Assembly: GCA_903919455.1 (NCBI GenBank)
Contig: CAIXIJ010000133.1
Span: 1-56,663, forward strand
Length of the DNA stretch: 56,663 nt
Source: an uncultured Acidimicrobiaceae bacterium
Lineage (GTDB): Bacteria; Actinomycetota; Acidimicrobiia; Acidimicrobiales; Ilumatobacteraceae
Direction: 5' to 3'
Numbering within the stretch: position 1 is the stretch's first letter; each line of letters starts with the position of its first letter. Shown piece by piece: positions 1 through 56,663 of this stretch. The translations under genes and the position numbers were made by a program. The notes beneath the pieces are model-generated. The model worked only from the letters and a program-made list of their open reading frames with translations, was not told where the DNA came from and did not search any database.

Positions 1-86
1 CGCGACTCGTCCGGCCCGATCTCCTCGAGCACGAACCTGACCGCCTGGTCCTTGAACTCAGGCGTGTATTCCTTCCTTACTGGCAT
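1..86 (-). CDS. IS3-family transposase OrfA, N-terminal fragment cut by the window edge
   Basis: The minus strand reads MPVRKEYTPEFKDQAVRF and onward for 28 codons before running off the left edge. This is the usual start of the helix-turn-helix OrfA protein of IS3-family elements, which binds the element ends. GGAAGG lies 8 nt before the ATG. The start region and everything upstream of it to the putative IS terminus are duplicated in tandem just to the right. Whether the element is complete cannot be seen from this window. Confidence 0.8.
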   Translation of the reverse strand, partial: MPVRKEYTPEFKDQAVRFVLEEIGPDES

Positions 87-213
87 CTCCTAATCCTTCC
101 AAAGTCATGGAGGACCTGATGCAAAACCCCGGCCGGTTCAGTCCTTCCTTACTGGCATCTCCTAATCCTTCCAAAGTCATGGAGGACCTGATGCAAAACC
201 CCGGCCGGTTCAG
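70..213. repeat. Perfect 72-bp tandem duplication of the IS end
   Basis: Positions 70-141 and 142-213 are identical. Read on the minus strand each copy begins with a TGAACCGGCC-type IS terminus, carries the promoter-proximal leader and ends in the first codons of the transposase. In the inner copy (70-141) these codons continue into the gene. In the outer copy the ATG at 158 reads MPVRKD and then meets a TGA created by the repeat junction, so that copy can encode only a hexapeptide. Confidence 0.9.
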
Positions 214-500
214 GGTTCGGCCGTGGGGGCCAGAGGCTTAGCCCAGATCCGGCGGCAGGCGGGAGCCCTCATTCGACTTTCCGAACGGATCCAGTTACCG
301 GCGAAGTGACCCACTACACCACCTGGGAGCCGAACCCGCAGAACCCTCTGGGCTATGACCCGGTCCTCCGTTACGACGGCGTGGGCGGCGCGCACTTCAA
401 CAAGATCGATCAGATCGACGTTCCGACACCCCACGTCCAGGGACCAGGCATACCCGGCGGAGTACGACCCGCACAACCTTGGGAGATCCCATGGAGATGA
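213..500 (+). pseudogene. C-terminal fragment of a polymorphic toxin (type 24-like tip)
   Basis: The frame is open from just after the IS duplication to a TGA at 498-500. It shows blocks DPVTGEVTHY, RYDGVGGAHFNK, PTPHVQGP and GGVRP near the end, which resemble the C-terminal toxin tips of large secreted polymorphic (RHS/YD-type) proteins, probably the type 24 toxin family; I assign the family from memory. Only about 95 residues remain; the secretion and repeat region is missing, with IS sequence in its place. There is no convincing start codon with a ribosome site, so I regard it as a remnant. It overlaps the start of the immunity gene, as toxin tips usually do. Confidence 0.6.
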
Positions 501-790
501 ACAGCTTTGACTTCATCGTCGGATGGTTCGCTGCGCACTGCGACGGCGAATGGGAACACGACGTCGGTATTCGTGTCGCGACGCTGGACAACCCGGGGTG
601 GCGCGTTGACATCCGAATCGAGGACACCGAACTCCAGGGCATCGAAATCGACTGGAAGGTCGACGAGCAATCTGAGCAGGAATGGCTTCAGTGGCGTGCG
701 ACGGGGCGCTTCTTCGAGGCCCGCTGCGGGCCAAAGGATCTCGGTCGGGCATTCGATGCGTTCAGGCTGTTCGCGGAAGGCGATCGCTGA
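491..790 (+). CDS. Imm53-type immunity protein
   Basis: The product has 99 residues. It contains CDGEWEHDVGIRVATLDNPGW near the N-terminus and GRFFEARCGPKDL near the C-terminus, the two blocks I know from immunity protein 53. Such proteins bind and neutralise the toxin tip encoded immediately upstream, in the cytoplasm of the producer. I chose the ATG at 491 because GGGAG lies 5 nt upstream; a TTG at 479 is also in frame. The gene is intact although its toxin gene is broken, so it may now be an orphan that protects against siblings carrying the toxin. Confidence 0.75.
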   Translation: MEMNSFDFIVGWFAAHCDGEWEHDVGIRVATLDNPGWRVDIRIEDTELQGIEIDWKVDEQSEQEWLQWRATGRFFEARCGPKDLGRAFDAFRLFAEGDR

Positions 791-791
791 C

Positions 792-1091
792 GTGCGTCGA
801 ATGGCGCGATGGGTTGCATGGTGGCTCTTGGCGTTCGCGATCGGCTCGATGCTTTCAGGTCCTGAAGTCGTAGCTGCGCCCGCATTCGCCTACGACGCCC
901 CCGCCGCAGCGCGCGTCGACGCTGGACCGTTCACGCCCGCCGAGGCCAGTCCGACGCAGTTCGGCGGTTCGCGGGAGGAGTCTGCTTCGCTCTCTGTCGA
1001 GGCTCGAGGCACGTCTACGACCTCTTCCGGCTCATTCACTGCCACAGAAGCGGCAACGTGTGTTGCGCTCGACGCCGTCCCTTGCCTCTGA
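792..1091 (+). CDS. Short secreted protein, possibly truncated start of an RHS-like gene
   Basis: The frame starts with GTG one base after the immunity gene stop, with GGAAGG 11 nt upstream. The 99-residue product has a clear signal peptide: RRMARW, a hydrophobic core with WWLLAFAIG, and a PAFA cleavage site near residue 33. The rest is Ser/Thr/Ala-rich and of low complexity. I do not recognise a functional domain. An AYDAP start after the signal peptide suggests the N-terminus of another large secreted protein that was cut short, but a small free-standing secreted protein cannot be excluded. Confidence 0.5.
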   Translation: MRRMARWVAWWLLAFAIGSMLSGPEVVAAPAFAYDAPAAARVDAGPFTPAEASPTQFGGSREESASLSVEARGTSTTSSGSFTATEAATCVALDAVPCL

Positions 1092-1121
1092 GCGCTCGTC
1101 GCGGGCATCGCTGTCAGTGCA

Positions 1122-1140
1122 GATGGCCGTCGGGGCCATC
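1122..1140. terminator. Hairpin between convergent genes
   Basis: GATGGCC and GGCCATC form a perfect 7-bp stem with a 5-nt loop. It lies in the short gap between the convergent secreted ORF and manA and could terminate both. There is no T-tract, which is common in high-GC actinobacteria. Confidence 0.4.
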
Positions 1141-1163
1141 GGCGATGACTGCGGTGGTGGGGG

Positions 1164-2210
1164 TCAGGGGGCGCCGGTCACCCAGACGGTGGACGGGCCG
1201 TGCAGCTCCACCGTCTCGCCGGGGGCGAGGTAGGCGGCGGCGCCGTGGGGGAGCGGTGGTTCGACGCCGTCGGTGCACAGCAGCACCTCGCGGCCCTTCG
1301 CGGTGTGCACGTGTGCCGCGCCGACATCGATGCGACGCAACGCGAACGGAGCCCCAGGCGTGGGGTAGCTCCAGCAACCGGGCGAGGTCTCGCGAGCGTG
1401 CACGATCGGGTCCACCAGGGGCTCGAACCGCAACACCTGGAGCAGTTGGTCGACGTCGATGTGCTTCGGCGTGAGGCCGCCGCGCAACACGTTGTCGCTG
1501 GCGCCCATCACCTCCACACCCACGCCCTGCAGGTAGGCGTGCAGATTGCCGGGCGTGAGGTAGATGGCCTCGCCGGGCAGCAACCGCACCCGGTTGAGGA
1601 ACAGGGTGACGGCCACGCTGGGCTCGTGCTCGTACATGCCGTCGAGGCGGCTGACGAGCTCTGCCTGCGGCGACGGATGCCCGTCGCAGTGACGCACCAG
1701 GGCTTCGCTGTCCACCGTGCCGCGATAGATGCCGCTCACCACGGCTTCGAGGCCCTCGTGGAGCAGCTGCTCGGCCACGTCGTGGGCGCCGATGGCGTGC
1801 AGCAGCGCCACCGTGTCGGCCACCGGCCGGAAGCCGCACAGGGCGTCGAACGGTGTGAGCGCGCACAGCACTTCGGGCTTGGCGTTCGGGTCGCGATAGA
1901 TGCGTGTCGGGTCGTCGAGCCCGATGCCGGCCGCATCCTCGCGGCGGAAGCCGTCGGCCGCCTGCGCCGCGTCCGGGTGCGTCTGCAACGAAAGCGGTTC
2001 GTCGGCGGCGAGCAGCTTCACCAGATAGGGCAGGTCGCCAGCGATGTCGGCCAAGGGCCGGCCATCGGCCAAGGTGGATGGCCCACCCGGGTGCGTGCCG
2101 AGCCACCACTCTGCCCATGGCTGCCCATCGGGTTCGCAGCCGAGCATCGTGGGAATGGCAACGCTGTCGCCCCAGGCATAGTGCTGCACCACACCCGTCA
2201 ACGGCTGCAT
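1164..2210 (-). CDS. manA: Mannose-6-phosphate isomerase, class I
   Basis: This 348-residue cytosolic enzyme interconverts mannose 6-phosphate and fructose 6-phosphate and feeds GDP-mannose synthesis. Family marks are HYAWGD at the N-terminus, QTHPD in the zinc site, AKPEVL, and the GNLHAYLQG and GGLTPKH blocks of the C-terminal cupin. Length is a little below that of many type I enzymes (about 390-400). The gene begins 2 bp after the nucS stop, so the two are probably cotranscribed. Confidence 0.93.
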   Translation of the reverse strand: MQPLTGVVQHYAWGDSVAIPTMLGCEPDGQPWAEWWLGTHPGGPSTLADGRPLADIAGDLPYLVKLLAADEPLSLQTHPDAAQAADGFRREDAAGIGLDDPTRIYRDPNAKPEVLCALTPFDALCGFRPVADTVALLHAIGAHDVAEQLLHEGLEAVVSGIYRGTVDSEALVRHCDGHPSPQAELVSRLDGMYEHEPSVAVTLFLNRVRLLPGEAIYLTPGNLHAYLQGVGVEVMGASDNVLRGGLTPKHIDVDQLLQVLRFEPLVDPIVHARETSPGCWSYPTPGAPFALRRIDVGAAHVHTAKGREVLLCTDGVEPPLPHGAAAYLAPGETVELHGPSTVWVTGAP

Positions 2211-2211
2211 G

Positions 2212-2871
2212 TCAGAACAGCCTCAGCTCGTCGGGCTTCATGCCGCGCAGTTCGTCGTAATCGACCTCCACCACACGGAACCCTCGCGCTTCGGCGAGTA
2301 CCCGGGCCTGTGGTTTCACGACTTGCGCCACGAACACACCGCGCACGCTACCGAGCGACGAGTCGAGATGCAGTCGTTCGATGTACCGGGCCAGTTGCTC
2401 CACGCCATCGATGTCGCCGCGACGCTTCACTTCGATGGCCACCACCTGGCCACCGGTGTCGCGGCACACGAGGTCGATCGGGCCGATCGCGGTGGGGTAC
2501 TCGCGGCGCACCAGGGTGAGGCCGTCTTCGATGGCGTGCGGCGACGCTGCCAACAGTTCCTGGAGGTGAGCCTCCACGCCGTCCTTCTGCAGGCCCGGAT
2601 CCTCGCCGAATTCGTGCGCGGTCTCCGTGAACACCTCCAGGAGCCGGATGGTGAGTTCTTCACCCTTGGGGTTCGTGACCGTCCAGTGATCGCCGTGGTC
2701 GACCAGCGTGTTCGGTGCGTTCATCCAGTTGAGCGGCTTGTACGCGCCGCCGTCGGCGTGGATGGCGACGCAACCGTCGGCCTTCACCATGATGAGGCGA
2801 ACCGCTTCGGGCAAGTGGGCATCCAGTCGACCTCGGTAGTCGACGGTGCAGCGGGCAACGACAAGACGCAC
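2212..2871 (-). CDS. nucS: Mismatch-specific endonuclease NucS (EndoMS)
   Basis: This 219-residue protein is the actinobacterial/archaeal endonuclease that cuts both strands at mismatches and replaces MutS/MutL-based repair. The N-terminal DNA-binding half carries KPLNWMN. The C-terminal nuclease half has the PIDLVCRD and IEVKRRG active-site blocks (D-ExK type). The last residues, ELRLF, fit the sliding-clamp-binding tail known for this family. The start is GTG. A TAGATT hexamer ends 8 nt before it and no ribosome site is present, which suggests a nearly leaderless message. Confidence 0.95.
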
Positions 2872-2879
2872 GAGTGACG

Positions 2880-2885
2880 AATCTA
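2880..2885 (-). promoter_or_regulatory. Putative -10 box of nucS
   Basis: TAGATT on the minus strand lies 8 nt before the GTG of nucS. It falls in the 24-bp gap behind the UbiB-like gene, so nucS-manA may have their own promoter. Confidence 0.4.
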
Positions 2886-2895
2886 GCGAACCGGG

Positions 2896-4494
2896 TCAGC
2901 GGCCGACGTGGTCCCTCATCCGCTTCTGAATGAGATCGCGTCGCGCTTGCAGCTCGCGGTAGGTGAGGCTGTCGATGTCGTTGTCGATACCAAAGCCCGC
3001 CTTCACGCCATCCATACTCAGTTCCACCGACGTGTGATCGATGCCGAGCTCGCGACCCAGGCGTTCGCCGTGGCGTTCGGCAAACATCATGCTGATGCGG
3101 GCGATCTCGCTGAGCAGATCCAGGTCGGGGGCGAGGCGGGCGATGGCACCATCGAGGAACACCATGTTCTTCACATAGAGCATGAGCTCCTTGGGCAACC
3201 GGGCGCCGTAACCGAGCAGCGCCTTCACCACGCGCTGCACCTCCTGCACGAGTTCCTCACCGGACAGCGTGGTGGGGTCCACTCGGGCCTCGTCGAGGCG
3301 AAGGTCGCGGATGACGGCATCCAGGTCGGTGTCGGCGGGCAACGCGCCAAGGTCGCGCATCGCAGCCATCTGCGTGGGGATGTCGTTCGTGGTGGCGCCG
3401 AGCATGAGCCGCAGGAAGGCAAGGCGACGTTCGCCGGTGAGGCGGCCGACGATGCCGAAGTCGAGCAGGGCGGTGCGGCCGTCGGGCAGCACAAAGAGGT
3501 TGCCGCCGTGCAGGTCGCCGTGGAAGACGCCGTAGACCATGGCGCCTTCCATGAGGGCCACCATCGCCGTACGCACCACTTCGTGCGTGTCGATGCCGGC
3601 TTCTTTCATGCCCACCACGTCGTCGAAGTTGAAGCCGCTGAGTCGCTGCATCACCAGCACTCGACGCGTCACCAGCGTGGGGTGGGGCCGGGGCACCACG
3701 TAGCCCTGGTTACCGAGATCGTGGAGCATCGCCGCCACGTCGACCATGTTGGCCGCTTCCATGCGGAAGTCGAGTTCCTCCACGATGGTCTCGGCGAACA
3801 GCTCCACCAGAGCGGGTGGGTTGGCCAGCGAGGAGATAGGGATGCGACCCACCAGGAACGGGGCCAACCAGGCCATCACCCGAAGGTCGTTGCGCACGAA
3901 CTTCGCCACCGTGGGGCGCTGCACCTTCACCACCACCTGCTCGCCGGTGCGCAGCGTGGCGGCGTGCACCTGGGCGATCGAGGCGGCCGCAAGGGGCTTG
4001 GGCTCGAAGGAGGAGAACATGTCTTCCAGGCGGCAGCCGAGATCGGCTTCCACGACGGTGCGCACCACGGAGAACGGTTCGGCAGGCACCTGGTCGCGGC
4101 ACTTCTTGAACTCGTCGACCAGTTCGGCCGGGAACAGGCCCTCGCCGCTGGAGATGATCTGACCCAACTTGATGTAGGTGGGGCCCAACTTCTCGGCCGA
4201 CCTGCGCAACCGCAGGGAGATATCGGCTCGGCTGGCCTCGGGCGTGGTGTAGCGGCCGCGGCGCTTGTGCAGCAACCATGGGCCGATGGCAGACACCAGG
4301 GTGCTGACCACGCGCACCACGCGACGCCCGGGGGGTGCCTTGCGTGCCCTGGTGAGGCTGGGCACCTCGGCTTGTGCAGCCGCCCGGAGCTTCCCGGCGA
4401 GCGACATCCAGCGGATCTCCTCGCGTTGCAGCGTCCAGGGGCCTTCCTCGGTGAAAGCGGCCCAGGAGCAGTCGTCGAGCGGCGTGTTCGTCAT
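2896..4494 (-). CDS. ABC1/AarF (UbiB) family atypical kinase
   Basis: The 532-residue product shows the ABC1 hallmarks: the KLGQ motif in GPTYIKLGQI, VKVQRP in the nucleotide site, HGDLHGGNLF in the catalytic loop and LLDFGIVGR for metal binding. These proteins are atypical ATPases/kinases associated with isoprenoid quinone metabolism. A menaquinone cluster lies 37 kb away in this window, which fits, but the substrate is unknown. I placed the start at the ATG preceded by GGGGG at 5 nt, not at the upstream in-frame start. Confidence 0.85.
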   Translation of the reverse strand: MTNTPLDDCSWAAFTEEGPWTLQREEIRWMSLAGKLRAAAQAEVPSLTRARKAPPGRRVVRVVSTLVSAIGPWLLHKRRGRYTTPEASRADISLRLRRSAEKLGPTYIKLGQIISSGEGLFPAELVDEFKKCRDQVPAEPFSVVRTVVEADLGCRLEDMFSSFEPKPLAAASIAQVHAATLRTGEQVVVKVQRPTVAKFVRNDLRVMAWLAPFLVGRIPISSLANPPALVELFAETIVEELDFRMEAANMVDVAAMLHDLGNQGYVVPRPHPTLVTRRVLVMQRLSGFNFDDVVGMKEAGIDTHEVVRTAMVALMEGAMVYGVFHGDLHGGNLFVLPDGRTALLDFGIVGRLTGERRLAFLRLMLGATTNDIPTQMAAMRDLGALPADTDLDAVIRDLRLDEARVDPTTLSGEELVQEVQRVVKALLGYGARLPKELMLYVKNMVFLDGAIARLAPDLDLLSEIARISMMFAERHGERLGRELGIDHTSVELSMDGVKAGFGIDNDIDSLTYRELQARRDLIQKRMRDHVGR

Positions 4495-4553
4495 GGTGCC
4501 CCCATGATCGCAGCGGAACCGCCCACCTTCCACGCGGACGGGTGTGTCATGGC

Positions 4554-4559
4554 TAACAT
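4554..4559 (+). promoter_or_regulatory. Putative -10 box of the phosphohistidine-domain gene
   Basis: TAACAT is followed by a likely A start at 4566, giving a leader of about 25 nt that contains GGGGGG before the ATG at 4591. This supports that ATG over the upstream ATG at 4549, which would lie before the transcript start. Confidence 0.4.
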
Positions 4560-4590
4560 CCCGTCACCAACGATTGTCTGGGGGGACATC

Positions 4591-6258
4591 ATGGGCGACC
4601 GCTACTACGTCACCGACTCCGATCTTTCGGAGCGCTTTCCGATCTATACCCGAGCCAATGTGGGCGAGGTGTTTCCGGATCCGGTCACCCCGCTCACGGC
4701 CGACACGGCCCTATTCGACGCCGAGCTCGGCTGGCGCGACGCATGGATTCGAATGGGCGCGTTCGAGGCCGACGAGTTTCCCGACGACACGTTCTGCCAG
4801 CTGGGGGTGCAAGGCGGCTACTGCTATCTCAACGCGTCGCTGATCCGCCTGTTCGGCGAGCGGGCGCCAGGCCTCAGCTGGCAGGCGATGGACGAGCAGT
4901 TCTTCGGTGCGCAACCCGGCATCCCGCCCTACGAGGAGATGGCTGGTGATGTGCGGCCCGATCTGTCGGAGAAGATCGGTGCCACGTTCGGGTGGGTGTT
5001 CGGTCAACAGAGCCTGTCGGACCTCACCGAACTCACCGACGACCGGCGGATGACCAAGGAACTCCGCGACAACCGGCCCGACTACACCACCTGGACCATC
5101 GAGGCCGTGTGGGAGCGCTACCTGTCGCTGGTTCCGCAGCACCGTGTGCTCTTCTCGCACCACCTGTTCACCACCTACATGGCCACGGTGCCGGTGGGCG
5201 TGATCAGTGGCGTGGCCACCGCCGTGGGCCGCCCCGACCTCATCATGCCGATCATCGCCGGCATCGGCGAGGTCGACTCCGCCGAGCCCAGCCACGCGAT
5301 GTGGGCGTTGTCGCGCCTGCCGCTGGACTCGAAGGAGTTCGAGGACGGTTTCGCGGCGTTCCTCTACGAGTACGGCAGCCGTGGCCCCAACGAATGGGAG
5401 AGCCGTTCGCCGTCGTGGGAGACCCGCCCGGCACTGGCGCTATCGGCCATCGACCGCATGCGCCAGGCCCCCGACTCCGCCAACCCCGCCGGCCACCACG
5501 CCGAGCGTGCTGCCGAGCGTGAGGCCGCCTCGGCCGAACTGCTGGCCATGGTGGAGGCCGACCCTGCCACCCACGGTCAACTCGCCGCCGCCATCGCCTG
5601 CTCCAAGGCGTGGCTGCCCGGCCGCGAGCGCACCAAGACCAACAACATCCGCCTGATTCACGAGATGCGCATGGCCATGCGCGAGATCGGTCGCCGCATG
5701 GTGGAGGCCGGTGCATTCGACGAGATCGAAGACTTCGGTTTCGTTCGGGTGGCGGAGATGCCGTCCCTGTTCGCGAACCCGACCTCGCTCACCGAGATGG
5801 TGCGCGAGCGTCGCGCCGAGTACGACCGCCTCGTGCAGCTCGAACCGCCGTTCGTGTTCGTGGGTCGCACCGACGGGCCCGACACGTGGCCGCGCCGCGA
5901 TGCGGCGGCAGCGAATGTGCTGGGCGCAGATGATGTGCTCGCTGGCATGCCCGGCTGCCCCGGCCAGGCCGAGGGCATCGCCCGCGTGGTGCTCGACTCG
6001 AACGATCCGTTCGCACTCGAGCCGGGCGACATTCTCATCGCGCCGATCACCGACCCGTCGTGGACACCGCTCTTCGTGCCCGCCGCCGGTGTGGTGGTGG
6101 ACGTGGGTGCACCGCTCAGCCACGCCATCATCGTGAGCCGCGAACTGGGCATCCCCTGCGTCATCAGCGCCACCGGTGCCACCCGCCGCATTCCCAATGG
6201 CGCTCGCATCCGTGTGGACGGCAGCACCGGCATGGTCACGGTTCTCGAACTTCCCTGA
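4591..6258 (+). CDS. PEP-utilising-enzyme mobile-domain (phosphohistidine swivel) protein
   Basis: The 555-residue protein has an N-terminal block YTRANVGEVFPDPVTPL typical of pyruvate phosphate dikinase/PEP synthase relatives. It ends in the swivelling phosphohistidine domain, with GDILIAPITDPSWTPLF, GAPLSHAIIVSRELGIPC (candidate phosphorylated His511) and the NGARIRVDG tail. There is no ATP-grasp domain and no PEP-binding TIM barrel, so it cannot do the whole reaction alone. It may work with a separate ATP-grasp partner or be a transfer protein. The start is set by GGGGGG 5 nt before the ATG. Confidence 0.8.
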   Translation: MGDRYYVTDSDLSERFPIYTRANVGEVFPDPVTPLTADTALFDAELGWRDAWIRMGAFEADEFPDDTFCQLGVQGGYCYLNASLIRLFGERAPGLSWQAMDEQFFGAQPGIPPYEEMAGDVRPDLSEKIGATFGWVFGQQSLSDLTELTDDRRMTKELRDNRPDYTTWTIEAVWERYLSLVPQHRVLFSHHLFTTYMATVPVGVISGVATAVGRPDLIMPIIAGIGEVDSAEPSHAMWALSRLPLDSKEFEDGFAAFLYEYGSRGPNEWESRSPSWETRPALALSAIDRMRQAPDSANPAGHHAERAAEREAASAELLAMVEADPATHGQLAAAIACSKAWLPGRERTKTNNIRLIHEMRMAMREIGRRMVEAGAFDEIEDFGFVRVAEMPSLFANPTSLTEMVRERRAEYDRLVQLEPPFVFVGRTDGPDTWPRRDAAAANVLGADDVLAGMPGCPGQAEGIARVVLDSNDPFALEPGDILIAPITDPSWTPLFVPAAGVVVDVGAPLSHAIIVSRELGIPCVISATGATRRIPNGARIRVDGSTGMVTVLELP

Positions 6259-6266
6259 CCCGCGGT

Positions 6267-6272
6267 TACGGT
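6267..6272 (+). promoter_or_regulatory. Leaderless -10 box of the MFS gene
   Basis: TACGGT ends 7 nt before the ATG at 6280, and no ribosome site lies between. It sits in the 21-bp gap after the preceding gene. Confidence 0.5.
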
Positions 6273-6279
6273 CGCAGCA

Positions 6280-7746
6280 ATGACTGCCACCGCCACACCT
6301 ACCCAGAGCGCCGAGGACATCATCGACGTAATGGGAATGAAGATGGCCTACAAGTGGGTCGTCGCCATCGTCTACGTGTCGGCGCTGTTCCTCGACATCC
6401 TCGACACCACCATCGTGAATGTGGCACTCATCTCGATGGGCCGCGAGTTTCAGACCGACGCCGTGGAATGGGTAGTGCTGGGTTACACCCTCAGCCTCGC
6501 TGTGTTCATTCCCACCAGCGGGTGGCTCGGTGATCGGTTCGGCACGAAGAAGGTGTTCATGTTCGCCCTGGCGGCGTTCACCTTCGCATCGCTGGCCTGT
6601 GGCTTCTCGCAGAGCATCGGCCAACTCATCACGTTCCGCGTGCTCCAGGGTGTGGGTGGCGGCATGCTCACCCCGGTGGGCATCGCCATGCTCTTCCGTG
6701 CGTTCCCGCCGGCCGAGCGGGCCAAGGCGTCCACCATCATCATGGTGCCCACGCTGGTGGCACCGGCGATGGGCCCCGTGCTCGGCGGCCTCATCACCAC
6801 GCACTTTCACTGGCGCTGGATCTTCTGGGTGAACGTGCCGATCGCCCTAGTGGCGCTGTGGTTCGGTCTGCGCTACCTGCGCGAGCACAAGGAACCGTCT
6901 GCCCGACACTTCGACCCGCTCGGTTTCGTGTTCTCGGGGGCAGCGCTCGCCCTCATCGTGTACTCGCTCAGCGAAGGCCCGCGCGCCGGTTGGACCTCGT
7001 TGCTGGTGCTGGGCACCGGTGCCGCGGGCGTGCTCGCCGCTGTGATCACCGTGATCGTGGAGTTGCGGGTGGACAACCCGATGCTGGAGTTGCGTCTGCT
7101 GGGCAACCGCATGTTCCGGCAGTGCAACACCGTGAGCTTCTTCTCCATTGCCAGCTTCCTCGGGGTCACGTTCGTGATGCCGATCTACCTGCAGAACCTT
7201 CGCGGTATGTCGGCGCTGGCCAGTGGCCTCACCACGTTCCCGCAGGCCTTCGGCGTGATGGCCTCGTCGATCATTGCGGGCAGGGTGTACGCCACGGTGG
7301 GCCCACGCAAGCTGATGTCGGGCGGCTTCTTCGCCGCAGCAATGGCCATCGCGCTGTATACGGCGCTGGAGGTCGACACGAACCTGTGGCTCATCCGCGG
7401 GCTGATGATGCTGCGCGGCCTGTGCATGGGCTTCGCGTTCGTTCCCATGCAGGCCGCCAGCTACGCCACCATCCCGCCGGCGCAGAACGGTCGAGCATCA
7501 TCGCTATACAGCACTCAGCGCCAGGTAGGCGTGTCGTTCGGCGTGGCGGTGTTGGCGTCGGTGCTGGTGTCCTACGGAGCCCTGTCGCCCGACCTGTCGC
7601 CAGAAGGCATCGACCACGCCCTCACGGGTGTGCACGTGGCATTCGGCATTGCCGTCGGCTTCGCTGTCCTGGCCTCGTTCTTCGCACTCTTCATCCGCGA
7701 CGAAGATGCCAAGGCCACGATGGTCGCTCGTTCCCGCGCAGCCTGA
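6280..7746 (+). CDS. MFS transporter, DHA2 (EmrB/QacA) family
   Basis: The 488-residue membrane protein has the 14-helix layout of the DHA2 drug/proton antiporters. It shows LDILDTTIVNVAL in the first helix, motif A as GWLGDRFGTKKV after helix 2, RVLQGVGGG in helix 4 and the motif C region APAMGPVLGG in helix 5. Members export drugs, lipids or siderophores using the proton gradient; the substrate cannot be told from sequence. No adjacent TetR or MarR regulator is present. Confidence 0.9.
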   Translation: MTATATPTQSAEDIIDVMGMKMAYKWVVAIVYVSALFLDILDTTIVNVALISMGREFQTDAVEWVVLGYTLSLAVFIPTSGWLGDRFGTKKVFMFALAAFTFASLACGFSQSIGQLITFRVLQGVGGGMLTPVGIAMLFRAFPPAERAKASTIIMVPTLVAPAMGPVLGGLITTHFHWRWIFWVNVPIALVALWFGLRYLREHKEPSARHFDPLGFVFSGAALALIVYSLSEGPRAGWTSLLVLGTGAAGVLAAVITVIVELRVDNPMLELRLLGNRMFRQCNTVSFFSIASFLGVTFVMPIYLQNLRGMSALASGLTTFPQAFGVMASSIIAGRVYATVGPRKLMSGGFFAAAMAIALYTALEVDTNLWLIRGLMMLRGLCMGFAFVPMQAASYATIPPAQNGRASSLYSTQRQVGVSFGVAVLASVLVSYGALSPDLSPEGIDHALTGVHVAFGIAVGFAVLASFFALFIRDEDAKATMVARSRAA

Positions 7747-7768
7747 CGGCAGCGAATGTTGAGCGCGG

Positions 7769-9691
7769 TCAGAACCCCGAGCCGTGTGCGTGGTCGCACA
7801 GGCGGGCTTCGCCGGCGTTGATCTGCCCGGCGCCCACACCCTCGAGTGCGGCGAACGGGCCGCACTGATGGGGTGTGATCCAGACGTGGATCATCGGTGC
7901 AGGGCGGAACGCCACCAGCGGCGGGTTGCACTTGCCGCCCGAAGCGATGACACCCGCAACACGCGGCGCCACCGGATCGTCGGTGAAGCACAGGTTGTCG
8001 TGGATGTGCCACTGCATGAGCGCACCGCCGATGTTCGGCACCTCGTCGAGCTTCATGGTGTCGGGCAGCATGTACATCGCGCTGACCAGCTTCTTCGAGC
8101 CGTCGGGCTGCGGCTGGTACACCAGGCTCTCCGGGTGATCCGGGTCGAGCGTGGTGTCGTCGTTGATCCAGTCCCAGTTGATGAAGTGCTCGTGGCCGGT
8201 TGCGGCATCACCGATGCTGTGGAAGCCAGCGGCCTCGGCGGTACGGTAGTCGCTCCACATCGGCAACCGCACCAGCGTGACGGCCACCAGGTTCTCTGCT
8301 GCGGCCTGCTGCTCGGGGGTGACGCCCGAGATGCCGGACAGGTCGATGGGCTTGGTGGGGTCGTACGGCTGCGGGGTGGCGGCAGGTGCGGCAGCACCGT
8401 GGCCTTCGTGGCCGTGGCCGCACTGGTCGGTGCGCTGATCTTCCGGCACTGCGGCCTGGCCTGCGCCGACGCCCTCGAGCGCGGAGAACGGTCCGCAAAC
8501 ATTCGAGGTGATCCAGACGTGCACCATCGGGTTCTCGCCGCCGGTGTTCACGCCGCGTGCGCACTTGCCATTGGCGTCGGTGAGGCCCACCACGGTGGCC
8601 TTACCATTCACGCGGTCCCAGCAGAGGTTGCCGTGGTTGTGCCAGGTCATCAATGGACCAGCCCAGTTGGTGAGCGCAGGGTCGTCGGTGGGACGCGCGC
8701 TGGCGATGAACATCGCGCCGGCGAGGGTCTTCTGATCGCCCTTCACGGTGTACACCAGCGACTCGGGAGCGTTGGGGTCGAGGATCACGTTGTCGGGGAT
8801 GAGCGACTGCTTGATGAAGTGCTCGCTGCCGGTACCGGCGTCGCCGATGCTCACATAGCCATCGGCCTCGGCGGCAGCGGTGGTGCTCCACTTGGGCAGA
8901 ATGCGCTGGGCATCGGCGATGACCTTCTCGGCCCGGGCCTGCTGCTCGGCGGTGACGCCAGGGACCCCGGAGAGATCCATCGGCTGCGCCGGGTCGTACG
9001 GGCGCGGCCAGTTGGCGTTCGCCGCGCCCGGGGTGGTGTCGTGCGTGTGCACGGTGTCGCCGGTGGCGGTGGCGGGGTCGTGCGTGTGCACGGTGTCGCC
9101 CGTGGCGGGGTCGACTGCGTGGTCATGGTCATCGGCGCTTTCGGCGCCAGCGGCGAGGCTGCCGGCGTCGGAGTGCGCGTGGGTGTGGGCGTGCGTGCCA
9201 CCGGTCCACATGGCGGGAATGGCGAGGGCCGCAACCACGAGCGCCGGCAGTGCCAGACGAGTGGGGGCCGCGGGGCGCTTGCCCACCAGCAGTGCCGCGA
9301 TAGCAGCTCCGGCGGCTGCGGCACCGAGCGCGGCGCAGATGGTGTCGGCGAACTGGGCCGCCTCACGCGTCCCGAGACCGTCGATCCAGGAGATGCCCAT
9401 GATGCGAGTGGCGAGCCATCCGCCGACGGCGGCGGTGTTCACCGCAGCAACACCGAGCGCAGCGGCACGGTTGGGGCGCACCAGCGCCCACAGGCCCACA
9501 CCGAGTTGGAGCACGGTGATGACCACGAACAACCGAGCGAGTTCAGGGTGCTCGGCGTGAATGCCGGTGGCCGCTGCGTGGACAGCACCCGCACCCAACG
9601 ACGCAAGTGCGGCGACGGTGAGGCCCGGATAGCGCTCCGTGCTGGGCGGATTGGACGGCGTGGGGACCACGGGAAGGGGAGTCGACTCCAT
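7769..9691 (-). CDS. His-rich membrane-anchored protein with duplicated extracytoplasmic domain
   Basis: I do not recognise this 640-residue protein. Residues 24-162 hold about five hydrophobic helices. Residues 163-228 are a His/Asp-rich linker with HTHAHSD and two copies of GDTVHTHD. Two homologous domains follow, at about 231-412 and 442-623. Each has YDPxxPxDLSG, SIGDAxTGxEHFI, a WHxHxNLC block, a late Cys and HVWITxxxCGPF followed by ALEGVGAGQ. Conserved His and Cys suggest metal or heme binding outside the membrane, by inference. An alternative in-frame ATG lies at 9709; I prefer 9691 because TACAAT ends 6 nt before it. Confidence 0.7.
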   Translation of the reverse strand: MESTPLPVVPTPSNPPSTERYPGLTVAALASLGAGAVHAAATGIHAEHPELARLFVVITVLQLGVGLWALVRPNRAAALGVAAVNTAAVGGWLATRIMGISWIDGLGTREAAQFADTICAALGAAAAGAAIAALLVGKRPAAPTRLALPALVVAALAIPAMWTGGTHAHTHAHSDAGSLAAGAESADDHDHAVDPATGDTVHTHDPATATGDTVHTHDTTPGAANANWPRPYDPAQPMDLSGVPGVTAEQQARAEKVIADAQRILPKWSTTAAAEADGYVSIGDAGTGSEHFIKQSLIPDNVILDPNAPESLVYTVKGDQKTLAGAMFIASARPTDDPALTNWAGPLMTWHNHGNLCWDRVNGKATVVGLTDANGKCARGVNTGGENPMVHVWITSNVCGPFSALEGVGAGQAAVPEDQRTDQCGHGHEGHGAAAPAATPQPYDPTKPIDLSGISGVTPEQQAAAENLVAVTLVRLPMWSDYRTAEAAGFHSIGDAATGHEHFINWDWINDDTTLDPDHPESLVYQPQPDGSKKLVSAMYMLPDTMKLDEVPNIGGALMQWHIHDNLCFTDDPVAPRVAGVIASGGKCNPPLVAFRPAPMIHVWITPHQCGPFAALEGVGAGQINAGEARLCDHAHGSGF

Positions 9692-9697
9692 GGCGAG

Positions 9698-9703
9698 ATT
9701 GTA
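9698..9703 (-). promoter_or_regulatory. Leaderless -10 box of the His-rich protein gene
   Basis: TACAAT ends 6 nt before the ATG at 9691 and overlaps the coding region that the alternative start at 9709 would use. It is the closest match to consensus TATAAT in the window. Confidence 0.45.
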
Positions 9704-9750
9704 CGGCATGCCTGGCAGCCGGGCGTGTCGGGAGTCACTTTTCCGACGAA

Positions 9751-10572
9751 TCACCCGAAGTTCGGTGGCCGCTTCTCGCGCAGGGCAGCGACGCCCTCGC
9801 GGTATTCGTCGGTGGTCATTGCCTGGGCCAGGAGGCGTTGGGCTTCGTCGATTGCTCCCGCGGGCGATTGGCTGAGCAGATCGTTGTACAACTGGGTCTT
9901 GGTGGTCGCGAGGGCCTGCGGCCCCACGCCCGTGGCGAGATGCTGAGCGTAGGTCTGCGCCGTGGCAAGGGTGGCCTCGCCGTCGGCCTCCACGCCGTTC
10001 CACAGACCCCACGCTTCGGTCTCGGCGGGAGTGACCACGCGTCCCGACAGCAGCAGGTCGGCTGCGCGGGTGACGCCCACGAGCCGGGGGAGTTGCCAAC
10101 TCATGCCGTATTCGGCCGGCAGGCCCAGCCTCGGGGCTGCGGTGGTGAGTTTCGCGTTGGCAGCGCCGAAGCGCAGGTCGCAGAACAGTGCGAGTGCCAG
10201 GCCCACCCCGGCGGCCGCCCCGTTCACGGCGGCGATGATGGGGAACCGCAACGCGAACTGAAACGCGAAATCGGCATCGAACTCGGGCCGTACGCCGTAA
10301 CCGGGTAGCGCGAGGTCGGTGCCGAGCCCAGGGTCGTAACCTCCACGTTCGGCATGGCCCGCCAGCGCCTCGCTGTCGCCGCCCACGCAGAACGCCGGGG
10401 GAGTGCCGGTGACCACCACCGCTCGCACGGCAGGGTCGGCATCGAGCAGAGCGAGCACGTGCCGGTACTGCGTGTGCATTCGGCCGGTCCAGGCGTTGTG
10501 GCGATGCGGCCGGTGCAACCACACCGTGGCCACGTGGCCATCCAGCTCGTAGCGCACGGCATCGAGGTGCAT
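9751..10572 (-). CDS. Enoyl-CoA hydratase/isomerase family protein
   Basis: The 273-residue protein has the crotonase fold marks: HRPHRHNAW near the N-terminus, FCVGGDSEAL for the first oxyanion-hole strand, and NGAAAGVGLALALFCDLRF for the second. It probably hydrates or isomerises an acyl-CoA in fatty acid or sterol breakdown. The APRLGLPAEYG block matches the class. It is not an obvious MenB. The gene starts 2 bp after the cysQ stop and is the last of an ettA-membrane protein-cysQ run. Confidence 0.88.
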   Translation of the reverse strand: MHLDAVRYELDGHVATVWLHRPHRHNAWTGRMHTQYRHVLALLDADPAVRAVVVTGTPPAFCVGGDSEALAGHAERGGYDPGLGTDLALPGYGVRPEFDADFAFQFALRFPIIAAVNGAAAGVGLALALFCDLRFGAANAKLTTAAPRLGLPAEYGMSWQLPRLVGVTRAADLLLSGRVVTPAETEAWGLWNGVEADGEATLATAQTYAQHLATGVGPQALATTKTQLYNDLLSQSPAGAIDEAQRLLAQAMTTDEYREGVAALREKRPPNFG

Positions 10573-10573
10573 G

Positions 10574-11344
10574 TCAGTGCTGGCGACCCTCGGGATGTCC
10601 CCACAGGGCCTCGAACACGTCGGGTGCGTACTCCTTGCGGCACACCACGAAGTCGGGCAGCCATGGGTCGCGACCGTTGTAGACCAGGGGCGTGCCGTCG
10701 ATGCGGCTGATGTGCAGCCCGGCAGCTTCGGCCACCGCAGCGGGAGCGGCGCTGTCCCACTGGTACATGCCACCGTCGTGCACGTAGATGTCGGCCTCGC
10801 CCACCACCACGGCCATTGCCTTGGCCCCGGCCGAGCCCAGGCGCACTGCGTCGGCGCCGAGGGCGTTCGCCACGATGACGGCTGCCGGTGGGTTGCGGCT
10901 GCGACTGGTGATGACGCGCGGGATGTCGCGCTGTTGTGCCGGCAGCGTGGGCGCAGGGTCGGTGGAGAACACCATGTCGAGCGCAGGCAGGCTGACAGCG
11001 GCAGCACCGAAGCGGCCGTGGTCCCAGAGGGCAACGTGCACGGCCCAGTCGTGTCGACCGCGCTCGCCGTACTCGTTGGTGCCGTCGAGTGGATCAACGA
11101 TCCAGACGCGGTCGGTGCCGAACCGACGCGGATCCTCCACGCCCTCCTCCGACAGCACGGCGTCGTCGGGACGAGCGGCGCGCAGTTCGGACATCAGGAA
11201 GCGGTGGCTCTGCAGATCGCCGTGGTCCATCACCTGCCACGAGGGTGCACCCTTGCCCACCATCTCGTCGCGGAGTTCCACCAGCAGTCGGCCGGCCTCG
11301 ACGGCGAGACGTGTGGCGAGTTCGCTGTCGGTCTCGGTGCTCAT
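10574..11344 (-). CDS. cysQ: CysQ-like 3'(2'),5'-bisphosphate nucleotidase / inositol monophosphatase family
   Basis: The 256-residue protein carries the metal-site motifs LSEEG (about residue 65), DPLDGT (84-89) and QWDSAAP near residue 205. It likely removes the 3' phosphate from PAP or PAPS, a product of sulfate activation, or acts on inositol phosphates. The sulfate activation genes 3 kb away favour a sulfur role, but the window's CysH looks like an APS reductase, which would make less PAP. It overlaps the preceding gene by 4 bp. Confidence 0.8.
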   Translation of the reverse strand: MSTETDSELATRLAVEAGRLLVELRDEMVGKGAPSWQVMDHGDLQSHRFLMSELRAARPDDAVLSEEGVEDPRRFGTDRVWIVDPLDGTNEYGERGRHDWAVHVALWDHGRFGAAAVSLPALDMVFSTDPAPTLPAQQRDIPRVITSRSRNPPAAVIVANALGADAVRLGSAGAKAMAVVVGEADIYVHDGGMYQWDSAAPAAVAEAAGLHISRIDGTPLVYNGRDPWLPDFVVCRKEYAPDVFEALWGHPEGRQH

Positions 11345-11646
11345 CGGCGCCCGACGCGCATGGCGTCGCGCACCAGGGCACGCACCTGCTCTTCTGGGGC
11401 GCCCGACTGCACCAGCGACTGCACCTGCTGCTCGAGCCCTTCGGCGCGTGCGTCATCGAAGGGTTCGATGCGATCCTTCGCCGTGACTGCGGCGTAGGTG
11501 AGCAAGGCAATGGCGGCGAACACGATGGCCAGCCCGATGCTCAGCACGAAACCGGCGTTGTTGCCGGCGACGGAGCTGATGATGAGCCCGGCGATGCCCG
11601 CGACGAAGATGCCGCCGCACACCCTCGGGATCCAGCGGCGCGCCAT
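11341..11646 (-). CDS. Small membrane protein of unknown function
   Basis: The 101-residue protein has two predicted helices (about residues 10-28 and 32-54), followed by a charged cytosolic tail with EQQVQSLVQSGAPEEQVRALVRDA, a likely amphipathic helix. I do not recognise the family. It starts 3 bp after the ettA stop and overlaps cysQ by 4 bp, so it belongs to that operon. Confidence 0.75.
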   Translation of the reverse strand: MARRWIPRVCGGIFVAGIAGLIISSVAGNNAGFVLSIGLAIVFAAIALLTYAAVTAKDRIEPFDDARAEGLEQQVQSLVQSGAPEEQVRALVRDAMRVGRR

Positions 11647-11649
11647 GTG

Positions 11650-13326
<1,677 letters not shown>

Positions 13327-13336
13327 GACGGCAGGC

Positions 13337-13342
13337 AGGCTA
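13337..13342 (-). promoter_or_regulatory. Putative -10 box of ettA
   Basis: TAGCCT on the minus strand ends 10 nt before the ATG, which would give a leader of only about 4 nt. Confidence 0.35.
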
Positions 13343-13435
13343 ACCGGCCGGACCGGCTCGCACATTCCCCCATCTCGCGGCGCGAGAGTGTTATGTTCAG
13401 CTCCGAACGTTTTTCACAAGAAGGGGGTACGGAAA

Positions 13436-14197
13436 GTGCTCGCAGAAAGTTTTTTCGCACGGCAGAGTCTCGGGGATTGGGGCTTCCGCTGGTTGCACAT
13501 TCTCGCCGGCATCATGTGGATCGGCCTGCTGTACTACTTCAACTTCGTCCAGGTGCCGGCGTTCGCCGCATTCGGTGACGAAGCACGAGCCCGCAACATC
13601 GCCATCGACAAGGTGGCCCGCAAGGCGCTGTGGTGGTTCCGTTGGGCGGCAGTCAGCACGTTCGTGACCGGCATCCTCATCACCATCATCACGCCGAACT
13701 ACTTCTCGGAAGGCTTCGGCAAGAGCGCTGGTGGCATCGCCATCAGCTTGGGCATGCTGCTCGGCATCATCATGATGCTGAACGTGTGGGGCGTCATCTG
13801 GCGCAACCAGAAGGTCGTGCTGGCCAACGCTGCCAACGTGCTCGGTGGCGGCGAAGCCAACCCCGACGCTCCTGCCGCCGGTCGCAAGGCCGTGATGGCC
13901 AGCCGTCAGAACGCCATCTTCTCCGTGAGCATGCTGTTCTTCATGGTCTTCAAGGGCCACAACCACTACGCCACTGCCCCGCTCAGCTCGGGCAACACGG
14001 GTGCCTTCTGGGGCATCACCATCGTGATCGTCGCCATCCTCGAGATCAACGCTCTGGGCCTCATGCCGTGGAAGACGCAGGCCAACAAGGGCCTCAACGT
14101 GCTCTACGACGGCAAGGGTGTGCGCAACCCCATCATCGCAGCGTTCGGTCTGTGGGTCGTGATGTTGATCCTCTCGGAGATCTTCCTCAAGGGCTGA
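13436..14197 (+). CDS. Urate-hydroxylase PuuD-like membrane protein
   Basis: The 253-residue integral membrane protein starts RQSLGDWGFRWLHILAGIMWIGLLYYFNF, split here by eye into a short soluble start and the first helix, then about six more helices. This matches the membrane domain of PuuD-type urate hydroxylases. PuuD proteins usually carry a C-terminal cytochrome c domain; this one ends after the last helix and has no CxxCH. No other purine-catabolism gene is nearby, so the substrate is open. The GTG start is preceded by GGGGG at 8 nt. Confidence 0.7.
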   Translation: MLAESFFARQSLGDWGFRWLHILAGIMWIGLLYYFNFVQVPAFAAFGDEARARNIAIDKVARKALWWFRWAAVSTFVTGILITIITPNYFSEGFGKSAGGIAISLGMLLGIIMMLNVWGVIWRNQKVVLANAANVLGGGEANPDAPAAGRKAVMASRQNAIFSVSMLFFMVFKGHNHYATAPLSSGNTGAFWGITIVIVAILEINALGLMPWKTQANKGLNVLYDGKGVRNPIIAAFGLWVVMLILSEIFLKG

Positions 14198-14201
14198 TAC
14201 T

Positions 14202-14933
14202 TCAGGAGCGCATCGCCTCGGCGAGCGCGTGAATGTCCAGACTGGCCACTGTGCCGATCACGATCACCGCTGGTGACTGGATCGGTGTGGTGGCCAGTTC
14301 GCGTAGCAGGCAGCGCGTCACGGCCTGCGCCCCGGTGGTTGCCCGGTGCACGGCGGCCACGGGTGTGTCGGCGGCCAGGCCGCCCTCCATCAGCGCTGCG
14401 GCGATGTCGGCTCGTTGGGCCACGCCCATCAGCACCACCACGGTGCCGCCCACCTGAGCGAGGGCTTGCCAGTTCACCGGCGTCTCGCCGCGCTGGCGAT
14501 GACCGGTGACCACCGTGAACGAAGCCGACATGCCTCGGTAGGTGACGGGGATGCCGGCCGCGGCGGGTGCGCCGATAGCCGACGAGATACCGGGCACCAC
14601 TTCGCACGGAATGCCCTGCTGGGCCAAGGCCAATGCTTCTTCGCCGCCCCTGCCGAACACGTAGGGGTCGCCGCCCTTCAGGCGCACCACCCGGCGGCCC
14701 TCGCGAGCGAGGCGCACCAGCAGCACGTTGATGAGTTCCTGGGCCACGCTCTGGCCTGGCCGCTTGCCAACATCGATGAGTTCCACATTCGGTGCCGCCA
14801 GTGCCAGCACGTCGGGACTTACCAGCGCGTCGTGCACGATCACCTCGGCCTCCGCGATGCGCCGAGCGGCGCGCACGGTGAGCAGATCGGGGTCGCCGGG
14901 GCCGGCGCCCACGAGGCTGACGAAACCGGTCAT
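14202..14933 (-). CDS. cobA: Uroporphyrinogen-III C-methyltransferase (SUMT)
   Basis: The 243-residue enzyme methylates uroporphyrinogen III twice with S-adenosylmethionine to give precorrin-2, the branch point to siroheme and cobalamin. It shows VGAGPGDPDLLT at the N-terminus, DALVSPDVL, RLKGGDPYVFGRGGEE, the VVPGISSAIGAPA block and GIPVTYRG. As the last gene of the cysHDN operon (4-bp overlap with cysN) it most likely serves siroheme for sulfite reductase. The second step is supplied by the divergent gene at 17883. Confidence 0.92.
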   Translation of the reverse strand: MTGFVSLVGAGPGDPDLLTVRAARRIAEAEVIVHDALVSPDVLALAAPNVELIDVGKRPGQSVAQELINVLLVRLAREGRRVVRLKGGDPYVFGRGGEEALALAQQGIPCEVVPGISSAIGAPAAAGIPVTYRGMSASFTVVTGHRQRGETPVNWQALAQVGGTVVVLMGVAQRADIAAALMEGGLAADTPVAAVHRATTGAQAVTRCLLRELATTPIQSPAVIVIGTVASLDIHALAEAMRS

Positions 14934-16210
14934 GCCGGAGTGCCGACCCGATGCAGCATGCCGGCAGCAGCGGTGCTGTGGTCCGCCGGGTCGATGAGGA
15001 TGAGACGGCCAGTCTCGGGCAGTACGTGGTACGGGTCGGCCACGATGGGCTCGCTCAGCAGCAGACGCACCCGACCGAGGTCGTTCAACAACAACTCGGA
15101 CGTGTCGTGTTGCCCCAGCGTGGTGGGGTCGAGAACGTGCTCGATGGAGGTGACGGTGGCATGGCCCGAGCGAGTGCCGTGCTTGAACCACCAGCGCGAG
15201 CCGGGGGTGAGCGCTCGTTCGACCATCCAGCAGATGTCCACCACGACATCGTCGCCGACGACGGGTGCCACGGGCGCATCGGCCACCAGCGCGTCGCCGC
15301 GTGCCACATCAACGTTGGTGTCGAGTTGCACCACGATGGCTTGGCCGGGGCCGGCTTCGGGAACCTCGTCACCCCAGCGATACAGGGCGCGAATGGTGCT
15401 GGTGAGGCCGCTCGGCAGCACCGTCACGGCGTCGCCCTTGCGGAACCACCCACCGCTCACCACGCCTGCCTGGCCACGGAAGTCGGCGTGCTCGCCCCCC
15501 TGGGGCCGGATGACGCGCTGCACGTGCAGACGGGCACCCACCTCCACGTGCGGATGGATCTCGAACTCCTCGAGGAAGTCGAGGAGGGTGGCGCCGTCGA
15601 ACCACGGGGTGTTCGACGATGCCTCCACCACGTTGTCGCCCAGGAGGGCGGAGATAGGGATGGCCGTGACTGGTACGGGATGGGCCAGCGCGCCGACGAA
15701 CGCCCGCACCTCAGCGGTGATCTCGTGGAAGCGGGCCTCGCTCCACTCCACGAGGTCCATCTTGTTCACGGCCAACACGATTGCCTGCACGCCGATCATG
15801 GAAGCGATCAGCGAGTGGCGGCGGGTCTGGTCGAGCACACCATGACGAGCGTCGACCAACACGATGGCGACATCGGAGGTGGACGCACCCGTCACCATGT
15901 TGCGCGTGTACTGAGCGTGGCCGGGAGTGTCGGCCACGATGAAGCTGCGGCGCGGCGTGGCGAAGTAGCGGTGGGCCACGTCGATGGTGATGCCCTGCTC
16001 GCGTTCAGCACGAAGGCCGTCGGTGAGCAGGGCCAGATTGGTCTCGCCATCGCCGTAGCGGCGGCTGGCCTTGGCCACGGCGGCCAGTTGGTCTTCGAAC
16101 ACCGTCTTGGTGTCGTGCAGTAGGCGGCCGATGAGCGTGCTCTTGCCGTCGTCGACCGAACCCGCAGTGGCGATGCGCAGCGTGGTGGAGGTGTTGTCGA
16201 GGATGCTCAC
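14930..16210 (-). CDS. cysN: Sulfate adenylyltransferase subunit 1 (GTPase)
   Basis: The 426-residue GTPase drives the ATP sulfurylase reaction with CysD, activating sulfate to APS. G-motifs are visible: GSVDDGKS at 17-24, DTPGHAQYTRNM and NKMD. EREQGITIDVAHRYF is the switch region of the elongation-factor-like family. The protein ends after the third domain and lacks an APS kinase fusion, so PAPS formation is not encoded here. It starts 1 bp after the cysD stop. Confidence 0.95.
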   Translation of the reverse strand: MSILDNTSTTLRIATAGSVDDGKSTLIGRLLHDTKTVFEDQLAAVAKASRRYGDGETNLALLTDGLRAEREQGITIDVAHRYFATPRRSFIVADTPGHAQYTRNMVTGASTSDVAIVLVDARHGVLDQTRRHSLIASMIGVQAIVLAVNKMDLVEWSEARFHEITAEVRAFVGALAHPVPVTAIPISALLGDNVVEASSNTPWFDGATLLDFLEEFEIHPHVEVGARLHVQRVIRPQGGEHADFRGQAGVVSGGWFRKGDAVTVLPSGLTSTIRALYRWGDEVPEAGPGQAIVVQLDTNVDVARGDALVADAPVAPVVGDDVVVDICWMVERALTPGSRWWFKHGTRSGHATVTSIEHVLDPTTLGQHDTSELLLNDLGRVRLLLSEPIVADPYHVLPETGRLILIDPADHSTAAAGMLHRVGTPA

Positions 16211-16211
16211 G

Positions 16212-17135
16212 TCAGAAGTAGCCCTCGCGCTTACGGTCCTCCATGGCGCTCTCGCTGAACGTGTCGTCGGCGCGCGTTGCCCCTCGTTCGGTGATGCGAG
16301 CGGCGGCCACCTCGGCGAGTACGTCGTGCACGTCGGCCGCGGTGCTCTTTACGGCACCGGTGCAACTGGCGTCGCCCACGGTTCGATAGCGCACGACGGC
16401 ATCGAACGCGGTCTCGCCCGGCTCCAGCACCACAGGGCCGCCGACTGCGAGCAGCATGCCGTCGCGCTGCACCACGGTGCGGGTGTGCGAGAGATAGATG
16501 TCGGGAAGTGGTACGGCGTGGCGCTCGATGTAGCGCCAGATGTCGAGTTCGGTCCAGTTCGACAGCGGGAAGGCGCGCAGGTGCTCGCCCTTGCGGATGC
16601 GCGGGTTCAAGATGTCCCAGGGCTCGGGACGCTGCTGCCGGGGGTCCCACCGACCCTGTCGGTCGCGGAAGCTGAGGATGCGCTCCTTGGCGCGAGCCTT
16701 GTCTTCATCGCGGCGACCGCCACCGAAGGCGGCGTCGAAGCCGTGCTCGGCGAGGGCGTCGAGCAGCGTGACCGACTGCAGGCGGTTGCGGCTGGCACGC
16801 GGCCCGGTGTCTTCCACGACACGACCCTTATCGATGCTCTCCTGGACCGAGGCAACCACGAGGCGAACGTTCCAGTCCTGCACCAGTTGGTCGCGGTAGT
16901 CGATGACCTCGGCGAAGTTGTGGCCGGTATCGACGTGCATCACCGGGAAGGGCAGACGTGCCGGCGCAAAGGCCAGTAGGGCGAGGTGCAGCAGGACGGC
17001 GCTGTCCTTGCCGCCGCTGAACAGCAGCACCGGGTTCTCGCATTCGGTGGCCACTTCGCGGATGATGGTGATGGCCTCGTCGGTGAGGGCATCGAGGTGG
17101 GCGCTGAGCTGCGCGTGCTCCATCGTGGTGCTCAT
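16212..17135 (-). CDS. cysD: Sulfate adenylyltransferase subunit 2
   Basis: The 307-residue PP-loop enzyme makes APS from sulfate and ATP together with CysN. It has LLFSGGKDSAVLLHLAL (PP-loop), HVDTGHNFAEVI, FGGGRRDEDKARAKER and the conserved end KREGYF. I moved the start to the ATG that overlaps the cysH stop in an ATGA, giving translational coupling; an in-frame start 15 nt upstream would lie inside cysH. Confidence 0.95.
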   Translation of the reverse strand: MSTTMEHAQLSAHLDALTDEAITIIREVATECENPVLLFSGGKDSAVLLHLALLAFAPARLPFPVMHVDTGHNFAEVIDYRDQLVQDWNVRLVVASVQESIDKGRVVEDTGPRASRNRLQSVTLLDALAEHGFDAAFGGGRRDEDKARAKERILSFRDRQGRWDPRQQRPEPWDILNPRIRKGEHLRAFPLSNWTELDIWRYIERHAVPLPDIYLSHTRTVVQRDGMLLAVGGPVVLEPGETAFDAVVRYRTVGDASCTGAVKSTAADVHDVLAEVAAARITERGATRADDTFSESAMEDRKREGYF

Positions 17136-17809
17136 ACGTGGAGTCCGCATTCCGTCTTATTGCTGCCAGACCAGCGGCCGGCGCGCTTGTCCTCGCCCGG
17201 TGCCACCGGCCGGGTGCACGGCCAACACCCGATGCTCGGATAGCCGCGCTCGCTGAGCGGGTTCTTCGGCAGGTCGTACAGCTGCTGGTACAGCTCCACG
17301 TCGTCGTCGCTGAACGTGGCAAGCGGGTTCACCTTCGTGAGGCCGCGGCCGACGTCGAACGAGGCCACGGGCGTGTTGGACCGTGTGGGGCCGTCGGCGC
17401 GGCGCACGCCCGTGATCCAGGCAGCCTTACCCGCCAGTGCTCGCTGCAGGGGCAGCACCTTGCGGACGTTGCAGCAGCCCTCCGTGTCGGTCTGCCACAG
17501 GTTGTCGGGCACGATGTCGGGGGTGGGGTGCTCGATGCGAAGGTTGAGATCCAGGCGCCGACGGAGTTCCTCGGCGAACCACTTCGTTTCAGCGAAGAGG
17601 TACTGCGTGTCGAGTAGCACCACCTCGATGCCAGGCACTGCGGTTGCCGCCACGTGCACCAGCACGGCGTCCTCGAAGGATGCGGTGAGCACGAGGTGTT
17701 CCACGCCGAACTGATCTGCAGCCCAGCGCACGATGTCGGCCGGATGCGCGTGCTCGAGCTCGGTGGGCGCCAAGGTGGGCTGGCTCGGGGGAGGGGTGGT
17801 GGGCGTCAT
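17132..17809 (-). CDS. cysH: Adenylylsulfate (APS) reductase, CysH family
   Basis: The 225-residue thiol-dependent reductase converts APS to sulfite. The Cys pairs of a [4Fe-4S] site are present (CCNVRK, CWPCTRP), together with the C-terminal ECGLH that carries the catalytic Cys. This pattern fits APS rather than PAPS reductases and matches the absence of an APS kinase. It is the first gene of the cysH-cysD-cysN-SUMT operon. I chose the ATG at 17809, after a TATAGT hexamer and a leader of about 20 nt; an in-frame start at 17851 would lie upstream of that hexamer. Confidence 0.93.
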   Translation of the reverse strand: MTPTTPPPSQPTLAPTELEHAHPADIVRWAADQFGVEHLVLTASFEDAVLVHVAATAVPGIEVVLLDTQYLFAETKWFAEELRRRLDLNLRIEHPTPDIVPDNLWQTDTEGCCNVRKVLPLQRALAGKAAWITGVRRADGPTRSNTPVASFDVGRGLTKVNPLATFSDDDVELYQQLYDLPKNPLSERGYPSIGCWPCTRPVAPGEDKRAGRWSGSNKTECGLHV

Positions 17810-17882
17810 CGGGTCCGTTCTATCAGCAATTCCGACTATACCGATCAACATTGCGGTGAATAGTTGGCGCTAGCCTTTCCCC
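17810..17882. promoter_or_regulatory. Divergent promoter region of the sulfate assimilation genes
   Basis: For the right-hand gene TAGCCT (17871-17876) ends 6 nt before the ATG at 17883, a leaderless layout. For cysH a TATAGT lies on the minus strand at 17835-17840. Between them is an imperfect inverted repeat, ACTATACCG (17835-17843) against CGGTGAATAGT (17854-17864), that could bind a regulator controlling both sides. The regulator is not evident. Confidence 0.45.
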
Positions 17883-18446
17883 ATGGCGTTTGGCTACCCC
17901 GTAATGCTCGATCTCACCGATGTGCCGGTGCTGTTGGTGGGCGGCGGCAACATCGCCAGCCGCAAGGCCGATGGACTGTTTCAGGCGGGAGCCCGCGTGA
18001 CGGTGGTGGCGCCATGGGTGCAACCGGAGCTCGCTACCCGGGCATTCGAGGTGCGACTGCGCGCCTACGAGGCCATCGACCTCGATGGTCACCAGTTGGT
18101 AATGACGGCCACCGATGTGCCCGAGGTGAACACGCAGGTGGCCATCGATGCTCGGGCTCGGGGGATGTGGGTGAATAGCGCCGACGACCCAGCGAACTGC
18201 TCGTTCATCCTGCCCGCACTCACACGCCGCGGTCCGGTAGTGGTTGCCGTCGGCACCGACGGCGCCAGTCCGGCCCTCGCCCGCCACTTACGCGACCGCA
18301 TTTCCACCGAGATTCTCACCCCTGGCACGGAGGCCGTGGCGGCCGAGATGGCACGTCAGCGTGCCGAATTCCATGCACAGGGCATCAGTACCGAGACCGT
18401 GGAGTGGTCCGGTCGGTTGAAGGAAGCGTTGGAGCGTTTCAGCTAG
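17883..18446 (+). CDS. Precorrin-2 dehydrogenase / sirohydrochlorin ferrochelatase (CysG N-terminal type)
   Basis: The 187-residue protein has the NAD-binding GGGNIASRKADGL motif near residue 20, followed by NSADDPANCSFILPA and TDGASPALARHLR, as in Met8/CysG-N and SirC. It oxidises precorrin-2 to sirohydrochlorin and may insert iron. It is shorter than full CysG because the methyltransferase half is the separate SUMT gene of the divergent operon. Together the two complete siroheme synthesis from uroporphyrinogen III. Confidence 0.88.
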   Translation: MAFGYPVMLDLTDVPVLLVGGGNIASRKADGLFQAGARVTVVAPWVQPELATRAFEVRLRAYEAIDLDGHQLVMTATDVPEVNTQVAIDARARGMWVNSADDPANCSFILPALTRRGPVVVAVGTDGASPALARHLRDRISTEILTPGTEAVAAEMARQRAEFHAQGISTETVEWSGRLKEALERFS

Positions 18447-18447
18447 C

Positions 18448-19062
18448 TCAGCGGCGGAACTTCATGTCGACGTGGGTCTTGCCGAATCCCAGCGTCAGCG
18501 TGCCGTCGGCCCCACACGTGTACGTGGCAGTGCCGTTCAGGCCCACGACGTCTTCGATCTGGCTGTCCTCGTCTTCGGAGTTCGCCTTGGCGAGCGGGAA
18601 CGAGAGCGGCTTCGCGGGGCCGCCATTCACCGAGGCGACCACGTCGAGCGAGCCCGACATCGTGGAGACCTTGAACTGCAGCGTCGTGGCGGTCTTGGTG
18701 TAGGTGCCGCTGGCCGATGCCTTGATCACGCCGGTACCGGAGACCGGCAGGCCGCCCATCACGGTGCCCGTGAACGAGCCGGTCTGGTTGGCGGTGACGA
18801 TCCAGGTGTTGTCGGCGTTCAGCTTCACGGTGACGCCGTTCCCGTTCAGGGTGACATTCAGATTCGATGCCAACCCACTGCCGAGCTTGGTGACAGCGGC
18901 ATTGATGGCAGAACTGGACAGCGCCCAGTTGCCGGTGGGGCAGGTGGGCGCAGCGCCACCGCCACCGATAGGCGTAAGGCCGACCTGACAGGCGCTCAAC
19001 AACATCGCGCCGGCGACGGCAAGAACAGCAACACAACGACGGATTCCGTGGCTCGGATTCAT
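18448..19062 (-). CDS. Lipoprotein of unknown function
   Basis: The 204-residue protein has a lipoprotein signal peptide ending in LLSAC with Cys25 as the acylation site. A Gly-rich spacer and a Cys pair region (PTCPTG early, TYTCGADG late) follow. The body is Thr/Ser/Gly-rich and predicted to be mainly beta strands. I do not recognise a family. AGGGAG lies 6 nt before the ATG. It converges on the siroheme gene with only one base between the stop codons. Confidence 0.75.
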   Translation of the reverse strand: MNPSHGIRRCVAVLAVAGAMLLSACQVGLTPIGGGGAAPTCPTGNWALSSSAINAAVTKLGSGLASNLNVTLNGNGVTVKLNADNTWIVTANQTGSFTGTVMGGLPVSGTGVIKASASGTYTKTATTLQFKVSTMSGSLDVVASVNGGPAKPLSFPLAKANSEDEDSQIEDVVGLNGTATYTCGADGTLTLGFGKTHVDMKFRR

Positions 19063-19145
19063 CTCGCACTCCCTGGTGAGGTGGATGCGTGATGGTACCC
19101 CATCTCGCTGGCATGCTGTGACGGGGATCACAAGGGGGAACGAAC

Positions 19146-20765
19146 ATGAGCGGTTGGAACTTCGCCGATGTCTACGAGGCAGTGGCAGCCAAGGTGCCGG
19201 ACCGGGTGTGTCAGGTGCAGGGCGATCGAGAGATCACCTGGCGCTTCTTCGATGCGCGGGCCAACGCGTTGGCGGCCGACATGCTGGCTGCAGGGTTGAC
19301 CCACCAGAGCAAGGTGGCGGCGTACCTGCACAACTGTCCGGAGTACCTGGAGACCTACGTGGCGGCCTTCAAGGGTGGCTTCGCTCCGGTGAACACCAAC
19401 TACCGGTACGGCCACGACGAGATCGTGTACCTGTTCGATAACGCCGACGCTGAGGCCGTGGTCTTCCACTCCTCGTTTACCGAACTTGTCAGCAGGGTGC
19501 GCGCCGAATTGCCGAAGGTGCGCCGCTGGTACTGCGTCACCGATGGTGTGGACCCGGTGCCCGACTTCGCCGTCGACTATCAGCACGTGGTGGGGCAGGG
19601 CATCACTGAGGCCGTGCGCGGTCCGTGGGGTCGAAGCGGCGACGACCTGCTGCTGCTGTACACCGGTGGAACCACGGGCATGCCCAAGGGCGTCATGTGG
19701 CGTCAGGACGACCTGTTCAACGTGTTGGGTTCCGGCGGCAACGCCGTCCTCGCAATTCCCCCGGCCGACACCATCGAGCAACTCGTCGAGCGCCTGGACC
19801 CTGCTGTGCCCGGCTTCGTACTGCTGTCGGCGTGCCCGCTGATGCACGGCACCGGCCAGTTCTCCAGCCTCATCGCGATGAACCTCGGTGGTGCGGTGGT
19901 GAGCCTGCCATCGCGTCACTTCGACGTGCACGAACTGCTGTCGGAAGTGGAGCGCAACAAGGTGAACTCGGTCATCATTGTCGGTCAGGCCTTCGCCGGC
20001 CCGATCCTCGATGCGCTCGACGAAGACCCGGATCGCTTCGATCTGTCGAGCGTGCTGATGATGTCGTCGTCGGGCGTGATGTGGAGCCAGGACAACAAAG
20101 AGGGGCTGCTGCGCCACCTTCCGCAGGCTGCATTGTTCGACTCCTTCGGGTCGTCCGAAGCCGTGGGCATGGGCGCATCGGTGTCCACCGCCGGCGGTGC
20201 CAGCCAGACAGCCCGCTTTCAGATCGGCCCGTCGTGCGCCGTGTTCACCGAGGATGGCCATCGCGTGGAGCCGGGTTCGGGCGAGCGTGGGCTGGTCGCC
20301 GTGGGTGGTTTCATTCCCATCGGCTACTACAAGGACGAGGCGAAGTCGGCGCAGACGTTCCGCACCTTCGAAGACCGTCGCTGGAGCGTGCCCGGCGACT
20401 GGGCCGAGGTGAACGAGGACGGCACGCTCGTGCTGCTGGGTCGTGGCTCGGTCTGCATCAACACCGGTGGCGAAAAGGTGTTTCCCGAAGAGGTGGAGGA
20501 AGCACTCAAGCGGCATCCCTCGGTGCGCGACGCCGTGGCGGTTGGCATTCCAGATTCCCGTTTCGGCGAGACCATCTGCGCGGTGGTCGAGGCCATCGAT
20601 GGCGCCACTCCCGAACTGCGTGAGCTGAGCGACTTCGTGAAGGAGCACCTGGCGCACTACAAGGCGCCGCGCCACCTGGTGCTCGTGGGCACCATCGGCC
20701 GTGCGCCGAACGGCAAGGTGGATTACAAGCGGCTCAAGGGTGTGGCGCTGGAGCAGTTGGCCTGA
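19146..20765 (+). CDS. Acyl-CoA synthetase (AMP-dependent, FadD type)
   Basis: This 539-residue adenylate-forming enzyme activates a carboxylic acid with ATP and CoA. It has LLYTGGTTGMPKGVMW (P-loop), DSFGSSE as the adenine motif, GDWAEV and the C-terminal GKVDYKRLK with the catalytic Lys. It resembles the FadD19/FadD3-like group tied to sterol or branched-chain acid breakdown, but the substrate is not certain. AAGGGGG precedes the ATG. A paralogue of the same length lies at 53689-55308. Confidence 0.9.
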   Translation: MSGWNFADVYEAVAAKVPDRVCQVQGDREITWRFFDARANALAADMLAAGLTHQSKVAAYLHNCPEYLETYVAAFKGGFAPVNTNYRYGHDEIVYLFDNADAEAVVFHSSFTELVSRVRAELPKVRRWYCVTDGVDPVPDFAVDYQHVVGQGITEAVRGPWGRSGDDLLLLYTGGTTGMPKGVMWRQDDLFNVLGSGGNAVLAIPPADTIEQLVERLDPAVPGFVLLSACPLMHGTGQFSSLIAMNLGGAVVSLPSRHFDVHELLSEVERNKVNSVIIVGQAFAGPILDALDEDPDRFDLSSVLMMSSSGVMWSQDNKEGLLRHLPQAALFDSFGSSEAVGMGASVSTAGGASQTARFQIGPSCAVFTEDGHRVEPGSGERGLVAVGGFIPIGYYKDEAKSAQTFRTFEDRRWSVPGDWAEVNEDGTLVLLGRGSVCINTGGEKVFPEEVEEALKRHPSVRDAVAVGIPDSRFGETICAVVEAIDGATPELRELSDFVKEHLAHYKAPRHLVLVGTIGRAPNGKVDYKRLKGVALEQLA

Positions 20766-20774
20766 CGCTCAGGC
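20760..20774. terminator. Hairpin joining two convergent stop codons
   Basis: GCCTGA and TCAGGC form a 6-bp stem with a CGC loop. Each arm contains one of the two convergent TGA stops. The short stem makes its terminator role uncertain. Confidence 0.3.
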
Positions 20775-22397
20775 GCTGGGCTGCCGGGCGGCGAGGTACT
20801 CATCGAGTCGACGCTCGGCGTCGTTGCCGAACAGAATCTCCGCCACTTCCTTCAAGCCGGCTGAGGCGACGATGTCGTCGTGGCGCACGACAAGGTCGAT
20901 CTTGGACCTGCGTCGCATGAAATCTTCCAGCTTGGTGATCATCTCGGTGCGGGCCTGCATCTGCAGTTCCACACGGAGGTAGTCGGCGCTGTCCATGATG
21001 TCGTCGCCCATGCGAGGGTCGTCGCGGATGGCCTCGAGCATCGTGAACGCCCGTCGGCCGTAGCGGCGCCAGAGGCGGTCGGTGAGCCGTTCGGTGTCGG
21101 GCTTGGTGCGCAACGCGTCCAGCTTCATCAGCCGAGCCTGCCGGTAGAACTCGTCGCGAGTGGCCTTGGCCGGTTCGCCGAACCAGTTGTGCCGATCCTT
21201 CTCCAGAGGAACGCCCAACTCCGCCACTACGGCCGCCACTTCCTCGCCGACGTTCAGGCAATCGGTGAGCTTGCCGCCGAAGATGGTGACCACCCGGCGC
21301 TTGCGGTCGCATTCGATGGCATGTTTGCGGCTCAGGGATGTCCAGTCCACGGCATCGGTGTTACCCGCAGTGCGCTTCACCACCAGGGGCCGCACCCCGC
21401 ATCGCTCGCTGATGATGTCGGCGGTAGTGAGCGGTTGAGGCAGGTCGAGCCGCGCGTTGATCTGGTCGAGGAGGAACTGGCGGTCCTGCTCGGTGACCTC
21501 GGTGAAGGGTTCATCGACGCGGGTGTCGGTGGTGCCAATGACGGAACGGCGGCCCATCGGGATGACGTAGAACAGGCGCTTTGTGTCGTCGAAGAACGCC
21601 AGCACTCGCTGATGCTGCTCGGTGGTGAGGCGCGGCACCACGAGGTGGATGCCCTTGGAGTACACGATGCGATGCTCGGTGGTGGAGCCCCAACTTTGGT
21701 TGAGATCGTCGACGAATGGCCCAGCGGCGTTGATGATGACCCTCGCCGTGGTGTGGTACGTGGCGCCGCTGTCGGTGTCGCGTAGTTCGGCGTGCCAGCG
21801 GTCGCCCTCGCGGCGGGCGCTCACCAGTTCCACGTAGTTGGCAGCCGAAGCGCCGGCCTCCATCGCCGAGCGAACGAACGAAAACACGAATCGAGCGTCG
21901 TTGTCAATGAGATATGCGTCGCGGTACTCGATGCCACCGCGTACCGAGGTGGTGTTCACCACAGGTTCGTCGCGTTCGATGGTCTCTTTGCTGAGCACTC
22001 GCGGATACCGGGTGCCGAACTGGCCGATCGCCCAGTAGCCGAATGCTCCAAGCCCGGCGAACCACGGGGCGTATGGCGACCCGTGGTCGAGGCTGGCGAA
22101 GAAGCTGATCTCCTTGATGTTGTCGGGGTATGCCTTCATCAGCCGATTGCGCGACCGGCAGAGCTTCCACACGAGGAGAAACTCGTAGTTCTCCAAGTAC
22201 TTGAAGCCGCCCCACACCAGGTTGGAGCTCTCTTGGCTGGTGAAGGCGCCGAAGTCGCCGCGATCGATCAGCGCAACCGCGGCGCCACGGCCTGCCAGCG
22301 ATGCGGCCGCCACGGCACCGTTGATACCGCCACCCACGATGAGCACATCGAAGGTGCCGCCGTCGATGCGGCCGAGGTGAGCGTCGCGGGAGGCCAT
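20769..22397 (-). CDS. glpD: FAD-dependent glycerol-3-phosphate dehydrogenase
   Basis: The 542-residue flavoprotein oxidises glycerol 3-phosphate to dihydroxyacetone phosphate and passes electrons to the quinone pool at the membrane. It has the FAD-binding VGGGINGAV (about 21-29), TSQESSNLVWGGFKYLE, the INAAGPFVDDLN block and GGKLTDCLNVGEE near residue 370. It ends after the C-terminal helical domain. No glycerol kinase or facilitator is adjacent. Confidence 0.92.
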   Translation of the reverse strand: MASRDAHLGRIDGGTFDVLIVGGGINGAVAAASLAGRGAAVALIDRGDFGAFTSQESSNLVWGGFKYLENYEFLLVWKLCRSRNRLMKAYPDNIKEISFFASLDHGSPYAPWFAGLGAFGYWAIGQFGTRYPRVLSKETIERDEPVVNTTSVRGGIEYRDAYLIDNDARFVFSFVRSAMEAGASAANYVELVSARREGDRWHAELRDTDSGATYHTTARVIINAAGPFVDDLNQSWGSTTEHRIVYSKGIHLVVPRLTTEQHQRVLAFFDDTKRLFYVIPMGRRSVIGTTDTRVDEPFTEVTEQDRQFLLDQINARLDLPQPLTTADIISERCGVRPLVVKRTAGNTDAVDWTSLSRKHAIECDRKRRVVTIFGGKLTDCLNVGEEVAAVVAELGVPLEKDRHNWFGEPAKATRDEFYRQARLMKLDALRTKPDTERLTDRLWRRYGRRAFTMLEAIRDDPRMGDDIMDSADYLRVELQMQARTEMITKLEDFMRRRSKIDLVVRHDDIVASAGLKEVAEILFGNDAERRLDEYLAARQPSA

Positions 22398-22438
22398 GTG
22401 GGCATTCTGTCAGCGGGGTGGGGCAACGACTACCAGCG

Positions 22439-25093
22439 CTACAGGTAGTGCAGTTCGTGGGCCCGGGTGGCGGCGTCGGCCCTCGACGTGGCGTCGAGCT
22501 TGCGCAACACGTGTTTGATGTGGGTCTTCACCGTGTTCACCGACAGGTAGAGCGCGTCGGCGATCTCCTGGTTGGTCATCGAGGTGACCATGTAGCGCAG
22601 CACGATGAGTTCGCGGTTCGACAATTCGTCCATCTGATGCCGTGGTCGCGCCTGCTCGGCAGGGCGAGGCAGCGGCTGGAGCGCCAGGAGTCGGTTGATG
22701 TACGCGGATCGAGGCCGTCGTCGAGCGGCTTGCGCCACGGCGTGCAGCACGGTGCCCCCGGCCTCCGGGATCGGCAGCATCGCACCACCCGCCTCCGCCA
22801 GATCCAGCACGGCCTCCGCCGCCGCGTCGACGGTTCCGATCGAGCGATCGAGGGCGATGCGAAGGTCGTAGATGGCCAGATCGAGGCGCTCGCGGCGCGA
22901 CCCGACGTGATGGTCGAGTGCAGCCCGAAACCGGTCGGCCTCGCCGGATTGATGTTGCAGGTGGGCCACCCAGGCCGAGGCCAAGGTGGTGCGAAAGCCA
23001 GCCGGTACACCATCCAGTAAGGATGCGGCCTTCGCATAGTCGCCGACGGCAAGCCGGATGGCGACCTCTGCGTGGTCGAGACGTGCGATGAACGTCGGCC
23101 CCGGCGAAGTGATGCGCAGCTGGGTGCGCAGCGCGGCGAGCTTTGCGAATGCGGCGTCGAACTGGCCGTTCGATCGCAGGATGCGTGCCTCGCCGATCGC
23201 CACCATCACACGAGTGGGAACGCGCTCGGTGCGACTGTTCGCGAAGCCGGCGCGGAGGTGAGCAGCAGCCTCCACGATGCGCGCCTGTTCCAAGAGCGCG
23301 GCGCCCATGAGGATCTGCGCGGCGGAGTCGGCGGTGCTGCCTGCTGCGTCGAGATCGCTGGCAACGACGTGTGCAGCGCTGGCGTGTTCGAGCGCCTGGT
23401 CCACCTCGCCACGCTCCAGCTCCAGAATGGCCACTGCGCTGGCATTGTCGACGACGATGAGACGTTGGTCGTGGTGCCTGGGCATCTCGCGGACCAGTTG
23501 ATCGGCCAGGTCGAGATCGCCCTCCCACACAGCGGCCCGGATGCCCCAGGGCACGGCGGTGCTCGACCAGTCGTCATCGGTGGGCACACCGTGGGTACGC
23601 AGGAGCTCCATGAAGCGCGTAGCGCTGGCCACCGAGCGGGTCGCGTCGCCGGCGATCAGATGCGCGCCAATCTGTCCGGCGGCGATGTGGATGAGGTCGA
23701 GCGGCGGCGCGCCTTGGGCCACGGCGACGAGCTCGGCTCGTTCGAGTAACTCCGCCGCGCCAGTCATCTGGCCGTTCATCATCATTGCGGAGGCGTAGCC
23801 GACTGCATCGGCCGGCGAGTCGTGAAGGTGCTCGTCGTCGACCGGCGTGGCGACGTGGCCCGGTGGCGTCGGGGTCTCGCTGCCCAGGTACACGCGCACC
23901 ATCTGTTCGCGGATGAGTTGCGCCCCTCGGCTGCGCTCGCCGGCGCTCCAGTAGTGGCGGACTGCACTCGAGGCGTTGCCGCTGGCCAGATAGTGCTCCG
24001 CTGCGCGCCGGTGCTGTTCGCGATGGCGGTCGGGGTCGCGGGCCTGGAGTCGGTTGCGCAGCATCTCGGCGAACAGTTGGTGGTAGCGGAAGTAGGTGCC
24101 GGCGGCATCGATGCGGGTGAGCATCAGGTTGGCGGCCTCCACCTCGGCGAGGGTGACACGTTGATCGTCGCCGCTGAGGTCGTCGGGGCTGAGGGCTGCC
24201 GCAAGCTCGTCGTCGAGTTCGTCGACCACGCACGTGCGCTCGAGGAAGTCCTGGATGCGCAGCGACTGGTTGGCCACCACCTCCGACGCGAGATACCCCG
24301 CCACGGTCTGGGTGGTTCCGGCGAGCTCGCGCACGCGGGACGCAGCGTCGTCGGAGCCTCTCACCGACAATGAGGCCATTTGTACGCCGGCCGCCCACCC
24401 TTCGGTGCGATGGTGCAGCGCTTCGACATCGACGGAATCGGGTGCCACGCCGAGCGCGGCCAGCAGCGCGGCGGTCTCGTGCAACGACAGCCGGAGGTCT
24501 GCTTCGCGTACTTCGGCAACCTGACCTTCGAGGCGAAGGAGGTGCAGGCCTACTGCCGGGTCACTGCGGCTGCCGACAAGCAGACGCACGTGCTTCAGGC
24601 CTCGGCCGAGGAGGTGCTGCAGTTGCTGTGCGGCATCGAGCGACACGAGGTGAAAGTCGTCGATCACCAGGCGGAGTCGTTCGTTCAGCGCGAGGTCGTC
24701 GTTCAGGAGCGACTCCATGACGTCGGCGCTCACGTGGCCGTCGAGGGTCATCAGGTCGGCCGCTTCGCGGCCGAACGAGGCGTCGAGTTGCTGGACTGCG
24801 GCGATGAAGGCGTGCCAGAAGCGCGTGGGGTCGCCGTCGCCTCGATCGGCCGACAGCCAGGCCACGGAGCCGTCGTCGACGTGGCGGTACCACTCCGCAA
24901 GCAGCGACGTCTTGCCGCTGCCTGGTGCGCCCACGACGATGGTGAGGGGCAGCGCATCGGCCTGTTGCAGCGTGTCGCGGAGACGTTGACGCAGCACCAG
25001 GGTGTCGCGGGGTTGCGGCGCCAAGAACTTGGTGCGGGCGAACACCGGAGGTCGTGTCGCCCGCGGCAGCGGCCTGGGGGCGGGTACATCCAC
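22439..25093 (-). CDS. MalT-like LuxR-family transcriptional activator (large STAND ATPase)
   Basis: The 884-residue protein has an N-terminal FARTKFLAP lead, Walker A GAPGSGKT at 55-62, LVIDDFHL as Walker B, a winged-helix region, a long helical repeat region and a C-terminal LuxR helix-turn-helix (LSNRELIVLRYMV ... SVNTVKTHIKHVLRKLDA). STAND activators assemble on ATP and an inducer; the inducer is unknown here. The start is a GTG with TAAGGT 7 nt upstream and no ribosome site, and it lies inside a palindrome. Confidence 0.9.
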   Translation of the reverse strand: MDVPAPRPLPRATRPPVFARTKFLAPQPRDTLVLRQRLRDTLQQADALPLTIVVGAPGSGKTSLLAEWYRHVDDGSVAWLSADRGDGDPTRFWHAFIAAVQQLDASFGREAADLMTLDGHVSADVMESLLNDDLALNERLRLVIDDFHLVSLDAAQQLQHLLGRGLKHVRLLVGSRSDPAVGLHLLRLEGQVAEVREADLRLSLHETAALLAALGVAPDSVDVEALHHRTEGWAAGVQMASLSVRGSDDAASRVRELAGTTQTVAGYLASEVVANQSLRIQDFLERTCVVDELDDELAAALSPDDLSGDDQRVTLAEVEAANLMLTRIDAAGTYFRYHQLFAEMLRNRLQARDPDRHREQHRRAAEHYLASGNASSAVRHYWSAGERSRGAQLIREQMVRVYLGSETPTPPGHVATPVDDEHLHDSPADAVGYASAMMMNGQMTGAAELLERAELVAVAQGAPPLDLIHIAAGQIGAHLIAGDATRSVASATRFMELLRTHGVPTDDDWSSTAVPWGIRAAVWEGDLDLADQLVREMPRHHDQRLIVVDNASAVAILELERGEVDQALEHASAAHVVASDLDAAGSTADSAAQILMGAALLEQARIVEAAAHLRAGFANSRTERVPTRVMVAIGEARILRSNGQFDAAFAKLAALRTQLRITSPGPTFIARLDHAEVAIRLAVGDYAKAASLLDGVPAGFRTTLASAWVAHLQHQSGEADRFRAALDHHVGSRRERLDLAIYDLRIALDRSIGTVDAAAEAVLDLAEAGGAMLPIPEAGGTVLHAVAQAARRRPRSAYINRLLALQPLPRPAEQARPRHQMDELSNRELIVLRYMVTSMTNQEIADALYLSVNTVKTHIKHVLRKLDATSRADAATRAHELHYL

Positions 25094-25118
25094 GGAAGTG
25101 ACCTTAGTTCACCTCCGT
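25092..25118. promoter_or_regulatory. 27-bp palindrome over the start of the LuxR gene
   Basis: ACGGAAGTGA (25092-25101) and TCACCTCCGT (25109-25118) are inverted repeats with one mismatch in ten and a 7-nt spacer. The palindrome covers the putative -10 (TAAGGT, 25101-25106) and the first bases of the GTG start, so a bound protein would block transcription. It may be an operator, perhaps for autoregulation. Confidence 0.5.
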
Positions 25119-25200
25119 ATCGGGTTCATTCTGCCGGGGTGATTCCACGGCTGACACGGAGGCGCACGCTCAATGAACGACCTTTGACGAGGGGGTGAGG

Positions 25201-25419
25201 ATGACCGCCGACGCGTATTGCATCACGATCGAAGGCGAACTGGACGACGTTGCGGCTGCTGCATTTCCCGATCTCCACGTCGAGCGGCAGCGGGGTGCCA
25301 CCACGTTGCGCACGGGCTTGCTCGATCAGGCAGGCCTCAATGGAGTGCTCGACCGACTTCGGATGATCGGCGCCGTGCTGGTGGCGCTGCAGCGGGAACG
25401 TTCCGTCAGCGCTGGGTGA
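25201..25419 (+). CDS. Small conserved actinobacterial protein
   Basis: The 72-residue product has GELDDVAAAAFPDLHVE at the start and GLLDQAGLNGVLDRLRMIGAVLV in the second half. The layout is like a small beta-alpha-beta (ferredoxin-like) fold, and I recall similar short proteins in many actinobacteria next to regulators. The function is unknown. GAGGGGG precedes the ATG; an in-frame GTG lies 6 nt upstream. It overlaps the 3' end of the convergent maturase gene by 14 bp. Confidence 0.65.
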   Translation: MTADAYCITIEGELDDVAAAAFPDLHVERQRGATTLRTGLLDQAGLNGVLDRLRMIGAVLVALQRERSVSAG

Positions 25420-26791
25420 CCCCGGTGAACGGCGACAGCGCCGCCTTGGGGCCGTGGCAGAACCGAAACTTCTCGCCGCTGCCGCAGGGGCACGGTACGT
25501 ACGGACCGCGTCGCTGATCTTCGGCCTTCACGGTGGCCATCACATCGGCAGGTGCCTTGTTCTGTTGAAGCAACTGGGCCATCGCCGAGAACGCAGGACC
25601 CGTGTGCATGAAGAAGGCCTCTAGCCCGGCGCAGAGGTAGTTGTGGCCCGCCTCGCCGGCCTTCGACGTGATGAACCGGTCTTTCGGACACCCTCCGTTG
25701 CAGAGGTGCCGCACCTTGCAGTCCTGGCACTGGGTGGTGAGTGTGTCGCGCTTGTCCTGCCCGAATCTGCGTTGCTCGGGCTTGGCCATCAGTTCCACCA
25801 TGTGTGTCTGGTGGATGTTGCCGAGCAGGTAATCGGGCTCTACGAAGTGGTCGCAGCTGTAAAGGTCGCCGTTGTGCTCGAGCGCTGGCCCGTATCCGCA
25901 GGTGGGGGCGTGGATGCAGAGCAGATGGCGACCGAAGAACGCCTCCAGCGTGACGTCGAACAACTGCACGTAGACGGTGCCCACGTCGTGGCGCACCCAT
26001 TCCTCGAAGATGTCGATGAGGAAGCGGCCGTATTGCTCGGAGCCCACTGAGCGCTCGGTCACCAGATTGCCGGTCTGGGTGTAGAGGAGGCGCTTACGGC
26101 CGTCGTCGCGCACGCTCCATCCCTGGTTGGCGATGGCCAGGGTTGTCTCGCTGGCTCGCTCGACGATGGGGATGAACTGCATCCACTTCGCGCCCAACTC
26201 GTCGCGGAAGAAGCGGTACACCAGTCGGCCGTGGTCCTGGTTGGCGGCGTTCACGGTGCACAGGATGTTGAACTCCACGTGGTGCTTGCGCAGCAGACGC
26301 CAGCCATCCATCACCCGGTCGAACGTGCCGCGGGCGAGGCGGTCCACCCGGTAGGCATCGTGCAACTCCTTCGGCCCGTCGCAGCTGAGGCCCACGAGTA
26401 CACCGTGCTCCGCGAAGAACTCGCACCACTCGTCGTCGAGCAGGATGCCGTTCGTCTGGAACGTGTGCTCGATCACCTGGTCGGGCCGACGATGGCGCTC
26501 CACCATTTCCATGGCCCGGCGGAAGAACTCCACGCGCATCAGTGTCGGTTCGCCGCCCTGCCAGGCAACGGTGACGTTGGGCGAGCGGTGCGACTCGAGC
26601 AGTTGGCGGATGTACGCCTCGAGCGTGTCGTCCGACATGCGGCTCTTGTCGTTGGGGTACAGCGCCTCCTTCGACAGGAAGAAGCAGTACGTGCAGTCGA
26701 TGTTGCAGGTGGAGCCGCTGGGCTTGGCCAGCAGGTGGAAGCCCGGCGGTGTGTCTGCAGGCCAGGCGTGGGGGAGTGGAGGGCTGCTCAT
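25406..26791 (-). CDS. Anaerobic sulfatase-maturase-like radical SAM enzyme with SEC-C tail
   Basis: The 461-residue protein has the radical SAM CxxxCxxC at Cys29, Cys33 and Cys36 and the WQGGEPTLM block. Its SPASM Cys region includes CGYGPALEHNGDLYSC and CQDCKVRHLCNGGCPKDRF, as in anSME enzymes, which oxidise the sulfatase active-site Cys or Ser to formylglycine in the cytoplasm. An extra C-terminal CPCGSGEKFRFCHG is a SEC-C zinc motif, appended after residue 425. The sulfatase gene, with a matching Cys-type site, lies 0.9 kb away on the other strand. Confidence 0.9.
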   Translation of the reverse strand: MSSPPLPHAWPADTPPGFHLLAKPSGSTCNIDCTYCFFLSKEALYPNDKSRMSDDTLEAYIRQLLESHRSPNVTVAWQGGEPTLMRVEFFRRAMEMVERHRRPDQVIEHTFQTNGILLDDEWCEFFAEHGVLVGLSCDGPKELHDAYRVDRLARGTFDRVMDGWRLLRKHHVEFNILCTVNAANQDHGRLVYRFFRDELGAKWMQFIPIVERASETTLAIANQGWSVRDDGRKRLLYTQTGNLVTERSVGSEQYGRFLIDIFEEWVRHDVGTVYVQLFDVTLEAFFGRHLLCIHAPTCGYGPALEHNGDLYSCDHFVEPDYLLGNIHQTHMVELMAKPEQRRFGQDKRDTLTTQCQDCKVRHLCNGGCPKDRFITSKAGEAGHNYLCAGLEAFFMHTGPAFSAMAQLLQQNKAPADVMATVKAEDQRRGPYVPCPCGSGEKFRFCHGPKAALSPFTGVTQR

Positions 26792-26809
26792 GGTGTGTCG
26801 CCGTGCACC

Positions 26810-27490
26810 TTACGCCGCGGCGTCGTTCGCGGGCGCCGACGTGCGCATGGTGTGCACGAGGATGTAGATGCTGACGGCCACCACCCACGCCGGGAACACC
26901 AGCACAACCCACAGGCTGAACGAGATGCTCACGAGCAGTACGAGCGCGAGCGCGTAGGTGAACAGGGCGAGCACTCGCGGAACGGCGCCGGTTCGCCGCC
27001 ACAGCGTGCTCAGCGAGATCATGAACACCCCTGCCATTCTGATGGCATAGATGTTCGTGATCCTGAACATCGTGTCGCGGCCGAAGCTGTAAAGGCCGCT
27101 GGTCGCCATGCCTTCCGGGGCCACCCTGTAGGCAGCCAGCATGCCGCCGGCCATCGCGGCGGCAGTGAATGTCATCGCCAAGAACAACAGTCCACTGCCG
27201 AAGAACACGGTGGAAAAGAACCGGTCTTCGCGCGCACCGATGTGGTCGCGCACGACACCGATGAACCACAAGAACGCGATGCCGCCGAACGGCACGAGTA
27301 CGAGCGCCACGCTGACGGCGGTGTGTCGTGTCGCGAGCCAGGAGTCGTCGGCGCTCGAATCGGCAGGAATCGAGATGCGGATCAGTGTGTAGGCCGAGCC
27401 GAGTAACAGTCCGAAGGCAATTCCCGCGACCGCTGCCGAACGCGGAGTACGAATTCCTCTGCTGACGACCTCCGCGATGCTGTCGGTCAT
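26810..27490 (-). CDS. Integral membrane protein of unknown function
   Basis: The 226-residue protein has about six hydrophobic helices and no motif I recognise. A strong GAGGAGG lies 4 nt before the ATG. It is 18 bp upstream of the maturase gene, very likely in the same transcript, and divergent from the sulfatase. It might move a sulfate ester or the released sulfate or alcohol, but that is only inferred from position. Confidence 0.7.
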   Translation of the reverse strand: MTDSIAEVVSRGIRTPRSAAVAGIAFGLLLGSAYTLIRISIPADSSADDSWLATRHTAVSVALVLVPFGGIAFLWFIGVVRDHIGAREDRFFSTVFFGSGLLFLAMTFTAAAMAGGMLAAYRVAPEGMATSGLYSFGRDTMFRITNIYAIRMAGVFMISLSTLWRRTGAVPRVLALFTYALALVLLVSISFSLWVVLVFPAWVVAVSIYILVHTMRTSAPANDAAA

Positions 27491-27652
27491 CAGCCCTCCT
27501 CGTCGTCGTGGAACCGCCGGTCATCTTGGTCGGTGTTCGACCTCCGCGGCTCACCCCGTCGGGATGATGCCCGGATCGAGGTGTCGGGGGAACATGACAC
27601 GATCGACGACTACCGCGTCATCGACGCGCCGGCGCAGACGGAGAGGACGACA

Positions 27653-29146
<1,494 letters not shown>

Positions 29147-29162
29147 CGTCGGACTCGCTCGC

Positions 29163-29197
29163 GGGGCCATTCACACCGGGTTGGTGTGGGTGGCCCC
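29163..29197 (+). terminator. Strong hairpin after the sulfatase gene
   Basis: GGGGCCA-TT-CACACC pairs with GGTGTG-GG-TGGCCCC around a GGGTT loop. In the plus-strand RNA the two T/G positions can form U-G wobble pairs, giving a continuous 15-bp stem 16 nt after the sulfatase stop. On the minus strand these become A-C mismatches, so it is better suited to the sulfatase transcript, although it overlaps the antiporter stop. Confidence 0.5.
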
Positions 29198-30367
29198 GTA
29201 GCGCGCGCTGATGGGCGCCGCAGTGGCGCCATGGAGCACCACGCTGAGCAGCACAGTGGCGGTGATGATGCTCACCACGCGAGTTGAGTCGGCTGGAGCG
29301 AGGCCCTCCACCGCGAGCAACGCGAACACCACGGATGCCAGGCCGCGCGGCCCGAACCAACCGACCACTGCAACGGTGGCGAGGTCGAGTTTCGTACCGA
29401 TGAGCACGAGTGCCACGGGCAGCATGCGCACCACCGTCAGCGCGAGTGCGGCGAACGCGAAGTCCTGCCACGTGCTGTGCTGCAGCGTGGGCAGCATCAA
29501 CGCGCCGAATATGAACCACACCACCAGCGACGCCAACTCGGCGGTCTGGTGGGTGAACTCCAGCGAATCCTCGAGGTGCTCGTGGGTGGCGGCGCCGAAG
29601 GCCATCCCGGCGACGAACGCTCCGACGAACCCGTTGCCATGTAACTCCACGACGGTGGCGTAGGCCAGCAGTGCCGTCGCGGCCACGCCGAAGGCGCGGT
29701 ATGACGGCGCCGACCATCCGCGGTCGGTGGCCCGGCGCAGCAGCCAGGCAGCAAGGAAGCCGATTGCGGTGCCGAGCGCAACTCCCACGGCGATTCCCAG
29801 CACGGCCCGACTGTCGCTCTCGGACTCGAGCGCCGTGCCGGCCACCGCGGCGACCAGGAAGAACTTCACGAACGGCGTGGCGATGCCGTCGTTCAGGCCG
29901 CTCTCCACATTGAGCACCCGACGAATGCGCTCTGGCACACGCTCGTCGTCGATGATTGCCGCGCCGAGTGCGGCATCAGTGGGCGCCACTGCAGCGCCGA
30001 TGACGGCACAGATCCACCACCCGAGCGATGGGAACAGCACGTGCGCGGCCACCGTGCCCATCGCAATGGTGATGGGCAGGCCCACGACGAGCAGTCGGGT
30101 GGGAAGTCCGGCGTCGGTGCGCAAGTCGCGGGTGTTCACCCGTGCGGCATCGCTGAACAGCACCACGGCGAGCGTGAGTTCGGCCATCTCGCGTAGGCCG
30201 TCACTGCCGAGGCCCACCTCGACGACACCGAAATGACGGTTCGACAGGAGAAAGCCGACGGCCACGAACCACATCGGTGCCGACACGTTCCAGCGCTGCA
30301 GCCGACCCGACACCAGGGTCCAGGCCACCAACGTGGCGGTGATGGCGGCTACGACACGGAGGTCCAT
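29171..30367 (-). CDS. Cation:proton antiporter, CPA1-like
   Basis: The 398-residue membrane protein has about 11-12 helices, APTDAALGAAI in the unwound core helix and VESGLNDGIATP, the ND motif of sodium/proton exchangers. GWFGPRGLASVVFALL is another family block. It should exchange sodium or potassium for protons and control pH or salt balance. There is no C-terminal regulatory domain, unlike many CPA1 members. The start ATG has no visible ribosome site. Confidence 0.88.
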   Translation of the reverse strand: MDLRVVAAITATLVAWTLVSGRLQRWNVSAPMWFVAVGFLLSNRHFGVVEVGLGSDGLREMAELTLAVVLFSDAARVNTRDLRTDAGLPTRLLVVGLPITIAMGTVAAHVLFPSLGWWICAVIGAAVAPTDAALGAAIIDDERVPERIRRVLNVESGLNDGIATPFVKFFLVAAVAGTALESESDSRAVLGIAVGVALGTAIGFLAAWLLRRATDRGWSAPSYRAFGVAATALLAYATVVELHGNGFVGAFVAGMAFGAATHEHLEDSLEFTHQTAELASLVVWFIFGALMLPTLQHSTWQDFAFAALALTVVRMLPVALVLIGTKLDLATVAVVGWFGPRGLASVVFALLAVEGLAPADSTRVVSIITATVLLSVVLHGATAAPISARYGATHTNPV

Positions 30368-30380
30368 CAGTAGTGACCGA

Positions 30381-31295
30381 TCACTCGACGGCGGGAAAGA
30401 CGGTGGACCAGTCGTCGCGCATGCTCACGACGGTCCAGCCCAGGCGGTGGGCGATGTGCACGATGTGCTCGTCAGACTCGAACGTGCCGGCGACGCTCTC
30501 GTAGGCGAATTCCCTCTCCGCATCGTCGTGGTCGATCAGCAGCGCCAGCGACGGGCCGGGAGAGGTGCGGGCCCATTCGATCATCTCCAGGTCGCCTGCG
30601 GAGTTCCCGGCGGCCAGCACTGGGCGACGCCCGAGATGCTGCTGGATGTTGATCACTTTGGCGACGCCTTCGTTCGCGTCGCCCGAGACGTTGCCGGTAC
30701 GGCGCAGAACCGGGGCGCCATCGACGGAGAGGTACTCGTACTCGATGAGGGTTCCCACCACGCCCTCGGGGGCGATGCCGTAGAGCTGCTGGCTCACCGC
30801 GCGTACGAACTCCGTGCCGCCGCCCGAGACGATGAAGTTCGAGAAGCCGTGCGCGCGCAGCGCGTCGAGCAGCTCCAGCATCGGTTGGTACACCGCGCCG
30901 CCGAACGGCCGACCGAGCGTGGGGTGCGGTCCATTCAGGATGAACCGGGCCGACCGGTCGGCGTACTCGTCGGCGGACATACCGGCGCACAGCTCCGCCA
31001 ATGCGAGCGCGATGCGGGCCATGCCAAGGCCGGCAATGGCGGCATCGTCGCGGGTGATGAGTGCGCGGTACTCCTCGCGCTGCGCCAACGCCGGGTCGGC
31101 CGTCGCTGCGAGCTGCAATTCGTGCAGGAAGAACGCCAGCTGAGGGTATGCCGGCTTCTCGCACCACAGCGTGCCGTCGTTGTCGAACACGGCGACGCGG
31201 TCCACGGGGGCGAGCTCGTGGCTCGACTGCAGAAACTCCAGCACTGCGTCACGCGCCGCTCCCGGCCGCCATGAGGGCAACACCTCGCGGCTCAT
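30381..31295 (-). CDS. HAD-superfamily phosphatase, phosphoserine-phosphatase-like
   Basis: The 304-residue cytosolic enzyme has motif I FDNDGTLWCEKP (nucleophile Asp), motif II IVSGGGTEF and motif IV AAGNSAGDLEM. A helical cap lies between motifs I and II. It belongs to the HAD type with a C1 cap, and the substrate is unknown. The start overlaps the GAP-family gene stop in ATGA, so I dropped 33 residues of the longer frame. Confidence 0.85.
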   Translation of the reverse strand: MSREVLPSWRPGAARDAVLEFLQSSHELAPVDRVAVFDNDGTLWCEKPAYPQLAFFLHELQLAATADPALAQREEYRALITRDDAAIAGLGMARIALALAELCAGMSADEYADRSARFILNGPHPTLGRPFGGAVYQPMLELLDALRAHGFSNFIVSGGGTEFVRAVSQQLYGIAPEGVVGTLIEYEYLSVDGAPVLRRTGNVSGDANEGVAKVINIQQHLGRRPVLAAGNSAGDLEMIEWARTSPGPSLALLIDHDDAEREFAYESVAGTFESDEHIVHIAHRLGWTVVSMRDDWSTVFPAVE

Positions 31296-31969
31296 GACAG
31301 CACCCCCAGACCCTGACCGATCATCTTCGAACCAAGTACCACGAACAGCACCATCATCACGGTTGCGTTGTTGGCGATGAGCCACGTCTTCCAACTGCCG
31401 AGGATGGCCTCAGCTCGATCGCCGAGCAGGAAGTAGACCACCACTGGAGCTGCCACGCTGATGGACGCGACGAGCACAAAAAGAGCGATGGCTCCGAAGG
31501 CGCTACCGCCTGTGGCTCCGAGCTGCGCCATTGCCGCGCCGGACGACGCGGCCAACGGAAGGTTCTTCGGGTTCGCCGCAGCAGCCGCGAACCCGAGGCC
31601 GAGCGACTTGCCCACACCCATCCCGTCGACAGCGGCGAACAGCTTCGGTTGCTCCGGCTCGATGCCGGGCTGAGGCCTGCTCTTCCACTGCTTGGTGGCC
31701 AGACCGAAGAACAGCGCCCCGAAGAGCAACTGCAGCGCGTTGACACCGTCGGATGCCCCGGCATCGGTGCTCGTATCGACGGCGTCGGCCAATAGGAAGG
31801 CGATGGTGGTGACGGCGGCGACGCCAACCACCCAGCCCAGCAAGAAGCCCGGGCCGTTCGTGCGTGCCCTCGCTGATACCAGCATGAGGATGACGAGCAC
31901 GATGGGAATTGGACTGATGGCGATGCCGATTGCTGCGGGTAACGCTTGTCCGAACGCGGTCCAGATCAT
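31292..31969 (-). CDS. GAP/Sap family membrane protein
   Basis: The 225-residue protein has six likely helices, SPIPIVLVILML in the first, and NPKNLPLA in the middle, as in the actinobacterial GPL/sulfolipid-addressing protein family, which is related to LysE-type exporters. Mycobacterial relatives help place glycolipids at the surface. Here it is coupled to a HAD phosphatase by a 4-bp overlap. The role is inferred from family only. Confidence 0.8.
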   Translation of the reverse strand: MIWTAFGQALPAAIGIAISPIPIVLVILMLVSARARTNGPGFLLGWVVGVAAVTTIAFLLADAVDTSTDAGASDGVNALQLLFGALFFGLATKQWKSRPQPGIEPEQPKLFAAVDGMGVGKSLGLGFAAAAANPKNLPLAASSGAAMAQLGATGGSAFGAIALFVLVASISVAAPVVVYFLLGDRAEAILGSWKTWLIANNATVMMVLFVVLGSKMIGQGLGVLS

Positions 31970-31984
31970 GATGCGAGTATCAGA

Positions 31985-33700
31985 TCACATCGTGGTGGTT
32001 GAGTCACCCGTGTCGGGTGAATCACTCGGCCCGTGCTCGGAGAACAGCCAGGCTTCCGCAGTGCGGTACCCCTTCTCGGTGCTCTCAAAGAGCACCTCCG
32101 TGGCGGGCACGAGCCGCACCGGGCCTTCCAGGGAGAACCGGCGGGTGCGGCGAATCTCGTTGACAACGCCGGGCGCGAGCCCGGTGAGTGTGAGCGTGCC
32201 GCCCACCTCGTTCAGTCGCTTCACGTATTGCTCCAGCACTGCGTACGCCGTGGCGCCGAGCGATGTGCGGCCGCGGAGGCGCAACACCACCGCAGGGCGG
32301 TCCGTGCCGGTGGGGTCGGGCAGACGGGCCTGCAGCGTGCGCGCGCCGGCGTAGTACAGGCTTCCGTAGACGGCCAGGATCGTGACGTGGTTCGACTTCA
32401 GTTGAGCCGGCGCTCGACGTTCGGCCGGGCGCCCGGCATCGTCGAAGTACACCTCCACGACGGCGAGGTCGATGGCTTCCTGGTTCAATTGCAGCAAGAG
32501 CGATAGGGCGACGCCGATGCCCACCGCCGCCGCCACCGGCAATGTGAGGGTGGCGACGAACGTGGTGATCAGCGCCACCTTCGAGTTCATTCCCGTGCGC
32601 CATACGGCGGTGACCTCGTGCACTCGCAGCGAACTCACCGCGGCGGTGATGAGCACCGCCGCCAAGGTGGGCACTGCGACGTAGCCGACTGGCCGCGAGA
32701 ACAGCGCAAGGATGGCCAGCATCCACAACCCGCTGAAGATGGCCGCCCATCGGGTTCGCCCGCCGGCGGATACGTTCAGTGCTGTCTGGCCCACCGAGCC
32801 GCCCACCGGCTGACCGCGGAACAGTCCGGCGGCAAGGTTGCCGACGCCTTGTGCGACGAAATCGGCGTTGGGGTCGCTGGCGGAGCCGTTGAGGTTCGGC
32901 GCCGACTCGCTGACGCCTGCCCCCTGCACCAGCACGATGGCGGCGACGGCGATCGACCCCAACAACAGTGGAACCGACAGGTCGCGCAGGTGGGGGAGGG
33001 CCGGCATCGGAACACCCCGTGGGATCGCGCCCACGTCGGACACCTTGGCCACTTCGTCGAGCGAGAACAAGAGCACGACGACCGTGGGTACCACCAGCGC
33101 CAGCACCGCCGAGAACGAGGCGAGGGGCGTGCGCTCGAGCAGCACCAGCAAGGCGATCGCGGCGAGGCCGACGAGCAGCGATGGCAGGTGCCACTCTCCA
33201 GGATGGCTGAGCACGCGCAGGGCGCGCACAAGGGCGATGCCCTTCTCGGGGTGCGTGCCCGTGAGATCCTGCAGTTGGCCGAAGAAAATGTTGGCTGCAA
33301 CGCCGGTGAGGAAACCGATCATCACCGATTGCGTGACAAAGCGGGTGTAGCGACCGAGCTTGAAGATGCCAGCCAGCACCATCAGCGCGCCGGCCACGAA
33401 GGTGAGCAGGATGATCGATCGGTTGCGCGCTGCGGGGTCGAGCCCGGCTAGCGCCGAACCGGCAGCGAGGGCCGCTGCGCTGGTGGTGGTGATCACCATC
33501 AGCCGTGTGCTGGAGAAGAAGCCGCCTGCTGTGGGGCCGGCAAAGCTGGCGTAAAGCCCTTGCACGGGCGACACACCGGCCAGGATCGCCGCCGCCATGC
33601 CATCGGGCACGCTGCTGATGGCTCCGGGAAGGCCGGCCACGATGTCGTTGCGCAACTCGGCCTTGCTGACTCGCAGCGAGCGCGGGATCTGGAGACGCAT
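31985..33700 (-). CDS. SulP-family anion transporter with STAS domain
   Basis: The 571-residue protein has the SulP transmembrane core (AGLPGAISSVPDGMAAAILAGVSPVQGLYASF at its start, quoted here only as the region from about residue 18 to 50), the FSRPVGYVAVPTLA block and a C-terminal cytosolic STAS domain from about residue 440. Members carry sulfate, bicarbonate or other anions; sulfate is plausible given the window's sulfur genes. The start ATG has TACGGT 7 nt upstream and no ribosome site. Confidence 0.9.
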   Translation of the reverse strand: MRLQIPRSLRVSKAELRNDIVAGLPGAISSVPDGMAAAILAGVSPVQGLYASFAGPTAGGFFSSTRLMVITTTSAAALAAGSALAGLDPAARNRSIILLTFVAGALMVLAGIFKLGRYTRFVTQSVMIGFLTGVAANIFFGQLQDLTGTHPEKGIALVRALRVLSHPGEWHLPSLLVGLAAIALLVLLERTPLASFSAVLALVVPTVVVLLFSLDEVAKVSDVGAIPRGVPMPALPHLRDLSVPLLLGSIAVAAIVLVQGAGVSESAPNLNGSASDPNADFVAQGVGNLAAGLFRGQPVGGSVGQTALNVSAGGRTRWAAIFSGLWMLAILALFSRPVGYVAVPTLAAVLITAAVSSLRVHEVTAVWRTGMNSKVALITTFVATLTLPVAAAVGIGVALSLLLQLNQEAIDLAVVEVYFDDAGRPAERRAPAQLKSNHVTILAVYGSLYYAGARTLQARLPDPTGTDRPAVVLRLRGRTSLGATAYAVLEQYVKRLNEVGGTLTLTGLAPGVVNEIRRTRRFSLEGPVRLVPATEVLFESTEKGYRTAEAWLFSEHGPSDSPDTGDSTTTM

Positions 33701-33808
33701 GTGCGCGACCGTAGATGCATCGAGACCCCCGAACGATCACCCGTCGGGGATGATCACCGAGATCGGTCGCGCACAGGCGGGTCTGGGGTGCCACCATGAG
33801 TACCGCTC
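33701..33808. promoter_or_regulatory. Divergent control region of the SulP and TauE/SafE genes
   Basis: A perfect 10-bp inverted repeat, GTGCGCGACC (33701-33710) and GGTCGCGCAC (33765-33774), brackets the region. Inside it are CCCCGA/TCGGGG (33727-33732, 33744-33749) and two GATCAC direct repeats 17 bp apart (33735, 33752). The left arm overlaps the SulP -10 box TACGGT (33708-33713, minus strand). The layout suggests an operator or looping site shared by two anion transporters. Confidence 0.5.
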
Positions 33809-34567
33809 ATGTCGCTGTCGCACTTCATCCTCATCTTCCTCGCGGGTACTGCCGCCGGCACCATCAACACGGTCGTCGGTTCCGGGTCGCTCATCACCTT
33901 CCCCACGCTCGTGGCGCTGGGTTATCCGCCGCTGCTGGCGAACGTGTCGAACAACATCGGTCTTGTGCCCGGCTCGGTGTCGGGCGTCATCGGCTATCGC
34001 CGCGAGTTGGTGGGGCAGCGCCCGAGGTTGCAGCGGCTCGTTCCGGCGTCGCTGCTCGGCGGGCTCTCGGGCTCCACGCTGCTGCTGCTGTTGCCGAGCA
34101 AGGTGTTTCAGAAGGTGGTCGTCGTCCTCATAGCCGTCGCGCTGGTGCTGGTGATCGTGCAGCCCATGCTGTCGAAGCGGTTGGCGGCACGACGCGCCGA
34201 GGGTGGACACGGCAGCCGCGATGTCACGTTCGTCCTGGCAGCGCTGGTGTTCGCAGCCGGTATCTACGGCGGCTACTTCGGCGCGGCGCAGGGCATCATC
34301 CTCATCGCCGTTTTGAGCATCTTTCTCGATGACGAACTGCAGCGCCTCAACGCCACCAAGAACGTCTTGGCCATGAGCGTGAACTCGGTGGCATCGGTGG
34401 TGTTCATCCTCTCCACCGAGGTCGACTGGAAGGTGGTGGGCACCATCGCCATCGGTTCCACTATCGGCGGGCAGATCGGTTCGCGGGTAGGTCGGCGTCT
34501 GAACCCCAAGGTGCTGCGTGCCGTCATCGTGTTCGTTGGTCTCACTGCCCTGATCCGGCTGCTCTGA
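33809..34567 (+). CDS. TauE/SafE (TSUP) family anion exporter
   Basis: The 252-residue protein has about eight helices with the two-fold repeat of TSUP permeases: AGTAAGTINTVVGSGSLITFPTLV near the N-terminus (approximately residues 9-32) and AAGIYGGYFGAAQGII in the second half. Members carry sulfite, sulfoacetate or similar anions. The gene is divergent from SulP. I see no strong ribosome site. Confidence 0.85.
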   Translation: MSLSHFILIFLAGTAAGTINTVVGSGSLITFPTLVALGYPPLLANVSNNIGLVPGSVSGVIGYRRELVGQRPRLQRLVPASLLGGLSGSTLLLLLPSKVFQKVVVVLIAVALVLVIVQPMLSKRLAARRAEGGHGSRDVTFVLAALVFAAGIYGGYFGAAQGIILIAVLSIFLDDELQRLNATKNVLAMSVNSVASVVFILSTEVDWKVVGTIAIGSTIGGQIGSRVGRRLNPKVLRAVIVFVGLTALIRLL

Positions 34568-34579
34568 CGGCACGGCGAC

Positions 34580-34585
34580 TACCGT
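34580..34585 (+). promoter_or_regulatory. Leaderless -10 box of the SDR gene
   Basis: TACCGT ends 7 nt before the GTG at 34593, with no ribosome site between. It supports the GTG as the true start. Confidence 0.5.
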
Positions 34586-34592
34586 CGTCGGC

Positions 34593-35360
34593 GTGAGCAC
34601 GCAACGGGTCATCATCACGGCCGCAGCAGCGGGGATCGGCCGCGCCATCGCCGAGGCGTTCATTGCCCAAGGAGCGCGGGTGCATCTGTGCGATGTGAAC
34701 GACGCTGCCCTGGCCGATGCCCGGGCGGCGCTGCCCACCGCCGTGGTCAGCAAAGTCGACCTCGCCGATGGCGAGGCTGTGGATCGCTGGATGCAGGCGG
34801 CACTGGCCGATCTCGGTGGCATCGATGTGCTGGTGAACAACGCCGGCATCAAGGGCCCCACGGCATTCGTGGAAGACGTCACCCCCGAGGAATGGCGCGA
34901 GAGCTTGGCCATCGGGCTCGACACCCAGTACCTCTGCGCCCGTCGGGTGGCGCCATTGATGAAGGCGCAGGGGAGCGGCTCCATCATCAACATGTCGTCG
35001 ATGGCTGGGGTGTACGGCTACGGCATGCGCACGCCCTACGCCGCAGTGAAGTGGGCCGTCATCGGCCTCACCAAGAGCCTGGCCATCGAGTTGGGCCCGC
35101 ACAACGTTCGGTGCAACGCCATCTGCCCCGGTTCGGTGGCAGGGGCACGTATGAACTCGGTCATCGAGAACGAAGCGGCGATGCGTGGGGTGGATACCGC
35201 CCTCGTGAAGACGGAGTATCTGTCCGGTCAGTCCATCAAGCGCTTCGTCGAAGCGGATGAGATTGCCGACATGTGCCTGTTTCTCGCATCTCCGGCGTCG
35301 AAGATGGTCACGGGCCAAGCCATTGGCGTGGATGGGCACACCGAGGCGTTCCACCTGTAG
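34593..35360 (+). CDS. Short-chain dehydrogenase/reductase
   Basis: This 255-residue classical SDR uses NAD(P)(H). It has TAAAAGIGRAIAEAF for the dinucleotide, LVNNAGIKGP, the catalytic Ser in INMSSMAG and YAAVKWA with the Tyr and Lys. Instead of the usual YxxxK spacing with Ser, the site reads Y-A-A-V-K, which is normal. Substrate unknown. It precedes the acyl-CoA dehydrogenase by 59 bp; both may act in acyl-chain or alcohol oxidation. Confidence 0.9.
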   Translation: MSTQRVIITAAAAGIGRAIAEAFIAQGARVHLCDVNDAALADARAALPTAVVSKVDLADGEAVDRWMQAALADLGGIDVLVNNAGIKGPTAFVEDVTPEEWRESLAIGLDTQYLCARRVAPLMKAQGSGSIINMSSMAGVYGYGMRTPYAAVKWAVIGLTKSLAIELGPHNVRCNAICPGSVAGARMNSVIENEAAMRGVDTALVKTEYLSGQSIKRFVEADEIADMCLFLASPASKMVTGQAIGVDGHTEAFHL

Positions 35361-35379
35361 ATCCCCCGTGCTGCGCGAC

Positions 35380-35385
35380 TACGGT
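35380..35385 (+). promoter_or_regulatory. Putative -10 box of the acyl-CoA dehydrogenase gene
   Basis: TACGGT lies 34 nt before the ATG, giving a leader of about 28 nt that carries GGAGG. This is the leadered counterpart of the window's leaderless promoters. Confidence 0.4.
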
Positions 35386-35419
35386 CCACCTCAGCGTTCG
35401 AAACGATGGAGGTACTCAG

Positions 35420-36739
35420 ATGACCGGTGGTGCACTGCGCAGTGCGAGCATGGACGACTTCGACCTGCGGATGTCGGAAGGCGTCCGCCCGCTGTACGAA
35501 GCCGTGAAGGCCTTCATCCGCGATGAGGTCGACCCGATCACAGAGGAGTTCCACCGTCTCGGCGCCAACCGCGCAGATCGCTGGAGCTGGGCTCCGGGTC
35601 AGCTCGAGCTGCTCGACACGGTGAAGGCCAAGGCCAAGGCCCAGGGGCTGTGGAACTTCTTCCTGCCCAACGCCGAGACCGGCGAGGGCCTCAGCAACCT
35701 CGACTACGCCTACATCGCTGCCGAACTCGGCAAGAACCGTCTGGCCTCGGAGTGCTTGAACTGCTCGGCGCCCGACACCGGCAACATGGAGGTGCTCGAG
35801 CGCGTTGGCACCCCCGAGCAGAAGGCGCAGTGGCTCGAGCCGCTCCTGAACGGCGAGATCCGTTCCGCCTACGTGATGACCGAGCCCGGCGTCATGAGCT
35901 CCGATGCCAAGCAGATCCAGACCTCGGCTGTCCTCGACGGCGACGAGTGGGTCATCAACGGTTCGAAGTTCTACGCCTCTGGCGCTGGCGATCCGCGCTG
36001 CAAGGTGATGATCGTCATGGTGCGCACGAACCCCGATGCCGACACCTACAAGCAGCAGTCGCAGATCCTGGTGCCCCGCGACACTCCCGGTGTGGAGATT
36101 GTGGAAGGCATGCAGGTGTTCGGCTCCGACGATGCCCCGCACGGCCACATGCACATTCGTTTCAACGATGTTCGCGTGCCCAAGAGCAACGTGCTGTGGG
36201 GTGAGGGCAAGGGCTTCGAGATTTCGCAGTTGCGCCTCGGGCCCGGCCGAATCCACCACTGCATGCGTTCCATCGGCGTGGCCGAGCGGGCCATCGAGAT
36301 GGCGGTCGACCGTGGCGTCACCCGTGAGGGCTTCGGCAAGAAGCTCATCAACCTCGGCAAGAACATGGAAGTGCTGTCGCGGGCCCGCATCGAAGTGGAG
36401 GCCATGCGCCTCATGGTGCTGCGCGGTGCCAAGGCCATGGACACGCTCGGCAACGCTGAGGCCCGCGTGTGGGTAAGCGCCGTGAAGGCAATGGTGCCCG
36501 AGAAGTGCTGCGACATCATCGACCAGGTCATCCAGATGCACGGTGCCGCTGGCATCTCGCAGTGGTTCCCGCTCTCCGACATGTACCACGGCCAGCGCAC
36601 CCTGCGTTTGGCCGACGGCCCCGATGAGGTGCACCACCAGGTGGTGGCCCGTGCCGAGGTGAAGAACCGTGAATCCGACCGACGCGAGAGCTCGGATCCC
36701 CAGCATCTCGCCAAGGGCCGCGTCTTCACCGGGTCCTGA
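35420..36739 (+). CDS. Acyl-CoA dehydrogenase, ACAD10/11-like
   Basis: The 439-residue FAD enzyme oxidises acyl-CoA. Blocks include YVMTEPGVMSSDA (FAD site), LGPGRIHHCMRSIGVAERA, REGFGKKL and MHGAAGISQWFPL with TLRLADGPDEVH at the end, which match the dehydrogenase part of ACAD10/11 and related bacterial proteins. The ATG is set by GGAGG at 7 nt upstream. The C-terminal tail after about residue 410 is charged and specific to this protein. Confidence 0.9.
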   Translation: MTGGALRSASMDDFDLRMSEGVRPLYEAVKAFIRDEVDPITEEFHRLGANRADRWSWAPGQLELLDTVKAKAKAQGLWNFFLPNAETGEGLSNLDYAYIAAELGKNRLASECLNCSAPDTGNMEVLERVGTPEQKAQWLEPLLNGEIRSAYVMTEPGVMSSDAKQIQTSAVLDGDEWVINGSKFYASGAGDPRCKVMIVMVRTNPDADTYKQQSQILVPRDTPGVEIVEGMQVFGSDDAPHGHMHIRFNDVRVPKSNVLWGEGKGFEISQLRLGPGRIHHCMRSIGVAERAIEMAVDRGVTREGFGKKLINLGKNMEVLSRARIEVEAMRLMVLRGAKAMDTLGNAEARVWVSAVKAMVPEKCCDIIDQVIQMHGAAGISQWFPLSDMYHGQRTLRLADGPDEVHHQVVARAEVKNRESDRRESSDPQHLAKGRVFTGS

Positions 36740-36743
36740 TCCG

Positions 36744-37223
36744 ATGATCAATTCCAACGACCGTCTGGGTCCCCTTGCACTGCTGGTGGGGACCTGGACG
36801 GGCACAGGTGAGGGGATCTACCCCACCATCGCCACCTTCGGGTATCGCGAGGAGATCGTGTTCAGCGACGGTGGCGTGAAGCCGTTCATCGGGTACGTCC
36901 AGCGCACCTCTGCGCTCGACGACGGCCGGCCGTTGCATGCCGAGTCCGGCTACCTCCGCTGGACCGCTGGCGGCGCCGAGTGGATCATTGCGTCGCCAAC
37001 CGGTGTCACCGAAGTGCACACCACCCACCTGTCGGTCGATGAGGCAGGCCTCGATGCCGTGTTCCGCACGGTCTCGATGTCCGCCTCTCCGACGGCGAAG
37101 CGGGTGGACTCGGTAGAGCGCCGGTTGCGGCTTCGTGGCGACGAGTTGACCTACGAACTCCACATGGCAGCGGTGGGCGAGCAGCACCAACTGCATCTCA
37201 CTGCCACGCTTCGGCGTGGCTGA
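36744..37223 (+). CDS. Nitrobindin-like beta-barrel protein
   Basis: The 159-residue protein starts LGPLALLVGTWTGTGEGIYPTI, followed by a run of beta strands and a C-terminal HQLHLTATLRR, as in nitrobindins, ferric-heme proteins that isomerise peroxynitrite. The GxWxGxG signature and the C-terminal His region are present. I use the ATG at 36744, just after the acyl-CoA dehydrogenase stop; a GTG at 36669 is also in frame but would overlap that gene by 71 nt. Confidence 0.85.
   Translation: MINSNDRLGPLALLVGTWTGTGEGIYPTIATFGYREEIVFSDGGVKPFIGYVQRTSALDDGRPLHAESGYLRWTAGGAEWIIASPTGVTEVHTTHLSVDEAGLDAVFRTVSMSASPTAKRVDSVERRLRLRGDELTYELHMAAVGEQHQLHLTATLRRG
37203..37220 (+). terminator. TTCG-tetraloop hairpin at the end of the nitrobindin gene
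   Basis: GCCACGC and GCGTGGC form a perfect 7-bp stem closed by a cUUCGg tetraloop, ending directly before the TGA. No T-tract follows. It could terminate the SDR/dehydrogenase/nitrobindin transcript or stabilise its 3' end. Confidence 0.45.
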
Positions 37224-37234
37224 AGCAGTAGCGG

Positions 37235-38782
37235 TCAGTTGAACCGGGAAGCGCTCGGCTGCATCCCGGCGAACTGATTCAACTTGCCCAGCGCTGCAAC
37301 CGTGCTGCGCATCGCGTCGGGTGGCACCGGGTGGCTGATGAGGTACCCCTGTGCCTTCTCGCAGTCGAGGTCGATGAGCACCTGCAGTTGATGCATGCTC
37401 TCCACGCCTTCGGCCACGATCTCCATGCCGAGCGAACGGCCGAGGATGATGATCGTGCGGACCAGACTGCGGTCGTTGGGGTTCTCCGCAACGCCGCGGA
37501 TGAACGCCCGGTCGATCTTGATGCGGTGCAGCGGAAACTTCTGCAGCAGTGACAGCGACGAGTAGCCGGTGCCGAAGTCGTCGAGTGCCACGCGGACACC
37601 CAATTCGCTGAGCCGGTGCAGGGTGGCGATGGTGCGCTCGGGCTCGGTGATCATCACGCCCTCGGTGACCTCCAGCCACACCAGGTTGGCGGGCACGCCG
37701 GAACGAGCGATGGCCTCGCTGACGATGTGCGGGAAGTTCGGGTCGGCCAACTGCACGGGCGACACGTTCACCGACATGGTGCAGATGGGGGTGCACACGC
37801 CATCGTCGATCCACTGGCGAAGCTGGGTGAGCGCTTCCAGCAGCGCCCACGCGCCGATGGGCACGATGGTGCCGTTGTCTTCTGCGATCGGGATGAACTC
37901 CGCAGGTGACACGATCGTGCCATTGCCCTGCTGCCACCGCATGAGCGCCTCGAAGCCCACCACCTGCTTGGTTCGCAGGTCGAAGATCGGCTGATGAAAC
38001 AGGCGGAGCTCGCGGCGATCCAGCGCCCGGTGCAAGGCGGTCTCCACCGCCAGGCGATGCGCAACTCGCTCGTGCATCGAGGCGTCGTACACGGCGATGC
38101 CGTTGCGGCCGGCGTCCTTTGCCCGATACATCGCGGTGTCGGCGTGCCGCACGAGATCCTCGGCCGAGTCGTTCGATGTGCGGCTGATCCACGCCACACC
38201 GATGCTGGCGGTGATGAACACGTCGCCATGGCTCAACGCCAACGGATCCCGGAGCAGGACCAGCAGTGTCGATGCGAACGCCTGCGCTACTTCTGGGGAG
38301 GCCGGGCTGGGATCCAGCACCACGTACTCGTCGCCTGAGACTCGTGCGACGAACGCGTCTGCGGGCACGGCGGAACGCAGACGGTCGGCGACGATGCACA
38401 GCACCTCGTCGCCAGCGGCGTGGCCGAGCGAGTCGTTGATGTTCTTGAATCGGTCGAGGTCGACGAAGTAGATCGTGGGGTGCTGCTCTGCAGCCCACGA
38501 ACTGCGGAGCAGCGTCGAAATCTCCTGCAGCAGCACCGTGCGGTTCGGCAGTCCGGTGAGTGGGTCGGTCTGTGCGCCGTGGATAAGCGCGGCCTGGGTC
38601 TGCGACGTGACCTGCATGGTGCGCAGGACGAGGGCGGTGGCTGCAGCGCCGACTGTCATCGCGATGGCCAAGCACAGCATCACCGTGCGCACCCTGTGGT
38701 CGGACGCGCTGATGGCGACGGCTGCCACTGCGCCGCCGACCCCCAGGTACCACCAGGTGAGGAGTGCTGCCACTCGCTTCAT
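37235..38782 (-). CDS. GGDEF-EAL cyclic-di-GMP protein, membrane-anchored
   Basis: The 515-residue protein has two helices at the N-terminus (about 5-25 and 33-55), a GGDEF domain at about 70-235 and an EAL domain at about 250-505. The cyclase motif is SGDEY (149-153), a divergent form whose activity is doubtful. The phosphodiesterase side looks complete: FEALMRW, NVSPVQL, LEVTEG, LDDFGTGYSSL, KIDRAFI and AEGVES. I expect c-di-GMP hydrolysis with a regulatory cyclase-like domain. GGGAGG lies 3 nt before the ATG. Confidence 0.9.
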   Translation of the reverse strand: MKRVAALLTWWYLGVGGAVAAVAISASDHRVRTVMLCLAIAMTVGAAATALVLRTMQVTSQTQAALIHGAQTDPLTGLPNRTVLLQEISTLLRSSWAAEQHPTIYFVDLDRFKNINDSLGHAAGDEVLCIVADRLRSAVPADAFVARVSGDEYVVLDPSPASPEVAQAFASTLLVLLRDPLALSHGDVFITASIGVAWISRTSNDSAEDLVRHADTAMYRAKDAGRNGIAVYDASMHERVAHRLAVETALHRALDRRELRLFHQPIFDLRTKQVVGFEALMRWQQGNGTIVSPAEFIPIAEDNGTIVPIGAWALLEALTQLRQWIDDGVCTPICTMSVNVSPVQLADPNFPHIVSEAIARSGVPANLVWLEVTEGVMITEPERTIATLHRLSELGVRVALDDFGTGYSSLSLLQKFPLHRIKIDRAFIRGVAENPNDRSLVRTIIILGRSLGMEIVAEGVESMHQLQVLIDLDCEKAQGYLISHPVPPDAMRSTVAALGKLNQFAGMQPSASRFN

Positions 38783-38805
38783 ACGCCTCCCGAAAACGTC
38801 CGGTA

Positions 38806-38811
38806 ATGATA
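38806..38811 (-). promoter_or_regulatory. Putative -10 box of the GGDEF-EAL gene
   Basis: TATCAT on the minus strand gives a leader of about 17 nt including GGGAGG. No good -35 is visible. Confidence 0.3.
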
Positions 38812-38843
38812 CGGCACAACCTGGGGATTCGCGCAAGGGGTGA

Positions 38844-38849
38844 TATTCT
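38844..38849 (+). promoter_or_regulatory. Possible distal promoter of phoH
   Basis: TATTCT is preceded by TGA in the extended -10 arrangement. A transcript from here would have a leader of about 100 nt before phoH. It would include the second candidate, TACGGT at 38915-38920. Confidence 0.3.
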
Positions 38850-38928
38850 GCGCGCGCCCTGTGGAGTTTTCGGCCCGATCGGCGAAGGTCGTGTCCGACC
38901 GGCCGATGGTTCGCTACGGTAGGCGGAG

Positions 38929-38958
38929 ATGAGTCCACATTCGGGCCCCACAGCATGA
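38929..38958 (+). CDS. Possible nine-codon leader ORF before phoH
   Basis: ATG at 38929 opens MSPHSGPTA, whose TGA overlaps the phoH ATG as ATGA. TACGGT (38915-38920) ends 8 nt before it, so the transcript would begin almost on this ATG. It could deliver ribosomes to phoH, which lacks its own ribosome site. No protein evidence can be judged at this length. Confidence 0.25.
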   Translation: MSPHSGPTA

Positions 38959-39911
38959 CGTCAGTGGTGCAGCCATACTCCGTCATCGTTCCGGGCGCGC
39001 ACCTGATGGCTGCGCTCGTCGGCCAGCGAGATGCGCACCTACGCGCCATCGAGGCCGCCTTCCCCGAGTGCACGATGGTGGCCCGCGGTAACGAGATCCA
39101 CATTGCCGGCGCGCAGGCCGAGGTCGTGGGCCGCCTGTGCGAGGAACTCGTGGTCCTGCTGCAGCAGGGCCAGCATCTCGACGAGGCCAGTCTGCGGCGC
39201 AGCATCGACATGGTGCGCGACAACGAACGCCCCAGCAAGGTGCTCACCGACGACATCATGAAGGGTTCCAAAGGCCGCCCGGTGCGCCCGAAGACCGCTG
39301 GCCAGAAGCGCTACATCGATGCCATCCGCGAACACGTCATCACGTTCGGCCTTGGGCCGGCGGGTACTGGCAAGAGTTGGCTCGCCGTGGCGATGGCCGT
39401 CCACGCATTGCAGAGCAAGCAGGTTCAGCGCATCATCCTCACCCGTCCTGCGGTGGAGGCTGGCGAGCGACTCGGCTTCCTGCCGGGCGACCTGATGGCC
39501 AAGATCGACCCGTACCTGCGGCCGCTCTACGACGCCCTGTACGACATGCTCGAGCCGGAAGGCGCCCAGAAATTGCTCGAGCGTCAGGCAGTGGAAGTTG
39601 CGCCCCTGGCGTTCATGCGTGGCCGCACCCTGAACAACAGTTTCATCATCCTCGACGAGGCGCAGAACGCCACGCCCGAGCAGATGAAGATGTTCCTCAC
39701 CCGCATCGGGTTCGGTTCCAAGGTGGTCGTCACCGGCGACACCACACAGGTCGACGTGCCGGATGGCCGCAGCGGCCTCATCGGCCTCGAGAAGACACTC
39801 ACCGGTATCGAAGGCCTCACCTTCGTGCACCTCGGTGCGGGTGATGTGGTGCGGCACCGCATCGTCGCCGACATCGTCGCCGCCTACGAGAAGGCGAGTC
39901 CCCGTGCCTGA
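38955..39911 (+). CDS. phoH: PhoH-like ATPase (YbeZ)
   Basis: The 318-residue P-loop ATPase has an N-terminal KH-like region with a basic patch, Walker A GPAGTGKS at 134-141, LTRPAVEAGERLGFLPGD and Walker B FIILDEAQNATPEQMKMFLTRIG (about 225-247). PhoH/YbeZ proteins act as RNA-linked ATPases with YbeY in rRNA maturation and quality control. The ybeY gene follows with an 8-bp overlap, which supports that pairing. Confidence 0.93.
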   Translation: MTSVVQPYSVIVPGAHLMAALVGQRDAHLRAIEAAFPECTMVARGNEIHIAGAQAEVVGRLCEELVVLLQQGQHLDEASLRRSIDMVRDNERPSKVLTDDIMKGSKGRPVRPKTAGQKRYIDAIREHVITFGLGPAGTGKSWLAVAMAVHALQSKQVQRIILTRPAVEAGERLGFLPGDLMAKIDPYLRPLYDALYDMLEPEGAQKLLERQAVEVAPLAFMRGRTLNNSFIILDEAQNATPEQMKMFLTRIGFGSKVVVTGDTTQVDVPDGRSGLIGLEKTLTGIEGLTFVHLGAGDVVRHRIVADIVAAYEKASPRA

Positions 39912-40500
39912 TTCCTCCCGCCCGCGGGTCGATGCGCCCCGCCGAGTCGGTGGCGATGGTGAACCCGAGGTGTTCTGCGCCGACGAACAGGCTGAACTCG
40001 CCGTCGAGGTGGAGCGCTGGCAGACACTCGCCATCGAGGTGCTGCGCGCCGAAGGGGTTCGGGGCTTGGCCGAGCTGTCGTTGCTGTTCATCAGCGAGGC
40101 CGAGATCACGGAACTGAACCACGACTACATGGGCAAGGACGGCCCCACCGACGTGTTGGCATTCCCCATCGACGCCGGCGAGGCCGAGATGGTGCTGCAC
40201 AACCAACCGTTGAACCGCGGCCCGGATCGATCGCCGCCCGACCCGGGCGACATGCCCCTACTGCTCGGCGACGTGGTGATCTGCCCCGCTGTGGCCGCCA
40301 AACAGGCACCGGAACACGCGGGCACGCTCGACGACGAGCTGGCACTGCTGGTGGTGCACGGCATTCTGCACGTGCTGGGTTACGACCACGACGAACCGGA
40401 CGCCACCGCCGCAATGCGGGCGCGCGAACTCGCTCTCCTCGAGGCACACCACTGGCACGGCGCAGCCCCCGTCGGCTTCCGGCAGGAGCACGCTGAATGA
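39904..40500 (+). CDS. ybeY: Endoribonuclease YbeY
   Basis: The 198-residue metalloenzyme takes part in 16S rRNA 3' end maturation and ribosome quality control. The zinc site HGILHVLGYDH is intact near residue 150, and NHDYMGKDGPTDVLAFP is the family's mid block. The GTG start overlaps the phoH stop by 8 bp, and the ybeY stop overlaps the next ATG by 4 bp, so three genes are translationally coupled. The first 25 residues are poorly conserved. Confidence 0.93.
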   Translation: MPDSSRPRVDAPRRVGGDGEPEVFCADEQAELAVEVERWQTLAIEVLRAEGVRGLAELSLLFISEAEITELNHDYMGKDGPTDVLAFPIDAGEAEMVLHNQPLNRGPDRSPPDPGDMPLLLGDVVICPAVAAKQAPEHAGTLDDELALLVVHGILHVLGYDHDEPDATAAMRARELALLEAHHWHGAAPVGFRQEHAE

Positions 40501-41780
40501 TTGCCGCCTCGGTGAGCAACCTCGACATCTTGATGCTTGTTGTCATCTTCGTTCTGCTGCTCGTGCTGGTATTCCTGTCGGTGGCGGAGATGGCGCTGTC
40601 GCGCATGTCGAGGCCGAGGGCCACGTCGTTGGCCGAGAAGGGCACCAAGTCGGGCAAGGCGTTGAAGCGCCTTGTGGCGGAGCCCGAGCGCTGGGTGAAC
40701 CCACTGCTGCTCACCGTCAACATCTGCCAGATCGTGCAGGCCACGCTCACCGGTGTGGTGGCGGGCAACCTGTTCGGCGCCGCCGGTGTTGCTGTTGGCG
40801 TGGTGCTGAACGTGGTGGTGTTCTTCGTGCTGGCGGAGGCCGTGCCGAAGACCTATGCCGTGTTGTATCCGCAACGCGCCGCCCTCTGGGTGGCCCGACC
40901 CACATTGGCGCTCGTGGCGTTCCCGCCGTTGCAGTGGGTGTCGCGGGCGCTGATCAAGTTCACCAACGTCATCGTGAAGGGCAAGGGTCTCGAGCAGGGC
41001 CCCTTCGTCTCCGAGAGCGAATTGCTTGGCATCGTCGAAACCGCCGTCGACGACGAGGTGATCGAGGAAGAAGAACGCGAACTCATCGAGAGCATCATCG
41101 AGTTCGGCGACACCGTGGCCCGCGAGATCATGGTGCCTCGGCCCGACATCGTCACCATTCCTCACCCGGCCACGGTCACGCAGGGGCTCGACATCGCGCT
41201 GGAGAACGGCTACAGCCGCATTCCCGTGGTGAACGACGACGACGATGACGATGATGTGCTGGGTGTGGTGTTCGCTAAGGACCTGATGACTGCCGAGCGC
41301 GCCGGTGGGGGCGAGAGAGCCATCACCGAGCTGTTGCGCCCGGTGAAGTTCATTCCGGAGAACAAACCGGTGAACCGGCTGATGCGCGAGATGCAGGCCG
41401 AGAAGTTCCACCTTGCGCTGGTGGCCGACGAGTACGGCGCATTGTCGGGGCTGATCACGCTCGAAGACTGCCTTGAGGAACTCGTCGGCGAGATCATCGA
41501 CGAGCACGACGAAGAAGACGACGACGTGGAGGCACTCGGCGACGGCTCGTACCTGGTGGACGGCGGCACCTCCATCGGCGACCTCAACGAACTGCTCAGC
41601 GTGTCCATCCCCGACGACGACTGGGACACCGTGGGCGGCTTCCTCTTCGGCACCCTGGAGCACCTGCCCGAAGAAGGCGAGTCCATCGTGCACGAGGGCT
41701 GGCGGTTCACGGCTGTGGAGATGGACGGCCGCCGCGTGCGCAAGGTGAAGGTCACCCTCGAACCCGAATCGACGGACTGA
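40497..41780 (+). CDS. CNNM/CBS domain transporter (hemolysin C / CorC family)
   Basis: The 427-residue membrane protein has an N-terminal CNNM domain of about four helices, two CBS domains (REIMVPRPDIVTIP ... SRIPVV and the VADEYGALSGLITLEDCLEELVGEI region) and a C-terminal CorC/HlyC domain (GDGSYLVDGGTSIGDLNELL). Relatives move magnesium or cobalt out of cells. An Asp stretch of seven residues lies between the CBS parts. It is the usual neighbour of phoH-ybeY. Confidence 0.9.
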   Translation: MIAASVSNLDILMLVVIFVLLLVLVFLSVAEMALSRMSRPRATSLAEKGTKSGKALKRLVAEPERWVNPLLLTVNICQIVQATLTGVVAGNLFGAAGVAVGVVLNVVVFFVLAEAVPKTYAVLYPQRAALWVARPTLALVAFPPLQWVSRALIKFTNVIVKGKGLEQGPFVSESELLGIVETAVDDEVIEEEERELIESIIEFGDTVAREIMVPRPDIVTIPHPATVTQGLDIALENGYSRIPVVNDDDDDDDVLGVVFAKDLMTAERAGGGERAITELLRPVKFIPENKPVNRLMREMQAEKFHLALVADEYGALSGLITLEDCLEELVGEIIDEHDEEDDDVEALGDGSYLVDGGTSIGDLNELLSVSIPDDDWDTVGGFLFGTLEHLPEEGESIVHEGWRFTAVEMDGRRVRKVKVTLEPESTD

Positions 41781-41798
41781 CCCGTCTGAAGCGTTCGG

Positions 41799-42911
41799 TC
41801 ACGGCCCGGCGAGTCGGTGCCGCTGTACCTTGCCCAGCGCCGTGCGCGGAATTGCGGTCGCCACCCGTACCTCTTTCGGGGCACAGAAGACGGGCAGTTG
41901 GGCGGCGACATGGGCGCGCACTTCCGCGAGCGTTGGTGGGTGCAGCGGGTCGGTGGGCACCACCCAGGCGACCAGTCGCTGCCCCCACTCGTTGTCGGCC
42001 ACGCCGGCCACTGCCGCATCGGCGATGGCCGGGTGGGTCGTCAGCACGGCGTCCACGGTCTCGGGCCACACGTTCTCGCCGCCGGTGATCACCAGGTCGC
42101 CGCGCCGACCCTCCACGTGCAGCCGCCCATCGGGTAGCCAGTGGCCGAGGTCGCCGGTGTGTAGCCATCCCTCGTCATCGAGCGGGGTGGAGCCGTCGCG
42201 GTAGCAGCGCAGCAGCATGGGCCCGCGCAACAGAATCTGGCCCTCGTGGTCGATCCGCACTTCCACACCGTCGAGCGGCACGCCGTCGTAGACCACGCCA
42301 CTGCCGGTCTCGGTGAGCCCGTAGGTGGCCACGCAGTTGGCGGGCCGATCCGCAGGTGGCCGAGCCCCGCCGAGCACTATCACTCGAAACAGCGCCGGGT
42401 CGATGCGTCGAAGCGCCGTGGGGACGAGCGACACTGCCGTGGCCCCGGCATGAGCGGCGGCAGTGACGGCATCGGCATCGAATCCGTCGTGCACCACCAG
42501 CGTCGCTCCGGTGATGAGCGCTCGGGTGATCACCGAAAGGCCACCGACGTGGGCGAGCGGCAGACACGCCAGCCACGTGTCGGCAGCGGTGGTGCCGAGG
42601 CGCGCTGCGGTGGCGTGGGCAGATGCAGCCACGGCATCGTGGGTGAGCACCACGCCCTTCGGGTTGCCCGTGGAGCCACTGGTGGCCATCACCAATGCGT
42701 CACCGGGTTCCACCGGGCGTCCAGGAAGGGTGTGTTCGCCGTGTGCGTCGACGATCCGCGATGGAGCCATCGCGTCGAGCAGGGCGGCTCGGGCAGCGGG
42801 TGGGAGCCGCCGGTCGATCGGCAGCACTGCGTCTCCGGCATCCCAGGCTCGACGCAGCGCATCCACAAAGGCGTCGCCGCCGGGAAGGTCGATGGCGACG
42901 AGATGCGGCAC
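41799..42911 (-). CDS. menE: o-Succinylbenzoate-CoA ligase (MenE)
   Basis: The 370-residue adenylate-forming enzyme is short for the family. It has MATSGSTGNPKGVVL, TYGLTETGSG, GWLHTGDLGHW and RTALGKVQRHRL with the catalytic Lys. It activates o-succinylbenzoate for menaquinone ring closure; the men neighbours support this over a general acyl-CoA ligase. The GTG start has TAGCCT 6 nt upstream and no ribosome site. Confidence 0.88.
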   Translation of the reverse strand: MPHLVAIDLPGGDAFVDALRRAWDAGDAVLPIDRRLPPAARAALLDAMAPSRIVDAHGEHTLPGRPVEPGDALVMATSGSTGNPKGVVLTHDAVAASAHATAARLGTTAADTWLACLPLAHVGGLSVITRALITGATLVVHDGFDADAVTAAAHAGATAVSLVPTALRRIDPALFRVIVLGGARPPADRPANCVATYGLTETGSGVVYDGVPLDGVEVRIDHEGQILLRGPMLLRCYRDGSTPLDDEGWLHTGDLGHWLPDGRLHVEGRRGDLVITGGENVWPETVDAVLTTHPAIADAAVAGVADNEWGQRLVAWVVPTDPLHPPTLAEVRAHVAAQLPVFCAPKEVRVATAIPRTALGKVQRHRLAGP

Positions 42912-42917
42912 ATGTGC

Positions 42918-42927
42918 AGGCTATTCC
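42918..42927. promoter_or_regulatory. Back-to-back -10 boxes of menE and menA
   Basis: On the minus strand TAGCCT (42918-42923) ends 6 nt before the menE GTG. On the plus strand TATTCC (42922-42927) ends 6 nt before the menA ATG. The two hexamers share two bases, and the starts are only 22 bp apart. RNA polymerase could hardly occupy both at once. Confidence 0.5.
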
Positions 42928-42933
42928 GCAAGA

Positions 42934-43809
42934 ATGACCACGATGAATCGCTGGATCGTTGGTGCCCGCCCCCGCACGCTGCCTGCAGCAGTGGTGCCTG
43001 TTGCGTTGGGCGCTGCCGCAGCCGCTGGCGAGGTGGGTGCGGTGTGGTGGCGCGCCGCGTTGGCGTTGGTGGTGAGCCTGGCCCTGCAGGTGGGCGTGAA
43101 CTATGCCAACGACTACAGCGACGGCGTGCGCGGCACCGATGCCATCCGCGTCGGTCCTGTCCGCCTGGTGGGCAGCGGCCTCGCCTCAGCGGGTGCGGTG
43201 AAGAAGGCGGCGTTCGCTGCGTTCGGCGTTGCTGCGGTGGCAGGCCTCGTGCTGGCCCTAGAGACCACCTGGTGGCTCCTGGTGGTGGGTGCGGCCGCCA
43301 TCTTGGCCGGCTGGTTCTACACGGGGGGCCCGAAGCCCTACGGCTACCTGGGCCTTGGCGAATTGTTCGTGTTCGTGTTCTTCGGTCTCGTCGCCACTGC
43401 GGGTACCGCCTATGTGGTGTGCGAGCGCATCACGGCGGTTGCCTGGCTTGCCGGCTGCATGGCCGGCTGTCTGGCGTGTGCGCTGCTGGTGATCAACAAT
43501 CTGCGCGACATCCCCACCGACGTCGACGCTGGGAAACGAACGATGGCCGTTCGTCTCGGCGACGCCAAGACCCGCACGTTCTATCTTGCGCTGCTGGCGA
43601 TCGCCTTCGTGCTGGTGGTCGTCATCGCCGCGGTCGACCGGCCACTCGCCTGTATCGGCGTGCTGGGCATCGTTGTCGCGGTGCCGGCCGCCAAGGCCAT
43701 CCGCAACGGTGCGAAGGGCCGCGAACTGATTCCCATTCTTGGCATCACCGGAAAGGTGCAACTTGTCACCGGTCTGCTCGCTGCGCTGGGCATGGTGTTG
43801 TCGGCGTGA
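42934..43809 (+). CDS. menA: 1,4-Dihydroxy-2-naphthoate polyprenyltransferase (MenA)
   Basis: The 291-residue membrane enzyme attaches the prenyl chain to dihydroxynaphthoate. It has NYANDYSDGVRGTD, the first Asp-rich prenyl-diphosphate site, and NNLRDIPTDVDAGKRTMAVRLGD, the second, with about eight helices. A second ATG at 42943 is possible. Its stop overlaps the next GTG by 4 bp. Confidence 0.93.
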   Translation: MTTMNRWIVGARPRTLPAAVVPVALGAAAAAGEVGAVWWRAALALVVSLALQVGVNYANDYSDGVRGTDAIRVGPVRLVGSGLASAGAVKKAAFAAFGVAAVAGLVLALETTWWLLVVGAAAILAGWFYTGGPKPYGYLGLGELFVFVFFGLVATAGTAYVVCERITAVAWLAGCMAGCLACALLVINNLRDIPTDVDAGKRTMAVRLGDAKTRTFYLALLAIAFVLVVVIAAVDRPLACIGVLGIVVAVPAAKAIRNGAKGRELIPILGITGKVQLVTGLLAALGMVLSA

Positions 43810-44063
43810 TCCACCACGAGCGCACCGCCCCGCCGGAGGCAAACCGCAAAGCGGCCGTCGCCCTGGCGATGTCGCTGGTGGGGTTGTTCTGCGTGCCGGT
43901 GGTGCTGTCCATCGCTGCCATCGTGGTGGCCGTGCTGGCTCGCAGCGAGATGGACCGAACCGGCCGCAACTACGTGAACGGCGGCATGACCAAGTGGGCG
44001 ATCGGCCTGGGTGTGCTCGGCATTGCGCTGGGCGTGCCACAGGTGTGGCACTGGTTCAGCTAG
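43806..44063 (+). CDS. Small DUF4190-like membrane protein
   Basis: The 85-residue protein has two helices separated by ARSEMDRTGRNYVNGGMTKW, which matches small DUF4190 proteins that carry a similar GRxYxxGG loop. Function unknown. The GTG start overlaps the menA stop by 4 bp, so it is coupled to menA. It converges on menH with a 4-bp overlap. Confidence 0.7.
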   Translation: MIHHERTAPPEANRKAAVALAMSLVGLFCVPVVLSIAAIVVAVLARSEMDRTGRNYVNGGMTKWAIGLGVLGIALGVPQVWHWFS

Positions 44064-44836
44064 CGAGCCAGTAGCGCCTCGAGCGCCGCCGTCACCGCAG
44101 CAGGCTGGTCGAGATGCGCAGCGTGCGCGGCGGCAGGCACGATGGTGCATGCGCCTCGCGGTACGGCGCTGGCGATCTGTCGGGCGATGGCGGTGAACTT
44201 GTCGTCGCGCTCACCGGCCATCGCCAGCACCGGCATGTTCAGTTCGCGCAAACGCGGCCACAACGAACCCTGTGCCCCAGTGCCAGCGAGACGCAGGCTG
44301 CTGGCCAGACCCGCCACGGTGTTGCGTCGGCGATCGTCCATCTCCAGTCTTCCCACGGGGCGGCCGCCGAACAGGGGGAGTGCCACCCACTCCTGCAGAA
44401 ACGTATCCAGGCCAACCTCTTCCAGGCGAGCGATGACGGTGTCGTCGCTCTCGCGGCGTAACGCTCGTTCCTCGTCGTTGTCGATGCCCGGGTTGGCGCC
44501 GATAACTGCCAGTGCCTGCACGACGCTCGGGTACATCAATGCCACGTGCAGCGCAGCGCGACCGCCCAGGCTGTACCCCACGTAGGTGGCAGGTCCGCCG
44601 ATGGCGGCGATCATGTCGGCGGCGCGACGCAGATCTGCTCGGGCATGTTCGGAGCCCGCATGGCCCGGCAAGTCGATCACCACTGCTTGGAAACCGGCAT
44701 CGACGAAGTGTTCGGCGATCGGCTTCCAGGAGTTCGCGGTCTGTGTGAAGCCGTGCAGGAACACCAACCGGCGCGCACCTTCGGGGCCGGCAACCTCCGC
44801 ACCGAGGCGCCCGGAGATCTGCCGCCACACGGTCAT
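44060..44836 (-). CDS. menH: Alpha/beta hydrolase, probable MenH (SHCHC synthase)
   Basis: The 258-residue protein has the VFLHGFTQTANSW oxyanion region, the nucleophile elbow VGYSLGGRAALHVAL and a late His in AAHAAHLDQP. The GYSxGGR elbow is what I expect for MenH, which eliminates pyruvate from SEPHCHC. Its place among men genes supports this; a general hydrolase remains possible. Its ATG overlaps the DsbA-like gene stop in ATGA. Confidence 0.8.
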   Translation of the reverse strand: MTVWRQISGRLGAEVAGPEGARRLVFLHGFTQTANSWKPIAEHFVDAGFQAVVIDLPGHAGSEHARADLRRAADMIAAIGGPATYVGYSLGGRAALHVALMYPSVVQALAVIGANPGIDNDEERALRRESDDTVIARLEEVGLDTFLQEWVALPLFGGRPVGRLEMDDRRRNTVAGLASSLRLAGTGAQGSLWPRLRELNMPVLAMAGERDDKFTAIARQIASAVPRGACTIVPAAAHAAHLDQPAAVTAALEALLAR

Positions 44837-45492
44837 GACGATTCGCTCTCGCGGCGATCGATGAGACGGCGGACCACGTTCACGAACGTATCGGCATCCT
44901 GAGCGCCAGGGATGGCCCACTTGCCATCGAGCACAAACGTGGGCACCGCGGTGATTTCTGCCTCCGCTGCGTACTGGATCTGGGCCCGCACTTCGGCCAG
45001 TCCGTCGTCGCTGTCGAGAAAGGCACGCACACCGTCTCGGGCCATACCCACGTCGGCGGCGCAGTCGGACAACACCTCAGGGTCGCCCACGTCGAGGCCC
45101 TCGACGAAGTACGCCTTCAACAGTCGTTCCTTCAGCGCGTACTGGTGCCCGGTACCTTCGGCCAGCCACAGCAGGCGATGGGCAAGCAGTGTGTTGGCGC
45201 GCAGTGCCAGTTCCATGTGGAACTCGAGGCCCTCCTCGGCCGCGACGGACGACACGTGGTTCAGGATCTGCTCGGCGCGTTCCTCGCCCCCGAACTTCTT
45301 GGCGTACGCCTCCTTCACCGGGGCCGACTTTCCGGGCGACGCGGTGGGATCCAGTTGGTAGGCGCGGTACACGATCTCGAACTGCACTTCATCCTGCAGT
45401 TGGGCGATGGCCGTCTCGAACCGGCGTTTCCCGATGTAACACCAGGGACACACGACGTCGGACCACACTTCGACACTCACGGTGGGTAGCAC
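44833..45492 (-). CDS. DsbA-family oxidoreductase, FrnE-like
   Basis: The 219-residue protein has the thioredoxin-like CPWC site at residues 15-18 (SDVVCPWCYIGKRRFE), the inserted helical domain and a cis-Pro block ITAVPTFVLDG. There is no signal peptide, so it is a cytosolic FrnE type, related to polyketide and stress proteins. I chose the GTG at 45492 because TATCCT ends 7 nt before it; a longer frame begins at 45561. It is cotranscribed with menH. Confidence 0.85.
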   Translation of the reverse strand: MLPTVSVEVWSDVVCPWCYIGKRRFETAIAQLQDEVQFEIVYRAYQLDPTASPGKSAPVKEAYAKKFGGEERAEQILNHVSSVAAEEGLEFHMELALRANTLLAHRLLWLAEGTGHQYALKERLLKAYFVEGLDVGDPEVLSDCAADVGMARDGVRAFLDSDDGLAEVRAQIQYAAEAEITAVPTFVLDGKWAIPGAQDADTFVNVVRRLIDRRESESS

Positions 45493-45499
45493 GTGGCCG

Positions 45500-45517
45500 A
45501 GGATACGCCCGTATCGT
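45500..45517. promoter_or_regulatory. Palindromic divergent promoter of the DsbA-like gene and menD
   Basis: TATCCT (minus, 45500-45505) ends 7 nt before the GTG at 45492, and TATCGT (plus, 45512-45517) ends 6 nt before the menD ATG. Together they form the palindrome GATAC-gccc-GTATC (45502-45515). The two start codons are 31 bp apart. Confidence 0.5.
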
Positions 45518-45523
45518 GGCTGC

Positions 45524-47188
45524 ATGACGCCAGCCGACGTACAGATCACTTTCTGCGCCACGCTGGTCGATCAATGGATCGCCCTCGGCATGCGGCACGC
45601 CGTGGTGGCACCAGGCTCGCGGAGCACGCCGATGGCACTGGCGTTGGCGTCTCGCGACGACCTCGAGGTGCATGTGGCGCACGACGAGCGAACGGCCGCC
45701 TTCATGGCGCTGGGCATCGGGTTGTCGTCCGGATTGCCTGCAGCATTGCTGTGCACCAGCGGTACTGCCGCCGCCCACTTCCATGCGGCAGTGGTGGAGG
45801 CCGACCTGTCGGGTGTGCCGATGGTGGTGCTCACCGCCGACCGGCCTCCGGAGTTGCAGGGCATTGGCGCACCGCAGACCATCGATCAGGTGGAGTTGTA
45901 CGGCGACGTAGTGCGACTGTTCGTGAATGCCTCGGTGCCCGTCGCTGCGCTGGCGCACACGTGGCGCGACCTCGCCACCGATGCCTGGCTGGCAGCCAGC
46001 GGTATCGATGCCGGCCCGGTGCACCTGAACTTGCCGTTCCGCGAGCCACTGGTGGGCGACATCGGCGCGCTGCCGCCCACCGACGACCGTCTCGACGACC
46101 CCTTCGACGACGCCGTGTACTTCATGACCCGGTTGTCGATGGAGGAACTTGCCGCGATGTTGCAACACCCTCGTGGTGTCATCGTGGCTGGTCGAGGTGT
46201 TGACGATCCGGAAGCCGTGGCGGAGTTGGCGGAGGCGTTGGGTTGGCCGGTACTGGCCGACCCACGGTCGGGCTGCCGCTCGTTGCCCCAGGCCGTGTGC
46301 GCGTTCGACTCACTGCTGCGACATGCGCCGTTCGCTGCCGCGCAGCGCCCCGACGTGGTGTTGCACCTCGGCGAGGCCCCGGCATCCAAGGTGCTGGGCC
46401 AGTGGTTGCAGGCCGCCGGGGCGCTGCACGTGCAGGTGCATGCCCAGGGCCGCACCATCGACCCACTCGGCATCATCACCGAGCGGGTGTACGGCGAAGC
46501 GTCCACCGTGTGCGAGGCCGTACTGGAGTCGCTCACCGCATCGACCGATGCTGGTTGGCTCACTTCGTGGACCTCAGCGGAGGCTGCGGCGCAGGCCGCC
46601 ATCGACGCGCAGAGCGCCGCCGAACTCACCGAGCCCGCAGTCGCTCGGGCGCTCAGCACGGTGCCGGGTCGCCTGGTGCTCTCGTCGTCGATGCCGGTGC
46701 GCGATGTCGAGTGGTTCGGCTCTGCCAGCTCCACCGTGGTGCACTCGAACCGCGGAGCAAACGGCATCGACGGTGTCATTGCATCCGCCATCGGGGTGGC
46801 CATCGGCAGCAACGAACCCACCACGTTGCTGCTCGGCGACGTGGCGTTCTGTCACGACCAGTCGTCGCTGACGGCGCTCGCGGCACGTCAACTTCCGCTC
46901 ACCATCGTGGTCGTCGACAACGACGGTGGTGGCATCTTCTCGTTTCTGCCGCAGCGCTCTTCGCTGAGCACCGAACGATTCGAGCAACTCTTCGGCACCC
47001 CGCACGGCACCGACCTGCTCGCGCTGGCCCGGGCCCACGGGCTGGGAGCGCGTCGGGCCGAGACGGCCGGCGATCTTTTGGCGGCAGTGTCGGACCGTGA
47101 GGCCACCGTTGTGCTGGTCACCAGCAATCGCGATGCCAACGTTGCGGCGCACGATGCCCTACACGCCGCCGTGGCGCAGGCGCTGTGA
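45524..47188 (+). CDS. menD: SEPHCHC synthase (MenD)
   Basis: The 554-residue thiamine-diphosphate enzyme condenses isochorismate with 2-oxoglutarate, the first committed step of menaquinone synthesis. Blocks include APGSRSTPMALAL, HVAHDERTAAFMALG with the ThDP Glu, TSGTAAAHFHAAV, HSNRGANGIDG and LLGDVAFCHDQSSL for the cofactor. The length fits MenD. The start is leaderless, with TATCGT 6 nt before the ATG. Confidence 0.95.
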   Translation: MTPADVQITFCATLVDQWIALGMRHAVVAPGSRSTPMALALASRDDLEVHVAHDERTAAFMALGIGLSSGLPAALLCTSGTAAAHFHAAVVEADLSGVPMVVLTADRPPELQGIGAPQTIDQVELYGDVVRLFVNASVPVAALAHTWRDLATDAWLAASGIDAGPVHLNLPFREPLVGDIGALPPTDDRLDDPFDDAVYFMTRLSMEELAAMLQHPRGVIVAGRGVDDPEAVAELAEALGWPVLADPRSGCRSLPQAVCAFDSLLRHAPFAAAQRPDVVLHLGEAPASKVLGQWLQAAGALHVQVHAQGRTIDPLGIITERVYGEASTVCEAVLESLTASTDAGWLTSWTSAEAAAQAAIDAQSAAELTEPAVARALSTVPGRLVLSSSMPVRDVEWFGSASSTVVHSNRGANGIDGVIASAIGVAIGSNEPTTLLLGDVAFCHDQSSLTALAARQLPLTIVVVDNDGGGIFSFLPQRSSLSTERFEQLFGTPHGTDLLALARAHGLGARRAETAGDLLAAVSDREATVVLVTSNRDANVAAHDALHAAVAQAL

Positions 47189-47196
47189 GGCCTCGG

Positions 47197-47685
47197 TCAG
47201 TAGTCGGGTGACGCCATCCGGTGCAGCACCATGCTGGCGAATCGGTGCCGACGTACCAGCCACCAGCGAGGCGCGAGGCGAGCGAAGCCGTCGACCAACT
47301 GGGGCAGCAACTGCACGGCCCACACTCGCAGCACAGCCGTGTCGGCGGCCTCGAGATCGGCACGTGTGAGCTGAAGCCTGGTGTCGCCTGGCTGCGCGGG
47401 AAGTGCGGCCAGCAGTGTGATGCTGCCGAGGGCGGCGCAGAACACGCCGAGGTCGCCCAATTCGGCTACGACGCTGCCGACACTTTTCCCGACGGCAACG
47501 CGATGACCCGCTGCTGCTGCCCACGCGGCAGGAGTGGCCGGATCGTTCGGGCGCGAACGCGACGGTTTGCTATCGGCCACCATCTGTCGAACCTCGGTGT
47601 GGCCGAACTCGCGGGCGATCAACGCCTCAAATCGCACGTGCAACGCCGACGCTTTCAGGTGGCTGGAGACATCGCCGTTCCTCAT
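47197..47685 (-). CDS. Hypothetical protein
   Basis: The 162-residue product has codon use like its neighbours. It contains an N-terminal charged part with FEALIAREFGHTEVRQMV, a Pro-rich stretch and a C-terminal half rich in Ala, Leu and Trp that ends WWLVRRHRFASMVLHRM. I do not recognise it, and the start at 47685 has no ribosome site or -10 box, so the true start may differ. It converges on menD. Confidence 0.5.
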   Translation of the reverse strand: MRNGDVSSHLKASALHVRFEALIAREFGHTEVRQMVADSKPSRSRPNDPATPAAWAAAAGHRVAVGKSVGSVVAELGDLGVFCAALGSITLLAALPAQPGDTRLQLTRADLEAADTAVLRVWAVQLLPQLVDGFARLAPRWWLVRRHRFASMVLHRMASPDY

Positions 47686-47741
47686 GGCGCAAAAGTGGCC
47701 GAACGCTGGCGCGATGTCCAGCCGATTGGATCAACTTTCGG

Positions 47742-49595
47742 TCATGTCTGCGTGGTGAGGCCGAAGACACGGAGATAGAAGGCCAACTCGGCCTCGATGG
47801 AGGCCGTCACGGCGGCCGCGCCGCGGAAGCCGTGTCCTTCGCCCGGGTACTCGTGATACTCCACCGAGAGTCCCTTCGCCTGCATGGTATCGACGATGCT
47901 GAGCGAGTGATGGGGTGGTACGACCGTGTCGTCGGCCCCCTGCAGCACGATCAACGGAGCAGCGATCTCGTCGATGCGGTTGATGGGCGAGCGTGCGGCG
48001 TACACGTCGGCGGACTCCGGATACGGCCCGATGAGCTGCACCGCGTACTGCGATTCGAACTTGTGGTCGTCGCTGAGCAACGCCACGAGATCGCTGACGC
48101 CGAAGTAGTTGGCCCCGGCAGCGAAGACGCCGGGTTCCATCACGCTCAGCAGGGTGGTGGTGCCACCGGCACTGCCCCCGCGGATGACCATGCGGTCGCG
48201 GTCCACCTCGCCCCGCTTCGCCAAGTACATCGCAGCAGCGATGGCGTCTTCCACGTCGGTTTTGCACCACTCACCCCGCAGCAGATTCCGAAAGGCGCGC
48301 CCGTAGCCGCTGCTGCCTCGATAGTCCACATCCACGACTGCGAATCCGCGGCTGGTCCAGAAGCGGTGCCCCATACGCAGCGACCGCGAGGCCGAGCCGG
48401 TAGGACCGCCGTGGATAGCGACCAGCAGCGGTGGCAGTTCACCGGGCAGGCATTCCGCCTCCGGGTTTGCGGGTCGGTAGAACAGCCCGTGCGCCGTGGC
48501 GTCGCCGGCGGTGGGGAAGGTGATGAACTCCGGTGCGGGCAGATAGGCGGCGTCGATACCCAGCGGAGCGGCGGGTCGAAGCACCTCCACCTCGCCGTCG
48601 CGTACTCGTACCGGTTCGGGTGCAGCTGCATATGAGCCGCCGACGAAGGTGAATGACGACGCGTCGCCGAACAGCGACTCGAGCATGGAGTACGGCAACG
48701 CGGTGCCGGTGCTGAGGCGATCGCGGGTGGGGTCGGGCTGCACCTGCACCCCATCGATGAAACGGGAGCCACCGAACACCCAGTGCGGCTCCACCACGTC
48801 GAAGTCGCCTTGCGCCAACGGCTCGAGCGATCCGTCGTGCACGGACACTTGGTACACGTTCCACCAGTCGGTGCGGTCGGTGGCCGCCAGCAGCGAACCG
48901 TCGGCCAGCCAGGTGGGCTGCTGCAGCGCCTCGTCGCCATTCCCGGCGAGCAGACGGGTGTTGCTGGCCTCGCCGTCGGCCCAGTCGGCGATCCAGAGTT
49001 CGGTGGTGTCCCACGGCATGTTCGGGTGGTTCCACTGGATCCAGACGAGGTGCCGACCATCGGGCGAGATGCGCGGCGCGGCGTAGAAGTGGGCTCCGCT
49101 GGCAATGACGCGAAGTTCCTGCGAGCCGTCGGTAGACACCGCCCACAGTTCGTTGTCGGGCGGGGTTCCCGGGTGGTGGCGTTCGCCGACGCACACGAAC
49201 CAGTTGCCATCGGGGCTGACGCGGCCGTCGGCGAATCGCAACCCGCGAGGATGGGGCGGCTCGGCGCTGAGGAACATCGGCTGGTCGCCGGGCACCAGTT
49301 TGCGCAGCCGCTGGTCCTTGAACTCCACGTAGTACAGGGCGCCATCGTGTGGCCACCAGGCACCGCCGCCGTACTCGTGAACGGAGGTGCGCACGTTGGA
49401 GTCGGCGGCCGACACATCGGCCACCTCGCCATCGTGCCAGCGGACGATGGCCGTGCGGCCGCCCTCCAGCGCCCGAGACTCGGACCACCAGACGTCGTTG
49501 CCGTCGGGGATGACCTCTCCGATCCCTACAGCGCCCCCGACCAACAGTTCGGGGGTGATGGGGGAGGGCCAGGTGCCGGCTGCGCGAGGGGACAT
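47742..49595 (-). CDS. S9-family prolyl oligopeptidase
   Basis: The 617-residue serine peptidase has an N-terminal beta-propeller (to about residue 360) and a C-terminal alpha/beta-hydrolase domain. The nucleophile sits in RGGSAGGTTTL, the acid in LQGADDTVVPP and the His in GEGHGFR. There is no signal peptide, so it is cytosolic. The start is the ATG at 49595; a GTG at 49613 is also possible. It lies 28 bp downstream of the isochorismate synthase gene and is probably in its operon. Confidence 0.9.
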   Translation of the reverse strand: MSPRAAGTWPSPITPELLVGGAVGIGEVIPDGNDVWWSESRALEGGRTAIVRWHDGEVADVSAADSNVRTSVHEYGGGAWWPHDGALYYVEFKDQRLRKLVPGDQPMFLSAEPPHPRGLRFADGRVSPDGNWFVCVGERHHPGTPPDNELWAVSTDGSQELRVIASGAHFYAAPRISPDGRHLVWIQWNHPNMPWDTTELWIADWADGEASNTRLLAGNGDEALQQPTWLADGSLLAATDRTDWWNVYQVSVHDGSLEPLAQGDFDVVEPHWVFGGSRFIDGVQVQPDPTRDRLSTGTALPYSMLESLFGDASSFTFVGGSYAAAPEPVRVRDGEVEVLRPAAPLGIDAAYLPAPEFITFPTAGDATAHGLFYRPANPEAECLPGELPPLLVAIHGGPTGSASRSLRMGHRFWTSRGFAVVDVDYRGSSGYGRAFRNLLRGEWCKTDVEDAIAAAMYLAKRGEVDRDRMVIRGGSAGGTTTLLSVMEPGVFAAGANYFGVSDLVALLSDDHKFESQYAVQLIGPYPESADVYAARSPINRIDEIAAPLIVLQGADDTVVPPHHSLSIVDTMQAKGLSVEYHEYPGEGHGFRGAAAVTASIEAELAFYLRVFGLTTQT

Positions 49596-49623
49596 GCAGC
49601 GATGCTGCCACACCCTGTTCGCG

Positions 49624-50799
49624 TCAGGGGCGAACTATTGCGGAGAGCATCGCCTGCAGCTTTGCCTGCGTTTCGGCAAGTTCGCTCAGCGGCTCGCTCT
49701 CGGCCACGATGCCGCCGCCTGCCACCAGGCGTGCCGTGCGGCGGTCGGCCGACAGTTCAGCACAGCGGATGGCCACCGCCCAGGTGCCATCACCTGCTGC
49801 GTCCACCCAGCCCACTGCGCCGCCGTAACGGCCGCGTGTGAACCCTTCAGTGCGGGCGATGAGTTCCAGCGCTTCGGCTCGGGGAAAGCCACCCAGCGCC
49901 GGGGTGGGCGACAACGCCGTCACCAGGTCCATCACGTTCGGCCGCGGGTCGCTGAGGTGGCCTTCCATGGCAGTGCCGAGGTGCTGCACGTTGGCCACGG
50001 TGACGATGCTCGGCTCGGGTTCCCAGTCGAGATAGCTGCACCAGTTGAGCAGCGTGTCGTGGATCATGTCGATGACCACGCGATGCTCGATCTGGTTCTT
50101 CTCGCTCGCCAGCAACTCTTCCGCCGCACGCCGATCGGTTTCCGGGTCGCCGGTGCGAGGCGTGGTGCCGGCCAGCGGGTGCGAGCGAACCTCGTTGCCG
50201 TGCACCGCCACCAACAGCTCCGGCGAAGCGCCGATGAACCCCTCGAATGAGTATCGATAGCTGCGACCGAACATGGCCTTCAAGCGCAGCAGCACCGCGT
50301 GCACATCGATGGGCTCTGGGCTGGCGACCTCCACCTCGCGGGCGATGACCGCCTTCGTGAGCGCACCCTCGCGCACGGCATTTCGTGCCGCGGTGACGGC
50401 CTCGAGGTAGCGATCCACCGGAGTGAGCGGCCGCACCGTGAACTCCTGGGCGCGGGGCTGCGGGCGTGAGGCGGCACCGAGATCGGTGTCGGCATCGTCG
50501 ATGACCGTCACCCAGCGCCGGCCGTCGGAGGCCTTGCCCACGAGCACGCTGGGAATGACCAGTTCACAGGGTGTGCCTGGTTCGAACGGCACCACGCCGA
50601 TGGCGATGGGGTGCACACCCCCGACCTCATCGACGTGCTCGATGCTCGCCAAGGTGGCGGCGACATCGGCCAGCGGTACGCGCGCCGCAACGCCTCGACC
50701 GGCGATACCCACGCCGTCGCGCACGAACAGGTATCCGTCGCCGCGGGCGACGTCGTTCAGATCGACGTCGTCGATCAGCGGCCGGGTGCGGGCGCGCAT
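49624..50799 (-). CDS. menF: Isochorismate synthase (MenF)
   Basis: The 391-residue enzyme isomerises chorismate to isochorismate. It shows the chorismate-binding fold with ALTKAVIAREVEV containing the catalytic Lys, the SHPLAGTTPR block, SEKNQIEHRVVIDMI and GGFPRAEALELIARTEGFTRGRYGG. The upstream half is the usual divergent N-terminal part. With menG 1 bp upstream it forms menG-menF-peptidase; the men neighbours favour menaquinone over siderophore synthesis. Confidence 0.92.
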   Translation of the reverse strand: MRARTRPLIDDVDLNDVARGDGYLFVRDGVGIAGRGVAARVPLADVAATLASIEHVDEVGGVHPIAIGVVPFEPGTPCELVIPSVLVGKASDGRRWVTVIDDADTDLGAASRPQPRAQEFTVRPLTPVDRYLEAVTAARNAVREGALTKAVIAREVEVASPEPIDVHAVLLRLKAMFGRSYRYSFEGFIGASPELLVAVHGNEVRSHPLAGTTPRTGDPETDRRAAEELLASEKNQIEHRVVIDMIHDTLLNWCSYLDWEPEPSIVTVANVQHLGTAMEGHLSDPRPNVMDLVTALSPTPALGGFPRAEALELIARTEGFTRGRYGGAVGWVDAAGDGTWAVAIRCAELSADRRTARLVAGGGIVAESEPLSELAETQAKLQAMLSAIVRP

Positions 50800-50800
50800 C

Positions 50801-51505
50801 TCAGCCGTTGGTGCCCACCATCAACTGGGTGAGACCACCCGAGAGTTGATGATGCTCTGCGTCGGGGAACCCTGCGGCGCGCAGCATCTCCACGAGCTGC
50901 TCGCGCGGCGGCAGATAGGCCACGCTCTTGGGCAGGTAGCGGTACGCGGGGCCATCGCTGAGGAGGCCGCCGATCTTCGGCACCACCTTGCCGAAGTAGA
51001 TGTTGTTGCCCCAGCGGACGACGGAGTTGTGCGGTACGCCCACGTCGAGCAACGCAATACGGCCACCCGGACGTACTACCCGCGACAGTTCAGCGAAGAA
51101 CGCTGGCAACTCCAACAGGTTTCGCAGTGCGAAACCACAGGTTGCGCCATCCACGGAGTGGTCGGGCAGGGGCAGGCGCAAGATGTCGGCCTGCGCACGC
51201 GGGCTGCCGCTGCGATCGGCAGCCAACATGCCGTAGCTGAGGTCGAACGAGATGGGCCGCATACCCGCCTTGGCGAGGTCGATGCACAGATCGCCCGTGC
51301 CGGCAGCGAGATCGATAACGGTGCTGCCCTGAGGGAGTGCGAGGCGTTTCACGGCCTTCTTACGCCACCGAACGTCGAGCCGGAAGGTCATCACCCGGTT
51401 CACCAGGTCGTAGCGCGGCGCAATGGTGTCGAACATCTGCCGGACGGCCTGCACCTTCTCCTCACCCTGGGGGAGTTGCTCGGTGTCCCAACTGCGTTCG
51501 ACCAT
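50801..51505 (-). CDS. menG: Demethylmenaquinone methyltransferase (MenG/UbiE)
   Basis: The 234-residue enzyme performs the last methylation of menaquinone synthesis with S-adenosylmethionine. It has QMFDTIAPRYDLVNRVM, DLAAGTGDLCIDLA, FALRNLLELPAFFAELSRVVRPGG and YLPKSV near the C-terminus. The start ATG has TAGCCT 7 nt upstream and no ribosome site. Confidence 0.94.
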   Translation of the reverse strand: MVERSWDTEQLPQGEEKVQAVRQMFDTIAPRYDLVNRVMTFRLDVRWRKKAVKRLALPQGSTVIDLAAGTGDLCIDLAKAGMRPISFDLSYGMLAADRSGSPRAQADILRLPLPDHSVDGATCGFALRNLLELPAFFAELSRVVRPGGRIALLDVGVPHNSVVRWGNNIYFGKVVPKIGGLLSDGPAYRYLPKSVAYLPPREQLVEMLRAAGFPDAEHHQLSGGLTQLMVGTNG

Positions 51506-51512
51506 TGCACAG

Positions 51513-51518
51513 AGGCTA
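51513..51518 (-). promoter_or_regulatory. Leaderless -10 box of menG
   Basis: TAGCCT on the minus strand ends 7 nt before the ATG at 51505. The same hexamer is used at menE and at the precorrin-2 dehydrogenase gene. Confidence 0.5.
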
Positions 51519-51586
51519 GTGCCACGCCCGGAGACAGGCATTGTCGTCCTTCGGTCGCGTCTGCCCGGTTGTGGCAGCATTTGCGC

Positions 51587-52993
51587 ATGAGCGACGAACT
51601 GTGGCGCAAGGGTGCACTCGAACTGGCCGGCATGATCGCCCGTAGGGAGGTGAGCAGCCGCGAAGTGGTGGCGGCGCACCTCGCTCGCGTCGATCAGGTG
51701 AACCCGAGGCTGAATGCCATCGTGCGCCGCCTCGACGACACTGCCCTGGCTGCCGCCGATGCCGCCGACCGCGCGGTGGCCGAGGGAGGCCCACTCGGCC
51801 TGCTCCACGGTGTCCCCGTCACCGTGAAGGAGAACATCGACCTCGCCGGTACGCCCACCACGCAGGCCGTGCCGGCGCTCGCCGAGGCCGTCGCCCCCAT
51901 CGACGCCCCACTGGTGGAGCGCATTCGCGCCGCTGGTGCCATCCCCATCGGTCGTACCAACCTGCCCGACTTCGGCCTTCGTGTCACCACCGAGAGTTCG
52001 CTGCACGGCAACACCCATAACCCGTGGCATCCCACCCGCACCACCGGTGGCTCCAGCGGTGGCGAGGGCTCAGCCCTGGCGTCGGGCATGAGCCCGCTCG
52101 GGTTCGGCAACGACATCGGCGGCTCGCTGCGCAACCCCGCCACGTGCTGCGGCATCACCTCGATCAAGCCCACCACCGGTCTGGTGCCGTCGGCCACGGT
52201 CGTTCCTCCCGAAGATTCCGGCATCGCCGCACAGCTCATGCTCACCGACGGTCCGATGGCCCGCCACGTGGCCGACGTGCGCGCCGGCCTCCAGGTGATC
52301 GCCGGTCAGCACGACCGCGATGCCCGTTCCATCCCCGCAGCGCTCACCGACCGCTCGACTGGCCGGGCGTTGCGCGTCGCCGTGTTGGCCGACCCAGCGG
52401 GAGGCACCACCCACCCGGAGGTGGCTGCTGCCATCACCGCAGCCGGTGATGCGTTAGCCAATGCCGGTGCCGAGGTGGTGTCGGCCAGCCCGCCCGAGTT
52501 CGAGCGCGCTGCCGAGCTGTGGTCGATGATCCTCCTGCAGGAAGTCCACTCGATGATGCCGTTGCTGCAGATGGTGATGGGCGAGGGCGGAAAAAAGTTC
52601 CTCGGCTACGCCGCCGAGGTGTTCCCTGCGCTCGACGTGCCCACGCTGATGATGCTGTTCGGCGACCGCAACCGCCTCGACCGTCTGTGGCACGGCTTCC
52701 TCACCGACTACGACGTGCTGTTGCTGCCCACATGGGCGCACCCGCCGTTCGAGCTCGGCGCCGACATCGCCTCCATGGAAGGCGCGCTCGCCACGCTCGA
52801 CACCCTGCGCCCGGTGGTGCCCGCGAACCTGTTCGGCATTCCGGCCGCCGTAGTGCCGGTGGGCATGGCCGACGGCATGCCGGTGGGCGCGCAGCTGGTG
52901 GGTCGTCGGTTCGCCGACCTCACCGTGTTGCGCGCGGCCGAAGAGTTGGAGGCACTGTTCGCCCCCATCACGCCCATCGACCCGGTCTGGTGA
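51587..52993 (+). CDS. Amidase (amidase-signature family)
   Basis: The 468-residue hydrolase has the Ser-Ser-Lys triad: Lys in VTVKENIDLAG, Ser in the loop GGSSGGEGSALASG and the nucleophile in DIGGSLRNPA. The amide substrate is unknown. The family also includes GatA, but no gatB or gatC is nearby and the C-terminus differs, so I call a general amidase. Its stop overlaps the next GTG by 4 bp (GTGA), which coupled the two genes before the downstream one broke. Confidence 0.9.
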   Translation: MSDELWRKGALELAGMIARREVSSREVVAAHLARVDQVNPRLNAIVRRLDDTALAAADAADRAVAEGGPLGLLHGVPVTVKENIDLAGTPTTQAVPALAEAVAPIDAPLVERIRAAGAIPIGRTNLPDFGLRVTTESSLHGNTHNPWHPTRTTGGSSGGEGSALASGMSPLGFGNDIGGSLRNPATCCGITSIKPTTGLVPSATVVPPEDSGIAAQLMLTDGPMARHVADVRAGLQVIAGQHDRDARSIPAALTDRSTGRALRVAVLADPAGGTTHPEVAAAITAAGDALANAGAEVVSASPPEFERAAELWSMILLQEVHSMMPLLQMVMGEGGKKFLGYAAEVFPALDVPTLMMLFGDRNRLDRLWHGFLTDYDVLLLPTWAHPPFELGADIASMEGALATLDTLRPVVPANLFGIPAAVVPVGMADGMPVGAQLVGRRFADLTVLRAAEELEALFAPITPIDPVW

Positions 52994-53692
52994 GCCCTCT
53001 CGCCGTCGACTACGTCGATATCGATCGTTATCCCATCCACTTGCCCGGCCCGGCGCGCGATGCGGTGATTGCCGGCCTGCGTGCAGCCATCGGCGCCGAT
53101 GGCTGTGCCGTGTTGAAAGGGTTCGTCAGGCCCGAACGCGTTCGTGCCTGCCGACAACTTCGGGCCCGACAGCATCCTGCGCGGTATCTACGAATGGCCG
53201 GCGTTCGCGCCGTTCGTGCAGGCCGCACTGGGCGAGGACCATTTCCACCGCTACGCCGATCCGTTGGCCGACGTCATCGTGAACACGGCCGAAGCGGGCA
53301 ACGGGTTCCCGTGGCACTTCGACACCAACAACTACACCGTCACCCTGGCCATTCAGAACGCCGAGTCGGGTGGCGCCTTCGAGTACAGCCCGCACCTTCG
53401 CACGCCCACCGACGAGAACTACGCCGGTGTGGAGGCGGTACTCGACGGTGATGAATCGCTCATCCGCACGCTGCATCTGGAGCCGGGCGACCTGCAGATC
53501 TTCAAGGGTCGCTACTCACTGCACCGCGTCACGCCGCTCTCGGGCCCCACACCTCGTTACGTAGCCATCTTCAGCTATGTGGAAGAGCCGGGCATGGTGG
53601 GTAGCCCCGAACGCACCGCACAGCTCTACGGGCGCGTGTTGCCGATTCACCTGGAGCGCGCCGGACAGCGCAACGACACCCTCGTCGACTAG
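52990..53692 (+). pseudogene. 2-Oxoglutarate/Fe(II) oxygenase (ArpA-like) broken by an internal deletion
   Basis: The N-terminal 50 residues (from VDYVDIDRYPIHLPG to GFVRPER) are in one frame. From 53141 the coding sense continues in another frame with FVPADNFGPDSILRGIYE. That half keeps the iron ligands (WHFDTNNYTVTL, then SLHRV) and an Arg for 2-oxoglutarate (TPRYVAIFSY). The iron motif is HxD, as in hydroxylases, not HxG of halogenases. About 50-65 residues expected between the halves are missing. A GTTCGT repeat (53121, 53140) lies near the junction. The ATG at 53144 cannot restore the N-terminus. Confidence 0.7.
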
Positions 53693-55308
53693 CCCTGGGC
53701 GGCTTGGGCCTTCGCCCAGCGATAGTCGGCCTTGCCGGCTGGCGACCGCACGATCTCGTTCACGAACACGAATGCCTTGGGCAACTTGTAGCGGGCGATG
53801 TGTCGCTCGGCTTCGGTGCGCAGGTCGTCTTCGGTGACGGTGTAGCCCTCGCGCACGCGCACGATGGCCACCACTTCGTTGCCCCACCGCTCGCTGGGGC
53901 GCCCGGCCACCACGCAGTCGTAGACACCGGGGTGTGCCTTCACGGCTGCCTCCACCTCTTCGGCGAAAATCTTCTCGCCGCCAGAGTTGATGGTGACCGA
54001 GTCGCGGCCGTGCAACTCGATGATGCCGTCGGCACGCAACCGGGCGCGGTCGCCCGGCACCGCGTAGCGACTGCCCGCCACGATGGGATACGTGCGGGCG
54101 GTCTTGGCCGCATCGCCCAGATAGCCGAGGGCGAGGTTGCCGCTCTTGGCCAGCCAGCCGATCTCGGGGTCGCCGGCTGGTAGCTCGCGGGTGAGATCGT
54201 CGCTGAGCACGTGGTTGCCCGGGCTGATGGGGAAGGTGCCCGTGGTGGCGCCGCCGCCAGCCGACACCTGCGACAACTGACCGCCGGCTTCCGACGAACC
54301 GAGGCCATCGACGATCATCACGGTGGGCAGATGCTGCAGGAACTCGTCCTTCAGGTTGGCGCTCAGCGGGGCCCCACCCGACAACACGACGGTGAGGCTC
54401 GACAGGTCGTAGCCGCCCTTGGCGAGTCGGTCGAGCAGTGGCCGCCCGAAGGCGTCGCCGACGATCAGCAGAAAGTTCAACCGCTCGCGCTCGATAAGGC
54501 CCCACACGTCGTCGGGGTCGAGTCGCTCGGGCACGCTCTGCACGAACACCGTGCCACCCGTGTTCCAGGTGCGGAAGCTCATCCAGTGGCCGGCACCGTG
54601 CATGAACGGGGGAGCGAGCAATGCCTGCAGTCCGCCGGTGGCTTCGGCCAGCACGCCCTCCATCGTGTCGGCGCGGCTGCCGCCGAAGCACTCCACGTTG
54701 GCATCGCCGTTGCGCCACAGCACGCCCTTGGGCATGCCGGTGGTGCCGCCCGTGTAGAGGATGTACAGGTCGTCGGGGCTCCATTCCACGGCCGGCTTGT
54801 CGGCCGACGCGGCGACGAGGGCGTCCTCGTACCACACCGCACCGGGCAGCAGGTCGTTGCCGCTCTCGTCGGGAATCTGCAGGATGACTCGCAGGTTCGG
54901 CAGGTCGGGCAGCACTTCGGTCAAGGTGGGTACGAACTGGCTGTGCACCACCATCGCCGACGCGTTGGAGTCGAGGAGCAGGTAGCGCAACTCTTCGGCC
55001 ACGTAGCGGTAGTTCACGTTGAACGGGGCCACACGGGCCTTGAACGAACCGAGCATTGCTTCGAGGTACTCGTTGCCGTTGTGCAGGTAGATCGCCAGGT
55101 GGTCCTGGCCGCTCTGGTGGCCCTCCAAGTGGTCGCGTTCGGTGTGGCAACCCAGGCCGGCACCGATGAGGTGGTTCGCCAATCGGCGTGTGCGTTCGGT
55201 GACATCGCTCCAGGTGAGGCGGCGGTCGCGGAAGACCAGGCACACCTCATCGGGCCGAGTTGCGGCGATGGCTTCGTGGACTTCGGCAACCGAGAACTGA
55301 GCCGTCAT
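53689..55308 (-). CDS. Acyl-CoA synthetase (AMP-dependent, FadD type)
   Basis: The 539-residue enzyme has LYTGGTTGMPKGVLW, DGLGSSEAGGQ, the GDRARLRADGII block and GKADYRWAK with the catalytic Lys. It equals the synthetase at 19146 in length and shares the TGGTTGMPKGV and following W residues, so the two are paralogues, probably with different acyl substrates. TAGGTT ends 8 nt before the ATG. The stop shares the CTAG palindrome with the stop of the broken oxygenase. Confidence 0.9.
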   Translation of the reverse strand: MTAQFSVAEVHEAIAATRPDEVCLVFRDRRLTWSDVTERTRRLANHLIGAGLGCHTERDHLEGHQSGQDHLAIYLHNGNEYLEAMLGSFKARVAPFNVNYRYVAEELRYLLLDSNASAMVVHSQFVPTLTEVLPDLPNLRVILQIPDESGNDLLPGAVWYEDALVAASADKPAVEWSPDDLYILYTGGTTGMPKGVLWRNGDANVECFGGSRADTMEGVLAEATGGLQALLAPPFMHGAGHWMSFRTWNTGGTVFVQSVPERLDPDDVWGLIERERLNFLLIVGDAFGRPLLDRLAKGGYDLSSLTVVLSGGAPLSANLKDEFLQHLPTVMIVDGLGSSEAGGQLSQVSAGGGATTGTFPISPGNHVLSDDLTRELPAGDPEIGWLAKSGNLALGYLGDAAKTARTYPIVAGSRYAVPGDRARLRADGIIELHGRDSVTINSGGEKIFAEEVEAAVKAHPGVYDCVVAGRPSERWGNEVVAIVRVREGYTVTEDDLRTEAERHIARYKLPKAFVFVNEIVRSPAGKADYRWAKAQAAQG

Positions 55309-55316
55309 GGCTCGGC

Positions 55317-55322
55317 AACCTA
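55317..55322 (-). promoter_or_regulatory. Putative -10 box of the acyl-CoA synthetase gene
   Basis: TAGGTT on the minus strand ends 8 nt before the ATG at 55308, with no ribosome site between. Confidence 0.4.
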
Positions 55323-55373
55323 GACCAGCCACTGCACCCCTCGGTTCATCGGAACGACACCGCATCCGCCGTC

Positions 55374-55379
55374 TACAGT
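55374..55379 (+). promoter_or_regulatory. Leaderless -10 box of the luciferase-like gene
   Basis: TACAGT ends 7 nt before the ATG at 55387. It supports this ATG over one 6 nt upstream. Confidence 0.5.
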
Positions 55380-55386
55380 CGTGCCC

Positions 55387-56388
55387 ATGACCGCCCCCGC
55401 CACACCTGCCACCGACACCCGTGACCTCACCAAGAACGTCTTCGGGGTGTTTATGCCCCAGGGCTGGAAGATGGAACTCGCCGGTATCGACGGGGCCGAG
55501 GCCAAGTGGCAGACCGCCGTCGACATCGCCGTGAAGGCCGAGGAACTGGGCTACGACTCCATCTGGGTGTACGACCACTTTCACAACGTGCCCCGCGCCG
55601 CGCACGAGGCCGTGTTCGAGGCCTGGACCACCATGGCTGCCATCAGCCAGCGCACCTCACGCGTGCGGTTGGGTCAGATGGTGGGCTGCAACAGCTACCG
55701 CGAGCCGTCGGTGCTGGCCAAGATCACCAGCACCATCGACGTCATTAGCGGTGGCCGTCTCGACTGGGGTATCGGCGCCGGTTGGTACGAGCACGAGTAC
55801 AAGGGCTACGGCTTCGAGTTCCCGCCGCCGAAGGAGCGCATCGGCATGCTGCGCGAGAGCGTGCAGATCGTGCGCAGCATGTGGACCGAGCCCGACACCA
55901 CCTTCGACGGCACCTACTACCAACTGAACGGCGCCCAGTGCGACCCCAAGCCGCTGCAGACCCCGTACCCGCCCATCTGGATCGGCGGCGGCGGCGAGCA
56001 GCTCACCCTGCGCGTGGTGGCCCGTTACGCCGACTGCAGCAACTTCGGCGGCAAGCCCGCCGAGTGGGCCCGCAAGCGCGAGATCCTAAAGGGCCACTGC
56101 GCCGCCGTCGGCCGCGACGAAGGCACTATCCGCAAGACCTGGTCGCCCGAGGTGTTCATCCGCAGCACCCAGGCCGAACTCGATGCCGCCGGCAGCCGCA
56201 GCTTCTGGGGCGAGCCGTTGGAGAGCTGGCGCGAGGGCAACCTGGTGGGTACCCCCGAGCAGGTGTGCGAGAAGATCCAGACCTATCTCGACCTCGGCTG
56301 CACCGGTTTCATCCCGTGGTGCAGCGACTATCCCGAGACCGAGAGCATGGAACTCTTCGCCACCGAAGTGATGCCCAACTTCCGCTGA
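55387..56388 (+). CDS. Luciferase-like (LLM) F420-dependent oxidoreductase
   Basis: The 333-residue TIM-barrel protein has YDSIWVYDHFHNVP, TSRVRLGQMVGCNSYREPSVLAKI, ISGGRLDWGIGAGWYEHEY, PPIWIGGGGEQ and a C-terminal LVGTPEQVCEKIQTYLDLGC. These blocks match the class that uses F420 in actinobacteria, though FMN cannot be excluded. The substrate is unknown. The nearby acyl-CoA synthetase is on the other strand with a divergent promoter. Confidence 0.9.
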   Translation: MTAPATPATDTRDLTKNVFGVFMPQGWKMELAGIDGAEAKWQTAVDIAVKAEELGYDSIWVYDHFHNVPRAAHEAVFEAWTTMAAISQRTSRVRLGQMVGCNSYREPSVLAKITSTIDVISGGRLDWGIGAGWYEHEYKGYGFEFPPPKERIGMLRESVQIVRSMWTEPDTTFDGTYYQLNGAQCDPKPLQTPYPPIWIGGGGEQLTLRVVARYADCSNFGGKPAEWARKREILKGHCAAVGRDEGTIRKTWSPEVFIRSTQAELDAAGSRSFWGEPLESWREGNLVGTPEQVCEKIQTYLDLGCTGFIPWCSDYPETESMELFATEVMPNFR

Positions 56389-56393
56389 GCCGC

Positions 56394-56663
56394 TCAGGCG
56401 GCGCGAGCCCGGGGTGGGCCGTGTGCTCGTACTGCGCCGTCGGGTGTGGTGGTCGTGAGGGTGCGGTCGGGTGCGAGGTGCAGTTGCCAGCCGCCTTCGT
56501 GGACCTTGTGGTGGTGCTTGTTGCACAGTGGGAGAAGGTTGTCGATGTCGGTTGGCCCGTGTTGGAGGGTGTACCAGGCGACGTGGTGGATGTGGCAGTG
56601 CTCGAATGGTGTGTCGCACATGGCGCAGGTTCGGTAGAGCACGCGGAGTGCTCGTCGTTGTGC
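56394..56663 (-). CDS. DUF222-type HNH endonuclease, C-terminal part
   Basis: The 89 visible residues begin AQRRALRVLYRTCAMC and contain the HNH fold: Cys pair CAMC, CHIHHVAWY, DNLLPLCNKHHHKVHEGGW. This is the C-terminal end of the DUF222/13E12-like HNH proteins that are repeated many times in actinobacterial genomes. The N-terminal DUF222 region is outside the window. It is convergent with the preceding gene, 5 bp apart. Confidence 0.85.
   Translation of the reverse strand, partial: AQRRALRVLYRTCAMCDTPFEHCHIHHVAWYTLQHGPTDIDNLLPLCNKHHHKVHEGGWQLHLAPDRTLTTTTPDGAVRAHGPPRARAA

Follow-up and report, generated by a model that had tools for sequence, protein, structure and literature searches.

A duplicated histidine-bearing domain on a five-helix membrane module: probably an undescribed copper-handling protein

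What might a protein do that carries, behind a membrane anchor, two copies of a domain that matches no family in the libraries searched? The window, i.e. the whole stretch of 56,663 nucleotides that was analysed, raises this question with the gene P0001, an ORF of 640 amino acids plus stop on the minus strand (7769-9691), for which an in-frame ATG at 9709, 18 bases upstream, is an alternative start candidate. It is the sole gene of its type in its own genome, where profile A2 of the duplicated domain matches only the two copies of P0001. In the following, D denotes the duplicated domain of about 200 residues and TM5 the predicted five-helix membrane module of P0001. The features are:

7769..9691, minus strand: whole P0001 gene, in the order TM5, His-rich linker, D copy 1, D copy 2; orthologues were found
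9203..9622, minus strand: TM5 module, five predicted membrane helices, residues 24-163 (AF2 model and conservation in alignment A3)
9005..9202, minus strand: His-rich linker, residues 164-229, with 10 His (P0001 sequence)
8402..9004, minus strand: D copy 1, residues 230-430 (copy alignment; AF2 model with pLDDT 84.8 and pTM 0.83)
7781..8371, minus strand: D copy 2, residues 441-637 (copy alignment; alignment A1)

Architecture and family assignment of P0001

The five helices and the His-rich linker described in the first-pass annotation are present. An AF2 model of residues 15-165 consists of five helices (residues 24-44, 49-71, 75-97, 114-136 and 147-163; pLDDT 88.8, pTM 0.86), the 10 linker His are contained within residues 161-229, and at least four linker His are found in 49 of 54 proteins of the TM5-D type. 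Five Lys or Arg residues fall in loops 0, 2 and 4 of P0001 versus one in loops 1, 3 and 5, and by the positive-inside rule this excess would place the N-terminus inside and the C-terminus, together with both D copies, outside. An extracytoplasmic location had been proposed from the start, and the loop charges are consistent with it, as are the apparent signal peptides or lipoprotein-like N-termini that precede D in relatives.

The duplication itself is evident. Residues 230-428 and 441-636 align with identity in 94 of 200 columns (47%, E 2e-55), and the local alignment score is 421, while 1000 shuffles averaged 32.7 and never went above 57. Thus, two copies are present as had been claimed, with a length that is nearer to 200 than to the approximately 180 residues originally given, and the motifs EHFI, WHxHxNLC, HVWI and CGPF that had been read in them occur in both.

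In searches of Pfam, NCBIfam and PDB sequences, the claim that P0001 belongs to no named family was borne out. Nothing in Pfam scored over the cut-off with P0001, the best entry being DUF6742 (PF20527) with 15.8 bits at residues 237-264 against a cut-off of 27; the best NCBIfam entry reached 11.4 bits against a cut-off of 323; and PDB sequences gave no match at E<=1 with P0001 and none at E<=5 with profile A2. In Pfam, P0001 had no match to DUF305 (PF03713) at E<=5, and none to the cupredoxins (PF00127, PF13473), PCuAC or SCO (PF04314, PF02630), MHYT or DUF7475 (PF24287); DUF7475, considered for TM5, scores 19.5 bits in L164 and 13.3 in L069 (cut-off 31.3). By the sequence tests made, P0001 therefore lies outside DUF305, the cupredoxins, PCuAC, SCO, MHYT, DUF6742 and DUF7475. 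In the open-licence literature searched, no description of either D or TM5 was found.

Conserved residues of domain D

Conservation was analysed in 122 rows of D. The residues that stand out in P0001 are listed here with their domain numbers:

8819..8821, minus strand: copy 1 H291 (domain H62), proposed metal ligand; invariant in A2, His in 120 of 122 rows
8633..8641, minus strand: copy 1 HxH, H351 and H353 (domain H122 and H124), proposed ligands; H122 in 101 and H124 in 102 of 122 rows
8519..8521, minus strand: copy 1 H391 (domain H162), proposed metal ligand; His in 119 of 122 rows
8186..8188, minus strand: copy 2 H502 (domain H62; sequence and copy alignment)
8000..8008, minus strand: copy 2 HxH, H562 and H564 (domain H122 and H124; sequence and copy alignment)
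7886..7888, minus strand: copy 2 H602 (domain H162; sequence and copy alignment)
8561..8623, minus strand: copy 1 C357 to C377 (domain C128 and C148), probable disulfide; paired presence and absence in 122 rows
7928..7990, minus strand: copy 2 C568 to C588, probable disulfide by homology to the copy 1 pair

Both D copies of P0001 carry the full set of H62, H122, H124 and H162, which occurs together in 101 of the 122 rows (118 clusters at 95%) and is invariant across the 19 divergent rows of profile A2. The four-His site is not universal in D: in 17 rows, all of a short and distant type, H62 and H162 are kept and the HxH (H122 and H124) is absent. The remaining four rows are truncated, frame-split, degenerate or misaligned. 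A degenerate remnant of D was also observed at L073:7524-7997 (+), with the first His replaced by Cys and the HxH stretch gone, in a genome that holds an intact copy (L074).

The Cys residues follow another pattern. Of the 122 rows, 98 have both C128 and C148 and 24 have neither, and in no row does one occur singly; the distant short members have no Cys at these positions. C170 is found in 76 rows, each of which has a further Cys within 45 residues downstream, and a downstream Cys of the same kind exists in 26 of the 46 rows without C170. Because C128 and C148 always occur as a pair or are jointly absent, they are better explained as a disulfide than as a redox site, and we propose, reading from the conservation pattern, that the His residues of D are metal ligands and its Cys residues form disulfides. 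The redox module that had been suggested as an option for P0001, which would use the conserved Cys for thiol-redox chemistry or disulfide exchange, is extremely improbable. The close set of D proteins does have four Cys per copy, and TM5 has a loose likeness to VKOR (VIA-align Z 6.3 to 7.6) that means little for a helical bundle; however, the joint presence or absence of C128 and C148 in all 122 rows, the lack of any CxxC and the pairing of C170 with a downstream Cys form the pattern of disulfides, and a Cys-based redox role of D was rejected on the first of these grounds. The metal-binding role that had also been suggested gains indirect support from the four conserved His and from the copper partners treated below.

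The AF2 model of D copy 1 has an alpha/beta fold in which strands hold H62 and H162 and the HxH comes after a helix. Foldseek of this model returned nothing at E<=0.001 in the PDB or in a viral structure library, and VIA-align against 585 chains gave no Z>=5 (best Z 3.4). The VIA-align rows for both D and TM5 were kept out of the evidence; for TM5, a likeness to the copper storage proteins Csp (best Z 10.2 over 105 residues, 2.6 A) was likewise not used, since helical bundles reach such Z scores by their arrangement alone.

It should be noted that conservation in D is not confined to His. W164 occurs in 120 of the 122 rows and G49 in 117, i.e. they are as conserved as the His residues, and the short members also retain a W-x-x-N-P-x-G-x-F stretch. 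This would fit an enzyme that has a mononuclear metal site and a substrate pocket (formed by the conserved W121, W164, D76, E81, G171 and F173) and that takes a cupredoxin or TM5 as electron partner; the fusion of D to a cupredoxin, described below, would suit such an electron relay. However, the Foldseek search of the PDB yielded no enzyme fold at E<=0.001, the gene neighbourhood shows no pathway, and tandem copies with a His-rich linker fit binding better than catalysis, so that we regard an enzymatic role of D as unlikely.

Distribution and partners of D and TM5

Protein searches yielded matches in 47 of 100 related genomes and at 31 contig loci, nearly all of them labelled actinobacterial; one locus (L028) is labelled Acidobacteria, yet it branches within the actinobacterial rows of the D tree. 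With profile A2, built from 19 divergent copies, 41 of the 396 genomes sampled from the phylum were positive for D. The short-type proteins (L104-L116), of about 190-250 residues, match A2 more weakly (whole-protein E 9e-15 to 2e-5). A short-type query retrieved six plasmid records, three from Alphaproteobacteria, two from haloarchaea and one from Gemmatimonadota, and the same plasmid search with copy 2 or L069 as query gave no match. One of the six records has no annotation, and the other five name the product "hypothetical protein"; four of the six members pass the row threshold against A2, while L119 and L120 fail at the domain level and lie outside the 122 rows.

Among 134 distinct proteins, labelled mechanically and including some on contig ends, 34 have the architecture TM5-D, 21 TM5-D-D, 35 D alone, two D-D and five D with a cupredoxin motif; 36 have TM5 without D and one has TM5 with a cupredoxin motif. 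TM5 is thus the commonest partner of D (55 of 97 D-bearing proteins).

In a tree of 77 of the 122 rows (45 near-duplicates, short-type rows and rows below 150 aa were dropped), the copy-1 rows, 30 in number, group in a single clade with support 100/99, and the majority of the copy-2 rows (13 rows, 99/94) group in a second one; four more copy-2 rows join elsewhere at weak support (86/70). The separate clades indicate that the duplication is old. Four single-copy proteins fall within these clades, L017, L018 and L025 in that of copy 1 and L024 in that of copy 2, as if one copy had been lost, which contig ends or frame errors in draft genomes may mimic.

D was also observed behind other membrane segments. 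In L063:7755-8795 (-), L064:3597-4610 (+) and L093 it follows a different small membrane module, which is not TM5 and shows by eye a conserved pattern resembling WDxxxHA ... NPxHxL; in L064, a weak TM5-like ORF (4951-5382 +) lies close downstream of the D gene. In L066:7356-9512 (-), D is fused after two membrane repeats that we take to be DoxX-like, with no Pfam entry at E<=1.

The TM5 module has a conserved set of its own, namely H38, H45, Q62, W92, R96, E110 and D116 in P0001. In profile A3 (11 rows), two His in helix 1, a Gln in helix 2, a Trp and a Gly in helix 3, a Glu and an Asp are invariant and the Arg nearly so. Helices 1 and 4 have H38, H45, E110 and D116 at their outer ends, and in the model the conserved polar residues would gather towards that end of helices 1, 3 and 4. 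Over its 137 positions, A3 finds TM5 in 46 of 298 sampled actinobacterial genomes. Of the TM5 proteins that lack D, 37 in all, 33 went through a Pfam scan; left out were L020 (a truncated P0001 orthologue), L142 and two short ORFs, from L064 and L155. A copper domain scored over the cut-off in eight of the 33: a multicopper oxidase in L145 and L153-L156, DUF305 in L146 and L165, and Cupredoxin_1 in L147. The order of DUF305 and TM5 differs between L146 and L165, which implies separate fusions. Four further proteins carry other domains, i.e. PAS-GGDEF-EAL (L075), propeller-like or repeat families (L159 and L169) and Wzy_C (L162, a weak TM5 match), and 21 have no extra domain over the Pfam cut-off. 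The ORFs of L153-L156 are giants of about 2000 aa with an N-terminal TM5, multicopper oxidase matches and, towards the C-terminal end, Ig-like repeats; three of them (L153-L155) adjoin a short TM5 gene that stands alone, with another multicopper oxidase encoded nearby.

The gene at L075:1816-4920 (-), in which TM5 heads the PAS-GGDEF-EAL protein, indicates that the module may serve as a sensor input too. It would agree with a TM5 that binds haem or a gas, in which case P0001 would be a haem protein or membrane sensor and not a copper protein, and the two His of helix 1, one or two helix turns apart, could ligate haem. Nevertheless, P0001 has no signalling domain and the recurrent partners of TM5 are copper proteins, which makes this explanation very unlikely.

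The association of TM5 with copper proteins extends to neighbouring genes. Among the 52 TM5 places considered (30 genomes), 19 have a match to Cu-oxidase_2 or DUF305 no more than 5 kb away, compared with 0.76 (s.d. 0.86) for random placement. This count was made after removal of 18 of 70 places (TM5-D places and every place in the class Acidimicrobiia, the genome of P0001 included). Rows that were extra pieces beside a kept row had also been taken out, 32 of 116 for multicopper oxidases and some for DUF305. By ORF, the 19 places comprise five fusions and 14 neighbouring genes, two of which are themselves giant oxidase ORFs; by the assigned labels they fall into four families, f61 (most), f73, f58 and f51, and are thus not 19 independent events. 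The genome of P0001 contains an example on contig C19, where a standalone TM5 gene separate from P0001 (L163:5117-5698, -) begins inside the final 11 bases of the gene for a multicopper oxidase (L163:5688-7451, -), an overlap that suggests translational coupling.

For D, the copper partner that was found is a fused one. Five proteins (L071, L072, L089, L090 and L095) carry, C-terminal to D, a plastocyanin/azurin-type domain over the Pfam cut-off, and they form a single clade in the D tree, so that this fusion was probably one event. None of 27 D places (22 genomes, compared by eye and for multicopper oxidases only) lies within 5 kb of a Cu-oxidase_2 match. A crude motif scan of the D flanks for copper genes gave one match that was held to be spurious, with a cupredoxin pattern so strict that it missed L071, so that this negative carries little weight, and nothing copper-related is named near the six plasmid members (one of these records being without annotation). 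Clustering of the flanks of P0001 and D revealed synteny with genes read as housekeeping, presumably an ABC-F protein, an enoyl-CoA hydratase and an inositol monophosphatase-like protein, and the direct neighbours of P0001 are not copper genes. As no copper neighbours were found at D, its link to copper rests on the one fusion clade, the TM5 partner and its own His residues.

This leaves room for another metal. A four-His site or an HxHxH linker is well suited to Zn and Ni, and His-rich linkers bind both. With the same architecture, D might hold Zn or another divalent metal (Ni, Mn, Fe) and P0001 might serve to buffer or scavenge it outside the membrane, in which case TM5 and its copper partners would be uninformative about D; the suitability of the four-His site and the linker and the count of zero at 27 D places agree with this. 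However, one D clade is fused to a plastocyanin-like domain, and the commonest partner of D is the module that goes with multicopper oxidases and DUF305, so that Zn or its like appears somewhat unlikely. On balance, the conserved His, the fusion clade and the TM5 partner give a slight preponderance to the view that D binds copper.

A proposed role in copper handling

P0001 is probably an undescribed copper-handling protein, and we lean, with limited confidence, towards an extracytoplasmic, membrane-anchored protein that binds or relays copper. It would be tethered to the cytoplasmic membrane with its copper-binding part outside. TM5, as a membrane partner common to such copper proteins, would keep the D copies near the membrane, and the His-rich linker would catch copper outside it and provide an additional pool of low affinity. 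Each D copy, a small alpha/beta domain probably braced by disulfides, would then hold one copper via H62, H122, H124 and H162, in a geometry that we infer, and the copper might be buffered there or handed on to cuproenzymes. The genome of P0001 has one SCO and two PCuAC matches on other contigs and two CopD matches over the cut-off elsewhere, so that P0001 would add to known copper handling and not replace it.

Comparison with known systems helps to delimit this role. CopM of Synechocystis PCC 6803 has two DUF305 domains and binds copper (PMC4335983). With CopM and other DUF305 proteins (PF03713), P0001 shares a predicted extracytoplasmic location, richness in His, an association with copper and the frequent presence of two domain copies. 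DUF305 domains are also anchored by TM5 (L146, L165), as is D. In contrast, P0001 lacks a DUF305 match, and its D is alpha/beta by model; the fold of DUF305 is helical. We therefore propose that P0001 works like a CopM-type copper-binding protein without being one.

Membrane-anchored cupredoxins (PF00127, PF13473) are similar in that they are extracytoplasmic and either follow TM5 (L147) or share a chain with D (L071 and four others). Their ligand set is His-Cys-His-Met, whereas D is not a cupredoxin by sequence and has four conserved His and two HxH/HxW motifs. As regards the Greek-key beta-barrel of cupredoxins, the structural comparisons of D gave no PDB match in Foldseek at E<=0.001 and no Z>=5 among the 585 VIA-align chains. 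With the chaperones PCuAC and SCO (PF04314, PF02630), P0001 has in common its proposed role in copper handling outside the membrane, but not a sequence match, and the two PCuAC and the one SCO of its genome are encoded on other contigs. TM5, in turn, resembles MHYT, a small membrane module with conserved His that precedes GGDEF-EAL and other domains and for which copper has been proposed; TM5 likewise is small, has conserved His and is found before GGDEF-EAL and other domains. It differs by its five helices, by its H-x6-H / Q / W-x3-R / E / D pattern and by the lack of a Pfam MHYT match in P0001.

A wider view, which we consider possible but tentative, joins the two modules. D would be a metalloprotein superfamily with an unseen fold, represented in actinobacteria and, as a shortened and reduced type, in haloarchaea and other phyla; TM5 would be a general dock that keeps copper proteins (oxidases, DUF305, cupredoxins and D) at the outside of the membrane; and both would belong to an undescribed actinobacterial copper system in which P0001 is a two-site carrier.

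Copper loading and buffering at the surface of bacteria without an outer membrane are less charted than in Gram-negative bacteria. If the proposed role is true, two unnamed modules, D and TM5, would together gain a testable function: TM5, with its presence in 46 of 298 actinobacterial genomes, would be tied to copper enzymes, and D, for which neither Pfam nor NCBIfam has a model, would represent a new type of extracytoplasmic copper site.
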